In this document: one piece after another, positions 1 to 64,000 of the stretch
Layout: each line of letters starts with the position of its first letter
Numbering within the stretch: position 1 is the stretch's first letter
DNA from: an uncultured Christensenellaceae bacterium
GTDB taxonomy: Bacteria > Bacillota > Clostridia > Christensenellales > UBA3700
Direction of reading: 5' to 3'
Assembly (NCBI GenBank): GCA_944381365.1
Contig: CALWKW010000006.1
Location: forward strand, 1-64,000
DNA: 64,000 bases
The notes under the pieces: generated by a model
The model's database searches: none
What the model was told of the DNA's origin: nothing
Seen by the model: the letters and a program-made list of their open reading frames with translations, nothing else
Translations under genes and position numbers: made by a program

Positions 1-150
1 AACAATTGACTTTGCATTTAGTGTTTAATTTGTACACTTTGCTTTGCTTGAAATAGTTTTTTACAAATTTATTCTTTCCAAATTCGTCTTTCACTACTTC
101 AACCTTCTGTTTAGTTTTTAAGGTGCTTCGCCGTCCTCTTTCGCTGACAG
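1..150 (-). ncRNA. Probable 5' leader of a leftward rRNA operon (partial)
   Basis: Read on the minus strand, positions 125-109 give ACCTTAAAAACTAAACA. This resembles the CTTTGAAAACTAAACA-type element found in Bacillota 16S rRNA leaders and spacers. It follows a GC-richer stem-like stretch (about 150-125) that starts just after a strong promoter at 158-186. The mature 16S sequence is not present; it would lie to the left of position 1. The assignment rests on this leader element and the promoter, so another stable-RNA operon is possible. Confidence 0.55.
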
Positions 151-157
151 CCTACAA

Positions 158-186
158 AGAATACCACACAAAAAATTATATGTCAA
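158..186 (-). promoter_or_regulatory. Strong sigma-A promoter driving the leftward rRNA leader
   Basis: On the minus strand there is TTGACA (186-181), a 17-base spacer and TATTCT (163-158). T-runs at 191-196, 200-205, 212-216 and 219-225 lie just upstream in roughly 10-base steps. On the transcribed strand these are phased A-tracts, typical of an UP element or curved DNA at rRNA promoters. Confidence 0.65.
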
Positions 187-238
187 CTACTTTTTTGACT
201 TTTTTGAAAAATTTTTCATTTTTTTGAAAATGCCAGAT

Positions 239-285
239 TTTATGGGCATTTTGTGGCACTGAATATAGTATTTATGGGCATTTTG
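239..285. repeat. Pair of 15-bp direct repeats upstream of the rRNA promoter
   Basis: TTTATGGGCATTTTG occurs at 239-253 and again at 271-285, exactly 32 bp apart, about three helical turns. An inverted partial copy (AAAATGCC, complement of GGCATTTT) lies at 227-234. The set lies about 40-100 bp upstream of the -35 box of the leftward promoter, so it could be an activator or repressor site. Confidence 0.5.
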
Positions 286-729
286 AGCACAATATATGCC
301 CTGACAATGTTTTTTATTTTTAAAAATTTATTCAACTGTTTTGTATTTATTAAAAATATTTTTTATCAAACCCAACACGGTAAACAAAAGTAAAACAAAC
401 GATATGATTGTGGTTTTTTATCTTTCGACTTCACTGCCAAATAGGATTATAGATTTCTGACAATTTATAAAAGAAGATATTGTGATATATTTTTCTCTAG
501 ATATGATAATCTTTATCTTTGAGAACATTATATCTAAGCGAAAAACAATTATTGATAAAATATTTATTTATTATATATAACATAATAATGATATTGTATT
601 ATGATAGGTCTTATCTTTTACATTATTATAGATTAAAGTATCTTCAATAAAATTCAGGATTAGAAAATCCTTTACCTCATAATTTTCAAACATTTTAGAG
701 ATATTTTTGTATTATATGTAATAGTATTG

Positions 730-768
730 TATTTATATAATTTAAGCCTTAGGTAAATTATATAAATA
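730..768 (+). repeat. Intergenic dyad repeat, copy 1
   Basis: Perfect 15-bp inverted arms, TATTTATATAATTTA (730-744) and its complement (754-768), flank the 9-base centre AGCCTTAGG. It belongs to a four-copy family (also 20149, 39368 and 54048) and has the same orientation as copy 4. Confidence 0.85.
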
Positions 769-1066
769 GCAGTCTATTACTTTTTTATTCTTTATGTTCG
801 TTAAGAATTTGCCAAAATCATGCTTCTTTTTTGTCAAAATCAAAGATTTGTCGGCTTTTTTAATATTTTTTTATAATTTTTTTAAACCGCTTTTAAGTTT
901 ATTTTTATGTAATGATTTTGCTCTTATCCAGATTTTCGATTGAATTTGTTGAATTTATTATTCTATTTTTACTCAATAATTTTCCGTCTTTTTCTTAGTT
1001 TACTGATAAAGATTATAAGATTTGTTTTTAAATATTATAATATATATAAAATTTATGAAAAATATA

Positions 1067-1096
1067 TTTACTTTTGTTTAAGCTGTATGCTATACT
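1067..1096 (+). promoter_or_regulatory. Promoter of the two-gene epimerase operon
   Basis: TTTACT (1067-1072) lies 18 bases upstream of TATACT (1091-1096). The -10 box is extended by TG at 1088-1089. The ribosome site GGAGGA at 1128-1133 follows, ten bases upstream of the ATG at 1143. Confidence 0.5.
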
Positions 1097-1142
1097 TGAT
1101 TTGTGTTAATTCACAGACAATGATTTTGGAGGATTTATTGAT

Positions 1143-2750
1143 ATGGCAAATAAAAAAACTGTTCTCGTAACAGGTGCTTCCGGTTCTATGGGAAGCCAAG
1201 TTTTGAAATGTGTTATGGGTACCGGCAAATTCGATTGCGTAATCCTTTTGAGAAAAAAGCCCTCAAATGAGAAATTGGCAAACAAACTCCTTAAGTATTA
1301 TGCAAAACTTAACAATGGTGCTAAACTTACCGTTGTTTTCGGCGACTTGTCAAACAAAGAAGATTGCGTAAAGGTAGTAGAAATGAGCGATTACATTTTG
1401 CACTGTGCTGCTGTAATCCCCCCTATCTCCGACCACAATCCTAAAGGTGCTGAAAGAACAAACTACTATGGTACCGTAAACCTTGTAGATTCAATCAAAG
1501 AAAGCCCTAGAGCAAACGAAATCAAATATGTGCATGTAGGCACTATCGCTGAATACGGCAACCGTGATTGGAAGCATCCTTGGGGAAGAGTAGGCGATCC
1601 TTTGGTTCCCAGCGTATATGACTTCTATGCAATCACAAAATTGAAAGCTGAAAGATACTTGCTCGAAGCTGATATCCCCAACTGGGTAGTTTTGAGACAA
1701 TCAGGCGTATTGCACGACAATCTTTTCAAAAACAATATGGAAGACGGTCTTATGTTCCACACTTGCTGGAATGTTCCTATCGAATGGGCTACCGCAAGAG
1801 ACAGCGGTCTTGCTCTCCAACACTTGGTAGAATATGATGTTGAAGGCACACTTGATCAGAAATTCTGGAAGAATATCTACAACATCGGCAACGGCGAAAC
1901 TTGTCGTGTAACAGGATACGAAACAATGGATGCAGGTTTTGCTCTCATGGGTGCTACTCCCGAGCAATTCTTCAGACCTAATTGGAACGCAGCTAGAAAC
2001 TTCCACTGCTTCTGGTACTATGATAGTGATGTACTCGAGAATTATCTCCACTTCCGTACAGAGACATGGCAAAGCTTCTGGAAGAATATGGCAAAACTCA
2101 ACTGGTACTTCAAGTTTGGTGCAATTTTGCCTAAGAGCTTCTTGAGCAAAGTTACCATTCAAAAACTTTTCAGCAACTCCAACTCCCCTATGTTCTGGTA
2201 CAACAACCACATTGACGGAAGAATTAAGGCATTCTACGGTTCAAGAGAAAAGTTTGAAGAAATCGGTACAGATTGGAGTAAATATCAACTCTTCTGCAAA
2301 AACCAAATCGTTGACGAAAACGGCAAGGTAGTAGATTATCAAGAAAGAAGAGATATTAAGAATGCTAAGAAGTACTTGCTCAGCCACGGTTATGACGAAA
2401 GCAAGCCCGATAGCGAACTCGATCTCGAAGATATGAAGCAAGCTGCTGAGTTCAGAGGCGGAAAGTGTATAAGCACAAAGATGGAAAAGGGCAACCTCTA
2501 CAAGAAGATTAAATGGCAATGCCACAACGGTCATACATTTGAATCCTCACCTTTCACCATTATCAAAGCCGGTCACTGGTGTCCTGAATGCTGTACTCCT
2601 GCTCCTTGGAACTTTGACGAACTTGCAAAACATGTTCCTTTCTTCGCTCAGGTATGGTATGATACACACGATAAGGACGAAAACAACTTCTATCCCGCTG
2701 ACTGCTACATGGACATCATCGAGAAAGAAAAAGAACTTGCTAAAAAATAA
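1143..2750 (+). CDS. NAD(P)-dependent epimerase/dehydratase-like protein with C-terminal zinc-ribbon-like domain
   Basis: The first 300 or so residues read as an extended short-chain dehydrogenase. There is a Rossmann glycine motif (TGASGSMG) near residues 9-16 and a YxxxK catalytic pair (YAITK) around residue 165. The substrate is unknown. The last 80 residues hold a separate small domain with C460, H464, C480 and C483 in the pattern CxxGH...WCPxC, resembling treble-clef or zinc-ribbon modules; joining it to an SDR is unusual. The gene starts 10 bases after GGAGGA. It is followed 34 bases later by another SDR gene, probably on the same transcript. Third positions often end in C (TTC, AAC, TAC), unlike most neighbours, which suggests high expression. 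The SDR fold is confident; the exact role is not. Confidence 0.75.
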   Translation: MANKKTVLVTGASGSMGSQVLKCVMGTGKFDCVILLRKKPSNEKLANKLLKYYAKLNNGAKLTVVFGDLSNKEDCVKVVEMSDYILHCAAVIPPISDHNPKGAERTNYYGTVNLVDSIKESPRANEIKYVHVGTIAEYGNRDWKHPWGRVGDPLVPSVYDFYAITKLKAERYLLEADIPNWVVLRQSGVLHDNLFKNNMEDGLMFHTCWNVPIEWATARDSGLALQHLVEYDVEGTLDQKFWKNIYNIGNGETCRVTGYETMDAGFALMGATPEQFFRPNWNAARNFHCFWYYDSDVLENYLHFRTETWQSFWKNMAKLNWYFKFGAILPKSFLSKVTIQKLFSNSNSPMFWYNNHIDGRIKAFYGSREKFEEIGTDWSKYQLFCKNQIVDENGKVVDYQERRDIKNAKKYLLSHGYDESKPDSELDLEDMKQAAEFRGGKCISTKMEKGNLYKKIKWQCHNGHTFESSPFTIIKAGHWCPECCTPAPWNFDELAKHVPFFAQVWYDTHDKDENNFYPADCYMDIIEKEKELAKK

Positions 2751-2784
2751 TTTTAATTGAAAATAAATTATAGAGGTATATAAA

Positions 2785-3990
2785 ATGGAAAGATATCAAC
2801 AAGGTGCTTCTAATCAAAAGCACGAATTCAAAAATGTATTCATTTGCGGCGGTACAGGTTTCTTGGGATACTATTCCGCTTTGGAGTTCATTAAGAAGGG
2901 TGCAAAAATCGGTGTTTTGGCTCTCCCCAACGAACTTACTCTTTCTGCAGACTGGTGGCCTAAGGAAATCGCTGTAAACTACGGTATGCTCTTCAACTTG
3001 AGACCCGGCGACACAACTCCTACAGTTACAAAGGAAGAACTCGTAAAAATGTTCAAGGGATATGACACACTCGTTTATGCAGTAGGTCCCGATGACAGAA
3101 TGCACACACCTAAGGGTGTATCCGGCTATGACTTCTTCCACAAGTACTTGGTAGAAAAAGTTGTTCCCGTATTCGAAGCTGCTAAAGAAGCAGGCGTAAA
3201 GAAGGCAGTTCTTCTCAACTCATACTTCGCTTACTTTGACAGAATCTGGCCTGAGAAACATCTCGCAGAAAGACATCCTTACATCAGAGTAAGAGTAGAA
3301 CAAGCTGAAGCTCTCATCAAAGTAGGCGATGGCGGTGTTGCAAACGGCGGTATGGATGTAGTAGTTCTCGAACTTCCTTACATCTTCGGCAGCATGCCCG
3401 GTCGTACACCTCTCTGGAAGGAAGTATTCCTTGACAGATTTGCAGGTATGCCCGCTATTATGTTCCCTAAGGGCGGCACAAACATGATTCATGTAAATGG
3501 TATTGCTGAAGCTGTTGTTGCTGCTGCTTACTATGGCCAGCACGGCGACAGATTGCCTATCGGCAACAAGGACCTCAAGTTCAAGGATATGATAAACATG
3601 CTCATGGAAGACATCGGTGCTACAAAGAGATACATGGGTATTCCTACATGGATTGCTACAATGGGCGTTAAGATGACTGTTGTAAAACAACTTAAGAAAG
3701 CCGGTCAAGACAGCGGTCTCAACTACAACTACCTCATGCAAGACATTCAGTCCAAGGATTTGTACTATGAAGACGATGTAAAGAAAGTACAAGAATACTT
3801 GCACTATGACGAGCTCGGATACAACGGCGGCGGTTCTATCGCTGACGGTATCAAGAAGACAGCTATCGCTTGCTACCCTCACAGATTTGATGAAAACGGC
3901 AACTTGCTTGAAAAGTGGAAGGGCGTTAACCCTATCAGAAAGGAAACCGCTGATAACAATGTTTTTGTCAACAAGGGCAAGAAGAAATAA
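2785..3990 (+). CDS. NAD-dependent epimerase/dehydratase family protein
   Basis: This is a second SDR-fold protein of 401 residues, cotranscribed with the preceding one. The dinucleotide-binding motif GGTGFLG lies near residues 22-28. At the usual active-site position I see YIRVR rather than YxxxK, so the catalytic lysine appears replaced by arginine. It may be a non-classical or atypical SDR, or a binding protein. The central and C-terminal parts read as a normal extended-SDR substrate domain. A ribosome site (AGAGG) precedes the ATG. Codon use is strongly biased like the upstream gene, consistent with a highly expressed pair. The substrate cannot be named from the sequence. Confidence 0.7.
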   Translation: MERYQQGASNQKHEFKNVFICGGTGFLGYYSALEFIKKGAKIGVLALPNELTLSADWWPKEIAVNYGMLFNLRPGDTTPTVTKEELVKMFKGYDTLVYAVGPDDRMHTPKGVSGYDFFHKYLVEKVVPVFEAAKEAGVKKAVLLNSYFAYFDRIWPEKHLAERHPYIRVRVEQAEALIKVGDGGVANGGMDVVVLELPYIFGSMPGRTPLWKEVFLDRFAGMPAIMFPKGGTNMIHVNGIAEAVVAAAYYGQHGDRLPIGNKDLKFKDMINMLMEDIGATKRYMGIPTWIATMGVKMTVVKQLKKAGQDSGLNYNYLMQDIQSKDLYYEDDVKKVQEYLHYDELGYNGGGSIADGIKKTAIACYPHRFDENGNLLEKWKGVNPIRKETADNNVFVNKGKKK

Positions 3991-4010
3991 TCTTTTATGA
4001 TTAATACATA

Positions 4011-4037
4011 AAAAGGAAGGAGCAATCCTTCCTTTTT
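4011..4037 (+). terminator. Terminator of the epimerase operon
   Basis: The stem AAAAGGAAGGA / TCCTTCCTTTT has a short GCAA loop and runs into T's, 20 bases after the stop codon of the second SDR gene. Confidence 0.85.
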
Positions 4038-4059
4038 TGTATTGTTGACTTGTCTGATT

Positions 4060-4095
4060 AAAAAATACCGCTTTAAAAATAAAGCGGTATTTTTT
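4060..4095. terminator. Second, bidirectional terminator hairpin
   Basis: AAAAAATACCGCTTT and its complement flank a short AAAAAT loop, with T-runs in both directions. It can back up the terminator at 4011 and also stop minus-strand transcripts of the Nudix gene. Confidence 0.8.
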
Positions 4096-4218
4096 AGTAT
4101 ATAATCGATATAAATCAAGCCTTTATATTTATTGTCTTTACTTTTTCTATTATTGATTGTTTAATCGATGATTAATGATGATTAATATTGATTATTAATA
4201 TTATAATAATTATAATAC

Positions 4219-4758
4219 TTAAATTCCTGCCTTTTGCAAGACATACCTAAGTATTGCCACTACGGTCTTTGAATCTCTTATAGTGTTGTCTTTTATCATA
4301 TTCAATGCGTCATCGAGCTTTATCCTTCTTAAATTCAAAAGTTCATGCTCGTCAAGGTGACTTTCTCCAATCTCAAAATCTTCGGTATAGAAGATGTGAA
4401 GAGGCTCGTCAGTATATCCGGGGCTTGGATAAATGAGTCCTAAATCTTTTAAAGATTTGGCACAAAGTCCCGTCTCTTCTTTTAGCTCTCTCATGCCACA
4501 ATCATAGCTGCTCTCTCCTATATTCACTTTTCCTGCGGGTATTTCCAAAAGCATTTCATGATAGGGATATCTGTATTGCTCCACAAGATAAATGTAGCCT
4601 TCTTTGTCCACAGCAAGCACACTGCTACCGCCATTGTGATGGACATATTCTCTTTTGCTTTCACTGCCATCGGCAAGTAATACTTCGTCATTATAAAGGC
4701 TCAATATTCTGCCCTTGTATATCAAATTTTGTTTTTTTGTGTATTCTTTGCAATCCAT
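4219..4758 (-). CDS. Nudix hydrolase, ADP-ribose pyrophosphatase type
   Basis: The protein has 179 residues and a complete Nudix box at 76-98 (G76, E82, R90, E91, E94 and E95, ending ETGL). This is the loop that binds the metal for pyrophosphate-bond hydrolysis. The QYRYP motif just upstream (61-65) is characteristic of the ADP-ribose/ADP-sugar pyrophosphatase branch. It probably recycles ADP-ribose or related nucleotide sugars in the cytoplasm. The ribosome site TTGAGGT lies upstream of the ATG. The gene is monocistronic between terminators. Confidence 0.85.
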   Translation of the reverse strand: MDCKEYTKKQNLIYKGRILSLYNDEVLLADGSESKREYVHHNGGSSVLAVDKEGYIYLVEQYRYPYHEMLLEIPAGKVNIGESSYDCGMRELKEETGLCAKSLKDLGLIYPSPGYTDEPLHIFYTEDFEIGESHLDEHELLNLRRIKLDDALNMIKDNTIRDSKTVVAILRYVLQKAGI

Positions 4759-4775
4759 AATATTACCTCAAAATT

Positions 4776-4804
4776 ATTCTACTATATCAATCTTATCTTT
4801 GCAA
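4776..4804 (-). promoter_or_regulatory. Promoter of the Nudix gene
   Basis: On the minus strand, TTGCAA (4804-4799), a 17-base spacer and TAGAAT (4781-4776) lie just upstream of the ribosome site. Confidence 0.55.
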
Positions 4805-4937
4805 GAGTATTTGTATTACCAAAATATTTTACTCATTATTTCCGTATTATATATGGGCTATTTAAAGACTTCTGATATGTTTTTCTCTCCACTCACCATA
4901 TTGACATCTTATATTATATATCAAATTAGTGAATATA

Positions 4938-4964
4938 AAAAGAGGATGCACTGCATCCTCTTTT
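4938..4964 (-). terminator. Terminator after the PrsA-like lipoprotein gene
   Basis: A near-perfect palindrome (AAAAGAGGATGCA and complement) is followed on the minus strand by T's. It lies 23 bases past the stop codon at 4988. Confidence 0.8.
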
Positions 4965-4987
4965 GTCTTTATCAAGTCTTTCAACTA

Positions 4988-7216
4988 TCAAGCAAGCTCT
5001 TTTGCGGCTTCTACAATCTGCTTATAGACTTTGTCTACCTTGGTTGTGTAAGTCTTATCGCTGAAAAGACCAAGCTGCTGGAGAGTAGATACATCACTGC
5101 TCATTTCGTCCTTTGCCACTTTCTCATTGTTTTCTTTGATAGAAGTGGTCTCTACTGTGATCTTTTCAATCTTGCTTCTGTCTTCGTTGCCTTCTTCATC
5201 CTTAGCATATTCAATTACTACTTCATAGCTATATACATAATCATCGCCTTTGACATACATTGTTGTGTCTTCGCCGTCAGCATTCTTTTCTGTCTGAGTG
5301 GTGATAGTACCCTTGTTGTCATCTACGGGCTTGCCTGTCAACATGATTATATGAATACCATATTCGTTTACGATAAATGATATTTCTGCACCGCTTGCAG
5401 TGACCATTGTATATACATCGGCAGAAAGCATATCTTCGCCTTCGCCTACTGAAGACTCCATAGTCTTCTTATAGATTGTATAAGCACCGTTCGCACTCTT
5501 GAGAATTTCAGTAGAGCCGTTGTAGCTTGCTGTGCCTGTCTCAGAAGTAGCATCTTGAGAATAGTCATTGATAGCCATTGAGCCTACGCCGGCACCTGTC
5601 AATGCTCTTGCAAGCACGGTATATTCTTCTACATAAGAAGTAGCCTGACCTTCGGGAGTGACGAGATAACTGTCAGAAGAGAACATTCCTTCATCGTCAT
5701 TTACAAGATACAACCAATCATTGAAAGCTTCCTTGGAAGCATACTCTTTTACAAGGTATTTTTCCAAATCGCTCATATTCTTGTCTTCTGCATACTTGAC
5801 AGCCATATCTACTTTTGACTGGATGTCTTCTGCCATTGCATACAATATAGTGAGATAACTTACGGCAGGATTTGCATAAGCATCTTCTTTGCCATCGATT
5901 GAAGCATCGGTATAAGCGTCTTTGAGCTCATCCTCATCGGGATCGTAATCGGGATTGGAAACATTTACATTGATACCGAGTTTTGCATAAAGTTCAATCA
6001 TATCTTTATCGAGGTCGCCTACAAATCCAGTAGCAATCGCATCACGATATTCTTTTGCAAGATCTTCATTTTGTGCGAAAATGCTTGTGAGCTGTTTTAC
6101 ACCCTCGAGCTGACTGTCGCTAAACTTCAACAAAATGCTCTTAACCTGCAAATAATCTTTGCTGGGTGCGGCATATACATAAGTACTGCTATCGAGTGCG
6201 GACTTGAAAGCGTCATGCTCTACATAATTCTTTACATCCTGAGCAACTTGCTTGTCGTATTTGATTTGTACATTAGCATTTACTTTTTCTGCATCGAGTT
6301 CTTCACCGATTTGCTTTTGATACTTATCTACAATGTAAGTCTGCATTTGCTGTACAAGGAAATAATCATAATCCATGTATTGATCCTCAAGAGATTCTCT
6401 CAAAGTCTTGAGGGCTGCTTTCATGTTGTCATACTTATCCTTGTTGGAAATTTCCTTTTTGATAAGTTCGTTTACATAATTGAAGAAATATGTTCCGTCA
6501 ACATCATCGCCGATTTCGATATCATAGAGTTGTTCAAAATACTCTATCATAGCCTTTTCAGAATTGATATCGGCATTCTCTTTGTATTCGGTATCCTCTT
6601 CCTCTTCTTTTTCTGTCTTCTGAGTACGAGCAGTCAACAAATCTTCATCATCTGTCGTATCCTCTTCTGTATTCTCTTCCTCATCAGAGCTTTCGTTTTT
6701 GTCGTTTTCATCCTCCAATTCGGTGATATTGTTGTTCCAGCTTTCCTGGAATTGAGCATTTGCCTGCTCTATACAATATCTGTACTCGTCAAGTGTAAGG
6801 AACTTCTTATAAGCTTCAGCTTCGCCGTTCTTTGCCTTGTAATCATTCCAAGCACCGAGAGTAGAAAACTCTGTCTTAAAGCCGGAAGGCAAAGCATTTG
6901 TATCGAACAGATATTCCTGTGCGTACAAAATCACAAGCTTTTGCTTTGTAAGGTTGTCGTAAAAATACTCTACGACTTCTTCTGCACTCATACCATAATA
7001 TGACATATACATAGCGGCATAAGTCTGGACATAAGTCATAACTTCGCCCTTGTATAATACTGAAGATATAACACCACTGTCCTTCGTATCATAATTGATA
7101 GTAGCTACAACCTGATGATAATCTCTGTTGCCGTCCTTTGTAAACAAGTCGCAACCTACGAAAAACGAGGTCACCATAACAAGTATAAGCAAAAGGACAA
7201 TAACTTTTTTCTTCAT
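4988..7216 (-). CDS. Large secreted lipoprotein, putative PrsA/SurA-like foldase
   Basis: The signal peptide ends in the lipobox FVGC with C22 as the lipidation site, so the mature protein should sit on the outer face of the membrane. Residues about 55-105 resemble the helical N-terminal segment of SurA/PrsA chaperones. Near residue 625 a GIHIIML stretch resembles the end of a parvulin domain, but I cannot see a full parvulin core. Residues about 165-215 are a strongly acidic low-complexity insert. At 742 residues it is more than twice the usual PrsA size. The order pth-mfd-prsA is typical of Bacillota and supports the foldase reading. The ribosome site AAGGAG precedes the ATG. Confidence 0.6.
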   Translation of the reverse strand: MKKKVIVLLLILVMVTSFFVGCDLFTKDGNRDYHQVVATINYDTKDSGVISSVLYKGEVMTYVQTYAAMYMSYYGMSAEEVVEYFYDNLTKQKLVILYAQEYLFDTNALPSGFKTEFSTLGAWNDYKAKNGEAEAYKKFLTLDEYRYCIEQANAQFQESWNNNITELEDENDKNESSDEEENTEEDTTDDEDLLTARTQKTEKEEEEDTEYKENADINSEKAMIEYFEQLYDIEIGDDVDGTYFFNYVNELIKKEISNKDKYDNMKAALKTLRESLEDQYMDYDYFLVQQMQTYIVDKYQKQIGEELDAEKVNANVQIKYDKQVAQDVKNYVEHDAFKSALDSSTYVYAAPSKDYLQVKSILLKFSDSQLEGVKQLTSIFAQNEDLAKEYRDAIATGFVGDLDKDMIELYAKLGINVNVSNPDYDPDEDELKDAYTDASIDGKEDAYANPAVSYLTILYAMAEDIQSKVDMAVKYAEDKNMSDLEKYLVKEYASKEAFNDWLYLVNDDEGMFSSDSYLVTPEGQATSYVEEYTVLARALTGAGVGSMAINDYSQDATSETGTASYNGSTEILKSANGAYTIYKKTMESSVGEGEDMLSADVYTMVTASGAEISFIVNEYGIHIIMLTGKPVDDNKGTITTQTEKNADGEDTTMYVKGDDYVYSYEVVIEYAKDEEGNEDRSKIEKITVETTSIKENNEKVAKDEMSSDVSTLQQLGLFSDKTYTTKVDKVYKQIVEAAKELA

Positions 7217-7295
7217 ACATTACTCCTTATATTATAATAATATAATATTACGCATAATCTATTATACACAAACAAATTGGTATTGTAAACACTTT

Positions 7296-10200
7296 TCAGG
7301 CAAAAGTTTTGGTGCATTTAAGTAAAAAATTTTTAATATCAGACAACTTTTGATTTACTGAGCCCAATTTGCTCTCAAAAATAAGTCTGGGACAATCCTC
7401 ATAAGTGAGATTTACCGCTTCGCCCAAATCTCCCACTGCCATCATTATATTTTTGTCTTTAAAGCATTCGCTGCTTGCAAAAGTGAGTATTGCCGCTTTG
7501 GGAGAAAGATCTATTTGTTTTATGTTTATCTTGCCGGCAAGGTTTCTTATAAGACCTACTTCGAGAAGGTTTTTCATATCCTCGGGCATTTTGCCATAGC
7601 TTTCTTCTATGCTTACTTTGAGCTTGTCAAGACTCTCTTGATTGTCAAGATCCAATATCTTGCGATAAAGTCTCATTCTCATATCTTCGTCTGCTACATA
7701 CTTTCTGTCGATATATGCACTGAATGACAAGTTGAGTTTGACTTCTTTTTCGCCTTCTGATGATATGCCCTGAAGCTCGTCAATAGTCTCTTTGAGCAGT
7801 TTGCAATACATATCATAACCGACTTTTTCGATATGTCCGTGCTGCTCCTTGCCCAAGATATTGCCGGCACCTCTTATCTCGAGATCTCGCATTGCTATCT
7901 TGAATCCGCTTCCAAGCTCTGTATAGTCGAGTATCGCCGACAATCTCTTTGTCGCATCGCTCGTCATAACGCTGTCGGGATTGACGGTAAAATAGGTATA
8001 TGCAAGTCTGTTGCTTCGTCCCACTCTGCCTCTTAATTGATACATCTGCGAAAGCCCCAGCCTGTTGGCATCGCAAATTATGAGAGTATTGGCATCGGGG
8101 ATATCTATACCGTTTTCTATAATTGTGGTACTTACAAGCACATTGTATTCCTTGTCATAAAATTTCGATATCTTTTCTTCAAGTTCTTCCGGCGTCATTC
8201 TGCCGTGTGCATAATCTACTTTCGCCTGAGGGACAAGAGACGCTATCTTGCCTGCAAATTTTTCTATACCGCTAACTCTGTTGTAAAGCACAAAGACCTG
8301 TCCGTCTCTCGCAAGCTCTCTCGTGATTGCGTCCACGATAAGTCCATCACTCAATTCGCATACATAAGTCTGCACGGGCAATCTGTCTCTCGGCGGAGTC
8401 TCGAGTACGCTTATATCTCTTATGCCCGTCAAAGCCATATTCAATGTTCTGGGTATAGGCGTAGCGGACATAGTAAGCACATTGACATTTTTCTTGAGTA
8501 CCTTTAGCTTTTCTTTGTGCTCCACGCCAAAACGCTGTTCTTCGTCAAGCACAATAAGTCCCAAATCGTGAAATCTCACATCTGCCGACAACAATCTGTG
8601 AGTACCTACCGCCACAAGCGATTTGCCCGTGGCAAGTCTTTTGAGCGATTCTTCTATCTCCTTGTTTGTCTGCAACCTGCTTATAAGCTCCACATCCACG
8701 CCAAATTCTTCAAATCTTTTTTTTGCGGTGTTGTAATGCTGTCTTGCAAGTATAGTGGTGGGACAAAGTATTACGGCTTGCTTGTTGTGACAGATAGTCT
8801 TAAAGACTGCTCTTAGAGCCACTTCCGTCTTGCCGTATCCCACATCTCCGCAAAGAAGTCTGTCCATGATAATGCCTCTTTGCATATCGCTCTTGATTTC
8901 AGAAATAGCAGTGAGCTGGTCGGGAGTGGGCGTATAGGGAAATGCGTCTTCAAACTTTTTTTGAAGATAATCATCATCTTCGTATTTATAGCCTTGTCTT
9001 AATTGCCTTTTTGAGTACAAATCGAGAAGGTCGATCGCCATTGCCTTGATAGAGGCTTTTACGCTTTTCTTTACCTTGTCAAAATCCTTGCCGCCTATAA
9101 GCGAAAGTCTGGGCTCTCTGTCGCTGCCGCTATATCGGGACAATCTGTCGAGCTTGTCTACGGGCACATAAAGCAATTCATTGTTGCGATACTCTACGAC
9201 AATATATTCGGCATTTATATTGCCCATTTCTATAAACTTCGTGCCGAGGCACTTTCCTATACCGTGCACCTCGTGTACGACATAATCCCCCACCTTGGGC
9301 ATGGTAAAACTTCTTGTCTTTTCTACCTCAGCTTTTTTGCGTAATCTTGTCACATCTTCTCTGCCAAGCACGGCGAGTTTTGCCTTTGTATAGATAAATC
9401 CCTTGGAAATTTCTTCAGGCAACAAGAATATTCCCTGACGCTTTTTGTCAAGCTCTTTTACAAAGCTGCATCCCACATCCTCATTCATAAGATTTTGTCG
9501 GAGGCTTTTTGCAGATACTTCGTCTCCCGTACAAATAAGCACTGTATAACCCGATTTGTCAAAAACTTTTAAGTCATTGACAAGAGCATCGAAATGCACA
9601 GAATAATTGTTGACGGGAGAAGTATTGAGATTGAAAACTTCCTGAGGAGAAAACAAAGTATTTGTCGATGTGAGATAAGACATGCTTATCTTCTGACACT
9701 TGTCGAGTCTTTGCACAAACTCGCCTTTGTCCATGAGCGAATAAGAATGTTCTTTGAGTGCTTCGCCCGTTGAGGCAAGCTGTTTTACTCTGACATAATG
9801 TTCTTTTAGATAAAGATTTATCTGCTCGTCTATACCTGAGGGCTCTTCCAAGACAACGACCGAATTGTCATCGAGATAATCAAACACCGTGAGCATCTTG
9901 TCTTTTACAAATGGAATAAGCCATTGCATGTCTTGACAGCAGACCGTTGACATAGCAAGATGAGAATATGTGTTTTGCATTATGTCCGAGTTGTCGCTCG
10001 GCAATCTATCCACGACTTTTTTTACCTTGGCAAGTCCGTACTCTATGACCTCGTTTGAAAAAAGCAAGTCATTGTCGGGCATAAGCTGTACATCCTCGAC
10101 TTCTCTTACCGTCATCAAAGTCTCGGGATGATACTGCCTGATATTTTCTATCTCGTCATCAAAAAATGATATTCTCACAGGCATATCGAGCTGTGAAGGG

Positions 10201-10739
10201 AAAATACTCACGATATCGCCCGCCACGGAAAAACTGCCTTTTTCTTCCACTACATCTTCTCTTGCATATCCCATAGTAGCAAGCTTGTCGATAAGCTCGT
10301 ATATGTCAATTCTCATTCCCTTTGACAATTTGAGAACATTGTCTTTTACGGATTTTTTTCTGGGAAGATATTGAAGAACTGATTGAGGAGTAGCGACTAC
10401 GCATTGGAGTTTTCCGCTTGCCCAATCATAAAGCGTATTTATTCGCTGAGATAAAATGCTTTTAAAATATGTCTTTCGGGACAAAAGCAATTCTTCGTTG
10501 GCAGGCAAAAATGCCACCTTGTCCCCGTAAAAATCTTTAAGTCTGTTGAAAATCGTAGTGGCTTTGAAAGAATCTTTTGCGACAAACAAAACAAATTTGT
10601 CGAGCTTTGACGCTATGTGGATTCTCTCGCCTTCTCCTACTGAAAAGACAGCACAATCACGCCCCTCCTGAACTTTATCATACAGGTTGGTCAATGTGCT
10701 GTCGAGATTATTTAATTTGAGCAACTCTTGGATATTCAT
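7296..10739 (-). CDS. mfd: Transcription-repair coupling factor Mfd
   Basis: This 1147-residue superfamily 2 translocase recognises stalled RNA polymerase, pushes it off DNA and recruits UvrA. The UvrB-like N-terminal part is followed by the RNA-polymerase-interacting domain (GDYVVHEVHGIGKC, near residue 485). The helicase lobes carry Walker A (GDVGYGKTE, near 630) and a DEEQ box (near 733), and a C-terminal TRCF domain follows. The length is normal for the family. It lies between pth and the PrsA-like gene in a conserved minus-strand block. The only visible GAGG lies about 16 bases from the ATG, an unusually long gap, but an in-frame stop just upstream fixes the start. Confidence 0.97.
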   Translation of the reverse strand: MNIQELLKLNNLDSTLTNLYDKVQEGRDCAVFSVGEGERIHIASKLDKFVLFVAKDSFKATTIFNRLKDFYGDKVAFLPANEELLLSRKTYFKSILSQRINTLYDWASGKLQCVVATPQSVLQYLPRKKSVKDNVLKLSKGMRIDIYELIDKLATMGYAREDVVEEKGSFSVAGDIVSIFPSQLDMPVRISFFDDEIENIRQYHPETLMTVREVEDVQLMPDNDLLFSNEVIEYGLAKVKKVVDRLPSDNSDIMQNTYSHLAMSTVCCQDMQWLIPFVKDKMLTVFDYLDDNSVVVLEEPSGIDEQINLYLKEHYVRVKQLASTGEALKEHSYSLMDKGEFVQRLDKCQKISMSYLTSTNTLFSPQEVFNLNTSPVNNYSVHFDALVNDLKVFDKSGYTVLICTGDEVSAKSLRQNLMNEDVGCSFVKELDKKRQGIFLLPEEISKGFIYTKAKLAVLGREDVTRLRKKAEVEKTRSFTMPKVGDYVVHEVHGIGKCLGTKFIEMGNINAEYIVVEYRNNELLYVPVDKLDRLSRYSGSDREPRLSLIGGKDFDKVKKSVKASIKAMAIDLLDLYSKRQLRQGYKYEDDDYLQKKFEDAFPYTPTPDQLTAISEIKSDMQRGIIMDRLLCGDVGYGKTEVALRAVFKTICHNKQAVILCPTTILARQHYNTAKKRFEEFGVDVELISRLQTNKEIEESLKRLATGKSLVAVGTHRLLSADVRFHDLGLIVLDEEQRFGVEHKEKLKVLKKNVNVLTMSATPIPRTLNMALTGIRDISVLETPPRDRLPVQTYVCELSDGLIVDAITRELARDGQVFVLYNRVSGIEKFAGKIASLVPQAKVDYAHGRMTPEELEEKISKFYDKEYNVLVSTTIIENGIDIPDANTLIICDANRLGLSQMYQLRGRVGRSNRLAYTYFTVNPDSVMTSDATKRLSAILDYTELGSGFKIAMRDLEIRGAGNILGKEQHGHIEKVGYDMYCKLLKETIDELQGISSEGEKEVKLNLSFSAYIDRKYVADEDMRMRLYRKILDLDNQESLDKLKVSIEESYGKMPEDMKNLLEVGLIRNLAGKINIKQIDLSPKAAILTFASSECFKDKNIMMAVGDLGEAVNLTYEDCPRLIFESKLGSVNQKLSDIKNFLLKCTKTFA

Positions 10740-10898
10740 TTTTGATTATGTTTTTACCTCGAGCCTTTTATTTAAATGCCAAAAACAATTTATTTAATTA
10801 TTACGGCAATCGCACTTTTTATCTTTATCGCATATCGAATGATAAATAATCCGACAGCGATATATCTATTAAGCCTATACAAACTATACAAGTTCAAG

Positions 10899-11468
10899 CT
10901 ACACAAGTTTTCCGTTGAGTTTTCTCATAAGAGCATCGATATCCTTGTCAATCATATATTGCCATATACCTTCGCTCACTTTGTCAAAAACTTTGTTGAG
11001 AATAGCGAGTTTTTCCCCGCCCACTTTTGAGAGGACATAATCTTTGAGGTCTCTGTTTCCTCTTTCGTCTCCTACTCCTATACGCACTCTCGGTATGGCG
11101 GTGGTCGAACATTCCGCAACAATGTTTTTCATGCCGTTGTGGCTGCCGCCGGAGCCTTCCTTGCGTACTCTCACATTGCCCAAAGGCAAATCTATGTCGT
11201 CATAAATTATAAGCACATCGGATGTGGAAAACTTGTGCGTTCCCATAAGCTCTTTTACGCTTTCGCCCGATAAATTCATATATGTCTGAGGCTTTGCTAT
11301 CACCTGTTTTTCGCCGCCGATATAGTCTACGCAATATTTTGCCTTGCAGCCGTTTTTATCAAGAGCCTTTCCCAATTTTGACAAAAGACAATCCACTACC
11401 ATAAAACCCATGTTGTGGACTGTTCGTTCATATTGTTTTCCGGGATTGCCAAGACCTACAATAAGCAT
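10899..11468 (-). CDS. pth: Peptidyl-tRNA hydrolase
   Basis: The 189-residue enzyme cleaves peptidyl-tRNAs released by stalled ribosomes. The N-terminal GLGNPG motif is present, with N8, the catalytic H18, N65, D90 in YDDIDLP and N111 in the GSHNG motif, matching the known active-site set. The ribosome site GAGGTG precedes the ATG. It is upstream of mfd (160 bases) and downstream of tadA (67 bases) on the same strand, a common Bacillota neighbourhood. Confidence 0.97.
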   Translation of the reverse strand: MLIVGLGNPGKQYERTVHNMGFMVVDCLLSKLGKALDKNGCKAKYCVDYIGGEKQVIAKPQTYMNLSGESVKELMGTHKFSTSDVLIIYDDIDLPLGNVRVRKEGSGGSHNGMKNIVAECSTTAIPRVRIGVGDERGNRDLKDYVLSKVGGEKLAILNKVFDKVSEGIWQYMIDKDIDALMRKLNGKLV

Positions 11469-11535
11469 ATCTTCACCTCATATATTTGTCGTGATTATGT
11501 CGTGCATAATATTAAACAAAATTTTTTAAATCTTG

Positions 11536-12075
11536 TCAAGACTTTTGACAATCTTCTTTGCTTTTTTGTTTTTGCTCTTTTATTTCTTGTCTTTTTTGTC
11601 TGAAGTATTCTTTGAGTACTTCTGCACATTTTTTCTGCATTATACCGCCTTCCACATTGGGACGATGATTAAATCTCACATCGCTGGGCAAATCGTATAA
11701 TGTACCGCAGCAGCCCGCTCTCTCGTCATACGCCCCGAAAAATATATTTCCTATCCTAGCGTTTATCAATGCTCCCGCACACATAGGACAAGGCTCGAGC
11801 GTGACAAAAATATCGCACTCGTTGAGTCTCCAATCGCCTATTACCTTGCAAGCCTTTTGAAGTGCCACTATCTCTGCGTGATACAAGCTGTTTTTCTTTT
11901 GCTCTTTTATGTTGTGAGCTTTTGCTATAATCTTGCCGTCTTTTACTATTACCGCCCCGACAGGCACTTCGTTTATAGCCATAGCTTTTTGAGCTTCTTT
12001 TAAAGCCCAACGCATATATCTTTCTTTTTGTGCTTTTGACAGATTGTGGAATCTGTTGTGCTGATTTATATCCAT
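11536..12075 (-). CDS. tadA: tRNA-specific adenosine deaminase TadA
   Basis: The 179-residue deaminase converts A34 to inosine in tRNA-Arg(ACG). The zinc-site signature HAE (H66, E68) and PCPMC (C96, C99) are both present and correctly spaced. The C-terminus is a lysine- and glutamine-rich helix. No clear ribosome site precedes the ATG at 12075. A later in-frame ATG (12015) follows an AAAGAAAG stretch, so the N-terminal 20 residues are uncertain. It heads the tadA-pth-mfd block. Confidence 0.93.
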   Translation of the reverse strand: MDINQHNRFHNLSKAQKERYMRWALKEAQKAMAINEVPVGAVIVKDGKIIAKAHNIKEQKKNSLYHAEIVALQKACKVIGDWRLNECDIFVTLEPCPMCAGALINARIGNIFFGAYDERAGCCGTLYDLPSDVRFNHRPNVEGGIMQKKCAEVLKEYFRQKRQEIKEQKQKSKEDCQKS

Positions 12076-12145
12076 ATAAATATCATATCATATTAAGAGA
12101 TTTTTGCCAAAACAATTTGTCCAATTTCTTTTTTATCAATCATTT

Positions 12146-13006
12146 ATGCAAAATTATATATTTTCGGGCATAGATTATACTATGTACGACTTAACGAATT
12201 TACAAGAAGATCTCAACATTCTTTATGCTCAGGGAGCAGAAGTCTTCGATATAGGTTATACCTTGCTGGGAAGGCCTATTCCCTGCGTATTCAAAGGCAG
12301 CAAAGAAGGCGGTCAAGTACTTGTGCACGCATCCATTCACGCAAGAGAATGGGTGACTACTCCTCTCGTCCTAGAGATGATGAAAAACTACAACGGCAAA
12401 GGCGGTATCTGGTGTGTGCCTATGGTCAACATTGACGGAGTGCTTCTTTGCCAGCAAGGGCTCAAATCTATCGGCAATCAGAGCTTGGAAGAATTTTTGC
12501 TCGATGTCAACAACTCTTCTTTTGATTTTTCTCTTTGGAAAGCCAATGCTAGAGCGGTAGACCTCAATGTCAATTACAATGCCCGCTGGGGAGAAGGTGC
12601 TCAGAATATTACCTATCCCGCACCTGCAAATTATATCGGGCAATATCCTTTCAGCGAGGCAGAAAATATTGCCTTAAGATTGCTCACCGAAAGAGTAAAG
12701 CCGTCAGTCACATTGAGCTATCACGCAAGGGGCAATGTAATATTCAAAGGCTTTTCTTGTCTCGATCCCAACAAAGAAGGTGCCCAGCTTATTTCCAATG
12801 CCACCGATTATCCTTTGCTCGATTCTTTTGACAGCACGGGCGGATACAAGGATTGGTATGTGGCTACTTTTCAAAAACTCGGACTTACGATAGAAGTCGG
12901 CGACAACGATATACCCTATGACAAACTTATAGATTATCTGCCGTCTATCTATGATAAAAACAAAGATGTACTCGATATAGCAAGTCAAATAGCTTTGGAA
13001 AACTGA
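12146..13006 (+). CDS. Zinc carboxypeptidase, M14 family
   Basis: The protein has the M14 metallopeptidase pattern: HARE for the first two zinc ligands, a later SYHARG histidine as third ligand, and an E in TIEVGDND near the C-terminus as the likely catalytic base. In Bacillota such cytoplasmic or secreted enzymes often act on D-glutamyl-diaminopimelate bonds of peptidoglycan fragments. No signal peptide is visible, so a role in recycling muropeptides is an inference. The start is uncertain among TTG 12104, ATG 12146 and ATG 12182. None has a good ribosome site; I chose the middle one because the family usually has residues ahead of the YDL segment. Confidence 0.8.
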   Translation: MQNYIFSGIDYTMYDLTNLQEDLNILYAQGAEVFDIGYTLLGRPIPCVFKGSKEGGQVLVHASIHAREWVTTPLVLEMMKNYNGKGGIWCVPMVNIDGVLLCQQGLKSIGNQSLEEFLLDVNNSSFDFSLWKANARAVDLNVNYNARWGEGAQNITYPAPANYIGQYPFSEAENIALRLLTERVKPSVTLSYHARGNVIFKGFSCLDPNKEGAQLISNATDYPLLDSFDSTGGYKDWYVATFQKLGLTIEVGDNDIPYDKLIDYLPSIYDKNKDVLDIASQIALEN

Positions 13007-13022
13007 TATATAAAAAAAGAAA

Positions 13023-13046
13023 AAAGCCCGCTCCTTTGCGGGCTTT
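13023..13046. terminator. Bidirectional terminator between the M14 peptidase and fumarase genes
   Basis: The stem AAAGCCCGC / GCGGGCTTT has a TCCTTT loop and lies between two convergent genes. Confidence 0.85.
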
Positions 13047-13072
13047 ATCATACCGATTGAAATTTTATTTGT

Positions 13073-13603
13073 TTATTCGTTGTAGATATTGTTGCCTTGG
13101 CTGTCTATTGCCACTACCACGGGAAAATCCTTTACCCATATTCTTCTTACCGCCTCGGTACCCAAATCTTCAAAATACAATACTTCGGCTTTTTCTATAC
13201 ATTTGCTGTATATCGCTCCCGCACCGCCAATCGCCGCAAAATATACACAGCCGTTGCGGACAAATGCGTCTATACATTCTTGCGAGCGTTTGCCTTTGCC
13301 TATTTGTGCCAAAAGCCCATTGTCGAGCATAAAAGGAGTGTATTTGTCCATTCTGCAAGAAGTAGTAGGTCCTGCACTGCCAAGCACCTCGCCTTCTCTT
13401 GCGGGACAAGGTCCCATAAAGTATATTGTTTCGCCTTTGTATTCAAAAGCTTGTTTGCCGTCAAGAATACTTTGATAAAGCCTTTTGTGTCCTGCATCTC
13501 TGAATACGAGCATATCGCCTGTGAGCTGAACTCTGTCGCCCACTCTGAGTTTTTTGAGCTCCTCTTTGTCAAAAGGCAGATTGAGTCTTATTATATCCTG
13601 CAT
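13073..13603 (-). CDS. fumB: Class I fumarate hydratase, beta subunit
   Basis: This 176-residue protein matches the C-terminal domain of iron-sulfur class I fumarases and the related tartrate dehydratase beta subunits (start PFDKEELKKLRVGD; central GPTTSCRMD). It pairs with the alpha subunit, whose gene overlaps it by 13 bases, to form the enzyme interconverting fumarate and malate. The split two-gene form is normal in anaerobic Bacillota. L(+)-tartrate dehydratase is the main alternative, as the families are close. Confidence 0.9.
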   Translation of the reverse strand: MQDIIRLNLPFDKEELKKLRVGDRVQLTGDMLVFRDAGHKRLYQSILDGKQAFEYKGETIYFMGPCPAREGEVLGSAGPTTSCRMDKYTPFMLDNGLLAQIGKGKRSQECIDAFVRNGCVYFAAIGGAGAIYSKCIEKAEVLYFEDLGTEAVRRIWVKDFPVVVAIDSQGNNIYNE

Positions 13604-14457
13604 ACTTCTCCCTCCTTTTTGCCGTCAATGACAAAGCTGTCGGCTCTTGAACAATGACACAAAACATTTATCGCCACCGGCAATGAGGATATGTGCGTGG
13701 GAAAACTCTCTATAAAGAGTCCCAGACAGCTTGTCTTTCCTCCAAAGCCCTGAGCACCTATACCCAAATCGTTTATTTGCTCAATCAATTCTTTTTCAAG
13801 TGCATCGAGTACGGGGTCGGGATTGGTGCTTCCTATCTTTCTGAAAAGAGCATGCTTTGACATAAGCGTGGCTTTTTCAAGCGTTCCGCCAAGTCCTACT
13901 CCCAAAATAACTGGCGGACAGGGATTGGAGCCTGCTATCCTAACGCTCTCAACGATGAGCCTTTTTGCTTCTTCCAAGCCTTGGGCAGGATTGAGCATAT
14001 ACACCTTGCTCATATTCTCGCTGCCAAATCCTTTGAGCATGACTTCGACCTTAATGTCATCTCCCTCTACAAAAGTCGTATGTACTACGGCAGGAGTATT
14101 TGTGCCTGTATTCTTTCTCGATACGGGATCGAGCACGGATTTTCTGAGACTGACATAAGCTTTTTTTACTTCTTCGTCAATGGCTTTCTGAAGCAATTCC
14201 CCTGTGAGTATGACATTGTTTCCGATTTCCAAAAAGACTACTACCATGCCTGTATCCTGACATACGGGACGATGCTCTTTTATGGCAAGCTCTATATTGT
14301 CATTCATAACTTGCAATGCAAACTTTGTCGTAGCATTGTCTTCTTTTTCTAAAGCGTCCTTTATCGCTTTTTTGCAACTAGGCTCTACTTCGCAAGAGAT
14401 TTTGTCGATACTCTCGCCTATCTTTTTTGCTATGTACTCAGTATTTATTTTTATCAT
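13591..14457 (-). CDS. fumA: Class I fumarate hydratase, alpha subunit
   Basis: The 288-residue subunit carries the [4Fe-4S] cluster. C66 (RPVCQDTG), C180 (NPCPP) and C244 (TSCLG) are at the expected positions. It acts with the beta subunit encoded immediately downstream with overlapping reading frames, which implies translational coupling. The ribosome site AAAGAGG precedes the ATG. It likely works in a partial reductive or oxidative citric-acid branch; no other cycle genes are nearby. Tartrate dehydratase is a less likely alternative. Confidence 0.92.
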   Translation of the reverse strand: MIKINTEYIAKKIGESIDKISCEVEPSCKKAIKDALEKEDNATTKFALQVMNDNIELAIKEHRPVCQDTGMVVVFLEIGNNVILTGELLQKAIDEEVKKAYVSLRKSVLDPVSRKNTGTNTPAVVHTTFVEGDDIKVEVMLKGFGSENMSKVYMLNPAQGLEEAKRLIVESVRIAGSNPCPPVILGVGLGGTLEKATLMSKHALFRKIGSTNPDPVLDALEKELIEQINDLGIGAQGFGGKTSCLGLFIESFPTHISSLPVAINVLCHCSRADSFVIDGKKEGEVCRI

Positions 14458-14493
14458 AGTCTACCTCTTTACCACATTTTAACATAATATTAT

Positions 14494-14522
14494 TTGTCTA
14501 TACAATAAAAATATGCTAAAAT
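14494..14522 (+). promoter_or_regulatory. Promoter of the walJ-protease-rlmH operon
   Basis: TTGTCT (14494-14499), a 17-base spacer and TAAAAT (14517-14522) with a TG extension. The downstream ribosome site AGAGGA precedes the ATG at 14550. Confidence 0.5.
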
Positions 14523-14549
14523 ATCTTTATTGAGGCAAAAAGAGGATTT

Positions 14550-15329
14550 ATGGACTTTATCAACATTGCAAGCGGAAGCAAAGGTAATTGTACAATAGTG
14601 TCTACAAAAAACACTATGATTATGATAGACAACGGACTCAATATCCGCACCTTGCTAGAGCGTGTCCGCCTTGCGAATATCGACTTAAAAAAAGTTTCGG
14701 CTTTGCTCATAACGCATGAACACAGCGACCATATCAAAGGCATAGCACCGCTTCTTGGCAAATATTCTTTTCCCGTATATTGTCACGAGCAAAGTCAATC
14801 GGGGCTAGATGCAAAAGTCTTTCCCTATCTTGCCTGCCAGAATATGGACATACCTTTTGAGATAGGCGATATACAAATCAATCCGTTCAGACTTCCCCAC
14901 GATTCAAATTATAATCTCGGTTATAGACTGTCAGACGGCAAAAACACCATAGCAATCGCTACGGACCTAGGAAGTATGAACGATGCTATTTTTGACAATC
15001 TTAAAAACAGCGATCTTGTTATGCTTGAATCCAATCACGATGTGCAAATGCTCAAAAACGGCGATTATCCCTTTTTGTTGAAACAACGCATCTTGAGCAA
15101 AAACGGACATTTGTCGAATGACGATTGTGCAGATACAATAAGCAAGCTCACAAAGACAGGTACAAAGCACTTTGTTCTTGCTCACCTAAGTCAGGACAAC
15201 AACACTCCCGAGCTTGCATTCGAATGCACGGAAAAAGCTCTTTATAAGCAAAATATCAAAGAAGGCGTGGACGCCTATGTCGATGTGGCAATGCAATTCA
15301 AATCCATGCAAAAAATAAATCTCGAATAA
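14550..15329 (+). CDS. walJ: MBL-fold metallohydrolase, WalJ/YycJ type
   Basis: The 259-residue metallo-beta-lactamase-fold protein has the HEHSDH metal motif at residues 56-61 and the start (IASGSKGNC) typical of the YycJ/WalJ family. In Bacillota walJ usually ends the walRK cell-wall regulatory operon, and the product has been linked to DNA metabolism and cell division. Here walRK are absent and the fumarase genes lie upstream instead. The gene for a membrane protease follows after 19 bases, then rlmH. Confidence 0.88.
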   Translation: MDFINIASGSKGNCTIVSTKNTMIMIDNGLNIRTLLERVRLANIDLKKVSALLITHEHSDHIKGIAPLLGKYSFPVYCHEQSQSGLDAKVFPYLACQNMDIPFEIGDIQINPFRLPHDSNYNLGYRLSDGKNTIAIATDLGSMNDAIFDNLKNSDLVMLESNHDVQMLKNGDYPFLLKQRILSKNGHLSNDDCADTISKLTKTGTKHFVLAHLSQDNNTPELAFECTEKALYKQNIKEGVDAYVDVAMQFKSMQKINLE

Positions 15330-15348
15330 TACCCTAAAGGAGCAATCT

Positions 15349-16674
15349 ATGGGCGACACTCAAAAAACTTTTAAAAACTTTTTAAAGAAAAAAACTCCTT
15401 CACTTGAGTTTTATGACGCAAGTGCGATGTTTATAGTACAATTCATTTTGCAGTTTATGTTGCAACTAATCATGATGGTATTGGGATATATCATAATCGC
15501 AGATTTGTTGCATGCCGATACCACCACTCAAGAAGGGCTTGACGCCGTCACAAAAAAGTTTTCTGCTTTTACGGCATCTACTGCGGGATTGACTATCATC
15601 ACGCTTATGAATGAAGCTACGATGATACTTTCTCCTCTTGCGTATTGGAAAGTAAAATGTTTTAATGTATTCAAAGGCATAGGTTTCAAGCGAAAAGTAA
15701 ACGGCGGACAAATCGCAATGACTTTGCCTATTGCGTTGATGCTCCTCATGGGATTTATGCCTATTGCCAATTTATTTGTCAACCTTGTGTATATGACAGG
15801 CTATAAATATACGGGTGCAAACATCGTAGTTGACAGCTTTGGAAAACTCGTGCTTTTCCTTGTCACCACCGCCACAATCCCTGCCGTATGCGAAGAGATA
15901 CTTCACAGAGGTATGATTGCCCGTGCAGGCAGCAAAATTTCATTTGTGGCAGGACTAATTTTGAGCAGTACGATATTTGCATTTATGCACGGCTCTCCCG
16001 TACAACTCGTTCATCAGTTTTTCGTAGGCGTGGTATGCTCGCTCGTATATTATATGACGGCAAGTATATGGATACCTATACTTGTGCATTTCTTCAACAA
16101 CGCAATCACTCTTATCGCAAGCTACTTAAACTTTGTCATCAACGATTCTACCACAATAAACATACCTTGGTGGGGATTTGTTCTTATGTGCGTAATCGGT
16201 ATCGCAGGACTTATAGGATGTCTTATAGCGATGTATGTTATAAGCTATAAAAAGCGAGTAAAAGAAGATTTGGCAAAAGATACAGATACGACAATCAACG
16301 ATACAGAAAGCCAGAATGAAGATATCTTGGCTCAAGAAAATACAGAAGAAAAAGCTCCCGCTTGCGACAGCGACAATAATATAGATACAGAAGTCGTATA
16401 TATAGGAAAACGCAAAAAAGCAATCAAAGTCTTCCAAGAAAAAATGGCATATCTCTTTACTACTCCCGAGCAAATCGAAGAAGAAAAGAGAAAACAGGAA
16501 GAAATTGAAAGTCAGCTTGCCGAATACTCGCCCGAAAAGAGAGAAATATTCTATTCTATGCAAAAAGAAGAGGATGTGGAGCTTAAGAAAAAGAACAGCC
16601 GAGGCATAATATTCGGCTTGGTAGTAGTGTTTGTGATATGGCTTATCAATACTATCGGAGGATATTTTGGATGA
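15349..16674 (+). CDS. CPBP-family intramembrane metalloprotease with long acidic cytoplasmic region
   Basis: The protein is multi-spanning and carries the CPBP (CAAX protease/bacteriocin-processing) signature: E182 and E183 with R187 (EEILHRG), then H214 (FMHGSP) and H247 with N251. After the protease core (to about residue 300) there is a charged, Glu-rich segment of about 115 residues and a final membrane span near the C-terminus, an uncommon extension. It lies between walJ and rlmH, where B. subtilis has the serine protease gene htrC. Its stop overlaps the rlmH start (ATGA). The ribosome site AAAGGAG precedes the ATG. Substrates are unknown. Confidence 0.85.
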   Translation: MGDTQKTFKNFLKKKTPSLEFYDASAMFIVQFILQFMLQLIMMVLGYIIIADLLHADTTTQEGLDAVTKKFSAFTASTAGLTIITLMNEATMILSPLAYWKVKCFNVFKGIGFKRKVNGGQIAMTLPIALMLLMGFMPIANLFVNLVYMTGYKYTGANIVVDSFGKLVLFLVTTATIPAVCEEILHRGMIARAGSKISFVAGLILSSTIFAFMHGSPVQLVHQFFVGVVCSLVYYMTASIWIPILVHFFNNAITLIASYLNFVINDSTTINIPWWGFVLMCVIGIAGLIGCLIAMYVISYKKRVKEDLAKDTDTTINDTESQNEDILAQENTEEKAPACDSDNNIDTEVVYIGKRKKAIKVFQEKMAYLFTTPEQIEEEKRKQEEIESQLAEYSPEKREIFYSMQKEEDVELKKKNSRGIIFGLVVVFVIWLINTIGGYFG

Positions 16675-17141
16675 ATATCCGAATAGTATGCGTAGGAAAG
16701 CTCAAAGAAAATTATCTCAAAGAAGGCATAGACGAATATCTCAAAAGGCTTTCTAGATTTTGCAAGACGGAGATAATCGAAGTCAATGAGGAATTGTGCA
16801 CGGATATGTCTTGTCAGAACATTCTCCGCACAAAGCAAGCCGAGGGCGAAAGAATATTGCAAAAGCTCAAAGGATATTGCATATCTTTGGATTTAAAAGG
16901 AAAAATGCTCACAAGCGAAGAGCTCAGCAAAAAACTTACCTCTCTAAAGACTGAAGGAGTATCTACCATAACTTTTGTGATAGGAGGCTCATACGGACTT
17001 TCTCAAAATGTGCTGGACAACTGTCAGATGTCTTTATGCTTTGGCAAAATCACCTATCCTCATCAACTTATTCGTCTTGTGCTTACCGAGCAGATTTACA
17101 GATGTTTTATGATAGAAGAAGGAAGCTCTTATCATAAATAA
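16671..17141 (+). CDS. rlmH: 23S rRNA (pseudouridine-1915-N3)-methyltransferase RlmH
   Basis: The 156-residue SPOUT-class methyltransferase modifies helix 69 of 23S rRNA. The SAM-binding knot FVIGGSYG lies at 102-109, and the family-typical C-terminus EQIYR...GSSYHK is intact. The start at 16671 is set by GGAGG at 16657-16661 and a 4-base overlap with the protease gene. The 3' end is the classic SCC integration site in staphylococci, but nothing is inserted here. Confidence 0.95.
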   Translation: MNIRIVCVGKLKENYLKEGIDEYLKRLSRFCKTEIIEVNEELCTDMSCQNILRTKQAEGERILQKLKGYCISLDLKGKMLTSEELSKKLTSLKTEGVSTITFVIGGSYGLSQNVLDNCQMSLCFGKITYPHQLIRLVLTEQIYRCFMIEEGSSYHK

Positions 17142-17188
17142 TCTGATTATGTTTTAGCTTTTATCAAAAGACAAGAATCATTACAGAC

Positions 17189-17218
17189 AAAAACGACAGC
17201 GTGTTTGCTGTCGTTTTT
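17189..17218. terminator. Bidirectional terminator after rlmH
   Basis: The stem AAAAACGACAGC and its complement has a GTGTTT loop, with T-runs on both strands. It serves the convergent rlmH and GPH transporter genes. Confidence 0.85.
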
Positions 17219-17248
17219 AATTATAATCTTATCGATGCAAGTCTTTCT

Positions 17249-19102
17249 CTATGACTTTTTATCTTCGTCTTCCAAAAGACTTTCATTATCTTTTTTCTCG
17301 AGGCTGTCGCCTTGCTCGATGTTTTTTGATTGAATTGAATCTGTATCTGAAGAGTTTTCGTTTTGCACAAACATTTGCTCTTGCAAGATATCTTGAGCCG
17401 CATTCTCGTTTGTCTCCGCTTCCATAGCTACTGTAAAGCCCATTTCCAAAGCTTGTTCTCTTGTCAAGACGCCAAGCTCGATTGCTTCTTTGACATTTTC
17501 TTCTTCGAGCTCACCTGATTGCAAATCGTTTGTATAAGCTTTTATCTTCATATCTTTTGCCATCTCGAGCTGTTTCTTTTCGGTAAGGTTCCAGAAGAAG
17601 AAAGGTATCATCGCAAGTATGCCGCATACAATTCCCAAAACACACCAAATAATGAACACGCTTCTCATAACAACGGGATCTGCATAATCAGTTGACTCGT
17701 TTGCTCCGAATTTTTTGAGCAAATATGTGACGAGTGCTCCCGATGCAAGTCCGCATATAGTGGTAATTAACTGAGTGTACTGCGACATATATCCGTCTAG
17801 TCTGTCGCCCGTCTTCCATTGTTGATATTCACAATAGTCTGCCGTCATCGCAGGCGAAGTGACCGTCCATAATGCCGCAAAAATATTGTGCAAGAATATA
17901 CCCACGAATATCAGATAAGGCGTCACAGACCATTCATACGCATAGATTACGAGTATAAGTATGAATACAGATAATACTGCCGAACCGCCAAATGACAAAA
18001 GCGTCATATTCTTTTTGCCCATGTGTTTTTGAATAAGAGGAGAAAACAACATTCCGGGCACAAAGCCTATCGCCATAAGAGTAGGAATTATACCTCTAAG
18101 AGTACCGCCCAAATCTCCGCCTATCATATATGCACATACATAGTTTACAGAAGCAAACAATGTTATTCTGCCAAACGCAAGAACCGTAGAAATATTGAAC
18201 AGCCAGAAATATTTGTTTTTGAAGCTTTTTGCTATACCTGCCCAAAAACCAATGCTTGCCTTTGCTTTCTTTTCTTTGATAATTCTTTCCTTGGTACCGA
18301 AAAACATTACAAGTGCCAAAGCAACGCATATACAGCCCATTATAGGGAAGATAATCTGATAGGTATGAATATTTTCCATACCAAAGCCTAGTCCCATCTC
18401 TTTTATTTGTTCTGCCGTCAAATCGCCGTATTGATCTTTATAGACAAGTCCCATTTGTCCGTATACGCCGTTTGCGATAAGAGGGAACAACATCTGCACA
18501 ATAGAAGGTCCGAGCGAATCGATTACACCGCCAACCGAATAGAGTTTTGTACGCTCGTTTGTGTTTGGAGTAATAACCTGAGACAAACCTACTCTGCCGA
18601 AAGAGAACAAACTATAAACAGTCAAAGCTATAAAATATATCAGTTGATATGAGCCGATTACAAGCCACTTTCTCGTCTGGGTATACTCTTGACCTTCGCC
18701 CGGCATAAATATGTTTGGAATAAAAGCCAAAAGCCAAAAACATGCTACGCTTGCAAAGCCTGCCCAAAGAAGATAAGGTCTGTATCTGCCCCACTTAGAA
18801 TTGGTATTGTCTATGAGCCAGCCTACCAAAGGAGCTCTGAACAATGACAATATAGCCATAATCCAAGTAGTATAGAGCACTATCATCTGGTCAAAGTTGT
18901 AAACATACGCAAGATGAACGCCCATATTAATGGCAAAGTATTGAGTAAGGATACCCATACCCTGCACGCCCATACCGCCTACCGAATAAGCCATAAACTC
19001 TTTATTGGAGAGATAATAGCCTTCTTTCGCAGGGGTATTCCAATGCTGGAAAAAGTCTTTTACTAAAAAGCTGACCTTCTTAAAAACATTTTGTTTCGCC
19101 AT
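17249..19102 (-). CDS. GPH-family (MelB-like) sugar:cation symporter with long acidic tail
   Basis: The first 500 or so residues have about twelve membrane spans and the GPH/MFS signature near the N-terminus (IDNTNSKWGRYRPYLL), as in melibiose- and glucuronide-type symporters. The substrate cannot be told. The C-terminal 100 or so residues are a Glu/Asp/Asn-rich cytoplasmic tail, making the protein (617 residues) clearly longer than usual family members (450-500). It is transcribed alone from a good promoter and faces a HAD phosphatase gene divergently. No glycoside hydrolase is adjacent. Confidence 0.85.
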   Translation of the reverse strand: MAKQNVFKKVSFLVKDFFQHWNTPAKEGYYLSNKEFMAYSVGGMGVQGMGILTQYFAINMGVHLAYVYNFDQMIVLYTTWIMAILSLFRAPLVGWLIDNTNSKWGRYRPYLLWAGFASVACFWLLAFIPNIFMPGEGQEYTQTRKWLVIGSYQLIYFIALTVYSLFSFGRVGLSQVITPNTNERTKLYSVGGVIDSLGPSIVQMLFPLIANGVYGQMGLVYKDQYGDLTAEQIKEMGLGFGMENIHTYQIIFPIMGCICVALALVMFFGTKERIIKEKKAKASIGFWAGIAKSFKNKYFWLFNISTVLAFGRITLFASVNYVCAYMIGGDLGGTLRGIIPTLMAIGFVPGMLFSPLIQKHMGKKNMTLLSFGGSAVLSVFILILVIYAYEWSVTPYLIFVGIFLHNIFAALWTVTSPAMTADYCEYQQWKTGDRLDGYMSQYTQLITTICGLASGALVTYLLKKFGANESTDYADPVVMRSVFIIWCVLGIVCGILAMIPFFFWNLTEKKQLEMAKDMKIKAYTNDLQSGELEEENVKEAIELGVLTREQALEMGFTVAMEAETNENAAQDILQEQMFVQNENSSDTDSIQSKNIEQGDSLEKKDNESLLEDEDKKS

Positions 19103-19154
19103 AATTTTCTCTTTTAAAAACCTAATTGGGATTGATATGAATATATCGAATATA

Positions 19155-19184
19155 ATTATAGCATTATAAAAGTTGTATCGTCAA
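19155..19184 (-). promoter_or_regulatory. Promoter of the GPH transporter gene
   Basis: On the minus strand, TTGACG (19184-19179), an 18-base spacer and TATAAT (19160-19155) with a TG extension. Confidence 0.6.
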
Positions 19185-19284
19185 TGATATAAAAAAGAGT
19201 TTTTTATTCAAAGTAATAATTTAAAAAAAATATTAATTTTTATAAGAAATAACTTTAATTGACAAGCTTTATAAACGATGTCGC

Positions 19285-19313
19285 TTGACAAATAATAAGC
19301 TATAAAATATTAT
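19285..19313 (+). promoter_or_regulatory. Promoter of the HAD hydrolase gene
   Basis: TTGACA (19285-19290), a 17-base spacer and TATTAT (19308-19313), followed by the ribosome site AAAGGA before the ATG at 19350. Confidence 0.65.
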
Positions 19314-19349
19314 ATTATCGAATCAATCAAAAATCCAAAGGAAAAATCT

Positions 19350-20009
19350 ATGGAAAAATTCAAAGATATTCAAGGCTATATATTCGATCTTGACGGCACA
19401 TTGTTTGACTCTATGCAAGTATGGATGGAAATATACAAGTCGCTTTTTACCGAGCATGGCAAGACAATGCCCGAAGGATATTTGTATCATGTCAATCATC
19501 TGAGTTTAGATGACGGAGCAAAATATACTGCCGAACATACAGATGTAAATCTTTCCAAAGAATACATCGCTGAATTTTGGAAGAAGAAGGCTCAGGACAA
19601 ATACACAAACGAAGTAAAGCTCAAACCCTATGCCTACGAACTTTTGAACCTTTTGAGTCAAAAAGGAAAGCTTATGGGTGTTGCCACCGCATCAAACAAA
19701 GACAATGTAAGACCTTGTCTTGTCAACAACGATATTATAAAGTTTTTCCATTCTATCACATCGGTAGACGAAGTGCCCAGAGGCAAGGACTTCCCCGACA
19801 TATATCTCAAGGAATGTCAAAAAATGGGACTTGAGCCCAAGCATTGTGCAGTGGTAGAAGACAGCTATGTGGGAGCATTGAGTGCAAAAAACGGCGGACT
19901 TTTGTCGATAGGAGTATATGACGAATCGGGAAAAGAACACAACAAGGACTTGAGAAAAAATTGCGATATCTATATTGACTCATTGAAAGAACTTTTGGAG
20001 CTTGTCTGA
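19350..20009 (+). CDS. HAD-superfamily hydrolase, beta-phosphoglucomutase-like
   Basis: The 219-residue protein has HAD motif I (FDLDGTL, D13 and D15), a helical cap, motif II (ATASNK), a motif III lysine in RGKDFP and motif IV (VEDS). It is a subfamily I, cap-C1 phosphatase or phosphomutase acting on a small sugar phosphate or nucleotide. The substrate is not visible. It is divergent from the GPH sugar transporter and monocistronic. Confidence 0.88.
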   Translation: MEKFKDIQGYIFDLDGTLFDSMQVWMEIYKSLFTEHGKTMPEGYLYHVNHLSLDDGAKYTAEHTDVNLSKEYIAEFWKKKAQDKYTNEVKLKPYAYELLNLLSQKGKLMGVATASNKDNVRPCLVNNDIIKFFHSITSVDEVPRGKDFPDIYLKECQKMGLEPKHCAVVEDSYVGALSAKNGGLLSIGVYDESGKEHNKDLRKNCDIYIDSLKELLELV

Positions 20010-20082
20010 TTTTTTAAGTAAATGCAATCAATCTGATTATCTCAAACAATATCATTTACTTGAATAAATATAATACACTAAC

Positions 20083-20118
20083 ATAAAATAGACTTGCCGA
20101 TATGCAAGTCTATTTTAT
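20083..20118 (+). terminator. Terminator of the HAD gene
   Basis: The perfect 15-bp stem ATAAAATAGACTTGC and complement has a CGATAT loop and an AT-rich tail, 74 bases after the stop codon. Confidence 0.75.
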
Positions 20119-20148
20119 ATATAATATTATATATATAATTATATATAG

Positions 20149-20189
20149 TTATATATACAATTTACCTAAGGCTTAAATTGTATATATAA
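20149..20189 (-). repeat. Intergenic dyad repeat, copy 2
   Basis: Perfect 16-bp arms, TTATATATACAATTTA (20149-20164) and complement (20174-20189), flank CCTAAGGCT, the complement of the centre in copy 1. It lies between two convergent genes and their terminators. Confidence 0.85.
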
Positions 20190-20268
20190 AGGCTTTTTGC
20201 GTGTGCGTGCGTTATAATGCTTTTTCTTAAATTTTCGATAAAGAAAAATGATAATCCCTCTCTAAAGA

Positions 20269-20295
20269 AAAAAGGACGAATATTCGTCCTTTTTA
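20269..20295 (-). terminator. Terminator of the TetR/flavoprotein operon
   Basis: The palindrome AAAAGGACGAATATTCGTCC with trailing T's lies 17 bases beyond the stop of the reductase gene. It is symmetric, so it may work both ways. Confidence 0.8.
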
Positions 20296-20311
20296 TTTTT
20301 AAAAATTCATC

Positions 20312-21460
20312 TTAGCCGATAGGGACTATGATTTCCATATCCGAATCGGGATAAGAACAGCAAGGGTGGAAATATCCGAATTTTTCATCGGCAAGTCTTC
20401 TCTTGTCTGCACCTGCAATAGTAAATTTACCGCTTACAAGCTTGCTGTGGCAGAATCCGCAACCGCCGGCTCTGCACTTTGAAGGCACTTTGAGTCCTGC
20501 TCTTTCGAGTGCTACGAGTACAGTCTCTTCGGCTTTTGCCTTGACATCGTATACCTCATCCTGAATATGAACTTTGATTTTGTAATTCTTGGGCTTGATA
20601 TCACGATTGCCTACGCAGTTTGCCTCATGCTTGACATATTTTCCACATACTCCCAAAGCTGCAAGCTCTTTGTCTACAAAATTGTACATTGCCTGAGGTC
20701 CGCAAAGCATTGCGGTATATTTTTCAGGAGCGTATTTCTTTATTATTTCCTTTGTGATAAATCCGCTTTCATAGCCTTTTATGTTTTCATCGCTGAGTAC
20801 ATATACGATTTTGAATTTATCGCTTTGCAATTCTTCGAGTCTGTCTCTAAAAATAAGATCCTTGCGTGTTTTAGCACCGTAAATCAATGTCATATTGAAG
20901 TCTTCGCTGCCTTCTTTGAGAGCCTGTGCCATGCTGTAAAAAGGCGTAATACCGCTGCCGCCTGCAATAGCCACAATATCTTTGCAGTCTTTCAATGCTT
21001 CAAAATGGAAATTACCCGAAGGATCGCCTACGATTACAGTGTCGCCTACTTTTGCGTTGTCAAACATATAGTCGCTGAAAAATCCCGCTTTTTTGATTGT
21101 CACGGAAAGTCTCTTTTCGTTGAGAGCGGTAAGAGGAGATGAAGATATTGCATAAGGTCTTGTCACTTCGCTGTCCCCTACTTTTGCGGTAATTGTCACA
21201 TACTGACCTGCTCTAAAAATCATCTTGTTTGTCAATTCAAAGAAATAAGTCTTTGTATCAGCAGTCTCTTTCACTATCTCGACAAGCTTTGCTTGCTGAT
21301 TGCCGGGGTGCAATATCTTTGCCGTTTCGTTTACTTTATAGCTCGAAGGCAAGGGTGTAGCGGGGGCATTCTCCAACTTTTCTCTACGAATACCTATCAT
21401 TTTCTTAAATCTCAATAAATCCATAAATCCGAAGATCTGTTTCTTAAAACGATATGCCAT
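20312..21460 (-). CDS. FAD/NAD(P)-binding oxidoreductase with C-terminal [2Fe-2S] ferredoxin domain
   Basis: The 382-residue protein has a ferredoxin-reductase-type FAD domain (RPYAISS near residue 100), an NAD(P) domain (GGSGITPF) and a plant-type ferredoxin domain. C329, C334, C337 and C367 show the exact CX4CX2CX29C spacing. It can pass electrons from NAD(P)H through FAD to an iron-sulfur centre and on to a partner. The adjacent upstream flavoprotein gene ends only three bases away, so that enzyme is the likely electron acceptor. The true substrate of the pair is unknown. Confidence 0.85.
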   Translation of the reverse strand: MAYRFKKQIFGFMDLLRFKKMIGIRREKLENAPATPLPSSYKVNETAKILHPGNQQAKLVEIVKETADTKTYFFELTNKMIFRAGQYVTITAKVGDSEVTRPYAISSSPLTALNEKRLSVTIKKAGFFSDYMFDNAKVGDTVIVGDPSGNFHFEALKDCKDIVAIAGGSGITPFYSMAQALKEGSEDFNMTLIYGAKTRKDLIFRDRLEELQSDKFKIVYVLSDENIKGYESGFITKEIIKKYAPEKYTAMLCGPQAMYNFVDKELAALGVCGKYVKHEANCVGNRDIKPKNYKIKVHIQDEVYDVKAKAEETVLVALERAGLKVPSKCRAGGCGFCHSKLVSGKFTIAGADKRRLADEKFGYFHPCCSYPDSDMEIIVPIG

Positions 21461-21463
21461 ATT

Positions 21464-22993
21464 TTAGCCCTCCCTCTTTATGTCGCCGACTGTCTGACGA
21501 CCTGATATATCGCCTGAGAAGTAGGCACTTGAATAGCCCGACAATCTCATTGCAAAACCGCCTGCAAAACGCAAACCTCTGATTTCTCTGTCCTCATGGT
21601 CCTCGCCCATCATCATAAGTCTAGGAGTAAGTCCGTCCCAATACTGTGATTCATAGCCATATATGTCGCCTTGAGGATGCAGACAATATCTCGCATAAGT
21701 CATAGGTGTAGCGATAGATATTTCTTCGATACAATCGCTTATCTTACAGCCTGTATCCTTCTCAAATCTCTCTATCATCTTCTTTGCTACCCATTCTTTT
21801 GTATTGACATAATCTTCAGGCTTTACATTTGCCCAATCATCGCTCATATACAATGTGGTAAAATACATCATTGTAGTGCCTTCGGGCGAACATTCGGGAT
21901 ATGCTCTGTTGAGACATACCGTAGCCTGCACTTCATTGGTCTTGATGCTCTTCATTATGTCATATTGTTTTGCAGTGTCCATAGTGTCATACAAGAAGTA
22001 GTTGTGATTCTTTATGCCGAGTTCGTCACAAGATTTGTTGAGTCCCAAGAACATTGTAAATCCTCTTCCTGCAAATTTACGAGCATTGACAGCACGCACT
22101 ATTCTTTCAGGTACATTATCAATCATTCTGCCATAGACGATATGAGGCGAACAGTTGGCTACAATATGTCTTGTAGCAATCTTCTTTCCGCCTTTCAGTA
22201 CTACGCCTGATACGCCGTTTTCGTCAGTAAGGATTTTTTGTGCTTCGCTGTTGAACCATACATCTCCGCCGAGTTCTCTTATTCTGTCTACCATGGCAAG
22301 AGATATCTCGTGCGAACGCATTTTGGGCATAGCCGCACCTTTTGTGATGTATCTGTACACCATTGACGCATAGTGAATAAAGCTCAAATCATCGCAGTGA
22401 GCACCGAGATAGCACCAATAAGCATTGAGAATGTCTCTGGCTTTCTTGGGCATCTTAATGGCTTTCAATACTTCGTTTACAGAATAAGAACCTACTCTTA
22501 CAAAGTTGCTGTATTGAGAAAGCATAACTTTTTGATCAGTTTTGCCGTTTGTAGAATTGGTATAAGCCTGAGCGGCATGAATTTCTTTGCAAAGGGCAAA
22601 AAACTTTTCCATAGAAGGTCTGCTGCCGGGAACATAAAATTCCATTTTTTCAATAAATTCATTGACGCCGAAAGGCATAGTAGCATCGATATTTTCCTCT
22701 CTGGAAATAACTCTGTATGCCTCAGGAATTTGCAACCAATCGATTTTGTCCGTGACTCCCAAAGAGTCAAACAAATCTCTTACATCGCCGTTGTTTTCCT
22801 TTGTGCCGAAATCATTGAGTTCGTGCAATGAAGCTTCGAATTCAAATCTGCCACGCTTAAAGCTTGTAGCAAAGCCGCCGGGGATATTGTGTTTTTCCAC
22901 AAGCAAAACCTTGTATCCGCCTTGAAGCAACCTTATTGTAGCTACCAAACCGCCATTACCGGCACCGATAACGACTGCATCGTACTTTAACAT
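21464..22993 (-). CDS. CrtI/RetSat-like FAD-dependent oxidoreductase
   Basis: The 509-residue protein has an N-terminal GxGxxG dinucleotide motif (G10, G12, G15) and the overall pattern of phytoene desaturase/carotenoid isomerase/retinol saturase flavoproteins. No other carotenoid gene is nearby. Because it is cotranscribed with an NAD(P)H/[2Fe-2S] reductase, a reductive (saturating) reaction on a polyprenyl or lipid substrate seems more likely than oxygen-linked desaturation; this is inference. It sits 36 bases downstream of a TetR gene on the same strand. Confidence 0.75.
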   Translation of the reverse strand: MLKYDAVVIGAGNGGLVATIRLLQGGYKVLLVEKHNIPGGFATSFKRGRFEFEASLHELNDFGTKENNGDVRDLFDSLGVTDKIDWLQIPEAYRVISREENIDATMPFGVNEFIEKMEFYVPGSRPSMEKFFALCKEIHAAQAYTNSTNGKTDQKVMLSQYSNFVRVGSYSVNEVLKAIKMPKKARDILNAYWCYLGAHCDDLSFIHYASMVYRYITKGAAMPKMRSHEISLAMVDRIRELGGDVWFNSEAQKILTDENGVSGVVLKGGKKIATRHIVANCSPHIVYGRMIDNVPERIVRAVNARKFAGRGFTMFLGLNKSCDELGIKNHNYFLYDTMDTAKQYDIMKSIKTNEVQATVCLNRAYPECSPEGTTMMYFTTLYMSDDWANVKPEDYVNTKEWVAKKMIERFEKDTGCKISDCIEEISIATPMTYARYCLHPQGDIYGYESQYWDGLTPRLMMMGEDHEDREIRGLRFAGGFAMRLSGYSSAYFSGDISGRQTVGDIKREG

Positions 22994-23029
22994 ATTAGCC
23001 TCCTTTTGATTGATAAAACCATTGTATAA

Positions 23030-23587
23030 TTATTTTTTTTGTGTATGATAAAGGACAAGTCCTTTGAATGTTTCGGTAAGCATATCGTATATTTCTTCTT
23101 GAGAAAAACTTGCCGTATCTGTCGCCACCATAGTGGCTATGCCGTGAGAAAACAACCACATTTCTCTCATTACCTTCTTTGCGTCTTCATGAGACAAAGA
23201 AGATTGACTCATTAGAGCATCATAGATAAATGGAAAATCATTTATAACTTCTAAAGTATCTTTTGACTTTTTTTCGCTCATAAACAATGCTTTGAAAAGC
23301 TGTTTTTCTCTATTTGCAAAACGGATATAATTAATACCGATAGCCTTATATGCGTTGACTCCTTGGATATCCTCGGACAAATACTCTTTAAAAAGCCCAT
23401 AAGCTCGCATAAGAGCGACTTCTTTTATCTCGTCCATATTCTCATACCACCAAAAAAGCGGTTGAGTCGAACAATTCAATTTCTTTGCCAGATTTTTTGC
23501 ACTCAAAGAAGGCAATCCTTCTTTTTGCAAAAGCTCAAAAGCCGTATTTGCTATTTGCTCTTTTGAAGTCTTAATCTTCGGGGGCAT
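23030..23587 (-). CDS. TetR/AcrR-family transcriptional regulator
   Basis: The N-terminal helix-turn-helix (about residues 5-50, SLSAKNLAKKLNCSTQPLFWW) is followed by an all-helical ligand domain, 185 residues in all. The start at 23587 follows GGGAGGG at 23591-23597, and the longer upstream frame has no ribosome site. It is first in an operon with the flavoprotein and its reductase, so it probably represses its own operon in response to a small, likely hydrophobic ligand. The 16-bp palindrome at 23653-23668 is a candidate operator. Confidence 0.85.
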   Translation of the reverse strand: MPPKIKTSKEQIANTAFELLQKEGLPSLSAKNLAKKLNCSTQPLFWWYENMDEIKEVALMRAYGLFKEYLSEDIQGVNAYKAIGINYIRFANREKQLFKALFMSEKKSKDTLEVINDFPFIYDALMSQSSLSHEDAKKVMREMWLFSHGIATMVATDTASFSQEEIYDMLTETFKGLVLYHTQKK

Positions 23588-23617
23588 AATCCCTCCCACT
23601 ATTTCTATCTTGATTAT

Positions 23618-23646
23618 ATAATACCCGTTATGTATCAAAATGTCAA
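23618..23646 (-). promoter_or_regulatory. Promoter of the TetR operon
   Basis: On the minus strand, TTGACA (23646-23641), a 17-base spacer and TATTAT (23623-23618). Confidence 0.65.
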
Positions 23647-23652
23647 CACTTT

Positions 23653-23668
23653 TGTTAAAATTTTAACA
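23653..23668. promoter_or_regulatory. Candidate TetR operator palindrome
   Basis: TGTTAAAATTTTAACA is a perfect 16-bp palindrome lying 6 bp upstream of the -35 box of the TetR operon promoter. It is AT-rich, so chance symmetry is possible. Confidence 0.4.
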
Positions 23669-23812
23669 TAATTTACATAAATTGCCATTATAAATACATT
23701 TTATGGACTTTTTTGAGTGATATATTGTATATTGCCAAAACTGCTATTTGAAAATTTAATTATATAATCTTGTCAATAAAGTATATGCAATAAATATTTT
23801 TATATCAAAAAA

Positions 23813-23834
23813 AACCACTCCGAAAAGGAGTGGT
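23813..23834 (-). terminator. Terminator of the type IV pilus operon
   Basis: The stem ACCACTCC / GGAGTGGT has a GAAAA loop and is followed on the minus strand by a run of T's. It lies just past the stop of the last pilin gene. Confidence 0.9.
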
Positions 23835-23856
23835 CATTAAATTCTATTTAATATTT

Positions 23857-24306
23857 TTAGATAGGCAAAACTTTTTCTGCTCTGAATTTTTCTACTTCTG
23901 CACCATCCCTGAAAAAGAAAACTTTTACGAGTCCGTCATTAGAAGCAAACACAACTATCAATTCAGCATTTATATCGACAGAAGGATTTTTTGCCTGAAT
24001 GTCTGTGAGATTGGGAGTCTCATAATCTGTCGCCACCACAGGATAAGGATAATCGTCTCCGTACAATTCTACTATTTTGTTTACTACGCTTTGTGAATTG
24101 ATTACACCGCCCATTCTGTTGATATCCGTCATGGCATTCAATGCTTCAGTAGCAATTTGATCCACATATATATCGTCAGCTTGGTCTGTGGTACTGCTCA
24201 AATAATGCATGGTAACAGGAGTAGCAACTACCGCCAAAATACCAATTATAGCTACCACTACCAACAATTCTACGAGCGTAAAACCTTTTTTAGTATTTTT
24301 TCTCAT
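23857..24306 (-). CDS. Type IV pilin-like protein
   Basis: The class III signal peptide MRKNTKKG is followed by the hydrophobic N-terminal helix FTLVELLVVVAIIG with E5, the hallmark of type IV pilins cleaved by PilD. The 149-residue protein has a globular C-terminal part with no recognised domain. It is the last gene of the pilus operon and probably encodes a minor pilin or an alternative major pilin. The ribosome site GGGGG is only about three bases from the ATG. Confidence 0.88.
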   Translation of the reverse strand: MRKNTKKGFTLVELLVVVAIIGILAVVATPVTMHYLSSTTDQADDIYVDQIATEALNAMTDINRMGGVINSQSVVNKIVELYGDDYPYPVVATDYETPNLTDIQAKNPSVDINAELIVVFASNDGLVKVFFFRDGAEVEKFRAEKVLPI

Positions 24307-24322
24307 ATGCCCCCTATTATCT

Positions 24323-24769
24323 TTATTCTACTGCCCAGCCAGAACCCGTCTCACTAGGAACAAAAGAAAATGATGATACATCAGCCTCTCCCCATTGTAC
24401 CTCAAATGAAGAATAAGGGAAAGTAGCCATCTTACTTGAAATATCGCTTGCAAAAACCGTAACTTTGAATTGGTCTTCGCCGTCTTTTTCTACTAAGACT
24501 TTTGTCACATATTCGCAATAAGGCATTTGCTCGCCAAGTATATCGAGCATACCTTGTTTTGTGACCATACCATCTTGTTTGGTGGCAATGATTGCCATAC
24601 TTTCGGTAATGGTATTTATCACATTTAAAGTTTCGTTGTCAGCCATGGACTTTTTTGCATCTCCCACATACTTTATAGTAGCAGGAACAGCCACAGCCGC
24701 TATTATTGCAACGATTGCAATAACCACAATCAGCTCTACCAAAGTAAAGCCTTTCTTTTTGCCTCTCAT
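24323..24769 (-). CDS. Type IV pilin-like protein, paralogue of the upstream pilin
   Basis: A short leader (MRGKKKG) precedes FTLVELIVVIAI with E5. The first 35 mature residues are nearly the same as in the next upstream pilin (24852-25328), while the globular parts differ, which suggests tandem duplication followed by divergence. It is 148 residues long, has the ribosome site GGGGGAG, and is preceded by a strong hairpin at 24795-24821. Confidence 0.88.
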   Translation of the reverse strand: MRGKKKGFTLVELIVVIAIVAIIAAVAVPATIKYVGDAKKSMADNETLNVINTITESMAIIATKQDGMVTKQGMLDILGEQMPYCEYVTKVLVEKDGEDQFKVTVFASDISSKMATFPYSSFEVQWGEADVSSFSFVPSETGSGWAVE

Positions 24770-24794
24770 ACACTCCCCCTTAATAAATACCTAT

Positions 24795-24821
24795 GCACTT
24801 GCGGCTAGACGCCGCAAGTGC
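24795..24821 (-). other. Strong intergenic RNA hairpin between two pilin genes
   Basis: GCACTTGCGGC and its complement form an 11-bp stem with a TAGAC loop. On the pilin mRNA it is not followed by a T-run, so it more likely blocks 3' exonucleases or marks a processing site than terminates. That would raise the level of the upstream (probably major) pilin message. Confidence 0.6.
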
Positions 24822-24851
24822 GGTATTTTTCAAATATTTGTCTTGCTACTA

Positions 24852-25328
24852 TTAGGTGCCACTGGGAGCAGTAGCTGCTGTCCAACCAGCTTCGCTGTTA
24901 GAACCGGGAGCTGTCAAAGTAATAGCTGCAGGAATTGACAATGCATAGCTTGATGTAGAATATGTCTTGGATGCATTAGCACCATCTTGTGTAGAAACTA
25001 CTGTAATTGTGAAAGAACCGTCAGCTACTGCTGTCACTTCTACTTTCTCTGTATGCTGTGTAGTAGGCATCATTTTATCCAACAATTCCTTGAGGCTGCC
25101 TTCGTCAAGAACGCCGTCACCGGTAGCCATGAGGTCAGTAAATCCTGTCTCTATTGTGCTCAAAATGCTGCTTGTTTCACTCTTTGCAGTAGTCACTCTT
25201 GCTTCGTTAACATATTTGATTGTTGTAGGTACGGCAACTGCTGCGATGATTGCGATAATCGCGATTACTACAATAAGTTCTACGAGAGTAAAACCTTTTT
25301 TCTTAGATTTTTTCAAATTAGCTATCAT
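24852..25328 (-). CDS. pilA: Type IV pilin, probable major pilin
   Basis: The leader MIANLKKSKKKG is followed by FTLVELIVVIAI with E5. The mature part is rich in Ala, Thr and Ser, 158 residues in all. It is the first of three pilins in the operon, has a good ribosome site (CGGAGGG), and a stable hairpin follows its stop. These points favour it as the major pilin, though this is inference. Confidence 0.88.
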   Translation of the reverse strand: MIANLKKSKKKGFTLVELIVVIAIIAIIAAVAVPTTIKYVNEARVTTAKSETSSILSTIETGFTDLMATGDGVLDEGSLKELLDKMMPTTQHTEKVEVTAVADGSFTITVVSTQDGANASKTYSTSSYALSIPAAITLTAPGSNSEAGWTAATAPSGT

Positions 25329-25398
25329 AATATCCCTCCGTATTTGAAAATTAATTATTTTTTATTTTATATCTGCCTTAGCAGTTATAATCTTTTTA

Positions 25399-27093
25399 TC
25401 AGGTGACAGTATAAATTATACGCTTGTATTCATCAAGACTCGTCACACCTTTATGAACGAGTTCTCTCAAGCTGTCTGCCAAGAACACCGCTCCGTTTTT
25501 GATAGCTTCTGTTCTGATTTCGTCTGTTCCCTTGCCCGCTGTAATCATCTTTTTCATATTGTGGTCAAGTTCGACTATTTCGTAGACAGCTATACGACCG
25601 CTGTACCCCGAATTGTTGCATTCAGGACAGCCTACCGGCTCGTATATATCTTTTATCGTCATATCCTCAAGCAAGTTTTGGTCCGTATTGTCTGCGGGAC
25701 GCTTTTTCTTGCAATAAGGACAAAGTCTTTTTACAAGTCGCTGAGCTATAATAGCATTGACTGAAGCAGATACCAAATAAGGAGGTATTCCCATATCAAT
25801 CAAACGAACTATCGTAGCGATTGAGTCATTGGTGTGCAGTGTGGACAATACCAAGTGACCTGTGATAGCGGCACGAGTAGCGATTTCTGCGGTCTCGTAG
25901 TCACGAATTTCTCCGACCATTATTACATCAGGGTCCTGACGCAAAAGCGATCTCAAGGCACTTGCAAAGGTAAGTCCTGCTTTCGAGTTTGTTTGTACCT
26001 GATTGACACCCATCATTTGTTTTTCGACAGGGTCTTCAACGGTAGTGATATTTATATTAGGTTGTCTCAACTTATTGAGTACCGCATACAATGTAGTTGA
26101 TTTACCTGAACCCGTAGGACCTGTAACCAATATAATTCCATTGGGGGCACTCAATATATGATTGAATTTTTCGATATTTTCTTTGCTCATACCGAGCTGT
26201 TCGAATGACAAAAGATTTTCGCCGCCGGTATTGAGTAGACGCATAACGCACTTTTCGCCGTAAATTGTGGGAAGCGTGCTCACACGAAGGTCTACTTTGA
26301 ATTCGTCTGTGATATAAGCAAATCTGCCGTCCTGAGGCACACGCTTTTCTGCGATATTCATACCCGACAAAATCTTGATACGGGATATGATGCTGTTGAG
26401 GGAACTTGCGGCAAGTCTCATGGATTCAACAAGGTCGCCGTCAATACGCATACGAATGATTACTTCTTTCTCAAACGGCTCGATGTGAATATCTGATACC
26501 TGACGGAGATATGCTTGATGTACAAGGTTGTTGACAAGTTTTACGACAGGAGTGTTGTTTACGCTTGTCTCGATTTCATCCATCTTCTTTGTCGTATCGC
26601 TCGACATAACATTGATGGTCTGCTGTACATCTTCTTGTTCTTCATGATAGAAAAGCTCTACATTCTTGTAATATCTTTCGATAGCATTCATAATACGCTC
26701 TTTTGTAGATAATACAATGATGGTCTCCATCTTCGAGCTCATCTTGATGTCTTCGAGTACGCCCATTTCTTCAGGATTGGAAATAGCAACTACTATCTTG
26801 TTGCTGCGGATATCGATAGGCATCAATTCGTATCTTCTTGAGAGAGTTTCGGGAACCAATTTAAGTACTTCAGGACGCTTTACTACCAATTCCTTGTTGA
26901 TAAACTGGCAATCCATACGCTCGGCATAAGCCTCGAGCAACTGGTCCTCATTGAGGATGCCACGGGATATGAGTATTTGTCCTATTTCTTCATCGGGATG
27001 ACTTCTCTGCCAACGCTTTGCGTCATTGAGTTGTTCTTGTTTTATAACCTTATTGTTGAGAAGAATTTCCCAAATCGCTGAATTATTATCCAC
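25399..27093 (-). CDS. pilB: Type IV pilus assembly ATPase PilB/GspE
   Basis: The 564-residue secretion ATPase powers pilus extension from the cytoplasm. It has an N-terminal GspE/MshEN-type domain, Walker A (GPTGSGKST, near 328), Walker B (DPDVIMVGEIRD, near 391) and the tetracysteine zinc motif of PilB/GspE (CPYC...CPEC, about 455-490). The start is GTG, set by GGAGG seven bases upstream. It is the only such ATPase in the operon; there is no PilT retraction ATPase. Confidence 0.95.
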   Translation of the reverse strand: MDNNSAIWEILLNNKVIKQEQLNDAKRWQRSHPDEEIGQILISRGILNEDQLLEAYAERMDCQFINKELVVKRPEVLKLVPETLSRRYELMPIDIRSNKIVVAISNPEEMGVLEDIKMSSKMETIIVLSTKERIMNAIERYYKNVELFYHEEQEDVQQTINVMSSDTTKKMDEIETSVNNTPVVKLVNNLVHQAYLRQVSDIHIEPFEKEVIIRMRIDGDLVESMRLAASSLNSIISRIKILSGMNIAEKRVPQDGRFAYITDEFKVDLRVSTLPTIYGEKCVMRLLNTGGENLLSFEQLGMSKENIEKFNHILSAPNGIILVTGPTGSGKSTTLYAVLNKLRQPNINITTVEDPVEKQMMGVNQVQTNSKAGLTFASALRSLLRQDPDVIMVGEIRDYETAEIATRAAITGHLVLSTLHTNDSIATIVRLIDMGIPPYLVSASVNAIIAQRLVKRLCPYCKKKRPADNTDQNLLEDMTIKDIYEPVGCPECNNSGYSGRIAVYEIVELDHNMKKMITAGKGTDEIRTEAIKNGAVFLADSLRELVHKGVTSLDEYKRIIYTVT

Positions 27094-27245
27094 TAATCTC
27101 CCTCCTTGTATATAAATTATATTACATTTTATTTACACTGTCAATATGCAATTTTCAAAAATATAAAAATATATATATTTATGTTATTTTTTTAACTATG
27201 TTATAAAATAATAATATAATTTGAGTACGCATTTATATTAATATA

Positions 27246-28271
27246 TTAAAAACCGAGTAGTTTTGTATAGGCATTAATTATTAAATCGCCAAAATAGATA
27301 GTTATAATACTAGCAAGCACAATAAAAGGTCCGAAAGGTATAGCTTTGCCTTTGGGGATATCGTCTTCATCCTCATCTTCATCTGAGTTTTCCTTCTCCG
27401 ATTGAGACTCATTTGCGATAGTATCCCTTTCTTCTTCCTGACAGCTTTCAGACTTAATATCCTTAGCTTCCTGATCATTTACAAAATTGTTTTCTGAAGT
27501 TTGATTTTCGCTATCGTCAATATTTATAGAATTTATCTTTTCTTCTGATGACTTTTCATCTTCGACTATCTCATCGCTCAAAGAGTTTTCGCTATCGCTA
27601 TTCTCTTCATCGTCTTGAGCTTTTTTCTTTTGGATTATCATATAAATTACCGAAAAAATACCGCCGACTATTACAGATATTAAAAAAATCAAGAGTATTT
27701 TTTGCCAGCCGAAAAGCAAACCGAGTACAAAATAAAGCTTTACATCACCAAGTCCCATGCCGCCGAAAAGTGCGATTATGAGCATAGGAATACTTATACA
27801 CACGCAGCCTATAAGTTTTGATTGCCACGAAACACCCGATATAGGGAAAAATGTGATAAGTCCTAAAAGCAAAATAGTGATATTGCTTGAATCGGGAATC
27901 TCGAATGTATCGAAGTCTATCATTGCTATTACAATAAGCACCGATACCAAGATATCGTATATAAGCGTCATCCAGCTAATACCGAATACTGCAAAATTGA
28001 CTATCCAAAGAATGCAGTTGAGAAGCTCGATTACAGGATATCTCAAAGAAATATGAGCTTTGCAATTTCTGCATTTGCCACGCAAAATTATATAACTTAA
28101 TACAGGAATATTGTCATAAGCCTTTATCTGTGCTCCGCAATTAGGACAAAAGGAGCGAGCTTTAGAAAAAAATTGCCCCTTGGGCAAGCGATAGATAACA
28201 ACATTCAAAAAACTACCTATCGCCAAACCCGTCAAGGCACTTAAAATATAAAACAAAACATTCAATCCCAT
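27246..28271 (-). CDS. pilD: Prepilin peptidase PilD with acidic cytoplasmic insert
   Basis: This is an aspartyl membrane protease that cleaves and N-methylates prepilins. The N-terminal methylase domain keeps the four zinc cysteines (C42, C45, C67, C70). The catalytic aspartates are D119 and D176, the latter in GMGLGD. Unusually, residues about 215-305 are an Asp/Glu/Ser-rich stretch inserted before the last span (KAIPFGPF), where family members normally have a few residues. It lies between the minor pilin genes and pilB. Confidence 0.93.
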   Translation of the reverse strand: MGLNVLFYILSALTGLAIGSFLNVVIYRLPKGQFFSKARSFCPNCGAQIKAYDNIPVLSYIILRGKCRNCKAHISLRYPVIELLNCILWIVNFAVFGISWMTLIYDILVSVLIVIAMIDFDTFEIPDSSNITILLLGLITFFPISGVSWQSKLIGCVCISIPMLIIALFGGMGLGDVKLYFVLGLLFGWQKILLIFLISVIVGGIFSVIYMIIQKKKAQDDEENSDSENSLSDEIVEDEKSSEEKINSINIDDSENQTSENNFVNDQEAKDIKSESCQEEERDTIANESQSEKENSDEDEDEDDIPKGKAIPFGPFIVLASIITIYFGDLIINAYTKLLGF

Positions 28272-28317
28272 AATTTTAACCCGTCATAAACTTTATTACA
28301 ATTCTTGCCGCCGAAAA

Positions 28318-28956
28318 TCAGTTGTAATAGCAAACAAAATTGTTTTGTCCTTCAAATACTACTTCCAATTCGTTTTTCTCTACATTCAAAAGATTTATAG
28401 TCTCTTTTCCCGATGCTTTAAGATTTAGATTGTCATCGAAGATATAGATATTTATGCATACAGACAAGTACTTATCTTTTCTAGCATTATATACAGGCGA
28501 TATAGAAAATTGTGCTTTGTACTTATCGTAAGACTGCTCGTTGAGAAGAGGCTGACTGCCTACGGGCAATTTATTGCCTTGAGTATCTATATCGACAATT
28601 CCGTCAGGATTGCTGGGAAGGATGTATATTCTACCGTTGTAGAAAAATAAAGCATGGTGCGTTTTTAAAAGTTCGCTATCGATAGTCGTGCCATCGCTGT
28701 CGCTGTAAGGGGTAGCTTCTAAAGCTATATCCTGTACGGCATAAAGCTTTTGTTTGACTACCGCAAGCACCAAATCCTTTACATCGTCTGCCACAATAGT
28801 CTGCGAACCTCTAGAAAAAGTAAGACTTGCCGAATTGGTAATCAAAAATACTGATAAAGTCAGAATACTCATTATGGCAATGGAAACGAGCAGCTCTACC
28901 AAAGTAAAGCCTTTTTTCCATTTGTTTTTTGTCTTTCTCAACTTCTTTATCAACAT
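28318..28956 (-). CDS. Minor pilin/pseudopilin with class III signal peptide
   Basis: The leader (16 residues, ending WKKG) precedes FTLVELLVSIAI with E5. The 212-residue length and the Ser/Asn-rich hydrophilic part fit GspJ/ComGF-like minor pilins of the tip complex. It is in the pilus operon, downstream of two other prepilin-type genes. The precise subtype is an inference from size and order. Confidence 0.8.
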   Translation of the reverse strand: MLIKKLRKTKNKWKKGFTLVELLVSIAIMSILTLSVFLITNSASLTFSRGSQTIVADDVKDLVLAVVKQKLYAVQDIALEATPYSDSDGTTIDSELLKTHHALFFYNGRIYILPSNPDGIVDIDTQGNKLPVGSQPLLNEQSYDKYKAQFSISPVYNARKDKYLSVCINIYIFDDNLNLKASGKETINLLNVEKNELEVVFEGQNNFVCYYN

Positions 28957-29000
28957 ACTCTTTTCGCCCTCTTCACAATAATTGTCTTATCACAATTCAA

Positions 29001-29459
29001 TTACGGACCTACTACCGTAAAATCATCTTCGCCCTCAGCATTTGTCCTTCCCAGATAAATGGTATATTTGATACCGTTGGGGGAAGTATAAACAAGAAAA
29101 TCGCCTTTGAGCTGAGCCTTTATTTTTGAATTGTTGAGCTCTATCGTAAGATATTCTTCTCTGCCTTCATCCTCGTTATAAACTCTTACCGTGACACCGT
29201 TTGAGATGTTTACTTCTCCTGAGCCTATCTCGCCGGGGGTAGTAGAGTCCCCTTCGATCGCCTGAATGAGCAATTCTCTGTCTCTGTCGTACATAATCGA
29301 CATATTTACCATACGAGTGGATGTAAACATAAATGTCGAAAACATAAATGCCATCATAGAGAATATTGCCACACTGACGATAGCCTCCATCAAGGTGAAG
29401 CCTTTTTTGTGCTTTAAGAAAAACGATTTAATTTTGTTGAGTCTCTCTTGTCTTTTCAT
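29001..29459 (-). CDS. Minor pilin with class III signal peptide
   Basis: The leader of 20 residues ends in HKKG and is followed by FTLMEAIVSVAIF with E5, resembling GspI/PilV-type minor pilins. I start at the ATG at 29459, one base after the stop of the giant upstream gene; a TTG at 29477 is in frame but lies inside that gene. The near-contact of the two genes suggests translational coupling and a shared complex. Confidence 0.8.
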   Translation of the reverse strand: MKRQERLNKIKSFFLKHKKGFTLMEAIVSVAIFSMMAFMFSTFMFTSTRMVNMSIMYDRDRELLIQAIEGDSTTPGEIGSGEVNISNGVTVRVYNEDEGREEYLTIELNNSKIKAQLKGDFLVYTSPNGIKYTIYLGRTNAEGEDDFTVVGP

Positions 29460-29460
29460 A

Positions 29461-32400
29461 TTAATAATACCCCACAAAATCCCAAATTGCTACGCCGTAA
29501 GCATCGACTTCGTCAAAGCTGTTGCCATACTCGAACGAGCTGTCGGTAATAAGCGGCGGTTCAGTATTCGTATAAGAATACTTTGTGTAATTGTCAATAG
29601 TGATCTGATAATTAGACTCACTACCACTCATTATAAATCCTTTTACTGCAAGACTTCCTTCAGAGAAGCAATATCCTGCACTTGTAGTAGGAAGAGCATC
29701 GAGTGCTACATAGCTTTCAGGTGCATAAACAAAAGTGTTTTTGAGTATTGTTCCTGCTCCGAATCTCATAGTACTTACATCGTTTGAAATAATATACAAG
29801 CTGTCAGAGTGATTTGTCACGCCCTCGAGATTGTGTATTTCGCCTATATTGCAATTCAAACCGGTCAACAAATGAGGATTCGTCATGCTATATGTATTGT
29901 TTGAACCATACAGATACAAGAAGGTCATATGTCCGCCTTTCAGAATAATGTCGCAATTATTTCCTAGCTGCAAACCTTCATTGAATTTGATATGCAAGTT
30001 GGCACCGATAGAATTGAATTCAAGTTTCATATTGTCGCTCAACAAAACTTTTGTAGTAAACTCAACGCTGGAATTTATTTCAATCGTAGTTCCGTCAATA
30101 TATCTTGCACCGCCCTTGCTTACCAAATCACTGAGATTTGCTGCCTGAATATATTGTACGGTACCAAGTTCTGTTGTGTTGGGATCTCCGTCAAGATCGG
30201 ACTTGGGAGCATTCCAAGCACGCATGTTTACTTCTTTGCTTTCCCATGATTCTTCATTAGGGAAACCTATTGTCAACAAATCGAGTCCGCCCTCATTATT
30301 GAGCTGGGTATTGTAAATAGCCTGATTATCGAATTTATTGAGCGAATAATTTTTTATTGCCTGAAGAGCACTTTCAAAAGTAGTACCGCCAAATGATTGA
30401 CCGGTAATTCTGCCTACTATGCTAGAAAGTCCGCTTATGATTTCGCTTTCCGATACTCTGGAGCCTGATGTCTTATTGTTGCTGTTTACACCGATAGTGC
30501 CCGAATAATATTTTACGGTATCGATATTTGTATCCTCGAGGTCAAGTACACCTGATCTGCTGTATACATTTCTTACGAGGACTGACTTTTCTCTGTTTTC
30601 CCATACCCAGTTTCCGACATTGTTACCCAAAAGATAACCGCCTTCTTCTGTATAAATATTCGTAAATACTATGTCATTGACTCTTGTATCTGCGAGATAT
30701 TGTCCTTTCTGGCTTTGTGCGATAGATACTTTCTTTGCGATAATATTGTCTACCTCAAGATACGAGCATCTCTGAGGTCCTGTCCATACATCCATATCTC
30801 CGCTGTATGTTCGCCTTAAGTTGAGGAATAAATAACCGTTTACGACCAAATCGCCATAGACATCTATTTTTTCAGTATTATGACTATCGAATGCAGATGA
30901 TGTCCATTTTGCCACATTGACAATTGTATTGACATTTGAATAATATGTTCCGACAATACTTGAGTTTGTAATATTTACGCCTTTATCCGCATTTGCGTAA
31001 TACTGTTCATCGCTTATTACATTGACATTATTGTAGCCTCTTGCATTTTCATTGGGTGTGCCGTCAGAATTCAATCCTGCTACGATAACATTACCGCCTG
31101 TTATTGCCTGTGTAGGTCCGTTGTATGTAAAGTTGTCATGCTCATAATAAACTCTGTCATATACATTGCCTTGCAAAGGGAAAAGCGAGCCGAAAAGATT
31201 TTGACCCATTCCTTTGGGATTATTGTCATAAACAGTAAGGTCATCGCCATAAATCTGACACCAGTCCATCTGCATATTCGAGCCTCTGAAATAAATGTTT
31301 CCGAATACTGTGGTATCGAAAAGATAGAGATTGTCGCCATTGCAATATATATCGCCCACGATGACAGAGCTTGAAATCTGCAAATCGCCTTGAACCATGA
31401 CATCTCCGTAAATCGTCACATTTCTCGAATAGTCTATATCGTCACCAAGGCCTCTGCCCATATAACAGAATCCGTCAATTATAAGATCGTCAAGAGCATA
31501 GATGTTGTTTTTGATGCCGGCATAAGCATTTTCTGTATTGAATGAATCGAGGTTTTCTATTCTCGCTTCCTTCCACAGCCAAATATCGCCGTTTATTCTC
31601 ATCTTTGTTTTTTCGATAGGAGCTTTTGCCGAATTTGCGTGGTCGAAGAATACGTCTGTGTTGAAATTATGCTCTACATATCCGTCACTATCATAATTGC
31701 CGTTTGCATCATACTTATAATAGTTGTTTGTCTGTTTTCTGTGAGTATCATAGTTCCATGTCATGTAATTTTCTTTATCGCCTTGATCCTTATCCCAAAG
31801 TCCTAGCAAAGCACGGGACTGAACATACATATCGCCGTTCAAAATTGTGCCCACCTGCGTACCATTGCTTGCAGAGCCTGAGAAAAGATAAATCTCTGCC
31901 CAATCCGCAGGATATAGATTGCCGTTGTCAGCTCTTAAAGGATAATTGTTGACATCAAATTCTTTGGTATGACCTTTAAGTGTCGTATTTCCGTCATATA
32001 CCTGAACATTGCTGTAATAGTCTTTGAGTTCCTGATTTTCGGCAAGTCCGTCAATAATATTGCCGTTGGCATCTCTCACATAATCTCCGGGGGTGGTGAT
32101 TGTTATATTGCCGTTTACGGTATCGCCGACCATACTTACAATAGGATTTGACCAGCAGAAGCTGTTTGCAAAAATCTTTTTGAGTTCTTCTGCACCTTTG
32201 CTTGTTTTTGCAATACGCATTCTTATAGTGCTGGTATAACCTCTGTATGTAGCCACTGCCTCAAGGCTCATCTCTGTGCATTCCTCATTGGTGTATCTTA
32301 CTCTTAAGTCGCAAGTACCCATAAGGTTGGTAAAAAGTCCTTCTGTATAGATTACAGAAGAAGGAGATAAGTCGCCGGTCGTAATAAGTCCTGAGGCACC

Positions 32401-32727
32401 GCCTACTTTTCCCACATTGCAATATACCTGTGTGATATCTGCATCGGGATTATTCTTTATTTCTTCATACTTTGCATAAAGCACATTGTTTATTACTTCA
32501 AAAGCTTCATCGCTGTCATACAGCAGATCTGCGAGAGCATTTGCCGCAGATTCTGCCGTATAATAAGCTTGTTGTTTGCATACTCTGGAGTAAGAATAGT
32601 TGAACGAACGCATAGCAATAGTAGTGAACATAGTGCCCATTACCACAAGCATTGCGATAGATACCAAAACTACCATAAGCGACATACCTTTTTTAGAACG
32701 CTTAAACAATTTTTTCCATCTATTCAT
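29461..32727 (-). CDS. Giant PilX/GspK-like pilus protein with beta-helix-like ectodomain
   Basis: The N-terminus (leader ending SKKG, then MSLMVVLVSIAML) is a PilX-type prepilin helix. It lacks E5, as in GspK-type subunits that cap a pilus. The remaining 1050 or so residues are far larger than usual PilX proteins (150-250). Around residues 410-500 and 600-690, short strand-turn units of the type GDVxVxGDLxI recur, as in right-handed beta-helices or polymer-forming repeats. It is likely an exposed tip protein, perhaps an adhesin; the binding target is unknown. It sits between pilO and two minor pilins, so all three may form the tip. Confidence 0.75.
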   Translation of the reverse strand: MNRWKKLFKRSKKGMSLMVVLVSIAMLVVMGTMFTTIAMRSFNYSYSRVCKQQAYYTAESAANALADLLYDSDEAFEVINNVLYAKYEEIKNNPDADITQVYCNVGKVGGASGLITTGDLSPSSVIYTEGLFTNLMGTCDLRVRYTNEECTEMSLEAVATYRGYTSTIRMRIAKTSKGAEELKKIFANSFCWSNPIVSMVGDTVNGNITITTPGDYVRDANGNIIDGLAENQELKDYYSNVQVYDGNTTLKGHTKEFDVNNYPLRADNGNLYPADWAEIYLFSGSASNGTQVGTILNGDMYVQSRALLGLWDKDQGDKENYMTWNYDTHRKQTNNYYKYDANGNYDSDGYVEHNFNTDVFFDHANSAKAPIEKTKMRINGDIWLWKEARIENLDSFNTENAYAGIKNNIYALDDLIIDGFCYMGRGLGDDIDYSRNVTIYGDVMVQGDLQISSSVIVGDIYCNGDNLYLFDTTVFGNIYFRGSNMQMDWCQIYGDDLTVYDNNPKGMGQNLFGSLFPLQGNVYDRVYYEHDNFTYNGPTQAITGGNVIVAGLNSDGTPNENARGYNNVNVISDEQYYANADKGVNITNSSIVGTYYSNVNTIVNVAKWTSSAFDSHNTEKIDVYGDLVVNGYLFLNLRRTYSGDMDVWTGPQRCSYLEVDNIIAKKVSIAQSQKGQYLADTRVNDIVFTNIYTEEGGYLLGNNVGNWVWENREKSVLVRNVYSRSGVLDLEDTNIDTVKYYSGTIGVNSNNKTSGSRVSESEIISGLSSIVGRITGQSFGGTTFESALQAIKNYSLNKFDNQAIYNTQLNNEGGLDLLTIGFPNEESWESKEVNMRAWNAPKSDLDGDPNTTELGTVQYIQAANLSDLVSKGGARYIDGTTIEINSSVEFTTKVLLSDNMKLEFNSIGANLHIKFNEGLQLGNNCDIILKGGHMTFLYLYGSNNTYSMTNPHLLTGLNCNIGEIHNLEGVTNHSDSLYIISNDVSTMRFGAGTILKNTFVYAPESYVALDALPTTSAGYCFSEGSLAVKGFIMSGSESNYQITIDNYTKYSYTNTEPPLITDSSFEYGNSFDEVDAYGVAIWDFVGYY

Positions 32728-32797
32728 CGACTATTTTTCCTCCCTTTTATAAATGCAACAAGAAAATGCTTTATATGTGTCACGAATTTATATTAGA

Positions 32798-33802
32798 TTA
32801 TACTATTGTAATCGTGACATAGCTTACATTATCTTTTAATTCTGACTTGAAATAACCTTGTTTTTTATCGCCCACTGCTCTTACAAAGATATTGTGCTGA
32901 CCTGCTTCGAGCTGACCTGCTTTCAATGTGATAGAAAGCTGACCGGAATTGGTAGAAGGAGTCAAAGTGCTGTTGGGGATAACTGTGAAGTATGCTTTTC
33001 CCGACTCATCAAATTGTACGGTATAAAGCTCGTACTTGACTGTTCCGTTTATTACATTGCCATCGATATCCTTTTCTACGGCATTGAATTTGATTGTCAT
33101 ACCGTCATTGCTTACGCCTTCTACATCGGCAAGCAACTTAGGAAGCGTGTCTGTATTTACCTTAACTTGCATCATATATCTGATTGTAAAGTTGCCGTTG
33201 AAATATTCTACTTTGTTCTCGATAGGATTCTCGGGATCTTCGGGATTGTCTGTATAGTTTGTCTCAACATTGTAAATGACATTAATGTTTGAGATATACA
33301 TACTCTTATTTGTCTCTATCTCGTCAAGGAACGAGTAGATATTGTCGATATTCTCTGTTCTGTATGAAGTATTGCAATCTACATATTTTACTGCATAAGA
33401 AGCATTGATACCGTCATATTCGACATTTTGATATGTATCCACTATTTTCCAGCCCGATGTAGAATAATTTGTGAAATTATGTCTTTTGAAGAGCTCTATC
33501 ATTTTACGGTTGACATCGTAAATAATCTTTTCTTGATCTTCAGAAGGCTGGTCAAGTACGATATTGTTGTTTGAATAATAGAAATCCAACAATTCGTCAT
33601 ACTTTTTGTCTATGCTTGCCGTATTGATTGCCGCAAGTCTTGCATTGAGCACATCAACGGCCTCTTTCTTTTCTACTACTTCTTCTTTTATTGCGTCAAG
33701 CTGGTCATTGGCAGGCACGATTCCGTACATATAGAACACTGCCACAAAAATTACTACTGCCAGAATAACCAACATCATTTTATCTTTATTAGTAAGTGTC
33801 AT
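32798..33802 (-). CDS. pilO: PilO-like pilus alignment protein
   Basis: A single N-terminal membrane span (about residues 12-32) is followed by a coiled-coil (VVEKKEAVDVLNARL) and a large outer domain, the PilO plan. At 334 residues it is longer than typical PilO (about 200), with an extra C-terminal beta-rich part. The start at 33802 overlaps the pilN stop by four bases (ATGA) and follows GGGAGG, so the two are translationally coupled. Confidence 0.78.
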   Translation of the reverse strand: MTLTNKDKMMLVILAVVIFVAVFYMYGIVPANDQLDAIKEEVVEKKEAVDVLNARLAAINTASIDKKYDELLDFYYSNNNIVLDQPSEDQEKIIYDVNRKMIELFKRHNFTNYSTSGWKIVDTYQNVEYDGINASYAVKYVDCNTSYRTENIDNIYSFLDEIETNKSMYISNINVIYNVETNYTDNPEDPENPIENKVEYFNGNFTIRYMMQVKVNTDTLPKLLADVEGVSNDGMTIKFNAVEKDIDGNVINGTVKYELYTVQFDESGKAYFTVIPNSTLTPSTNSGQLSITLKAGQLEAGQHNIFVRAVGDKKQGYFKSELKDNVSYVTITIV

Positions 33803-34446
33803 ACGAAAGCCTCCCAATTAATATTGAATGACAAGTTCATGGAAATGGTATATTCAGTACCATCGCCTTCTACGGGCAAGCCGGGGAAGTTGTAAGCTAC
33901 ATTAGAAAAACGCTCTTTGTTTTTTCTAGACTCCTCGTTGTCCTGTACACCTGACATAAATTCTGCAAAAGCAAGTGCGTCCTCGTGATTTTTTGTCATA
34001 TATGACAAAGACACGCTGTTGTCAGAGATGCTTAAAGATTGAATGGAAATAGCAGGATCCAAGCCGCCGGCTGTCTCTGTATGAGTCTCTGCATAATTGA
34101 ACAACAAGTTGATAAAATCAGAACTCATTTTTATTCTTTGCTCTGCCGATTGGTTGGGATAAACTACGGAAATTACCTGACTTACTCTGTCGGTGTATTC
34201 CTGCTTTGTCTGAGCATATTGCTCTTCGAGTTTGACTATTTCGTCTTCTCTTTCGAGCTGTTTGTTGTACTCATCGATAAGATCTTGGTTTTTGGCAATT
34301 TCTACTTTTGCCGAAACAAACAAGAATACCATAATTCCTACAAGAGCTACCATGCCTACTGCGATAATAGCCGTCATGCTGGAAGAACTCTTTTTCTTGG
34401 TCGATTGATTTAAACTTTCTAATAGATTTATATCACGCTTTGCCAT
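33799..34446 (-). CDS. pilN: PilN-like pilus alignment protein
   Basis: The N-terminal INLLE motif (residues 5-9) is the conserved PilN segment that binds PilM. One membrane span (about 25-47) and a coiled-coil follow. The 215-residue length is normal. The start at 34446 is chosen because GAGGAGG lies just upstream and because the INLL motif should be near the N-terminus. It works between PilM and PilO as the inner-membrane alignment complex. Confidence 0.85.
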   Translation of the reverse strand: MAKRDINLLESLNQSTKKKSSSSMTAIIAVGMVALVGIMVFLFVSAKVEIAKNQDLIDEYNKQLEREDEIVKLEEQYAQTKQEYTDRVSQVISVVYPNQSAEQRIKMSSDFINLLFNYAETHTETAGGLDPAISIQSLSISDNSVSLSYMTKNHEDALAFAEFMSGVQDNEESRKNKERFSNVAYNFPGLPVEGDGTEYTISMNLSFNINWEAFV

Positions 34447-34457
34447 AACTTTCCTCC

Positions 34458-35384
34458 TCACCTCTTCAACATAGACAGATTCATAAGACCGCCTATTGTA
34501 CAGAAGAAATCGTTGTATTCTTCTATGCCTATACTCTCTACATTGTCAGGCAATTCGAGATTGAGTACATTGAGATTGTGCTTTTCTGCCACGGGTTTTC
34601 TGAGCAAGTCGAGTTTTTCCTCGGTACCTGCAAGAACGATATCGTTGAAATCGTTTTCGGGGAAACGCTTTTTATAAAGCTCGACAGCACTTCTTATAGT
34701 ATTCATTACATCATTTACGAAATACATCTTGTCATTTTTGAATTTCATGGACTGCATGGAAATTACGCTCTTTGACATCGAATACTTAAATTTCTTGTCC
34801 ACTATAAAGCTGATTACTATCGCACTTTCTCTTATCTCGACAAAAAGATAATTGTCAGGCAATCTATCTTGTATATATGCAAGATGCTTGAGTGTGCAAT
34901 TTTGTCCGATGTCTATGGATACGATATTACACATAAGAGTCTTTCCGAGTTTTTGCATATCGCCGAGGATTTTGTTGTCGACATAAGTGACGAATACTTT
35001 AGATTGTTTGAGTCCGTCAACTTTGTTTTCGTCTACTATGTAATCTACGGTGTTGTTTCTTGCGAGTTTTTCATCACTGAATATTTCGTTTTTAATCAAT
35101 GCGATTGTCTTTGCTCTGTTGAGAGTAGGCACCAACATTTCTCTGAACGATATATTGATATTGTCAAGTATAATTTTTACTTTTTTGTTTCTTACTTCTT
35201 CTCCGAGTTCTCTCAAAGCATTGATTACTACGGATTCGAGCTTTTCATAGCCCTTATCATCGGGTGAATCGAGATAATCGCTGGGCGTAGCTATTGAATA
35301 AAGACTGTTGATAACAACCTTTTTCTTAGAAGCACTGCCCTCGAGTATCTTTACGGTATCACCGCTCAAATGCAAAACATACAT
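34458..35384 (-). CDS. pilM: PilM-like actin-fold pilus protein
   Basis: The 308-residue cytoplasmic protein fits the actin-like PilM family in size, position and secondary-structure pattern (VEIRESAIVISFIVD in the second half). It binds the INLL peptide of PilN and links the alignment complex to the motor. The individual residues are divergent, so the call relies partly on the operon order pilC-pilM-pilN-pilO. The ribosome site GGAGG is ten bases from the ATG. Confidence 0.75.
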   Translation of the reverse strand: MYVLHLSGDTVKILEGSASKKKVVINSLYSIATPSDYLDSPDDKGYEKLESVVINALRELGEEVRNKKVKIILDNINISFREMLVPTLNRAKTIALIKNEIFSDEKLARNNTVDYIVDENKVDGLKQSKVFVTYVDNKILGDMQKLGKTLMCNIVSIDIGQNCTLKHLAYIQDRLPDNYLFVEIRESAIVISFIVDKKFKYSMSKSVISMQSMKFKNDKMYFVNDVMNTIRSAVELYKKRFPENDFNDIVLAGTEEKLDLLRKPVAEKHNLNVLNLELPDNVESIGIEEYNDFFCTIGGLMNLSMLKR

Positions 35385-35404
35385 CTATTCATTTCCTCCT
35401 TGTC

Positions 35405-36604
35405 TTAACCGATTGTTTCATACAATGTAAACATAGGCATCATTACGCCCATCAATACAAAGCCTACTACGACTGCCATTACCATCATCATTACAGGTGA
35501 GATAAGTCCGATAAGTCTCTTTATTGCGTTGCTCGATTCTTCTTCGAAATAGCTGGCAGTCTGCATCAAAATCTCGTCCAATGCACCTGACTGTTCGCCT
35601 ACGAATGTCATTGTCATAAGCATAGGGTCAAAAGCATCGACATGCGAAAAGGCCTCTGCAATCGAACTACCCTTTCTGATATCTACTACTGCCTCTCTGA
35701 TTCTCATCTCAACATACTTGTTTGTGATAATCTCGGCACCCATTGCGATAGCATCCAACAACGGTATACCTGTGGCATACAATGTAGAAAGCGAACGGGC
35801 AAAAGTAGATGTGTATATCATCTTTTGCAAAGGTCCTATTTTGGGAATTTTTATAAGTAATTTACCTGAAAAAATCGCTACCTGAGGAATTCTCTTGATA
35901 ATAGGTATGATTGTAATCAATGCAAAAACAATCAAAGCCACCACATACCACTGCGTGACGATAAAGTTTTTGATAGCCATAAGCATTTTTGTAGGCAAAG
36001 GCAATTCAGTACCTTCGGGCATCATGCTCGTCATCTGAGGCATTACGAAAACGCTCATTACGATAACTACCAAAAAACATACCACCAACAATATGATAGG
36101 ATAGCTCATGGCACTCTTGATTTGATTGCGTTGTTTGTGTTCTTTTTCAAAATACTCCGCAAGAGTCGTCAACGATTCGTCAATCTTACCATTCATCTCG
36201 CCTGACTTGACCATGCTGATGTACAATGCAGGAAAAGTATTGTCCATCTTTGCCATGGCAGAAGCGAGCGATTCACCTTTCTGCAACTGCTCAAACAAAC
36301 TTGCGAGTACTGCTCTCAAGCGTTTTTTCTTTTTTTCTGTACGCTCGTATAGCATCTTCATACTCATACTCAAGTCCAATCCGGCACGAAGCATTGATGA
36401 AAGCTGTCGGCTGAAAGCAATAAGATCGGAAACTTTCAAAGCTTTTGTACGGGCTTGTTTTGCCTGATTGACGATACGATAGTCAAAACATCGCAAGCCT
36501 TGCTCGTGCAAAAGATCTCTAAAAGATTTGTCGTCCGCTGCGACCAAAGTACCCTTGGTCATCTTGCCTGCGGAATCCATAGCTTTATAAGTATACTTTT
36601 GCAA
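35405..36604 (-). CDS. pilC: Type IV pilus platform protein PilC/GspF
   Basis: Two repeated GspF domains are seen (about residues 60-190 and 265-385), with the start YKAMDSAGKMTKG and the conserved KSGEMNGKIDESL and VGEQSGALDEIL segments. It is the inner-membrane platform that couples PilB to pilin insertion. The start is TTG with AGGGGG seven bases upstream. It is the first gene of the pilus operon and lies behind an extended -10 promoter. Confidence 0.95.
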   Translation of the reverse strand: MQKYTYKAMDSAGKMTKGTLVAADDKSFRDLLHEQGLRCFDYRIVNQAKQARTKALKVSDLIAFSRQLSSMLRAGLDLSMSMKMLYERTEKKKKRLRAVLASLFEQLQKGESLASAMAKMDNTFPALYISMVKSGEMNGKIDESLTTLAEYFEKEHKQRNQIKSAMSYPIILLVVCFLVVIVMSVFVMPQMTSMMPEGTELPLPTKMLMAIKNFIVTQWYVVALIVFALITIIPIIKRIPQVAIFSGKLLIKIPKIGPLQKMIYTSTFARSLSTLYATGIPLLDAIAMGAEIITNKYVEMRIREAVVDIRKGSSIAEAFSHVDAFDPMLMTMTFVGEQSGALDEILMQTASYFEEESSNAIKRLIGLISPVMMMVMAVVVGFVLMGVMMPMFTLYETIG

Positions 36605-36639
36605 AATTTTACCCCCTATTTTTTTACAATATCAACCAT

Positions 36640-36668
36640 ATTATATCACAGCAAAAGGCTGATTGCAA
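36640..36668 (-). promoter_or_regulatory. Promoter of the type IV pilus operon
   Basis: On the minus strand, TTGCAA (36668-36663), a 17-base spacer and TATAAT (36645-36640) with a TG extension, 36 bases upstream of the pilC start. Confidence 0.6.
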
Positions 36669-37247
36669 TATCTATTTTGAAATGTTATAATTTTTTTAGT
36701 TATCTTTTAGTTTATATATAAATATTGGTTAATATCCTTTTAAATACATATAAATCAATATTGTTTTTTGATTAATTCATATTGTATTTTTATACAAGAT
36801 TTATCTGCAAAATTTTATATTTATTATATCTTGTCCTTAATGCAGTTTTTATATGACTTTTTCATAAAGATAGCTTTAAACTTTGGAGATAAGTATTTTT
36901 TTCATTTTAAAGCCTTATAAATTATCTTTTTATACCTTCTATCGACACCCGTGCTTCTTTTTTTATTTTGTCGTTTTCCCTTTTTAAAAATCATGTTTTT
37001 GCCGCAAAAAATACTTATTGTTTCTGCTTGTTGCGTTTTATTTATATCACTGGTTTTTTGTCAAAATTACTTTTTGTATTTTTTTGTTTTCTTTATCGCA
37101 AAATTATGTATTTTTCGCAAATTCAGAATGTCTTTTTTGTCTTGGTTTTTTATATGGTTTTTGATATGAAAAAATAGCCGATTAGCGGGCTAGAGCACTA
37201 TTTTTTAAGTTATTTTAAAGCTGCGTCTTTTTTGTAGGGCTTTGCTA
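36669..37247. other. AT-rich intergenic region between the pilus operon and the divergent membrane protein
   Basis: I see no credible gene. Two overlapping frames (36951-37169 and 36968-37177) read as runs of Phe, Leu and Val and lack ribosome sites. A hairpin at 37169-37206 has 9-bp arms AAAAAATAG / CTATTTTTT around a 20-base apex and could terminate a small unseen transcript. Confidence 0.5.
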
Positions 37248-37276
37248 TTGACAAATTAAAATATTTGATATATCAT
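37248..37276 (+). promoter_or_regulatory. Promoter of the SipW-like gene
   Basis: TTGACA (37248-37253), a 17-base spacer and TATCAT (37271-37276), followed by AAGGCG at 37298 before the ATG at 37313. Confidence 0.65.
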
Positions 37277-37312
37277 TATTGTACTACAAAAAAGTTATAA
37301 GGCGAAAAAATT

Positions 37313-38986
37313 ATGGATAATAAAAAAACAAATAAGTCTTCGAATTCATTTGTATACACTACAAAAGATCCTACAATCACAAGAGTAGTTTATTCATTAT
37401 TTATCTTTGTGATGCTCGTTACGCTTGTTGTAAATTTGATGGCTATTTCATTGACTGCATCAGCTAATCAACACAACGGCATGTTCTTTATGGACGGCAA
37501 ATATTATGTGGCTTGTTCCGGTAATTCCGACAATGCCCCCGGAGCTGTATTCGAGCAAAAGACTTCTTATGCTACCGGCGATAAAGTAGGCTATGTAGAG
37601 TTTGATTCTCAGGGTATTGCAAAAGTGACTGTATGCAATATCTCCAAGGTGGATGAAAATGGAAACTTCTCACTCACAAATACTCAAGGTCAGGAATTCA
37701 AGACCGGCGTAGCAAAAAATCAGATTCTCGGTAAGTTTGTAGAGACTCTTCCCGCTCTTACCGTAAGCTTTGTCGGAAGCAATGCAGGCTTTTTGGTACT
37801 TTGCATAGCCCTTGTAGCTCTTACCGTTGTGATGGGACTCCTCTATTTCCTCGTTTCTCCCAGAGGTGCGAAGAAGTTTGACAAAAAAGAGGACGACAAA
37901 AAGTCTTCTCCTGCCGCAGCTATCTTCAGCGACAATGCTCAGGTGCTCATGAAGTACATCTCTACCGATGACAATATCGAGCCCTTGGAACTCGGAGAAA
38001 ACGAAGTTACCGCAAACCTTAATGTAAACTATTATAATTCAGTAAAACTTCACAACGGCGAAGTTTATACCGTAGTAAAGAAATATCCCGAAGCTGTAAG
38101 AACTCTCGAAGAATACGGTGCTTCCGATATGGATATCATCAAAATGAATATGATCGGCAATACAGAATTTGAAAAACTTATTCTTTTGCCTCATAAAGAA
38201 AAGACTATGTCTATGAATGATATCATTGATTTCGTAAGCGGTCTTGACGGCGTATATTGTGTGAAAAAGCGTGGTATTCTCAACTGGTCTTTCAAATACA
38301 AATCAAAGACTGTCATTATCGTAAAACAAGACGAAGACAACGACGGCTTCAAAGTTGCGGTAAAAGTATATCCCGATGCTGCTACAAAGCTCAATGTAAT
38401 CTATAAAGCACTCGAAGATTCCACATTCCCTATCGGACCTTTCTGGTATATGTTCAACAACTTCAGAAATCTCCCCGGCAATGTTATCAAGTGGTTGATT
38501 ACAGAATCCTTGAAGATCTCTAAGTGGCAACAGACAAAAGCCGATATTTTGAGAGATACTCCTACTCTCGAAAGCATGCAGGTTGATACCGTTGCGTTGA
38601 GAAATGCTATCCTCTCAGGCACAAAGGTGACAAATATGGATAAGTTTACCGTAATCACTCAGATTGCCGACAACGATACCGTCAAGTACGACACCGTACT
38701 CAAGACAGGTTTTGGAAAACTCGATATGAGCGATTATACAAAGGAAGTGACAATGCTCGTTCCCAATACAAAGAATTTGCAATTCAGCATACTTACAAAG
38801 AAGAGTATGGGCGATGCACTCCTCACTTCGCTTTGCAACGAACTTACAGAGCTTTGCACTCCTCCTGCCGACTATGTAGTACCTACTCAGTCTGATACTC
38901 CCGAGCCTACAATCAAAAAGGCAAATCCCACAAAATCAGCTTCAGGTGCAAAAGTCGTAAAACGCACGACAACAAAGAAAAAATAA
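37313..38986 (+). CDS. Membrane protein with degenerate signal-peptidase (SipW-like) N-terminal half and cytoplasmic domain
   Basis: Two membrane spans (about 25-48 and 160-183) enclose an external segment with the strand pattern of SipW-type signal peptidases (GDKVGYVEF near residue 88, QILGKFVETLP near 140). The catalytic Ser motif (SxMxP) and the usual Lys are not found, so it is probably inactive. Residues 184-530 form a cytoplasmic part I do not recognise, and the protein ends in a Lys/Thr-rich basic tail. It is divergent from the pilus operon, with its own promoter and terminator. The SipW resemblance is by eye and should be treated as tentative. Confidence 0.55.
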   Translation: MDNKKTNKSSNSFVYTTKDPTITRVVYSLFIFVMLVTLVVNLMAISLTASANQHNGMFFMDGKYYVACSGNSDNAPGAVFEQKTSYATGDKVGYVEFDSQGIAKVTVCNISKVDENGNFSLTNTQGQEFKTGVAKNQILGKFVETLPALTVSFVGSNAGFLVLCIALVALTVVMGLLYFLVSPRGAKKFDKKEDDKKSSPAAAIFSDNAQVLMKYISTDDNIEPLELGENEVTANLNVNYYNSVKLHNGEVYTVVKKYPEAVRTLEEYGASDMDIIKMNMIGNTEFEKLILLPHKEKTMSMNDIIDFVSGLDGVYCVKKRGILNWSFKYKSKTVIIVKQDEDNDGFKVAVKVYPDAATKLNVIYKALEDSTFPIGPFWYMFNNFRNLPGNVIKWLITESLKISKWQQTKADILRDTPTLESMQVDTVALRNAILSGTKVTNMDKFTVITQIADNDTVKYDTVLKTGFGKLDMSDYTKEVTMLVPNTKNLQFSILTKKSMGDALLTSLCNELTELCTPPADYVVPTQSDTPEPTIKKANPTKSASGAKVVKRTTTKKK

Positions 38987-39000
38987 TTTTATAAAACAAA

Positions 39001-39027
39001 AAAAGAGTCCTTTCGAGGGCTCTTTTT
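39001..39027 (+). terminator. Terminator of the SipW-like gene
   Basis: The stem AAAAGAGTCC / GGGCTCTTTT (one G-T pair) has a TTTCGA loop and runs into T's. Confidence 0.8.
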
Positions 39028-39552
39028 TATTTGTCTTAAAATCAAGTTTTATTGTATTTTCATTAAATGACTTGCGGTGGGCAATATTACAAAATCTCTC
39101 ATTTTGCGATTATCTATCTTTTACTTAATTGAATTTTAAAAGCCTATATATTAAACTTCAAGGCAAATTTTATCTATCGATACTTTTATCGATTAATAAA
39201 AAAATGTCAATTCTAGCCCCTTACAAAGCCTTAAAAATCGTATTATGAGATAATCATATTCTTTATCACTCTTTTAATTACATGCCTTTATTATGCAAAA
39301 TTGACTATTAAAATCTTTATTATTTCAAAATACGATATTTATATTATAATTAAATATGCTTATTATACTATTTATATAATTTACCTAAGGATTAAATTAT
39401 ATAAATAGCGAGCTTTTTTCTATTTTCCATACCTTCATAATTTGAATAATTCAAAAACAAAATAGTCTTTATCAAATTTAATGCCGACTTATTTAATGAT
39501 ATCGTATAGACATATTAAATCTTTCGAATTCGAATCAAAATAACAATTAAAA
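39028..39552. other. AT-rich intergenic region with a dyad repeat
   Basis: I see no gene in these 525 bases between two convergent genes. The only structured elements are the dyad repeat at 39368-39408 and the flanking terminators. Confidence 0.6.
39368..39408 (-). repeat. Intergenic dyad repeat, copy 3
   Basis: Perfect 16-bp arms, CTATTTATATAATTTA (39368-39383) and complement (39393-39408), flank CCTAAGGAT. Orientation is as in copy 2; the arm sequence is as in copy 1. Confidence 0.85.
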
Positions 39553-39581
39553 AAGCGAGCTGAATTTATGTCAGCTCGCTT
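39553..39581 (-). terminator. Terminator of the lipoprotein gene
   Basis: The stem AAGCGAGCTGA and complement has an ATTTATG loop, with T's following on the minus strand, 16 bases past the stop at 39597. Confidence 0.85.
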
Positions 39582-39596
39582 GCATTTTGTTTTTAG

Positions 39597-40502
39597 TTAT
39601 TTATTGAGTCCGTTAAGGTCTTCGGCGGTAATCTCAGCATTGCCATAGGTATATTTGCTAAGACATGTCTGCTTACAGCTTACCTTGATGCCTACTGATG
39701 CGTGATAACCTGAATATATTTCTGTTCTTCTCCACATTGTAATTTTTTTGAGTCCGTCAATCTCTTTTACTGCAAAATCGATTGTGACAGCATCATTCTC
39801 AATAGCAAAACCTTCTTCTTTAGCTCCTGTTTGATTGAGAAAATCGTCAAGAGCCACCTTTTGAATTGTGGTCATCATTTCATGAGTGCAATCGAATGTG
39901 ATAGAGAAATAATAAGTATCTCCTACCTTGTATATTTTATCGTCATGCTTGGGAGACAAGTAATCTCTTTTTGAAAAATCGTATGTGGTAATTTGCTCTT
40001 TCATGAGATAATTCTCATTTTCTACATCACCTTCAAAGGCCTTGAAATCGCCCCAATCCTTTGTAGTAAGAGTGTTTGTATCCTTATTGAATGTAATATC
40101 TCTTTTTGAAGTATTGTTTGTATAATAAGCATTTGTTCCGTCAAAATAATATTTTTTAGAGCAAGAACCACTATCAAGCTTTGTGCCGTATATAATTTCC
40201 TGTGAATAAATCTTGTCATCTACTACTTTGCGAATGAGATGTGTATCTCTTGTAGCCACAGTACCATTGTTTGCCTGAAAAGTAAATCTTTCGTCACGCA
40301 CATAGTTGGTGTCCTTTACCCAATTATTGTATGACTCGATAAACAAATCATAAGCACTTCCCTCTACGACTGTATTTTCATCATACTTTGCAAAATTGGG
40401 GTCATCGATATCGAGATTTGTAGCTTCCACACAGCCTACCATAGCCAACAAGCTCACGAACACGGTTGCAACAACCGCTATAATTGCTATAAATTTTTTC
40501 AT
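39597..40502 (-). CDS. Lipoprotein of unknown function
   Basis: The signal peptide ends in the lipobox AMVGC, with C24 as the lipid anchor. The 278-residue mature part is Asp/Asn/Lys/Thr-rich and strand-forming, like outer-face lipoproteins of the LolA/YceG-like size class, but I do not recognise a domain. It is monocistronic, with a strong promoter overlaid by a 14-bp dyad, so its expression is probably tightly controlled. A ribosome site (GGAGGGG) precedes the ATG. Confidence 0.75.
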   Translation of the reverse strand: MKKFIAIIAVVATVFVSLLAMVGCVEATNLDIDDPNFAKYDENTVVEGSAYDLFIESYNNWVKDTNYVRDERFTFQANNGTVATRDTHLIRKVVDDKIYSQEIIYGTKLDSGSCSKKYYFDGTNAYYTNNTSKRDITFNKDTNTLTTKDWGDFKAFEGDVENENYLMKEQITTYDFSKRDYLSPKHDDKIYKVGDTYYFSITFDCTHEMMTTIQKVALDDFLNQTGAKEEGFAIENDAVTIDFAVKEIDGLKKITMWRRTEIYSGYHASVGIKVSCKQTCLSKYTYGNAEITAEDLNGLNK

Positions 40503-40523
40503 ATCCCCTCCTGATATATGTAA

Positions 40524-40564
40524 AATAAGCGTATAATATTATTAAACAGAATTATACGCTTATT
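40524..40564. promoter_or_regulatory. Operator-like 14-bp inverted repeat around the -10 box
   Basis: AATAAGCGTATAAT (40524-40537) and its perfect complement (40551-40564) are separated by 13 bp. One arm fills most of the -35/-10 spacer and the other covers the expected start of transcription. Confidence 0.6.
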
Positions 40565-40569
40565 GTCAA
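40541..40569 (-). promoter_or_regulatory. Promoter of the lipoprotein gene
   Basis: On the minus strand, TTGACA (40569-40564), a 17-base spacer and TTTAAT (40546-40541). Confidence 0.6.
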
Positions 40570-40640
40570 TACTTTGATTTGATTGATTTGAAATTTGCAG
40601 ATTTTTTGTTGCATTTTTACAATAAACCTACACAACTTTG

Positions 40641-42596
40641 TTAAATTTTATATTTTTCTATTCTGCATTCAAAAGGCTTTAATGTCATTTTGTCATATTC
40701 GACAGCTTTTGAATTGTGATTGATGATAAAGTAAGCTCCGTATTTTTCATTGCCTCGTTTTACTACTTCTACTCCTTCGGGGCTGAATATCTTTAAAATC
40801 TTTGCGTCTTTTATGATATCGTCAACAATGTCGCTCAAAAGACTTTCTTCAAGCGATGTGCCTATATAGTAGACACAGCCTCTGCTGACTTTGTTTTTTA
40901 ATACTGCCGAATACTCTTGATAAAATTCGTCTTGGTACTTATAAAGTGTCTCGGCGGTAGAAGGCACAAGCATATCTCTGAATACTCCTGCTCTGCCTGT
41001 CTTTCCTGCTTTTTCACCTACTCCCTGCAAGACAAAACTGTCATGTTTGTCCACGCATTCGCATTCTTCGACATAGCATCCCGCAAGTTCATCCAAATCT
41101 ACAGGTATGAGTTTTCCCAAAGTAAGATTGTTGTCTCTGTCCTTTACTGCTGTACGATATGTCATTATGACTATACCGCCGTTTTCCAAAAAGGTTTTTA
41201 TCTTGTCCGCCATAGCCTTATCGCATACGGTGAGCGATGACAGCACAACCACCTTGTATCCGCTCCAATCTCTGTCTGAAGGAATGATATCCGTCATGAC
41301 ATTTTTATCATAAAAAGGCTTATAAAGTTTTTTCATTTCGCTTTGACTGTCAAAGAGAATGCTTTGAGGCTGCAATCTCATAGATGCCAAAGAATCAAAA
41401 TCATAAACAAGAGCCACATCGCTTTTTATAGGGCTTTCCAAAATATCTTCATATTTTTTTGCCGTCTCAAAAAACTCTTTTGCTTCAAAAAATTTTCTTT
41501 TGGGAACATTGCTGCTGTCAAGTATGCCATAACAGAATTGTTCGGCACCCTTTGTACCCTCTCTGTATCTAAAATACATAAGTCCGTCAGCACCTCTCGC
41601 CACTCCCTGATAGCTCCACATCTGAGCTTGTCTGGGACGAGGCAAAAATCCCATATAGTTGTGTCCTTGAGCTCCCATTATTGCTTCGGTAATCAAAAAG
41701 TTTTCGCCTTTGAGTCCTCTTATATAATCCAATCCGAAAGCTATCTCATGAGGAGGGATAGGCGTCATCTGCCCTCCCCATACGGGATAATTGTTGTATG
41801 CCGCCTTGTCGATATGTTTTGAAAGAGAAGAATAGTCTACGCTTTTGTCAAGTCCGCCCCCCGGGAAATCGTGAATTACCACTGCATCGGGAATTATCTC
41901 TTTTATAATCTCCGCCTGCACACGCAAAAAATCCTCGATATTTTTGCTGCAAAATCTCTCAAAGTCCAACCTCAAAGAAGGATTGTGCGTAGTGATAGTA
42001 TTTGAGGGCAAAGGAATTTCTTCAAAAGAATTGTATTCCTGACTCCAAAAAGCCGTGCCATACACATTATTCAATCTGTCGATATTGCCCTCGTATTTTT
42101 TTGCCAAAAATGCGTCAAATTTATTTTTGCACTTTTCGCACCAGCAAACATCACTTCCCTCATGTCCCAATTCGTTGTCTATCTGCCATGCTATGATGTC
42201 AGGCTCGTTTTTATAATGACTTGCCAAAGCTCTTACTATCTTTTTGCAATATTCGATATATACTTCGCTGCTAAAACAAAAAGTGTGTCTTCCGCCAAAG
42301 ACTCTTTTGCCGCCGTCTTGTTCTTCTTGCAAAACATCAGGATGCTTATGAACAAGCCATGCGGGAGGAGTAGCTGTCGGAGTACCGAAAATCACTTTGA
42401 GTCCTCTTGCCTTTGCTTTTGCGATTATGTCGTCAAAATAGCTGAAATCGTATTCGCCTTCACTCTTTTCCATTCTGTGCCAAGCAAATTCGCCTATTCT
42501 TATCACATTGCAGCCAAGCTCGCAAATTCTGTCGAGATCTCCGTCTGCCATAAGTTTTTCCCATTGCTCGGGATAGTAATCTACTCCAAGTAACAT
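40641..42596 (-). CDS. Glycoside hydrolase family 42 beta-galactosidase
   Basis: The 651-residue protein starts with GVDYYPEQW, typical of GH42. The acid/base is E142 (IDNELG), the likely nucleophile E304 (LITEA), and a zinc cluster is formed by C107, C151, C153 and C156. It lacks a signal peptide, so it acts on imported beta-galactosides or arabinogalactan oligosaccharides in the cytoplasm. The GPH transporter gene lies directly upstream (97 bases), and both are on one strand, so import and cleavage are probably coupled. Confidence 0.93.
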   Translation of the reverse strand: MLLGVDYYPEQWEKLMADGDLDRICELGCNVIRIGEFAWHRMEKSEGEYDFSYFDDIIAKAKARGLKVIFGTPTATPPAWLVHKHPDVLQEEQDGGKRVFGGRHTFCFSSEVYIEYCKKIVRALASHYKNEPDIIAWQIDNELGHEGSDVCWCEKCKNKFDAFLAKKYEGNIDRLNNVYGTAFWSQEYNSFEEIPLPSNTITTHNPSLRLDFERFCSKNIEDFLRVQAEIIKEIIPDAVVIHDFPGGGLDKSVDYSSLSKHIDKAAYNNYPVWGGQMTPIPPHEIAFGLDYIRGLKGENFLITEAIMGAQGHNYMGFLPRPRQAQMWSYQGVARGADGLMYFRYREGTKGAEQFCYGILDSSNVPKRKFFEAKEFFETAKKYEDILESPIKSDVALVYDFDSLASMRLQPQSILFDSQSEMKKLYKPFYDKNVMTDIIPSDRDWSGYKVVVLSSLTVCDKAMADKIKTFLENGGIVIMTYRTAVKDRDNNLTLGKLIPVDLDELAGCYVEECECVDKHDSFVLQGVGEKAGKTGRAGVFRDMLVPSTAETLYKYQDEFYQEYSAVLKNKVSRGCVYYIGTSLEESLLSDIVDDIIKDAKILKIFSPEGVEVVKRGNEKYGAYFIINHNSKAVEYDKMTLKPFECRIEKYKI

Positions 42597-42692
42597 AGTC
42601 TTTCTCCTATTTTATGTATGAGGTCCCGACCATAAGCCAAGACCTTTTGTTTTTAATTTTTTTTAATTTTCTTATTCATTCAAATAATTGAT

Positions 42693-44213
42693 TTAATTAT
42701 CATTTTTGTCTTCTTTGTCTTCAGGAATTTTCTGAGTATTTTCGACAAGGTTTTGATATCCGTCATGCTCTGCTTGAGTATTGACAGGCTCGCTTCCTGC
42801 ATAAATCTCATTGGCTACTCCTTCGACAGCCATATTGTTTTCCTCAGCAAGATTTTCTTCTTTTCTCACTTTGAGCTCATCCATTATTTCTTTGTAGAAC
42901 TTGTCTTTGAGCTTATACTTCTTGAGATAAATTATAAGACAAAGCAATGAGAAAACAGCAGGCAATATGATCATAATAACTCTCATACCGATTATCGTGC
43001 CCTTGTCTTGCGTCTCATTTGCCACAAAGCCTATGAGCTTCAAGCCTACACCTGAAATCAACGCACTGAAAGCTCCTGCGAATTTTACCACGAATGTCTG
43101 AGTAGAGAAAAGCACGCTCTCGTTTCTGGACTTGAACTTGTATTCGCCGTAATCCACGACCTCTGACAAAATTACGGTAATGATTACGAGCATAAAGCCT
43201 ATACCGATATTTACTATCGCACTGCAAAAACCTACAAATACCATGCTTTGAGGAGCTACATATCCCGCTAAGAAAAGCAATGCAAAACCTACTACGGGGA
43301 ACAAACAAGCCAATATAAACAATATAGTTTTGTTTATCTTAATTCTTAAAAGAGGGAATGCAAACAACGCACCTATCTGAGCAATACCTGCTACCGCTGT
43401 ATATACAGAAAACAATTCTTCCTTGACACCGCATACATATTCGAAGTAGTACAAAGCAAAGCTGTTTGAGAGCTGATAAGCAAGGTTGAAGAACAATGCT
43501 ATCATAAGCACCACAAGCACTTGGTCGTTTTTGAAAAGTACCTTGAGCATTTTTTTGATGCTTGTCTTTTCTCCCGTACCCGCTGTGGCAACTACTCTTT
43601 CTTTTGTATTCAAAACTGTAATCGTAGAAGTAATAACAAATATGATACTAATAATTACCGCAAACCAAGCATAACCTTTGAGTTCATCGCCGTTTCCGAG
43701 ACCTTTTACTATATAAAGACCGAGTGAGCCTACGATAAGCCACGCAAAGCTGGCAAAAAGTCTGGGGATTGCACTTATCTGGTTTCTCTCGTTTTCATTG
43801 TTTGTGAGAGCAGGCACCATGCTCCAATAAGGTATATCCATTATTGTGTAAGTCATACCCCAAAGCACATACATGAATCCTATATAAACGGCATACTTTA
43901 TGCCCGATATATCGACATTCATATACAATAGAATAAGTATTACCGCATTCAATAGCGTACCTATCAAAATCCAAGGTCTGAATTTTCCCCATTTGGTGCG
44001 AGTGTTGTCCACGATATAGCCCATTGCGGTATCGTTGACTGCGTCCCAAATACGGGCTACGGCAAAAAGCACACCTACAAAAGCGGTGTCCACTAGTCTG
44101 ACATCGGTCAGGTATTTCATAAGGTAAGTGGATACGATGGCATACACCAAGTCCTTACCGAATGCACCTAGACCAAAACTGATTTTTGAACGCCATGAAA
44201 GTTTTTCGCTCAT
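42693..44213 (-). CDS. GPH-family sugar:cation symporter, probable beta-galactoside transporter
   Basis: About twelve membrane spans and the GPH signature (VDNTRTKWGKFRPWIL near residues 70-85) define the family. The start at 44213 follows AAGGGG. The C-terminal 60 or so residues are a charged, Glu/Asn-rich tail. Its gene precedes the GH42 beta-galactosidase, so the substrate is probably a beta-galactoside. This is an inference from context. Confidence 0.85.
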   Translation of the reverse strand: MSEKLSWRSKISFGLGAFGKDLVYAIVSTYLMKYLTDVRLVDTAFVGVLFAVARIWDAVNDTAMGYIVDNTRTKWGKFRPWILIGTLLNAVILILLYMNVDISGIKYAVYIGFMYVLWGMTYTIMDIPYWSMVPALTNNENERNQISAIPRLFASFAWLIVGSLGLYIVKGLGNGDELKGYAWFAVIISIIFVITSTITVLNTKERVVATAGTGEKTSIKKMLKVLFKNDQVLVVLMIALFFNLAYQLSNSFALYYFEYVCGVKEELFSVYTAVAGIAQIGALFAFPLLRIKINKTILFILACLFPVVGFALLFLAGYVAPQSMVFVGFCSAIVNIGIGFMLVIITVILSEVVDYGEYKFKSRNESVLFSTQTFVVKFAGAFSALISGVGLKLIGFVANETQDKGTIIGMRVIMIILPAVFSLLCLIIYLKKYKLKDKFYKEIMDELKVRKEENLAEENNMAVEGVANEIYAGSEPVNTQAEHDGYQNLVENTQKIPEDKEDKNDN

Positions 44214-44486
44214 AATTTTACCCCTTTTCAGCATAATTCATAGTTTGTATGTCAATGAATATATGCTTTATGATTTTATTCAAAATTAGTTTGTCTAATT
44301 TGCATTTGCATTATGCAAATTTTTTGTAAAGTTGTAAATATGTTTTTGAAAAATTTTTTATTTTTAGCCTGATTTTGACTGCTATTTTCTAAACAAAACT
44401 TAAAATCTATTGTTTTAAGATTTTTTTAAGCAACATATATATTATGTATAATTTTTTTAAGAATATCTTATTTTTTTAGAAATATA
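44214..44486. other. Intergenic region with nested inverted repeats
   Basis: AAATTAG...CTAATTT (44283-44301) and AATTTGCAT...ATGCAAATT (44297-44321) overlap between the divergent transporter and acyltransferase genes. They look like an operator cluster. The rest is AT-rich and holds nothing I can name. Confidence 0.45.
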
Positions 44487-44515
44487 TTGTTTTTTGACCT
44501 TAAATACTATATAAT
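44487..44515 (+). promoter_or_regulatory. Promoter of the acyltransferase-like operon
   Basis: TTGTTT (44487-44492), a 17-base spacer and TATAAT (44510-44515), ten bases upstream of the ribosome site AGGAGA (44525-44530). Confidence 0.55.
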
Positions 44516-44537
44516 GGCTATGTTAGGAGAATTTTAT

Positions 44538-45812
44538 ATGAAAAACGCAATGTTCGATAAAGAATGGTTCAGGCTTGACAATGCCGCCAAAATTTATCCT
44601 GCCGCAAGAAATACTCGCTGGAACAATGTCTTCCGAATGTCTTGCGTATTGAAAGAAGAAGTAAAACCCGATATTCTTCAACAAGCTCTCGAAGATGTCA
44701 TCGACCGTTTTCCTTCTTTCAGAGTCACTCTCAAAAAAGGATTTTTCTGGTATTATTTTCAGTTTGTCACCGCAAAGCCCAAAATTCAGGAAGAAAAGAA
44801 TTATCCTTGTACTATGATGCGTCTTAAAGGAAACGGATATATCTTCAGAGTACTTTATTTTTCGCATCGTATATCTTTGGAAGTCTTCCATTCTATCACT
44901 GACGGCACGGGAAATATCACTTTCCTTAAAACTTTGGTAGCAAGATATTGCGAACTCTGCGGGGCTCATATCGCCGATTACGGCGATGTGCTTCACTATG
45001 ACGATGACCCTACTTTGGAAGAAGTAGAAGACTCTTTCAAAAGATATGTGGACAAGTCAAAAGGCACCATATCCCGCACAGAGCCCACTGCTTATCAAAT
45101 CAAAGGTCAGAAGGAAAAAAGAGGCGTGCTCGACATCACTCAAGGAAGCATGCCCTTTGAACAGCTTCACAAAGTAGCAAAATCATACGGCTGCACTATA
45201 AACACTTATCTTGCTTCAGTAGCGGCTTATGTGCTTTTGAGAAGACAGCTTTATGAAAACAAATCCAAGAAAAAACCCGTAAAAATACAAATTCCCATCA
45301 ATCTCAGAAAGATTTTCCCTTCTGTCACGATGAGAAATTTTGCAGGATTTTTCAATACTTCCATTCCACCCGAGGAGCAGACTTTTGAAGAAATCTGCAA
45401 GTCTATGACAAGTCAAATCAAAGATTATGTCACGCCCGATTACTGCCAGAAGTTTATCAACTCCAATGTATCTATCGAGCAAGTACCTCTTATCAGAGTG
45501 GCTCCCCGCTTTTTGAAGACTTTCTTTATGAACATGTCTTTCTATGCGGTAGGCGAAAAACTTATGTCTGTATGTTTGTCGAATGTAGGCAATGTAGTTA
45601 TGCCACCCGAACTTAATGAATACATAGACAGATTTGAATTTATCATCGGTCCTCAAAAATATATCGACCATGCTATGACGGCTATTACTTACAATGGTAC
45701 TTCACTTGTCACTTTCTCCCGTACGATTAAAAATCCTATACTCGAGAGAGATTTCTTCAAAGTGCTGGTAGAACACGGTATAGATGTTACTATCAACACA
45801 AACAGGAGGTAA
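44538..45812 (+). CDS. Alcohol acetyltransferase/condensation-domain-like acyltransferase
   Basis: The 424-residue protein has the HxxxD acyltransferase motif (H118, D122 in FHSITDGTG), as in BAHD, condensation-domain and alcohol acetyltransferase proteins. The start at 44538 is set by AGGAGA. It is followed after four bases by a zinc-ribbon membrane protein gene. This pair recurs in gut Bacillota, but to my knowledge its substrate is not established. It could transfer an acyl group to a membrane-linked or small alcohol acceptor. Confidence 0.7.
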   Translation: MKNAMFDKEWFRLDNAAKIYPAARNTRWNNVFRMSCVLKEEVKPDILQQALEDVIDRFPSFRVTLKKGFFWYYFQFVTAKPKIQEEKNYPCTMMRLKGNGYIFRVLYFSHRISLEVFHSITDGTGNITFLKTLVARYCELCGAHIADYGDVLHYDDDPTLEEVEDSFKRYVDKSKGTISRTEPTAYQIKGQKEKRGVLDITQGSMPFEQLHKVAKSYGCTINTYLASVAAYVLLRRQLYENKSKKKPVKIQIPINLRKIFPSVTMRNFAGFFNTSIPPEEQTFEEICKSMTSQIKDYVTPDYCQKFINSNVSIEQVPLIRVAPRFLKTFFMNMSFYAVGEKLMSVCLSNVGNVVMPPELNEYIDRFEFIIGPQKYIDHAMTAITYNGTSLVTFSRTIKNPILERDFFKVLVEHGIDVTINTNRR

Positions 45813-45816
45813 AGCT

Positions 45817-46491
45817 ATGCGACATCAATGCAGAAAATGCGGTGTGTATGTAGAAGACGGCGTAAAAAACTGCCCTCTTTGCGGTGCTTTCGTCAGTGAC
45901 GAACCTCAGTCAAAAAGTATATACGAATTTCCCGCTATAAAACTAAAGACGGCAAAAGGATTGTTTTTCAGAATATTGCTCTTTATCACGATTTTTGCCG
46001 TAGCAATAGTGCTTGCAATCGACCTTGCTGTGAGCAAAAAGGTATCTTGGTCATTGCATGTAATAGTTCCTATCGCCATATTGTGGCTGACAGTGTTCAG
46101 GTCAATATTCAAGGGCTTTGATGTAAGAAAACATCTCGCATGGGATTTCTTGGGACTAATCGCTTTGTTTTTCTATATCGAATATGCTTCAAAGTCCACT
46201 CAATATCATTGGGCATTTACACTTGCTACCCCTATTGCCGTACTCGTATGGCAGACAGTATTGGAGATATTATATTTTGCTCACAGAAACGGCAGAGACA
46301 ACTATCAGGTAGCTTTGACAAGACTGTTTGTATTGTCGGGCATCTGCATAGCTATTTCCTTCCTCTGGCTCAAAGATTGCGATTGGGGCTGGTATGTGTG
46401 CACATCGATAGGTCTTGTGGATATTCTCGCAATGATAATATTTGATAAAGAGTCCTATCTCGGCACCCTCAAACAAAAACTTCATATCTGA
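45817..46491 (+). CDS. Zinc-ribbon multi-span membrane protein (DUF6320-like)
   Basis: An N-terminal zinc ribbon (C5, C8, C20 and C23, pattern CxxC...CxxC) is followed by about six membrane spans in 224 residues. The start at 45817 is set by AGGAGGT, which overlaps the end of the acyltransferase gene, so the two are coupled. No enzyme motif is visible. The adjacency suggests it is the membrane partner of the acyltransferase. Confidence 0.7.
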   Translation: MRHQCRKCGVYVEDGVKNCPLCGAFVSDEPQSKSIYEFPAIKLKTAKGLFFRILLFITIFAVAIVLAIDLAVSKKVSWSLHVIVPIAILWLTVFRSIFKGFDVRKHLAWDFLGLIALFFYIEYASKSTQYHWAFTLATPIAVLVWQTVLEILYFAHRNGRDNYQVALTRLFVLSGICIAISFLWLKDCDWGWYVCTSIGLVDILAMIIFDKESYLGTLKQKLHI

Positions 46492-46524
46492 TAAAACACA
46501 AATCAATAAAATAAAAAACAATTT

Positions 46525-46553
46525 TCGCCCGTAAACAATACGGGCGATTTTTT
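46525..46553 (+). terminator. Terminator of the acyltransferase operon
   Basis: The stem TCGCCCGT / ACGGGCGA has an AAACAAT loop followed by six T's. Confidence 0.85.
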
Positions 46554-46559
46554 ATGAAA

Positions 46560-46590
46560 AAACAAGCACCGTTTTTTGCGGTGCTTGTTT
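46560..46590 (-). terminator. Terminator of the iol operon
   Basis: The 12-bp stem AAACAAGCACCG and complement is followed by T's on the minus strand. It lies just past the iolG stop. Confidence 0.85.
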
Positions 46591-46612
46591 ACTTTAATAT
46601 TATTTTTGAATA

Positions 46613-47623
46613 TCAACAAATCTCACTGAGCTTTACAGGTCTTCCCTCGGCAAGAGATTTCTTTGCGGCCAAGCCTATTACTACGGCTTGCAAGCCGTCT
46701 TCTATGCTTACAGGCACTTCTTTATCTTTTTGAATGCAATTTATGAATTGCGTGATTTCGCTTACATAAGCCTGCATATATCTCTCGAGGAAGAACAACA
46801 AAGGCTTTTCTGCCGTCACGCCGTCCTTGTCGGATATTACAGCATTGGACGCACTGTCATTTGTTATTGCCACTTGACCAAGCTCGCCGAAAGCTTCTGC
46901 TCTTTGGTCATAGCCATAGCTTGCTCTTCTGCAATTATCTATTACCGCCAAAGCACCGCTCTTAAGACGCAATGTGATGACTGCCGTATCGATATCTCCT
47001 GCTTCGCCTATTGCCTTGTCTACCATTACTCCGCCCATGGCGAATACGCTCTCTACTTCTTCTCCCGAAAGATGTCTCACCATGTCAAAATCGTGGATTG
47101 TCATATCGAGGAAAATACCGCCGCTGACTTTGATATAAGACACGGGAGGAGCTGCGGGATCTCTCGAGCAAATTTTGAGCACATTGAGCTTGCCGATTTT
47201 GCCTGCCTCGACAGCTTCTCTTACAGCTTTGAAATTGTGGTCAAAACGGCGATTGAAACCTACTTGATATTTTACTTTTGAGTCTTTCAATGCTTTTTTG
47301 ACTTCGAGAATCTTTGCAATGTCATGGTCTACGGGTTTTTCGCAGAAAACATGCTTGCCTGCTTTGATTGCTTCAATAGAAATAGGAGCATGCGTGTCTG
47401 TGGACGAACAAATCAAAACGGCATCGATGTCTTTATCGTTCAAGATATCGTGATAGTCTTTTGTCGTCTTCTCCACGCCCATGTCTTTGAGCCACTTTTC
47501 TGTATCTTCATTCATAAAAGGATCTGCGACAGTCTTTACCATTGCCCCTTTTACATAACACATAATTGATTCACAATGCACTTTGCCTATACGGCCTGCT
47601 CCGATTATACCTATATTTATCAT
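46613..47623 (-). CDS. iolG: myo-Inositol 2-dehydrogenase
   Basis: This GFO/IDH/MocA dehydrogenase oxidises myo-inositol to 2-keto-myo-inositol with NAD+. It has the GAGRIG nucleotide motif at residues 7-12, the catalytic-lysine EKPVD motif near residue 95 and a later MTIHDFDM segment with the conserved Asp/His. The start at 47623 follows GAGGT; the longer frame is not supported. It is the last gene in the operon but catalyses the first step. 112 bases separate it from iolA. Confidence 0.93.
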   Translation of the reverse strand: MINIGIIGAGRIGKVHCESIMCYVKGAMVKTVADPFMNEDTEKWLKDMGVEKTTKDYHDILNDKDIDAVLICSSTDTHAPISIEAIKAGKHVFCEKPVDHDIAKILEVKKALKDSKVKYQVGFNRRFDHNFKAVREAVEAGKIGKLNVLKICSRDPAAPPVSYIKVSGGIFLDMTIHDFDMVRHLSGEEVESVFAMGGVMVDKAIGEAGDIDTAVITLRLKSGALAVIDNCRRASYGYDQRAEAFGELGQVAITNDSASNAVISDKDGVTAEKPLLFFLERYMQAYVSEITQFINCIQKDKEVPVSIEDGLQAVVIGLAAKKSLAEGRPVKLSEIC

Positions 47624-47735
47624 AACTTTACCTCTTTGCGTAATCTTATTACGCCAACCCTTATTCACTTTTTTTATTTTTGTTTTTATCTGCTAAATAC
47701 ATACCGCTACCGCTTGATGCCTGCGATAAAATTTA

Positions 47736-49244
47736 TCAGATGGTTCCGTCCCAAGTAGATACCTTTGTGGACTTTGCTTCATGCTCGTCAAACCAGTGTG
47801 TAGTGACCGTCTTGCTGTCTGTGTAGAATTTGAAGCTGTCTCTTCCAAGACAATGCAAATCGCCGAAGAAAGAGTTTTTGTGGCCTGTGAATGAGAATAC
47901 GCCTACGGGTACGGGTATGCCTACATTTACGCCTACCATACCGCCGTCAGTGTTGCGTACGAATTCTCTTGCATAATAGCCGTTCTGAGTATAGATTACA
48001 GAGCCGTTTGCAAAAGGATTGGCATTCATCACTTTAAGTCCTTCTTCAAAATTCTTTACTCTCTTGATACAAAGTACGGGACCGAAAATTTCTCTTGTGC
48101 CCACCGTCATTTCGCTTGTGACATTGTCAAGAATCGTAGGTCCGAGATAAAAACCTTTTTCATATCCTTTTACTACCGTATTTCTTCCGTCAAGCACGAG
48201 TTTTGCACCTTCGTCAATACCCTTTTGTATCCAATTTTCTACACTCTTTTTATGCTCTGCACTATATACGGGACCGAGTTTTGTCTCTTTGTCATAAGCA
48301 GGTCCTACCTTGATTTCCTTTGCAAGAGCCACGAGTTTTTCCACGAGTTTGTCTGCTATGCTTTCTTGTACCACTGCCACAGGCAAAGCCATACATCTTT
48401 CGCCTGCACAGCCGTAAGTTGCGTTTATAATACCGGCAGCCGTTCTGTCCAAAGCTGCGTCTTCAAGCACCAAGGCATGGTTTTTTGCCTCGCAAAGACA
48501 TTGCACTCTCTTGCCATACTTTGCGGCTGTTTCGTAAATATATCTGCCTACCGTAGTAGAGCCTACGAATGTGATACCCACAATCTTGGGATTTGCGATA
48601 AGCTCTTGCGTATCGTTTCTGTCGCAGCTTACAATATTGAGCACACCATCAGGAAGTCCCGCTTCTTTATAAAGTTCTGCAATTCTCAAAGAAGTCATAG
48701 GAGTAGCACCTGCGACTTTGAGTACGATAGCATTGCCGCACGCAATACATATGGGAGCCATCCAGCCCATAGGTATCATTGCGGGGAAATTAAAAGGTGC
48801 GATGCCTGCGAATACACCCATGGATTCACGATAAAGCACTGTGTCATAGCCTGTTGATGCGTCCATAAGACTTTCGCCCTGAAGAAGCGAAGGCATGGAC
48901 AAAGCAAGTTCGGTGCCTTCTTTTGCTTTGAGAATGTCGCCTTTGCTTTCTTCCCAATTCTTGCCATGCTCGGTAGCACACAATTCTGTGAGTTCGTCCA
49001 TGTGCTCGACAAGCAAATCTCTCAATTTATAAAGCACCTGCACTCTCTTTATTACGGGCACTCTCGACCACTTTTTATATGCCTCGTGAGCATTGTCGAT
49101 GACCTTGCTTACCTCTTCGGTGGTACATCTGGGCATCTGAGCTATCTGCTCGCCCGTAGAAGGGTTGAAAACAGGATAAAATTTATCTGTTTTGGATTGA
49201 ACAAACTCATTGTTTGTGAAATATCCTAGTGTTTTGATTGCCAT
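47736..49244 (-). CDS. iolA: Malonate/methylmalonate-semialdehyde dehydrogenase (CoA-acylating)
   Basis: The 502-residue ALDH-fold enzyme converts malonic semialdehyde to acetyl-CoA, CO2 and NADH, the final oxidative step of the iol pathway. The catalytic cysteine lies in GCAGERCMALP, the form typical of MmsA/IolA. The ribosome site AAAGGAG precedes the ATG. It is 45 bases from iolE. Confidence 0.95.
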   Translation of the reverse strand: MAIKTLGYFTNNEFVQSKTDKFYPVFNPSTGEQIAQMPRCTTEEVSKVIDNAHEAYKKWSRVPVIKRVQVLYKLRDLLVEHMDELTELCATEHGKNWEESKGDILKAKEGTELALSMPSLLQGESLMDASTGYDTVLYRESMGVFAGIAPFNFPAMIPMGWMAPICIACGNAIVLKVAGATPMTSLRIAELYKEAGLPDGVLNIVSCDRNDTQELIANPKIVGITFVGSTTVGRYIYETAAKYGKRVQCLCEAKNHALVLEDAALDRTAAGIINATYGCAGERCMALPVAVVQESIADKLVEKLVALAKEIKVGPAYDKETKLGPVYSAEHKKSVENWIQKGIDEGAKLVLDGRNTVVKGYEKGFYLGPTILDNVTSEMTVGTREIFGPVLCIKRVKNFEEGLKVMNANPFANGSVIYTQNGYYAREFVRNTDGGMVGVNVGIPVPVGVFSFTGHKNSFFGDLHCLGRDSFKFYTDSKTVTTHWFDEHEAKSTKVSTWDGTI

Positions 49245-49288
49245 TTTCTTTTCTCCTTTATCTCTTAATTCTGTGTGGTTATCTTTGA

Positions 49289-50182
49289 TTAAATATTTGC
49301 TGTCTTTTTGATATATTCTCTTGCTTTCAAAGCATACTCGAGGGGATTTGCCTTCTTGGGGTCTTGCTCTGCTTCGACTATCATCCAGCCTTCGTAACCG
49401 CTTTTTTCAAGCACTTCGAATATCGGTGCAAAATCTATACAGCCGTCTCCCGGTACCGTAAAAGCTCCTCTTCTCACGCCTTGCAAGAAAGAGAGTTTTT
49501 CATTTTTGACTTGTTGAACTACTTCGGGGCGAATATCTTTGAGATGAACATGCTTTATTCTGTCTGCATATTTTTTGAGCACATACATATAATCTTCGCC
49601 GCAATAAGCAAGATGACCGCTGTCAAACAACAATGAAAATTTGTCTTTGTCTGTCATCTCCATCATTCTGTCCACTTCTTCTGCCGTCTGAACGACAGTG
49701 CCCATGTGATGATGATAGACAAGCTTTATGCCCATAGAATTTGCTATATCGCCGAGTCTGTTCATGCCTTTTGCAAAAGTATCCCACTCCTTGTCGTTCA
49801 TGACATATTTGTTTTCAAACACGGGAGTGTTCATTTGACCTTGTATGCTGAAACTTTGCTCGGAGGCACCTATTCTTTTGGCTCCCATTGTTATCAAAAA
49901 CTTGCATTGCTCTATAAAATCCTCTTCGACTTTTGCCATTGGCTGAGTAAGCACAAACGAAGAAAACCATTGATTGGCAATACTCAGTCCTCTCAACTCG
50001 AGAGCTTTTTTGAGAGCGTCTGTATCTTTGGGATATTTGTTTCCCACTTCACATCCTTCAAAGCCCGCAAGAGCCATTTCGCTCACGCATTGTTCGAAGG
50101 TGTTTTCACTTCCCAAATCGGGCATATCGTCATTTGTCCACGCAATCGGTGCTATGCCCAATTTAATCTTTTTTTTGTCCAT
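49289..50182 (-). CDS. iolE: 2-keto-myo-inositol (inosose) dehydratase
   Basis: The 297-residue TIM-barrel enzyme of the xylose-isomerase-like family dehydrates inosose to a cyclohexanedione. The metal-binding pattern of the family is visible (VYHHHMGT near 155, LFDSGHL near 190, HVHLKD near 215). It lies 17 bases from iolD on the same strand. Confidence 0.93.
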   Translation of the reverse strand: MDKKKIKLGIAPIAWTNDDMPDLGSENTFEQCVSEMALAGFEGCEVGNKYPKDTDALKKALELRGLSIANQWFSSFVLTQPMAKVEEDFIEQCKFLITMGAKRIGASEQSFSIQGQMNTPVFENKYVMNDKEWDTFAKGMNRLGDIANSMGIKLVYHHHMGTVVQTAEEVDRMMEMTDKDKFSLLFDSGHLAYCGEDYMYVLKKYADRIKHVHLKDIRPEVVQQVKNEKLSFLQGVRRGAFTVPGDGCIDFAPIFEVLEKSGYEGWMIVEAEQDPKKANPLEYALKAREYIKKTANI

Positions 50183-50199
50183 AATTTCGCCTTTTATTT

Positions 50200-52122
50200 T
50201 TAATATCTTCTTGCTTTTTCAAGCATTTTTTGTTTTTCTTGCAAAGCCTCTTTTTGTTTGCTCGTGCGAGGATTCTGAGTACAGCCTACATTCCACCAGC
50301 CGTCATAGCCGTGCGTCATGGACTTGGGCAAAACCTTGATATCGATAAGAGTAGAATTTTGCTCTTTAAGACTTGCTGATATTGCTTGTCTCAGCTCTTC
50401 TTCATTGTGGGCGGTATATGTAGTAAAACCATATCCTTTTGCACTCATGGCATAGTCGATATTCATAAACTTACCTTTTCTTATAGGAGCATCGCCGTTT
50501 CTGTATCTGAGCTCTGTGCACAAACTGTCTATGCCCTGTCCCATCTGCAAGTTGTTTATACATCCGAAAGAAGCATTGTCAAAAAGCATAATGTTTATTT
50601 TGAGACCTTCTTGCAATGCCGTAACCATTTCGGTGTGCATCATAAGATAACTTCCATCGCCTACCATCGCATAAATTTCTCTGTCGGGGAAAGCCATTTT
50701 ACAACCGAGACTTCCCGCTATCTCATAGCCCATGCACGAATAGCCGTATTCCATATTGTAGCTGTCCTTGCAATCTGTCGTCCACATTCTCTGCAAATCC
50801 CCGGGCAAGCTTCCTGACGAACCGATTACTATCGCATTATCGGGTATCATCTCTCTTATAATGCCAATCGCCGTAGTCTGTGCCATGGCACCGCCGTGTT
50901 CTTTTATGAAGTTTTGCACGACATCGGGCATGTGCTCTTCTATCTCGGGAGAATAATCTTTGTCGACTTTTATGTGAGTGAGTCTGTAGATTTCCTTATC
51001 CCACTCTTTTTTGGCTTTTAAGACCTCGTCTTTGTATGCGGTGGTATATCCGTCCAACTTTTTGTCCAAAGCCGTTATACCTGCCTTTGCGTCCCCCACA
51101 GCCTTGATTGCATCGAGTTTTGATGCGTGGAAAGGCGACATGTTGAGCGTGACCACTTTTTTATCGGCATAAAGCGATTTTGAAGCTGTCGTAAAGTCCG
51201 TAAATCTCGTGCCAACGGCTATAATCAAATCGCACTTTTTTGCGATAATGTTTGCCGAGCTGTTTCCCGTAACGCCGAGACCGCCGAGATTGAGAGGATG
51301 AGAAGATTTTATAGCCGACTTGCCTGCCTGCGTTTCGCAGAAAGGTATGTTGTGCTTTTGACAAAACTCTGCCACTTCTTGCCCTGCCTCGCTGTATTTT
51401 ACGCCGCCGCCAACGATAAGCAAAGGCTTTTTGCTCTCCTTTATAGCTGCCGCCAAATCATCGAGCTCTTCCTCGACAGGAACGGGACGGGTAATTCTGT
51501 TTATTCTCTTTTTGAAAAATTCTACGGGATAATCATAGCATTCGCCTTGTACATCCTGAGGCAAAGCGATAGCTACCGCACCCGTATGAGCAGGGGCAAG
51601 CAAAACTCTTATCGCATTCACAAGAGCACTCATGACCTGTTCGGGTCTGACGATTCTGTCAAAATATCTCGTCACAGCCTTGTATGCGTCATTTGTGGTA
51701 ATCATAGGATTGTAATCGTGCTCTATCTGTTGTAGCACGGGGTCGGGCTGCCTTGTGGCAAAAGTATCCCCGGGGAACAACAACAAAGGGATATTATTTG
51801 CCGTAGCGGTGCCTGCCGCCGTAACCATGTTGGCAGCCCCTGGACCTATCGAAGACACACAAGGCATTATCTTGCGTCTGTTGTTTTGTTTTGCATAGGC
51901 GATAGCTGCCTGTGCCATACCTTGTTCGTTTTTGCCCTGATATACCTTGAGCGAATGTTTGCCCATTGAAAGAGCCTCGCCCACACCGAGTACGCAGCCG
52001 TGTCCGAATATGGTGAATACTCCTTCAACAAGCTTGTTCTGCACTCCGTCAAGCTCTACATATTGATTATCCAAAAATCTGACGATTGCCTCGCCGACAC
52101 TCATTCTTTCCGTCTTTATCAT
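50200..52122 (-). CDS. iolD: 3D-(3,5/4)-trihydroxycyclohexane-1,2-dione acylhydrolase
   Basis: The 640-residue thiamine-diphosphate enzyme opens the cyclohexanedione ring to 5-deoxyglucuronate. It is built like acetolactate synthase. The ThDP motif starts GDGSYLMMHTE near residue 490 and ends at the conserved Asn of LFDNASFG. A catalytic Glu is expected near residue 65 in the N-terminal domain. Length is normal. The gene is tightly packed between iolB (12 bases) and iolE. Confidence 0.95.
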   Translation of the reverse strand: MIKTERMSVGEAIVRFLDNQYVELDGVQNKLVEGVFTIFGHGCVLGVGEALSMGKHSLKVYQGKNEQGMAQAAIAYAKQNNRRKIMPCVSSIGPGAANMVTAAGTATANNIPLLLFPGDTFATRQPDPVLQQIEHDYNPMITTNDAYKAVTRYFDRIVRPEQVMSALVNAIRVLLAPAHTGAVAIALPQDVQGECYDYPVEFFKKRINRITRPVPVEEELDDLAAAIKESKKPLLIVGGGVKYSEAGQEVAEFCQKHNIPFCETQAGKSAIKSSHPLNLGGLGVTGNSSANIIAKKCDLIIAVGTRFTDFTTASKSLYADKKVVTLNMSPFHASKLDAIKAVGDAKAGITALDKKLDGYTTAYKDEVLKAKKEWDKEIYRLTHIKVDKDYSPEIEEHMPDVVQNFIKEHGGAMAQTTAIGIIREMIPDNAIVIGSSGSLPGDLQRMWTTDCKDSYNMEYGYSCMGYEIAGSLGCKMAFPDREIYAMVGDGSYLMMHTEMVTALQEGLKINIMLFDNASFGCINNLQMGQGIDSLCTELRYRNGDAPIRKGKFMNIDYAMSAKGYGFTTYTAHNEEELRQAISASLKEQNSTLIDIKVLPKSMTHGYDGWWNVGCTQNPRTSKQKEALQEKQKMLEKARRY

Positions 52123-52134
52123 AATTTGCTCCTT

Positions 52135-52905
52135 TTATTTCTCCCAATATTCATATCTGGGATCTACGATTCTTGTTTTGTCCCAAGGATTGCCGTCAAG
52201 ATGTCTTATCATCCAACAGCAGTACATAGGATACCCAGGTGCCGTCACCTGCACATGCGTTTTTCCTCCAGGGAAACAGCCTACGCTTCCGTCCACAACG
52301 GTATGAGGCTCCATTTCTCCGATAAAGCAAGCTCCGAACGCTTCGGGGGTAGGCATCTTGTAATAATATACTTCGGGTTGTGGATGCGAATGAGGGAGAT
52401 AACTCCACCATCTTCCCTGTCTTGCCAATACTTCGCCTACCACGAGATTTGAGTAGGGAGCATTGGAATAGTCAAAAATCGTATTAACATCTCTTACCGC
52501 AGTATTTTCCCACAAGCCTTCACAAGATACGCTTCTTATCACATCTTTTTTGTCATAAAACTTTGCGGGGAAAGTATTGTCGTTTGTCGTGGCAAGATAA
52601 ATGATTTCGCTGTCCTCAAAAGCTTTTATTGTCAAAGTATTGTTTTTTGACACATGCATACATATCGGCAAATCGTCAAATACGCCTGTACGACTTCCTT
52701 TGCCCGTCAATTCGCCGCAGCTCATTTCCACATTGCCTTCGGTAAGAAGCACGCACATTTCCTTGTCTTTTTCGCTGTAAGTTATGCTTTGTCCTGCCTT
52801 TAGTTTTACCACAAGAATATCCATGAGCATATCCTTGTTTTTGCCATCCATTTTTGCAAGAGTTTTTACTCCGTGTTTGTTGAATTTAGGATAATTAAAA
52901 GCCAT
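52135..52905 (-). CDS. iolB: 5-deoxy-glucuronate isomerase
   Basis: The 256-residue bicupin isomerises 5-deoxyglucuronate to 2-deoxy-5-keto-gluconate. Its metal site is visible as HSHPQPEVYYYK and a later KTHVQV histidine. The family-typical end (MIRHLDGNPW...RIVDPRY) is complete. It lies between iolC and iolD. Confidence 0.94.
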   Translation of the reverse strand: MAFNYPKFNKHGVKTLAKMDGKNKDMLMDILVVKLKAGQSITYSEKDKEMCVLLTEGNVEMSCGELTGKGSRTGVFDDLPICMHVSKNNTLTIKAFEDSEIIYLATTNDNTFPAKFYDKKDVIRSVSCEGLWENTAVRDVNTIFDYSNAPYSNLVVGEVLARQGRWWSYLPHSHPQPEVYYYKMPTPEAFGACFIGEMEPHTVVDGSVGCFPGGKTHVQVTAPGYPMYCCWMIRHLDGNPWDKTRIVDPRYEYWEK

Positions 52906-52937
52906 GTTTGCCTCCTTCTATCTTCTTTTAAAAGCCT

Positions 52938-53954
52938 TTATTCTCTTGCTATCATATCGCCAAACTCTTTTTTCTCATCAGCGATAAATTTTTCGAGTTC
53001 GGCTACCGTTGGCATGAATTCAGAACAGCCGTGAGCGGATACAAGCATTGATGCAGAAGCCGAACCAAGCTCTAGACAATCCATGATATCCTTGCCGTCA
53101 AAAAGTCCGTAGAGGAATGCCGAGCCGTATCCGTCTCCGCCGCCAAATGATTTGAATGCGGCGACAGGGAAAGGCTTGATATTGTATTTTTGTCCGTCAA
53201 AAGTATGAGCGGTACTACCCTTCTTGCCATGCTTTATGATTACGATTTTTGCTCTTTTTGAAAACCAGTATTTTGCCGTAGCTTCATCGTCCATATCGGG
53301 AGCAAAGATAGCCTGAGTAAGGTCATATTCTTCTCTCGAACCCATAATGATATCCGCATGCTCGGCTACTGCCGTATAATATACTGCGATTTCGTCTTTG
53401 CTTTTCCAGTTGTAGGCTCTGTAATCTATATCGAATATGATTTTTGTATTGTTTTTTTCAGCAAGCTGCATGGCTTTAAGACAAGCCTCTCTCGAAGGAC
53501 TCTGAGCAAGAGCCGTACCCGATATGAGAATTGCTTTTGAACTTGCGATATATTCTTCGTCTATATCTTCGGGAGCGAGCATAAGGTCAGCCACACCGTC
53601 TCTGTACATGAGAATACTGCTTTCTGTGGGAGAAAGTATTTCTGTAAAAGTAAGTCCCAATTTTTCGCCGTGCTCGGCTCTTTTTATGCGGGATACATCG
53701 ATTTTTTCTTTTTTGAAAAAGTCTGTCACATAATCCCCGAATTGGTCGTCAGATACTTTTGCAAAAAAGCCTACCTTTTTGCCGAGTCTTGCCAGACCCA
53801 CTGCGACATTTGCAGGCGAACCTCCCAGATATTTGCGATATTGCTGACTTTCAGACAAAGGTTTGAAATAATCCAAAGGATTGAAATCGATAGCTATTCT
53901 GCCTATTGCTATCAAATCGTATTTTCTGTTTTTTTCAAAACTAACATATTGCAT
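52938..53954 (-). CDS. iolC: 5-dehydro-2-deoxygluconokinase
   Basis: The 338-residue PfkB-family kinase phosphorylates 2-deoxy-5-keto-gluconate at C6. It has the substrate motif GGSPANVAVGLARLG near residue 44 and the catalytic aspartate of the GGGDGYG anion-hole motif near residue 268, a GAGD variant. The ribosome site GAGGTG precedes the ATG. A 205-base gap with dyad repeat copy 4 separates it from iolJ. Confidence 0.93.
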   Translation of the reverse strand: MQYVSFEKNRKYDLIAIGRIAIDFNPLDYFKPLSESQQYRKYLGGSPANVAVGLARLGKKVGFFAKVSDDQFGDYVTDFFKKEKIDVSRIKRAEHGEKLGLTFTEILSPTESSILMYRDGVADLMLAPEDIDEEYIASSKAILISGTALAQSPSREACLKAMQLAEKNNTKIIFDIDYRAYNWKSKDEIAVYYTAVAEHADIIMGSREEYDLTQAIFAPDMDDEATAKYWFSKRAKIVIIKHGKKGSTAHTFDGQKYNIKPFPVAAFKSFGGGDGYGSAFLYGLFDGKDIMDCLELGSASASMLVSAHGCSEFMPTVAELEKFIADEKKEFGDMIARE

Positions 53955-54047
53955 ATTTTCACCTCAAAATGCTTTGTCAATCGTATTTTGATTGATAAAG
54001 ACTTTTATTTATATTTATATATTTAATTAATATTCTTTATAGAACTA

Positions 54048-54086
54048 TATTTATACAATTTAAGCCTTAGATAAATTGTATAAATA
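54048..54086 (+). repeat. Intergenic dyad repeat, copy 4
   Basis: Perfect 15-bp arms, TATTTATACAATTTA (54048-54062) and complement (54072-54086), flank AGCCTTAGA. It lies inside the iol operon, between iolJ and iolC, and would fold as a hairpin in the transcript. Confidence 0.85.
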
Positions 54087-54159
54087 AACTATTATAAAGC
54101 TTTTTAAGAGCCGTTTTATACCGCTTATATCTTGTACTTAAAATGCTTATATTTTATCC

Positions 54160-54987
54160 TCAATCTTTTTGACAAAGACGAATGATTTTTATTGCCGCAT
54201 CTTCCACAGCTTTTATGGCAAAAGGCAAATAAGTCTTGGGGTCATAAGTGGAGTTTTTGTCTTCAAGTCCTGCCTTCAATCCCTCAGTAAAAGCTTGTCT
54301 TAATTGGGTGGCAAAGTTTATTTTGCTGATTCCAGCATCTATACAATCTCTTATCACTTCATCGCTAAGTCCGCTTGCTCCGTGCAATACGAGAGGAATA
54401 TCCACGGCACTTGCAATTTCTCTTATTCTGTCGACAGCGATATGAGGTACGCCCTTATATACTCCGTGAGCCGTGCCTACTCCGATAGCAAGGCTGTCAG
54501 TGCCTGTAAGCTCTACGAATTTTACGGCTTCGTCTACTTCGGTATATCTGATTTGTCCCTCAGTCTCCTCTTTTCCGCCGATTGTACCAAGCTCTGCCTC
54601 AACGCTTATGCCTTTTTTATGAGCGATATTTACCACTTCTTTTGTAAGCAAAACATTTTTGTCAAAATCGAGCATAGAGCCGTCAATCATAACAGAAGTA
54701 AAACCCGAATCGATACAGGCTTTTACGATATCTATATCTCCGCCATGGTCAAGATGAATTGACAAGTCGGCATCTCCTTTGTATAAAGCTTTGATTAAAG
54801 CAGGATAAGTAGCAATGCCGCCGTACTTCAAAGTACGGGGAATGGTCTGAATAATAACAGGTTTTTTTGTAATGGCTTGAGCATTCAAAACACCAAGCAC
54901 GCTTTCAAGATTGTCCACATTAAAAGCAGGGACAGCATAATTATTGCGTTTTGCTTGGTCAAGTAAAACTTTGTTTGTGACTATCAA
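54160..54987 (-). CDS. iolJ: Class II aldolase, probable 6-phospho-5-dehydro-2-deoxygluconate aldolase
   Basis: The 275-residue class II fructose-bisphosphate-aldolase-family enzyme has the zinc motif HLDHGG near residue 81 and later GTAHGVYKG and LHGASG histidines. As first gene of the iol operon it most likely cleaves phospho-dehydro-deoxygluconate to dihydroxyacetone phosphate and malonic semialdehyde. Ordinary FBA activity is the alternative. The start is TTG, with CGGGGG eight bases upstream, as for pilC. A consensus promoter lies upstream. Confidence 0.88.
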   Translation of the reverse strand: MIVTNKVLLDQAKRNNYAVPAFNVDNLESVLGVLNAQAITKKPVIIQTIPRTLKYGGIATYPALIKALYKGDADLSIHLDHGGDIDIVKACIDSGFTSVMIDGSMLDFDKNVLLTKEVVNIAHKKGISVEAELGTIGGKEETEGQIRYTEVDEAVKFVELTGTDSLAIGVGTAHGVYKGVPHIAVDRIREIASAVDIPLVLHGASGLSDEVIRDCIDAGISKINFATQLRQAFTEGLKAGLEDKNSTYDPKTYLPFAIKAVEDAAIKIIRLCQKD

Positions 54988-55027
54988 AACATAATCCCCC
55001 GATATGATTTATAGAAAATACAACTTA

Positions 55028-55056
55028 ATTATACTATTTACCTATATTTATGTCAA
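55028..55056 (-). promoter_or_regulatory. Consensus promoter of the iol operon
   Basis: On the minus strand, TTGACA (55056-55051), exactly 17 bases, then TATAAT (55033-55028), a perfect sigma-A promoter about 40 bases upstream of iolJ. I see no cre-like site close to it. Confidence 0.75.
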
Positions 55057-55295
55057 TATCAAAAAGCAAAAATTTACACCGAATTTGCTATATAAATTTT
55101 TAGATAATCAAAATATGAAAAATACAGATTTTTGCACCAAAATACCTATAAAACGCAAAAATATTATAATAAATATCACTTTTTATATAATATATTTAAC
55201 AAAAAATTTATGCTTTTTTGTCCATATTTTGCCGTTTTGTCCATATAATTTGACGATATTATACTAATATTTTTACCGAATTTGACATAAAAAAA
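55057..55295. other. AT-rich intergenic region upstream of the iol promoter
   Basis: I see no gene. The open frame at 55004-55267 is AT-rich and has no ribosome site. No further operator-like dyad is evident. Confidence 0.5.
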
Positions 55296-55318
55296 GACAG
55301 CCTTCAAAAAAGGCTGTC
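55296..55318 (-). terminator. Terminator of the polysaccharide/TM2 transcript
   Basis: The stem GACAGCCTT and complement has a CAAAA loop, followed on the minus strand by seven T's. Confidence 0.85.
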
Positions 55319-55334
55319 GCATGTTTTCAAAAAA

Positions 55335-55622
55335 TTATTGATTTTTTGTTTCGCCGTCATCTTCAGAATTTGTAGGCGGCTCGTTGTGAACTTCATAAGT
55401 GGGGATATCTTCAGGCTTCATACCGCAATATTTTGTATAGAAAGTCTGGTCATCGCTTATGAGATACATAATACCCTCTATAAGACCTATGATTGTAGGG
55501 ATACCGGTCCAAAAGAAAAGCAAATACAATATGCCTGCACCTACCTTTCCCATATAAAACTTGTGGATACCCCATCCGCCAAGCAAAATACCGAGTATGC
55601 CTGCTACAATTTTATTTTTCAT
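55335..55622 (-). CDS. TM2-domain membrane protein
   Basis: The 95-residue protein has the TM2 pattern: two membrane spans with GGWGIHKFYMGK between them, then a short, acidic C-terminal tail. The function of bacterial TM2 proteins is not known. The start at 55622 follows AGGGAGGT; the longer frame (55661) is not supported. It is last on the right-hand minus-strand unit, 101 bases after tagD, and is followed by the terminator. Confidence 0.85.
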   Translation of the reverse strand: MKNKIVAGILGILLGGWGIHKFYMGKVGAGILYLLFFWTGIPTIIGLIEGIMYLISDDQTFYTKYCGMKPEDIPTYEVHNEPPTNSEDDGETKNQ

Positions 55623-55723
55623 AATTACCTCCCTTGTTTTTTGCAATGCTTTATATCGCAATTACAATATATCATATAACTATTGTTTAGTCAATATGCA
55701 ATCCCCTTTATATTATAAGCATA

Positions 55724-56119
55724 TCAATCTTTTTTATCAGCAATATCTTTTTTTATCTGTGTGGTAGAAATCTCGGGAGTACGGGACAAATACACTACAT
55801 CGCAATAATCTTTAAGAAAATCGAATTTGCCTTCCCAATCATCGCCCATTACAAATATATCGATTCTGAATTCTTTGACATCTTCGACTTTTTGTTCCCA
55901 TGAATTTTCGGGGATTACCAAATCTACGCAACGAAGTGCCTCGAGCATCTTTTTTCTTTTTTCATAAGTAAAATAACACTTTTTACCCTTCAACGAATTA
56001 AATTCATCCGTAGAAAGTCCAACCACAAGATAATCTCCCATAGCTTTTGCTCTTTGCAACAAATTTATGTGTCCGTAATGCAACAAATCAAATGTGCCGT
56101 AAGTCAATACTTTTTTCAT
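55724..56119 (-). CDS. tagD: Glycerol-3-phosphate cytidylyltransferase TagD
   Basis: The 131-residue cytidylyltransferase makes CDP-glycerol, the donor for poly(glycerol phosphate) polymers. It has the nucleotidyltransferase motif HYGH at residues 14-17 and RTPEIST at 113-119, the signature of GCT enzymes. It overlaps the flippase gene by four bases, so it is coupled to the polysaccharide operon. Confidence 0.95.
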   Translation of the reverse strand: MKKVLTYGTFDLLHYGHINLLQRAKAMGDYLVVGLSTDEFNSLKGKKCYFTYEKRKKMLEALRCVDLVIPENSWEQKVEDVKEFRIDIFVMGDDWEGKFDFLKDYCDVVYLSRTPEISTTQIKKDIADKKD

Positions 56120-57774
56120 TTTTTCTCCTTTATTGTATCGTTGTTTTGTTGTTCACTTATTAAATTATTTTCATCAATCGTGTTTTCTTCGACTTCTTTA
56201 TTGTTTTCTGAATTTTCAAATTCTTGTTCTTTGACTTCACAAACAATATCGTCATCAGAATTTTTTACAGCTTTTTTAGATAAAACTCTTTTGAGGAATC
56301 TTGATCCTATCACTATTATATTTTTTATTTCTCTAATATTTAAAAGAATAATTATTACAATTACTATTAAAGCATATATCCATTTTTTATTTGCATTGAA
56401 AGTATAGATTATCGCCAATGCAGAATTCAACAAATATTGCAGAACATAACTTGTCCAATTTATTTTTATCTTTATTAATTTTCTCGAGAAATATATTCTT
56501 GTAATAACAATAGCATTATAGCTCATCCAAAAAGCAAATCCTGCGACATATACCGTATATTGCATGCCGAAAAATTTTGCCACTATCGGGATTCCTACAA
56601 TACAAAGAACAAGGTTTATCCCCGCTCCTATGAATGTGGATATCATAGAATACTTCGTCTTGAAAAATGCTCCAAAGAATGCTCCGAAAAAGGCAGAGAA
56701 GCATCCCGATACAGCACCCATGATAAGCATAGGAGAATATACCCAGCCCGAAAAATAATTACCTTTTAAAAGCAATTCAGACACAAACGGCAATATCAAA
56801 AACAGCATAGCTGTCGCCATCATTACGACAGGCATATAATATTTGAAAACATTGCTGTAAAAAGCATTTTTGTCATCGCTGTCCACTTCCTGCGAGGAGG
56901 ATAGCGACCATGCCTGCAAGAATATGCTGCTTACCACATTTATGAGTGAAGGCAACTTGCTTGCTGCCGTATAAATACCTGCAAGAGCCCAAGCTTCTTG
57001 CATCAAAGCATCGTTGTTTGTAAAGCCTGCTATCGTCCATACCGAAAGATATACCACAAGATAACGGCTTGAAGTCTGAACTATCCACCAACAAATATTG
57101 TTTGAAACATTTGGTATGGAATAGCTGAGCATGTCTCTGAGTTTAAACTTATCAAACTTCTTAACGCTAAAGTATTTGAGAGGATTGACACATATAGTCA
57201 AAAACAATATTCCCGTCAAAGGTGCGGCGATAAGAGCAATAAGATATCCGTAAATGCCTATATTTGCGAGTATAATCAATACCGCAGCCAATGCAAGCAT
57301 TACAATACTTTCGATAATACTAGACAACGAATATATTATGGTCTTTCCTATTCCTCTGGTGAATTCTGCAAGCAAGTTTTTGATAGCCTTAAAAGCAAAC
57401 AAGGGAATCAAAAGCAATAAGTATGTCTCACCATATTGCGAACCTTTAAAATGCGATATCGTGTAAAAGATCAAATCGCCTACTATAAATATGCCTATAC
57501 CGATAAGTATCACAACAAGCGAATTGCTTATTATATCCTCGGGAGAATTCTTTTTGTCCACAGAAAATCTAAACAATGCCTCTGCCAAACCCAAAGTAAG
57601 AATAGGAGTAATAAGGTCTTGTATCGTGACGACCATATTTTCCGTAAGTCCGTATTGACTTTCAAGCAAATATTTGGTAAGTAAAGGCAGGATAAAAAAT
57701 TGTGCCGCCTTTACCGTAAGATTGCCCAAAGCAAAAATTATTGAGTTTGAAATTAATCTTCCGTACTTATTCAT
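56116..57774 (-). CDS. Polysaccharide flippase, Wzx/MATE-like (MOP superfamily)
   Basis: About 12-14 hydrophobic spans fill residues 5-480, the pattern of O-antigen/teichoic repeat-unit flippases that move lipid-linked oligosaccharides across the membrane. Residues 505-552 are an acidic, Asn-rich cytoplasmic tail. It overlaps tagD by four bases. The substrate is probably the unit made by this operon. Confidence 0.85.
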   Translation of the reverse strand: MNKYGRLISNSIIFALGNLTVKAAQFFILPLLTKYLLESQYGLTENMVVTIQDLITPILTLGLAEALFRFSVDKKNSPEDIISNSLVVILIGIGIFIVGDLIFYTISHFKGSQYGETYLLLLIPLFAFKAIKNLLAEFTRGIGKTIIYSLSSIIESIVMLALAAVLIILANIGIYGYLIALIAAPLTGILFLTICVNPLKYFSVKKFDKFKLRDMLSYSIPNVSNNICWWIVQTSSRYLVVYLSVWTIAGFTNNDALMQEAWALAGIYTAASKLPSLINVVSSIFLQAWSLSSSQEVDSDDKNAFYSNVFKYYMPVVMMATAMLFLILPFVSELLLKGNYFSGWVYSPMLIMGAVSGCFSAFFGAFFGAFFKTKYSMISTFIGAGINLVLCIVGIPIVAKFFGMQYTVYVAGFAFWMSYNAIVITRIYFSRKLIKIKINWTSYVLQYLLNSALAIIYTFNANKKWIYALIVIVIIILLNIREIKNIIVIGSRFLKRVLSKKAVKNSDDDIVCEVKEQEFENSENNKEVEENTIDENNLISEQQNNDTIKEKK

Positions 57775-57776
57775 GT

Positions 57777-58904
57777 CTATTTTACTATTCCTGCAAAATC
57801 AAGAACTTTTTTGCAATAGTTTCCTTCTTGGTCATAGTTGACCAAATCATTTATCCTTTTACGCTCGTCAATCCAACTATCTTTTCCGGATTTAATGTCA
57901 TCAAGAAATTTTGTCAGTCCATTCAAGTTTTCAATCTTTTCTCCCGGCATATAATCCAATGGATTTTCTACCACAAATCCTCTTTTATCGCCATAAGAAT
58001 TTATATCATCAATGACAAATCCCATAGGTTTTTGTGTCAAAAGAAAATCAAAATATATAGAAGAATAATCTGTCAACAAAACATCGCATTTACCGACCAG
58101 GCTATACAGACTTATTTTATTTTTATGCAAATCGGAATTCTTGAAAACTTTTATATTATCCGACTTATAATTGAATACCTGCAAATCATTTTGATAAGGG
58201 TGAGGCTTTATGATCATCAACATATTATTTGTCTTAAGATAATCATCAAACTTATCAATGTTGTCCATATTGAGGAAGTCCATATTATTTTCTGAATCTT
58301 CCCTTCCTATGGCATTGGACTTTCTGTATGTTGGCATATATAAAATTGTTTTTTGATATTTTTCTTTTTCAATACCAAGCTTTGCCAATATATCGCTTGA
58401 ATTAAAAAGCTCATCGCATCTGGGATATCCGCCCCTATAAATTTGTTCTTCTCTTAAGTTCCATAGTTTTTTAAAATAGTCTTCGGCAAATTTACCTGCA
58501 CACAAAGCATAAGTAAATGTCGAGTTGTATTTATCGGGATCTTCGCAGGGGAGCACTTTTAAAGCCGTGCCGTGCCATAGATTGAATACCGTCTGACTTT
58601 TAGATACTTTGCCTGTAGTCATTCCTTTTCCATGTGTAAAGAATACATATTTTGCAGTTTGAGTGTGCAAATAACCTGCAATCTTTGATTTGACTATAAA
58701 AACATTGTGTATTTTCATATATGCCCCGACAGCATTTTCATCGGTACATACAAGATATATTTTGTATTTTTCGTTATATTTTTCTTTTATGAGATAATTT
58801 ATCAAAGCAATTTGGTTTTCATCATACATTGCTCTGCCATACAATACTATTTTATTTTTGTTTTTTATAAGCATTTTTATCATCAATGAGTTTAATTTAA
58901 ACAT
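57777..58904 (-). CDS. CDP-glycerol glycerophosphotransferase family protein
   Basis: The 375-residue protein matches the TagB/TagF glycerophosphotransferase family (FNLWHGTALK near residue 105, TDYSSIYFDF near 280). It would transfer glycerol phosphate from CDP-glycerol, made by the nearby TagD. The start at 58904 follows AGGAG. It could add a single phosphoglycerol or polymerise a chain; size and position fit a TagB-like single transfer somewhat better. Confidence 0.88.
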   Translation of the reverse strand: MFKLNSLMIKMLIKNKNKIVLYGRAMYDENQIALINYLIKEKYNEKYKIYLVCTDENAVGAYMKIHNVFIVKSKIAGYLHTQTAKYVFFTHGKGMTTGKVSKSQTVFNLWHGTALKVLPCEDPDKYNSTFTYALCAGKFAEDYFKKLWNLREEQIYRGGYPRCDELFNSSDILAKLGIEKEKYQKTILYMPTYRKSNAIGREDSENNMDFLNMDNIDKFDDYLKTNNMLMIIKPHPYQNDLQVFNYKSDNIKVFKNSDLHKNKISLYSLVGKCDVLLTDYSSIYFDFLLTQKPMGFVIDDINSYGDKRGFVVENPLDYMPGEKIENLNGLTKFLDDIKSGKDSWIDERKRINDLVNYDQEGNYCKKVLDFAGIVK

Positions 58905-58915
58905 ATCGTTTTCTC

Positions 58916-60055
58916 CTATTGCCAGAAAAATGTATATGGATATATCGTATTCCAATCCGGTCTGAATTTGAGTACTACTATCGAATAAGCTATCAGTACT
59001 CCTACTATACCGCAAGACAATATAATTCTGCTCGTTCTATCATATTTTTGCAAGGCATTGGGCAGGAATATAATTGAATATATAGTAAAATAAGATATCA
59101 GTCTATCTACAAGATTGATTTTGTATCCCAAAATAAATCCCGCAAATGCAGCAAAGGATATCCAAAGCACGAGATTGTTTTGCTGATTATATCTCAGCTT
59201 GCCGTCAAGTATTCCTTTTTTATGTTTTTTGACAAATATCACAGCGAGCAAAATCACTACGAAAAAGATAAAGTTGCTGAGAAGCTGATATGTCACCGCA
59301 AGCCAGCCGGATTCTGCATATTGTCCACTGAAATAGTGTGCATACGAAGGAGCGACCAACATACACACTTTGTACAACAAATCCGAAAAAGCAAACAAGC
59401 CGCAAAGTCCTAAAAGTATTATGACAAAGACTTTGTCGAATTTTATATACGGCAACAATACCAAGACAAGCGTTATTATTGCACTATTATGGAACAATGT
59501 AGCGATTATTATCCAAAAAATAGCTCCTATTATTTTTTTATCAAGCACTCTGTCAAACGCAATAAAAACAAAGGCCATCGCCAAAGTTTGTCTAACTATA
59601 TTGAGCGTGCTTCCAAAACTCAAAATAAAAAACAATACAGTAGTAAGGGCATAATTTTTGCTGTGCTTTAAGAAAAACCAAATAAAAATTGTATATTGGA
59701 TTATCGCTACGACTATCAATATACCTTGAGGATTTGTAGTGAATTTTCCGACTATTTGATTGAGAAATACATATCCTACCTCAAATCTTGTCACATTGAT
59801 ATAATCAGGATTAGATATGATTTCATTAAAAATTCTGATATATTCTGGAGTATCATTGCCTACATTTTCGCTTCTTAACGCCGTCAAAAGCATCATTATT
59901 GCCATGGCGATAATCATAAAAATTCCCCTGTCTTTTTTGGCAGGTTGAATTTCAGGATTAATTCTTGAATTGTAAACGGCGATTTTCTTTGAGCTGGTTG
60001 CCTGCAAGCAGGTCATTACTATTATAAACGCCGTCAGCAGCAACAAATGAGTCAT
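58916..60055 (-). CDS. EpsG-like/Wzy-type polysaccharide polymerase
   Basis: The 379-residue multi-span protein has the N-terminal layout and NVGNDTPEYIRIF segment of the EpsG family (O-antigen polymerase-like). It probably joins repeat units outside the membrane. Its start overlaps the glycosyltransferase stop by four bases (ATGA). The identity is based on pattern and context; sequence signatures in this family are weak. Confidence 0.78.
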   Translation of the reverse strand: MTHLLLLTAFIIVMTCLQATSSKKIAVYNSRINPEIQPAKKDRGIFMIIAMAIMMLLTALRSENVGNDTPEYIRIFNEIISNPDYINVTRFEVGYVFLNQIVGKFTTNPQGILIVVAIIQYTIFIWFFLKHSKNYALTTVLFFILSFGSTLNIVRQTLAMAFVFIAFDRVLDKKIIGAIFWIIIATLFHNSAIITLVLVLLPYIKFDKVFVIILLGLCGLFAFSDLLYKVCMLVAPSYAHYFSGQYAESGWLAVTYQLLSNFIFFVVILLAVIFVKKHKKGILDGKLRYNQQNNLVLWISFAAFAGFILGYKINLVDRLISYFTIYSIIFLPNALQKYDRTSRIILSCGIVGVLIAYSIVVLKFRPDWNTIYPYTFFWQ

Positions 60056-61182
60056 ACTCTCTCGCTTTTTATCTCAAAATATATTTTTTCCAATTCTTTG
60101 GCACTGTCTTTTATGTCAAAGCCTTTTGCTTTGACTTGTTCATATCCTATGTTTCTGTCCGCATTATCGTCTAAGGACTCGATTATTTTATTTGCCCATA
60201 CAAGAGGCGAGTCATCGTTTTTCAATACGACAAGACTGCCTGTCAGATATACTTCGGATGTAATGGATTCAAAGCAAAAACATTTTACTCCGCTTGCTTG
60301 AGCCTCTACCAATCCGACAGGCAACCCTTCATATATAGAAGGAAAAACAAAACAATCCATTGCACTTAAAAGTTCAGGCACATCTTTTCTTATGCCCGTA
60401 AAAATCACATTTTCTTGAAGAGAATTTTCTCTGACATATTCTTGCAATTTTTCTTTGTCTTGCCCCTCGCCTACTATAAGAAGTTTTGCATCTTGTTTGG
60501 TCTTTATTATTTCTTGCAAAACTTTTATCGCAAAAAGCTGATTTTTCTGAAAACAAAGTCTTCCGATATTTCCCAAAAGCAATCCGTCTTCTATGCCGAA
60601 TTCCTTTCTGACAATTTCTCTTCCTTCTTCAGAAAACTTAAATCTCGGCAAATTGATTGAATTATAAATGACTTTGTATTTATCCTTTGTCAAATCGAAT
60701 TTTCCAAAAGCGTTCTGTCCAGCTTCTTTGCTGCAAGCAAAACAATAATCGCTCTTTTTGCCAAGTCCCGTCACCAAAAGCCTGTTGCGAACCTGCTTGA
60801 TAAATCCGTCCGCAAGTCTAGAATTGTGGCTGTGAGATATGCATACGGGACAAGAATATTTGCGGGCATATTTAAATACCTGCTTTGCCACCAATATTTC
60901 ATGACAATGAATGATATCGTACTCGTCCTTATGCTGAGAGAAAAATGCTTTCAATTCTTTTTTTGCCTTGAAAAAAGTCTTGAGTCCGGGTTTTGTAAAA
61001 TAATATACATTTCCGCCAAGGCTCTTTATTTCCTCGTTATAATTCTTGGGAGCTTCCCAGAATATCAAAAAGTCAAACTGAACTTTTTCTCTATCGATAT
61101 TGCGATAATAGTTCATCACTACATTGGCAATGCCGCTGTTTACATTTGTAGATGACAAAACCTGTAAAACTTTTATAGCCAT
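60052..61182 (-). CDS. Glycosyltransferase family 4-like protein
   Basis: The 376-residue GT-B fold enzyme has the N-terminal VLQVLSSTNVNSGI glycine-rich loop and a C-terminal donor-site pattern (PSIYEGLPVGLVEAQASG). It adds a sugar to the lipid-linked repeat unit. The start at 61182 follows GGAG and shares one base with the stop of the upstream gene. The donor sugar is unknown. Confidence 0.9.
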   Translation of the reverse strand: MAIKVLQVLSSTNVNSGIANVVMNYYRNIDREKVQFDFLIFWEAPKNYNEEIKSLGGNVYYFTKPGLKTFFKAKKELKAFFSQHKDEYDIIHCHEILVAKQVFKYARKYSCPVCISHSHNSRLADGFIKQVRNRLLVTGLGKKSDYCFACSKEAGQNAFGKFDLTKDKYKVIYNSINLPRFKFSEEGREIVRKEFGIEDGLLLGNIGRLCFQKNQLFAIKVLQEIIKTKQDAKLLIVGEGQDKEKLQEYVRENSLQENVIFTGIRKDVPELLSAMDCFVFPSIYEGLPVGLVEAQASGVKCFCFESITSEVYLTGSLVVLKNDDSPLVWANKIIESLDDNADRNIGYEQVKAKGFDIKDSAKELEKIYFEIKSERV

Positions 61183-61688
61183 TATTCTCCGTCCACTGAA
61201 TATTTGTAATCTTGTTGTTTGTTGATATATCTGCAAGGCTGAGGCACTACAGTCGTGTTGTCAGGAACATCTTTTACGACAACCGCCCCTGCACCTATTC
61301 TGACATTGTTGCCCACTTTTATGCCTCCGAGTATGCAAGCATTCGCACCTATAAAAACATTGTCGCCTATTATGGGAGCTTTGTCATTGCTTTTGCCGAT
61401 TGTCACTCCTTGCATTATCGTAACATTTTCGCCTATTCTGGCTTTTGCCGTAATAAATATACCCGATATGCCATGCAATAATTTGGGAGGATTTTTAAAT
61501 ATATCATGATTTTCTTCATTCGGGAAAAGACCTATATATGCAGTGTTCTTTTCCATTTTCATGACTTTAAATTTATAATACATTCTCCTGAATTTGCTTT
61601 TTGTAGCATAAAACTTTTTTCTGTACAAAAAATACTTTTCAGGATTAAATCCTCTTATCGCATACGATAAATTCTTAGATATTCCCAT
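61182..61688 (-). CDS. Hexapeptide-repeat acyltransferase, serine acetyltransferase-like
   Basis: The 168-residue left-handed beta-helix protein has imperfect hexapeptide repeats (for example IGDNVFIGANACILGG and VGNNVRIGAGAVV in the second half), close to serine acetyltransferases. Within this operon it more probably O-acetylates a sugar of the repeat unit. No cysteine-synthesis gene is nearby. It overlaps the IspD-like gene by 14 bases. Confidence 0.83.
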   Translation of the reverse strand: MGISKNLSYAIRGFNPEKYFLYRKKFYATKSKFRRMYYKFKVMKMEKNTAYIGLFPNEENHDIFKNPPKLLHGISGIFITAKARIGENVTIMQGVTIGKSNDKAPIIGDNVFIGANACILGGIKVGNNVRIGAGAVVVKDVPDNTTVVPQPCRYINKQQDYKYSVDGE

Positions 61689-62340
61689 TTTCTTGAGCTT
61701 TCTCCTTTTTATGCTTCATATACATTTTCATAAAATCGAGGTCATGGTGATAAGTAAGCTTGTAATTGTCTGGGAAGTCAAAATATCTGTATAACGAAGT
61801 GCCTTCAGGCAACTGCTGATATGCTTCTACCAATGGACTTTCAGGCTTTAAATTATTGTAAAGCAAATCAAATCTGAAAGCTTCCGGCGACTGCAAAATA
61901 TAGTATCTGCTTCTGTCGCATTCCAAAAAGTCCAAGCAGCCCAGCGAGTCTACGATTCTCTGGCATGTAGCCACAACCTCGTATTCGTCAAGCTTGTCCA
62001 TATAAGTATCTATAAGCTCTTTTGTAACAAACGGACGCATAGCGTCAAACACCATGATTTTTTTACAATCATAATGAGCTTTTATATATTCAAGACCGTT
62101 TTTGAAAGAAATGTTTCTTTCTGCTCCGCCGGCACATACATCGACATTGTATTTTTGTGTAAATCTGTCAAAATATTCTTCGGCACACACCACAAGCACT
62201 TTATCGATTTTTCCAGAAGACAATGTAGCTTCTACCACATAATCCACCACTGCTTTTCCAAACAAGTCCTGATATTGTTTTGGTGTAGGAGCTCCGAATC
62301 TCTTGCCTACGCCGCCCGATAAAATCATAGCTATATTCAT
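61675..62340 (-). CDS. IspD/TarI-family cytidylyltransferase
   Basis: The 221-residue nucleotidyltransferase has the GGVGKRFG CTP-binding loop at residues 9-16 and KQYQDLFGK just after. This family includes IspD (isoprenoid synthesis) and TarI (CDP-ribitol synthesis). Its place in a teichoic-type operon favours a TarI-like role, or activation of another polyol phosphate, but I see no TarJ reductase. The ribosome site GAGGGA precedes the ATG. Confidence 0.85.
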   Translation of the reverse strand: MNIAMILSGGVGKRFGAPTPKQYQDLFGKAVVDYVVEATLSSGKIDKVLVVCAEEYFDRFTQKYNVDVCAGGAERNISFKNGLEYIKAHYDCKKIMVFDAMRPFVTKELIDTYMDKLDEYEVVATCQRIVDSLGCLDFLECDRSRYYILQSPEAFRFDLLYNNLKPESPLVEAYQQLPEGTSLYRYFDFPDNYKLTYHHDLDFMKMYMKHKKEKAQENGNI

Positions 62341-62621
62341 ATTTTTCCCTCACTTAATAATTTTTCTTCTTGTTGTCTGCAAATAGATATTTCATGCTTG
62401 AATTTTTGCAATATTCTGTCGTGCAGCCATTCAAAATTTTCAGCATAAAAAGCATTGCTCGTCAATCTGTTTTCGAGAATTATATCTTTTGCCCCCTCAT
62501 AAAGTTTGACCACAGAAAATCCCGATGAACTCTCAAACACCCACATAGGAAGATATCTCTTTTTTGCCAAAAGTCCCCATACATGGAAAAAGTTTGATAT
62601 AAAAGACACTGCTTTTCTCAA
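62337..62621 (-). CDS. Small hypothetical protein
   Basis: The 94-residue protein has no recognised domain. It has an aromatic-rich N-terminal half (Trp, Phe and Tyr near residues 12-35) and a charged helical C-terminus. It overlaps its neighbours by four bases on each side, so it is a real, coupled member of the polysaccharide operon. It may be a modifier of an enzyme here. I do not recognise it. Confidence 0.6.
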   Translation of the reverse strand: MRKAVSFISNFFHVWGLLAKKRYLPMWVFESSSGFSVVKLYEGAKDIILENRLTSNAFYAENFEWLHDRILQKFKHEISICRQQEEKLLSEGKI

Positions 62622-62959
62622 TTCTTCTTCGCTGTAATTAAAGCCGTTGTCTTTTGCAATTTTTTGAAGTTTTCATCCCCGAAATTGCTTATGTCAAGTC
62701 CTGTCTTCTTTTTGAAACTTCTATAACTATACAATATCTTTCTGTTTGCAGAATGCTCTAGCGTATCCCCTGTGACAAAATATTCTCTCACATTGTCCAA
62801 AGTGGTGGAGAATATAGAGGAAATTCCCAAGATTACACTCGACAGACCGGATACTACTGCGATAGCAGCCACTATCTTGTTCATAATGTCGGCTGATTCG
62901 TCAAAAGCAAACATGACCACTATCAGCACCAAAGCCAAAAGCGACATAATGCTTGCCAT
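62618..62959 (-). CDS. Small two-span membrane protein of unknown function
   Basis: The 113-residue protein has two hydrophobic segments (about 1-20 and 27-52) followed by a charged, helical cytoplasmic part. It overlaps the next gene by four bases, so the pair probably works together. No good ribosome site is seen (only GGGTA), so the start could differ. No family is recognised. Confidence 0.6.
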   Translation of the reverse strand: MASIMSLLALVLIVVMFAFDESADIMNKIVAAIAVVSGLSSVILGISSIFSTTLDNVREYFVTGDTLEHSANRKILYSYRSFKKKTGLDISNFGDENFKKLQKTTALITAKKN

Positions 62960-62992
62960 TACTATACCCGTTATCTGTTTTTGTGTTTCATA

Positions 62993-63820
62993 TCATTCCT
63001 CGCTTGTCTTGTCGTACAATTCATATCCGTGTGTAAGGACTCTCTTTTCTACGGGAGGCAATTTCATATAATCGCCGTAGAATTGAGTAAGCCACTTGTC
63101 CCAATTCTTGGGTGCCTTGAGCTTTATATTCTCAAAGTCCATTAACACATAATCGTCATACATTTCGTTTTTGAGCATAATGCGTTTGTCGCCGATTTCG
63201 TCAATAAACTCTCCCACATATTTGCTTGTTTCGTAAGGCACAGAATGCACGATTTCGGAAAGCTTTTTGTGAAGTCTGTTGGCTCCGTACATCTTTGCCA
63301 ATACTCTCAAGCAGGCGATAGTAAAGTTCTTTGCAAAAGACACTTCTTTTCTCCAAGGCTTTACCAAAAGCGACAAATTGAGAATAATGTATTTGTTGAT
63401 TTTCTTCATGTGCTTTTTGGCAAATTTAATATCATCGCCAAGTCCGTCAATAGGGAAGATATCCAAAAACAAACCCATTTCCACGCCTGCATCTCCGCCT
63501 TTTTCTATGAGCAAAGTGTCGGTATCTATAAGTTTTGCAAATCCGTACAAATACTTATCGTCAAGCTCGTGAGCAAGAAGCTTGTATTTTCCATTGTTGC
63601 CTTGTTGTCTGAAAATTTCGATAAGTCTGTCATAGTCGGGTCTTGAGAGATACATATCGATATCATCGTCCCAAGGTATAAAACCTTTGTGTCTTACAGC
63701 ACCAAGCAAAGTGCCGCCCGACATAAACAAATTTATACCGTTTTCCTCGCAAAGCTTGTCCAGATATTCGGCTATGCTCAAAAGCCTTTGTTTCATTTCG
63801 TCAATCTGAATTGTTCTCAA
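62993..63820 (-). CDS. LicD-family phosphotransferase
   Basis: The 275-residue protein has the LicD nucleotidyltransferase-like core (SGGTLLGAVRHKG and the acid cluster DDDID at residues 51-55). LicD proteins attach phosphocholine or similar phospho-groups to surface polysaccharides and teichoic acids. The start is TTG at 63820, supported by GGAG seven bases upstream; an ATG occurs eight codons later. It overlaps the stop of the upstream gene by 20 bases. The donor here is unknown. Confidence 0.88.
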   Translation of the reverse strand: MRTIQIDEMKQRLLSIAEYLDKLCEENGINLFMSGGTLLGAVRHKGFIPWDDDIDMYLSRPDYDRLIEIFRQQGNNGKYKLLAHELDDKYLYGFAKLIDTDTLLIEKGGDAGVEMGLFLDIFPIDGLGDDIKFAKKHMKKINKYIILNLSLLVKPWRKEVSFAKNFTIACLRVLAKMYGANRLHKKLSEIVHSVPYETSKYVGEFIDEIGDKRIMLKNEMYDDYVLMDFENIKLKAPKNWDKWLTQFYGDYMKLPPVEKRVLTHGYELYDKTSEE

Positions 63821-64000
63821 TTTTTTTCTCCTCTATTTTCAACTGCGGTTTTTTTCTCATCATTTTCAAGAATACGAATTTTCTCACGCTGTTCGGCATC
63901 AATACCTGTATGACATATCTTATAAAACAGCTCTTTCTGTATTCGCTCTTTGTGATGATTTTGTTGTCCAACATAAACTTGAACAAATCTCTTTCGCTCT
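63801..64000 (-). CDS. C-terminal end of a protein cut by the window edge, possibly a glycosyltransferase
   Basis: The frame is open to the end of the window and stops at 63801. The visible 65 residues (SERDLFKFMLDNK at the left, then a hydrophobic VIQVLMPN segment and a basic tail) resemble the tail of surface-polysaccharide glycosyltransferases. This is a weak inference, because the catalytic domain lies outside. Confidence 0.5.
   Translation of the reverse strand, partial: SERDLFKFMLDNKIITKSEYRKSCFIRYVIQVLMPNSVRKFVFLKMMRKKPQLKIEEKKIENNSD

Follow-up and report, generated by a model that had tools for sequence, protein, structure and literature searches.

A giant PilX/GspK/ComZ-type prepilin of the Christensenellales with a predicted solenoid head and a probable place at the pilus tip

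Within the window, by which we mean the whole 64,000 nucleotide stretch of DNA analysed, the gene at 29461-32727 on the minus strand encodes a prepilin of 1088 residues which sequence, profile and model evidence place in the PilX/GspK/ComZ type. On balance it seems to be a modular tip-cap pilin of the GspK/ComZ kind, belonging to a retractable type IV pilus and carrying a very large binding head, and it is probably an enlarged version of the solenoid-headed tip pilin design known from Thermus ComZ. A more detailed proposal, which we put forward tentatively, is that a solenoid like those of ComZ and the ice-binding proteins (IBPs) sits on the pilin and is interrupted by a bactofilin-like solenoid, so joining two heads that clostridial PilX proteins seem to use singly, and that a membrane protein encoded at 37313-38986 is a new obligate partner.

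The gene, its operon and its distribution

The coordinates of the gene are exact; the plus strand over the same interval is packed with stops, a Shine-Dalgarno-like GGGAGG box lies 5' of the ATG, and a single base separates the stop codon from the ATG of the following minor pilin. The gene sits between pilO and two minor pilin genes in a complete type IV pilus cluster of monoderm type, in which every gene is on the minus strand. Upstream are the PilC platform protein (T2SSF; 35405-36604), a PilM-like protein (34458-35384; PilM_2 below cut-off), a PilN-like protein placed between PilM and PilO and with no significant family match (33799-34461), and a PilO-like protein assigned by position and a T2SSM match below cut-off (32798-33817). 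Downstream are two minor pilins with Glu5, in the positions of GspI/PilV (29001-29459) and GspJ/PilW (28318-28956), then the PilD prepilin peptidase (27246-28271), the PilB extension ATPase with MshEN and T2SSE domains (25399-27093) and three PilA-like pilins (24852-25328, 24323-24769 and 23857-24306). PilT is encoded on a different contig of the source genome, which belongs to a gut bacterium and is a draft of 1.86 Mb in nine contigs; the whole-genome data throughout are metagenome-assembled genomes. No secretin was found in the genome, as expected for a monoderm, and hence there would be no outer-membrane pore to limit the size of a pilin head. A search for PilY1 (PF05567) gave no match in the genome, and none in the control genomes either.

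Adjoining pilC is a divergent gene on the plus strand (37313-38986) for a protein of 557 residues in which membrane segments are apparent by eye. It has no significant Pfam or NCBIfam match, was found only alongside this pilus cluster, and is a candidate new type IV pilus component.

Full-length homologues of the giant pilin, of 1101-1240 residues and in the same operon, occur in ten other Christensenellales genomes. In named collections the relatives appear as uncultured Christensenellaceae, other Clostridia and Candidatus Limadaptatus stercoripullorum, from metagenome assemblies. Within its own GTDB family the giant pilin is present in four of 46 genomes; the matching PilB, PilT and 557-residue membrane protein occur in the same four, and PilT is confined to these type IV pilus-positive genomes of the giant-pilin genus. 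A second genus, in another family, has the giant pilin in eight of ten genomes (in one of them the gene falls on two contigs); the order of genes is unchanged, and the gene for the 557-residue protein again adjoins the cluster. The operon place is shared by two genera: PilC, M, N and O lie upstream and, as far as the contigs reach, the downstream side has two minor pilins, PilD, PilB and pilins. A broader survey, of 391 genomes, gave no other full-length homologue; its matches were to the N-termini of shorter PilX-type proteins or to short motifs, several of which lay in lipoproteins. Scanning of contigs found no loci with the single protein as query and six with an alignment.

The giant pilin is the fastest-changing gene of its operon: identity within the genus is 95-96% for PilB and 39-54% for the pilins, as against 35-36% for the giant pilin and about 20-25% for its residues 500-860. 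That the highest divergence of the operon falls here is as expected of a contact surface.

Across the family a strong full-length PilB-type ATPase match was seen in only five of 46 genomes, and ComEC in 40. One locus in another genus of the family (L016, G042:C31) has a PilB/PilC pair of different type beside a response regulator-like gene.

The N-terminus and the family assignment

The features of a class III signal peptide are present, in that a short, basic leader ending in KKG (residues 1-14; 32686-32727) is followed by a hydrophobic helix, the pilin α1 (residues 15-71; 32515-32685). Cleavage after the leader would yield a mature protein beginning M-S-L-M-V, with valine where Glu5 would be. 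All 11 full-length homologues carry V or M at position +5, whereas the neighbouring pilins of the operon all retain Glu5. GspK itself lacks Glu5, and a missing Glu5 is a known exception among GspK-type caps. Residues 1-71 match shorter clostridial PilX proteins in profile-profile comparison (probability 96%, E 3.4e-9), and the slice 1-70 matches eight of eight short relatives tested (iE 5e-9 to 1e-4), no shuffle scoring below 1. The first-pass annotation had read a PilX/GspK-type start and a helix lacking Glu5 from the single sequence, and both are borne out by these comparisons.

Curated families detect the protein poorly. The giant pilin has no Pfam match, whether to PilX_N (PF14341), bactofilin (PF04519) or DUF3494; its homologues reach at best 16.1 bits against the PilX_N gathering score of 25.5, and the shorter clostridial PilX proteins are themselves weak PilX_N matches (15.0-21.7 bits) below that same cut-off. 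The NCBIfam GspK model (NF037980) gives 13.2 bits over residues 13-74 against a curated cut-off of 130. Sequence searches of the PDB with the single protein and with profiles of four and 13 rows found no match to any chain.

The ectodomain had been described as four to six times larger than usual, and in view of the sizes of GspK and diderm PilX that figure is fair; it does not hold against clostridial PilX-type proteins of 373-871 residues, compared with which the excess is about 1.25-3 times.

Repeats, model and modules of the head

Strand-turn repeats, proposed from the single sequence, stood up to statistics: the giant pilin has 10 copies of the motif G-[D/N]-hydrophobic-x-hydrophobic against 2.2 expected from shuffles (P ~5e-4), and every homologue has eight to 11 against about two expected. 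Strict repeats span only some 130 residues, approximately 370-500. Within these, residues 430-500 have a sharp hydrophobicity period of 6.0 residues (reached in none of 1000 permutations), which implies three six-residue strands per turn; stretches tested outside 370-500 had no significant period.

Slices of the head used as queries gave sequence relatives for two regions. Slice 365-500 matches the bactofilin-like solenoids of two clostridial PilX proteins of 491-500 residues (iE 1.5e-7 and 1.9e-6); one of the two proteins scores above the Pfam bactofilin cut-off. Slice 855-1065 matches the DUF7305-like end of a 373-residue PilX from the same order (iE 0.0026), and among the giant-pilin homologues one matches DUF7305 at 925-1051 (E 2.4e-4, below cut-off); the slice match is only suggestive, since a different slice gave iE values as low as 2e-4 with shuffled sequences. 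For slices 178-300 and 540-860 the only matches were to shuffled sequences, and no sequence relative is claimed for them.

A first AlphaFold2 model built from four sequences was poor (pLDDT 38) and was not relied on alone, but it already matched ComZ over residues 49-178 (Z 7.4). The model from 13 sequences has a mean pLDDT of 63 and a pTM of 0.68; pLDDT is for the most part 75-88 in the inner solenoid core and 70-90 in the C-terminal solenoid, about 65 in the pilin part, and below 50 for some 300 residues. In a Foldseek search of the PDB three ComZ chains rank top at E 0.008-0.04, values not significant alone, and no PDB match reaches E 0.001. VIA ranks ice-binding proteins first: DUF3494 structures align to this middling-confidence model with Z about 14 over some 195 of 220 residues, the first and last aligned residues being about 179 and 1060. 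Third in this ranking is 4NU2, the ice-binding protein named in the ComZ paper as nearest to the ComZ solenoid (PMC6561018), and ComZ itself aligns across pilin and solenoid with Z 11.3 over 262 residues.

As an ice-binding fold of about 220 residues is spread over 179-1060, most of 300-855 would be an insertion, holding the period-six solenoid. The order suggested by the model is a pilin domain, then an IBP-like solenoid made from discontinuous sequence, with a second solenoid in between; this nesting we infer from the first and last aligned residues of the fold matches. Mapped back to the DNA, the predicted modules are a pilin globular module of one helix and four strands (residues 72-175; 32203-32514), the first part of the outer IBP-like solenoid (about residues 178-300, the end approximate; 31828-32196), where IBP alignments begin at 178-182, and the inner solenoid core (residues 370-495; 31243-31620), marked out by periodicity, model and sequence matches. 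There follow a rapidly diverging stretch of the insertion (residues 500-860; 30148-31230), the second part of the outer solenoid, of DUF7305/IBP-like character from model, fold and sequence matches (residues 855-1060; 29548-30165), and a conserved C-terminal tail of low pLDDT ending in W-x-F-x-GYY (residues 1061-1088; 29464-29547).

The model contains both a pilin helix and a β-helix; the first-pass annotation, which suggested a long right-handed β-helix, had named a predicted structure lacking either element as grounds to refute its proposal. A solenoid ectodomain is retained from that proposal, and right-handedness is favoured because matches to right-handed structures superpose more closely, mostly at about 3-5 Å, than left-handed hexapeptide enzymes do (about 11-13 Å, with GlmU and LpxD at about 11). 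A single long rigid rod finds no such support: the model suggests two nested solenoids accompanied by loosely predicted stretches, and strict repeats are limited to about 370-500. A viral fold library yielded no significant match to the model, so nothing here points to descent from a phage tailspike.

Position, ligand and relation to known tip pilins

A place at the tip is probable by analogy with ComZ and GspK, from the operon place, the missing Glu5 and the sheer bulk of the protein, and it is in this respect that the earlier description of a probable pilus tip adhesin finds support. PilD would remove the leader, judging from the cleavage motif and the neighbouring gene. Without Glu5 the usual contact to a pilin above would be impossible, for which reason the giant pilin may start the fibre and the two minor pilins may follow beneath it, on the pattern of GspK-GspI-GspJ. 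The pilin domain would then carry an ice-binding-protein/ComZ-like solenoid formed, in the model, from the sequence flanking an insertion of about 550 residues, and the insertion would hold a second, bactofilin-like solenoid, as the model and the matches to shorter relatives suggest. The bulky head would be the contact surface of the pilus where a ligand is met, and PilT, encoded elsewhere, would retract the fibre.

ComZ of Thermus thermophilus (PDB 6QVI; PMC6561018) has a pilin module bearing an IBP-like solenoid, as the model suggests for the giant pilin, and shares with it minor pilin neighbours and a proposed tip position, although the giant pilin is about twice as long, acidic and from a monoderm host, with a second solenoid region apparently inserted and no detectable sequence similarity to ComZ or any other PDB chain. 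The solenoid-headed PilX proteins of Clostridia, of 373-500 residues with a PilX_N-like start and a bactofilin/FapA-like or DUF7305-like head, resemble it in N-terminus and operon logic, and their solenoids match giant-pilin residues 365-500 or 855-1065; each one tested matches at most one solenoid region, whereas the giant-pilin family appears to combine both. GspK, the tip pseudopilin of type II secretion, is likewise encoded with two further minor pilins but has an α-helical inserted domain (PMC6561018). The giant pilin is also encoded with two further minor pilins in the manner of PilU-PilV-PilK, the proposed tip complex of C. difficile (PMC9556784). In PilB and PilC of Streptococcus sanguinis (PMC8179133, PMC9934059) a binding module is similarly grafted on a pilin at a proposed monoderm pilus tip, the modules there being C-terminal vWA and lectin domains rather than solenoids, with known ligands. 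The tapirins of Caldicellulosiruptor (PDB 6N2B, 4WA0; PMC7142884) are Firmicute β-helix adhesins that align to the model at Z 10.4 across 226 residues, the earlier four-sequence model having given Z 8.7; they bind cellulose and no sequence similarity to the giant pilin was found.

On these comparisons the ComZ architecture, seen in one protein of Thermus, would reach into gut Clostridia as well; they also suggest that many unannotated large PilX proteins, of 373-1240 residues, are solenoid-headed tip pilins. The nested two-solenoid arrangement, if true, would to our knowledge be larger than any tip pilin architecture yet described. Targets of type IV pili in monoderm gut bacteria are mostly unknown, and with 11 full-length sequences, a conserved operon and two head modules that appear to occur together here but singly in relatives, head function can be dissected by parts.

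As the ligand of the head we lean, by analogy, to an insoluble or cell-surface carbohydrate as candidate. That leaning over DNA comes from the acidic ectodomain, the tapirin fold matches, the failure of ComEC to track the pilus, and the binding of host glycans by S. sanguinis PilC from its proposed tip complex (PMC9934059); taken as candidates, the host glycans considered by the first-pass annotation, DNA, cellulose and other plant polysaccharide stand level on the evidence. A head acting as a DNA receptor for natural transformation, with the pilus pulling DNA to ComEC, we regard as unlikely, even if ComZ binds DNA (PMC6561018) and is the closest solved architecture by fold matches, and the genome encodes ComEC and PilT. 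The ectodomain pI is 4.3-4.8 in 11 of 11 homologues (4.4 in the giant pilin), and acidic residues outnumber basic ones about two to one, a weak argument and not a decisive one given that ComZ has no obvious positive patch either (PMC6561018). ComEC, moreover, does not track the pilus, nearly all of the 40 family genomes encoding it being without this cluster; present with and without the pilus, it was set aside as an uninformative marker of DNA uptake.

It is likewise rather improbable that the protein is an assembly cap only, starting the pilus as GspK does with a head that is a spacer, or a shield through the cell wall, and has no specific ligand: the GspK-like position and missing Glu5 would suit this, yet a head of about 900 residues is kept in 11 proteins of 1088-1240 residues despite fast sequence change, a pattern suggestive of a contact surface under selection. 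The fold matches include structures of pectin lyase, alginate lyase and tailspikes, which could point to an enzyme at the tip, namely a lyase or hydrolase of the right-handed solenoid kind that cuts polysaccharide; this we consider very unlikely, as such matches are expected for any β-solenoid, the top ranks go to ice-binding proteins (VIA) and ComZ (Foldseek), and no catalytic family of Pfam or NCBIfam matches the sequence. A tip-cap pilin with a binding head remains the reading we prefer.

Some further proteins came to light in the searches. Proteins of about 200 residues matching the solenoid region were considered as bactofilins and rejected as such, several of those read being predicted lipoproteins with a similar motif; at L108, L110, L121 and L123 the C-terminal part of such predicted lipoproteins resembles the giant-pilin solenoid (GDLYV...NFQLVDTTVEGNVYF). 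At L091 (9117-12171) there is a tandem pair of PilX-type proteins with bactofilin-like heads, of 500 and 491 residues, and open frames of 778-871 residues whose N-termini match the giant pilin lie at L118 and at places in G513, G459, G503 and G770.

Follow-up and report, generated by a model that had tools for sequence, protein, structure and literature searches.

A perfect inverted repeat around the −10 box of a lipoprotein gene promoter: a possible lineage-limited, single-target operator in an uncultured Christensenellaceae bacterium

Introduction

At single-target repressor operators that overlap a sigma-A promoter, the bound protein excludes RNA polymerase. Another described arrangement is the PurBox pair of Bacillus subtilis PurR, which, according to PMC8789054, consists of inverted 14-bp boxes that are AT-rich around a CG, with a CGAA core and 16–17 bp between them, and which in the pur operon lies just upstream of the −35 box.

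The DNA analysed here (the window) is a stretch of 64,000 nucleotides from an uncultured Christensenellaceae bacterium (contig CALWKW010000006.1 of assembly GCA_944381365.1; genome G000 below). In this window, a perfect inverted repeat surrounds the −10 box of a lipoprotein gene. A first-pass annotation of the sequence had proposed that a dimer or pair of dimers bound to the repeat would block RNA polymerase. With somewhat less than even confidence, we read the locus as a sigma-A-type promoter of a LolA/LprG-like lipoprotein gene that carries a lineage-limited, single-target operator-like dyad.

Promoter and Repeat Architecture

The lipoprotein gene (39597–40502, minus strand) encodes a 301-residue protein with a signal peptide with Cys24. 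On the gene strand, its upstream region reads TTGACA (40569–40564), 17 bases, TTTAAT (40546–40541), a ribosome-binding site, AGGAGGGG (40505–40512), and the ATG. By these boxes, it is a sigma-A-like promoter, TTGACA-17-TTTAAT, on the minus strand. The −10 box was assigned from the consensus, and an alternative, TTAATA (40540–40545), has an 18-bp spacer; the transcription start was likewise predicted from the −35 and −10 boxes. Of 27 orthologous genes, that of the window among them, 22 have TTGACA within the last 110 bases upstream; within the genus, 14 of the 15 orthologues have it, G006 being the exception.

The repeat has the form AATAAGCGTATAAT / 13 bases / ATTATACGCTTATT, with all 14 of the 14 arm bases paired and a distance of 27 bp from centre to centre. 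The proximal arm (40551–40564), which reads AATAAGCGTATAAT on the gene strand, fills most of the −35/−10 spacer and shares one base (40564) with the −35 box. The 13 bases of the repeat centre (40538–40550) contain the −10 box, and the distal arm (40524–40537; ATTATACGCTTATT on the gene strand) lies over the predicted start. The perfect 14-bp arms, their spacing and their placement in the spacer and at the start of transcription, as described in the first-pass annotation, were all borne out (14/14 match between 40524–40537 on the plus strand and 40551–40564 on the minus strand). The span of 40524–40569 given there holds a real repeat, which stops at 40564; the remainder of the span takes in the −35 box. 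Nor was a regulator gene seen beside the repeat: the flanking genes are a GH42 beta-galactosidase with a Pfam match (40641–42596, minus strand), an MFS_2 sugar transporter and a 557-residue protein without a Pfam match over the cut-off. The GH42 gene is upstream of the lipoprotein gene and co-directional with it, and its stop codon is 76 bases ahead of the proximal arm.

A Pfam search with the lipoprotein gave zero family matches, and the NCBIfam matches of eight aligned members were weak and agreed in no family. The AlphaFold model (8 sequences) has a mean pLDDT of 81, and in a Foldseek search it resembled LolA and LprG (best E = 9e-5), which suggests a LolA/LprG-like fold class. The fold is suggested rather than proven, since, within the top three rows, those for LolA/LprG have TM-scores of only 0.22–0.47, and other beta-barrel proteins are also among the matches.

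Chance Expectation and RNA Folding

None of 400 dinucleotide shuffles of the region 40503–40640 produced a perfect repeat of at least 14 bp (loop 3–40), the longest being 11 bp, and none arose in eight shuffles of the whole window. RNA of the region folded better than 198 of 200 shuffles, and RNA of the bare repeat element better than 200 of 200. Local chance is therefore an unlikely source of the 14-bp symmetry. Extrapolation of the shuffle tail gives an estimate of ~5e-5 such repeats per intergenic region, or a few per cent per genome. Still, scanning many regions will turn up repeats as striking as this one, and this repeat was picked out of the whole window for its strikingness. The latter point favours a coincidental symmetry, in which the AT-rich promoter is conserved as such, and the 14-base complementarity between its spacer and start region is fortuitous, without the symmetry being read. 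The local shuffles argue against such a coincidence and for an operator, as does the exact placement of the arms around the −10 box in the case of the operator.

The real window contains seven perfect repeats of at least 14 bp (loop 3–40), which are the lipoprotein-promoter repeat, two repeats read as terminators and four members of an unrelated palindrome family. The family palindrome has 39 bases, with 15-bp arms that flank a centre of 9 bases (CCTAAGGCT, CATAAGGCT and the like). Its four copies in the window (730–768, 20149–20189, 39368–39408 and 54048–54086) are outside the listed main ORFs, and 5 of 15 others fall inside some open frame of at least 60 codons. With at most one mismatch, the palindrome core was found 23 times in G000, 17 in G015, 13 in G007, 18 in G010, once (diverged) in G005 and not at all in G034, against 0–2 for the reversed control. 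Among the matches listed, one G000 copy is on contig C1 and the rest are on C2, C3 and C6, and at least one place, 54048–54086, is common to G015. All 15 pairs hold in 24 of the 24 copies read, which were selected with a core in which the five inner pairs are fixed, and three pairs have changed on both sides together (C-G/T-A, 19:5; T-A/A-T, 17:7 and 15:9). The family has the look of a hairpin or dyad under selection, and it is possibly a chromosome-organisation or recombinase site; matches to the Y1 transposase (PF01797) were few and partial.

The folding of the region also bears on an explanation at the RNA level, in which a hairpin in the GH42 read-through RNA ends or damps transcripts and thereby insulates the lipoprotein promoter. 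The whole stem has a folding energy of −14.3 kcal/mol (z = −6.1). This is close to the −15.3 and −14.4 of two hairpins in the relatives G007 and G010, which are GC-rich, precede T runs and lie between GH42 and the promoter. No such hairpin was seen there in G000 or G015, so that hairpin and repeat would replace each other, on the basis of this one contrast. Within short flanks, GH42 adjoins the lipoprotein gene in 4 of the 28 loci examined, namely, those of these same four genomes. However, the whole −14.3 stem is followed by TTAC, and the T-rich tail follows only the core (TTATTTTA), which at −8.4 kcal/mol comes 46th among the window's 123 candidates. While 4 of 24 terminator candidates at −11 or better are located in coding sequence, the proportion is 21 of 44 at −8.4 or better, and most of the added candidates are therefore background. 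As a GH42 terminator, the repeat has a background-level score. Furthermore, the 13-base loop is long and the stem in G015 reaches only −9.3. An Rfam search gave no match at E ≤ 1 in 40300–40800 and none over the gathering cut-off in the window. Overall, we consider a read-through hairpin unlikely.

Search for Further Sites

The first-pass annotation had suggested searching the genome for the 14-mer to define a regulon. At up to one mismatch, this search returned only the two arms, and GCGTATAAT-N13-ATTATACGC at up to three mismatches matched solely the lipoprotein promoter. Half-sites at up to two mismatches were at the control level in G000 (32, the two arms included, versus 31 for the reversed pattern), and numbered 48 versus 41 in G015. 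A pattern with shorter arms and a flexible gap, GCGTATA-N8..32-TATACGC, gave 17 forward matches and 20 control matches in 17 genomes of the genus. There is thus no sign of a regulon sharing the 14-mer, which counts against an operator and is what a coincidental symmetry would lead one to expect.

Half-sites at up to two mismatches exceeded the reversed control in G007 (41 versus 22) and, among the matches listed, in G010 (58 versus 35), although the repeat is absent from both; this excess possibly reflects composition.

The two inverted 14-bp arms, AT-rich with a CG at the centre, recall the PurBox pair described in PMC8789054, and raise the possibility of a PurR-type repressor bound to such a pair. 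However, the core here is GCGTA, not CGAA, the spacer is 13 bp, not 16–17 bp, and the best match to TIGR01743 (PurR) in the genome scores 67.9 bits (cut-off, 258.7). The PurBox identity was rejected on these three defining features (core, spacer and PurR gene), and we regard it as highly improbable.

The orthologous lipoprotein gene of the sister genus g4 carries a dyad-like element of a different sequence, GCCRCAAATTTAACG...GGC, ~15 bases upstream of the −35 box. It stands upstream of the lipoprotein orthologue at loci L005, L008, L010 and L014, and a search gave one match per genome in all four g4 genomes covered and no match in G000 or G015. By eye, it could also be seen at further orthologues (L056, L057, L061 and L063), but not at L071 or L073, the G019 orthologue (g4) or the second G032 copy. 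Since the g4 element occurs once per genome, a single-site control element at the lipoprotein gene is not odd in itself. This softens the argument from the absence of other sites and lends some support to an operator in the window. A bolder proposal from the same sequences is that the gene is under private single-target control, with its control site replaced wholesale between the sister genera. Such turnover would have left a dyad ~15 bases upstream of the −35 box in the majority of the orthologues seen in the sister genus and the −10-wrapping repeat in two species here; we consider it rather improbable.

Conservation among Orthologues

The lipoprotein was searched for in 59 genomes, 27 of which, G000 included, gave a match; these comprise 15 of the 16 other genomes of the same genus. 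The repeat sequence is kept upstream of only one of these 15 orthologues, that of G015, and imperfectly. The G015 block is identical to the window at 54 of 56 bases, and its two changes are both in the proximal arm and uncompensated, so that 12 of 14 pairs remain. In G007 and G010, the homologous promoter is gapless and retains 5 of 14 pairs. The repeat is lost or absent in the other 14 of the 15 same-genus orthologues and in all six further orthologous loci, and no perfect repeat longer than 8 bp was found upstream of orthologues in the 26 regions besides the window or in the six further loci. The G015 lipoprotein is 83–84% identical to those of G007 and G010 and 59% identical to that of the window. 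Because the G015 protein is nearer to G007 and G010 than to the window, the repeat would have been either lost in G007 and G010, gained twice or exchanged.

We considered the possibility that the match in G015, which stands at 54/56 in spite of the low protein identity and in this respect favours an operator, reflected exceptional conservation. Between the window and the G015 contig C7, however, 12 of 25 aligned non-coding clusters, that of the repeat included, have a 40-column window with at least 36 matches; in the 33–48 kb part, ten clusters, again including that of the repeat, reach 52/56. (This background counts only alignable intergenic stretches, and the hand-made coding list omits small ORFs, so that unannotated genes may be among the clusters.) Equal whole-block conservation between G000 and G015 is seen in further blocks immediately ahead of genes. 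The G015 match is thus ordinary for promoters of this species pair and is no argument for the symmetry as such, and exceptional conservation was dropped as proof of an operator. The first-pass annotation had held that its proposal would be refuted by the absence of other sites in the genome together with a lack of conservation upstream of orthologues. The former was observed in the searches above; the latter is nearly the case, with the exception of the imperfect and, for the pair, ordinary match in G015.

This pattern weighs on both of the leading explanations. The ordinary conservation of the whole promoter block, the uncompensated changes in G015 and the few pairs in G007 and G010 all favour a coincidental symmetry, while the survival of 12 pairs in a second species counts against it. 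For an operator, the same losses, the confinement of both G015 changes to one arm and the number of equally conserved promoter blocks are all unfavourable. Taken together, coincidence is nearly as likely as a single-target operator.

As a possible origin of the present symmetry, template-switch correction of an imperfect repeat was considered, and the two variable proximal-arm positions were compared visually with those of G007 and G010. In G015, one of them seems to be derived and the other is ambiguous; this candidate was rejected because a single event would not account for both. Weaker DNA matches to the 56-bp block were found in G010 (two), G007 and G013, with no matching repeat seen at a promoter. 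Those in G010 and G007 resemble the distal arm alone, and are located upstream of the start of a 248-residue membrane-peptidase-like gene and beyond the end of a D-Ala-D-Ala-carboxypeptidase-like one (both named from reading the ORFs).

Two other features of these relatives were observed. By eye, the G007 and G010 loci (L052 and L053) have a small hairpin at the predicted 5′ end of the lipoprotein message (GTACGC TAT GCGTAC and GTATGC TCCC GCGTAC), a place taken in the window by the distal arm. In G015 (L051, 12918–14001) and G007 (L052, 11725–12001), a CRISPR-like tandem array with a ~66-base period and the repeat GTTTTAGTTCCCTTTTGTTGTTTGGTATGGTATAAT adjoins a zinc-ribbon membrane gene.

Comparison with Known Systems

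The symmetric site at the lipoprotein promoter overlaps the promoter elements (spacer, −10 box and start region), which fits an operator; the site is rare in the genome and is present in one sister species. On the operator reading, a repressor would bind both arms, either as one dimer per arm or as two joined dimers, and would keep RNA polymerase off the −10 box. The distance between the arms, ~2.6 helical turns and thus non-integer, argues against this arrangement. If true, the operator reading would provide this uncultured lineage with a first control site at a gene for a LolA/LprG-like lipoprotein, and would be an instance of operator turnover between sister genera, small and traceable at one conserved gene. 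If false, the locus shows how a striking promoter repeat can lose support once relatives are compared.

Like an intrinsic terminator, the repeat forms a stem-loop past the end of a gene, with a T-rich sequence downstream of its core; unlike one, it has a weak core, a 13-base loop, a position on the promoter of the next gene and a background score. It also differs from the B. subtilis PurBox pair in wrapping the −10 box instead of lying just upstream of the −35 box, where PMC8789054 places the pur operon boxes. Compared with known single-target operators, it is set apart by its spacing of 27 bp centre to centre, its lack of an identified regulator or a second site, and its lack of conservation across the genus. 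What it has in common with single-target sigma-A operators is the stretch that it covers, from the spacer through the −10 box to the start region.
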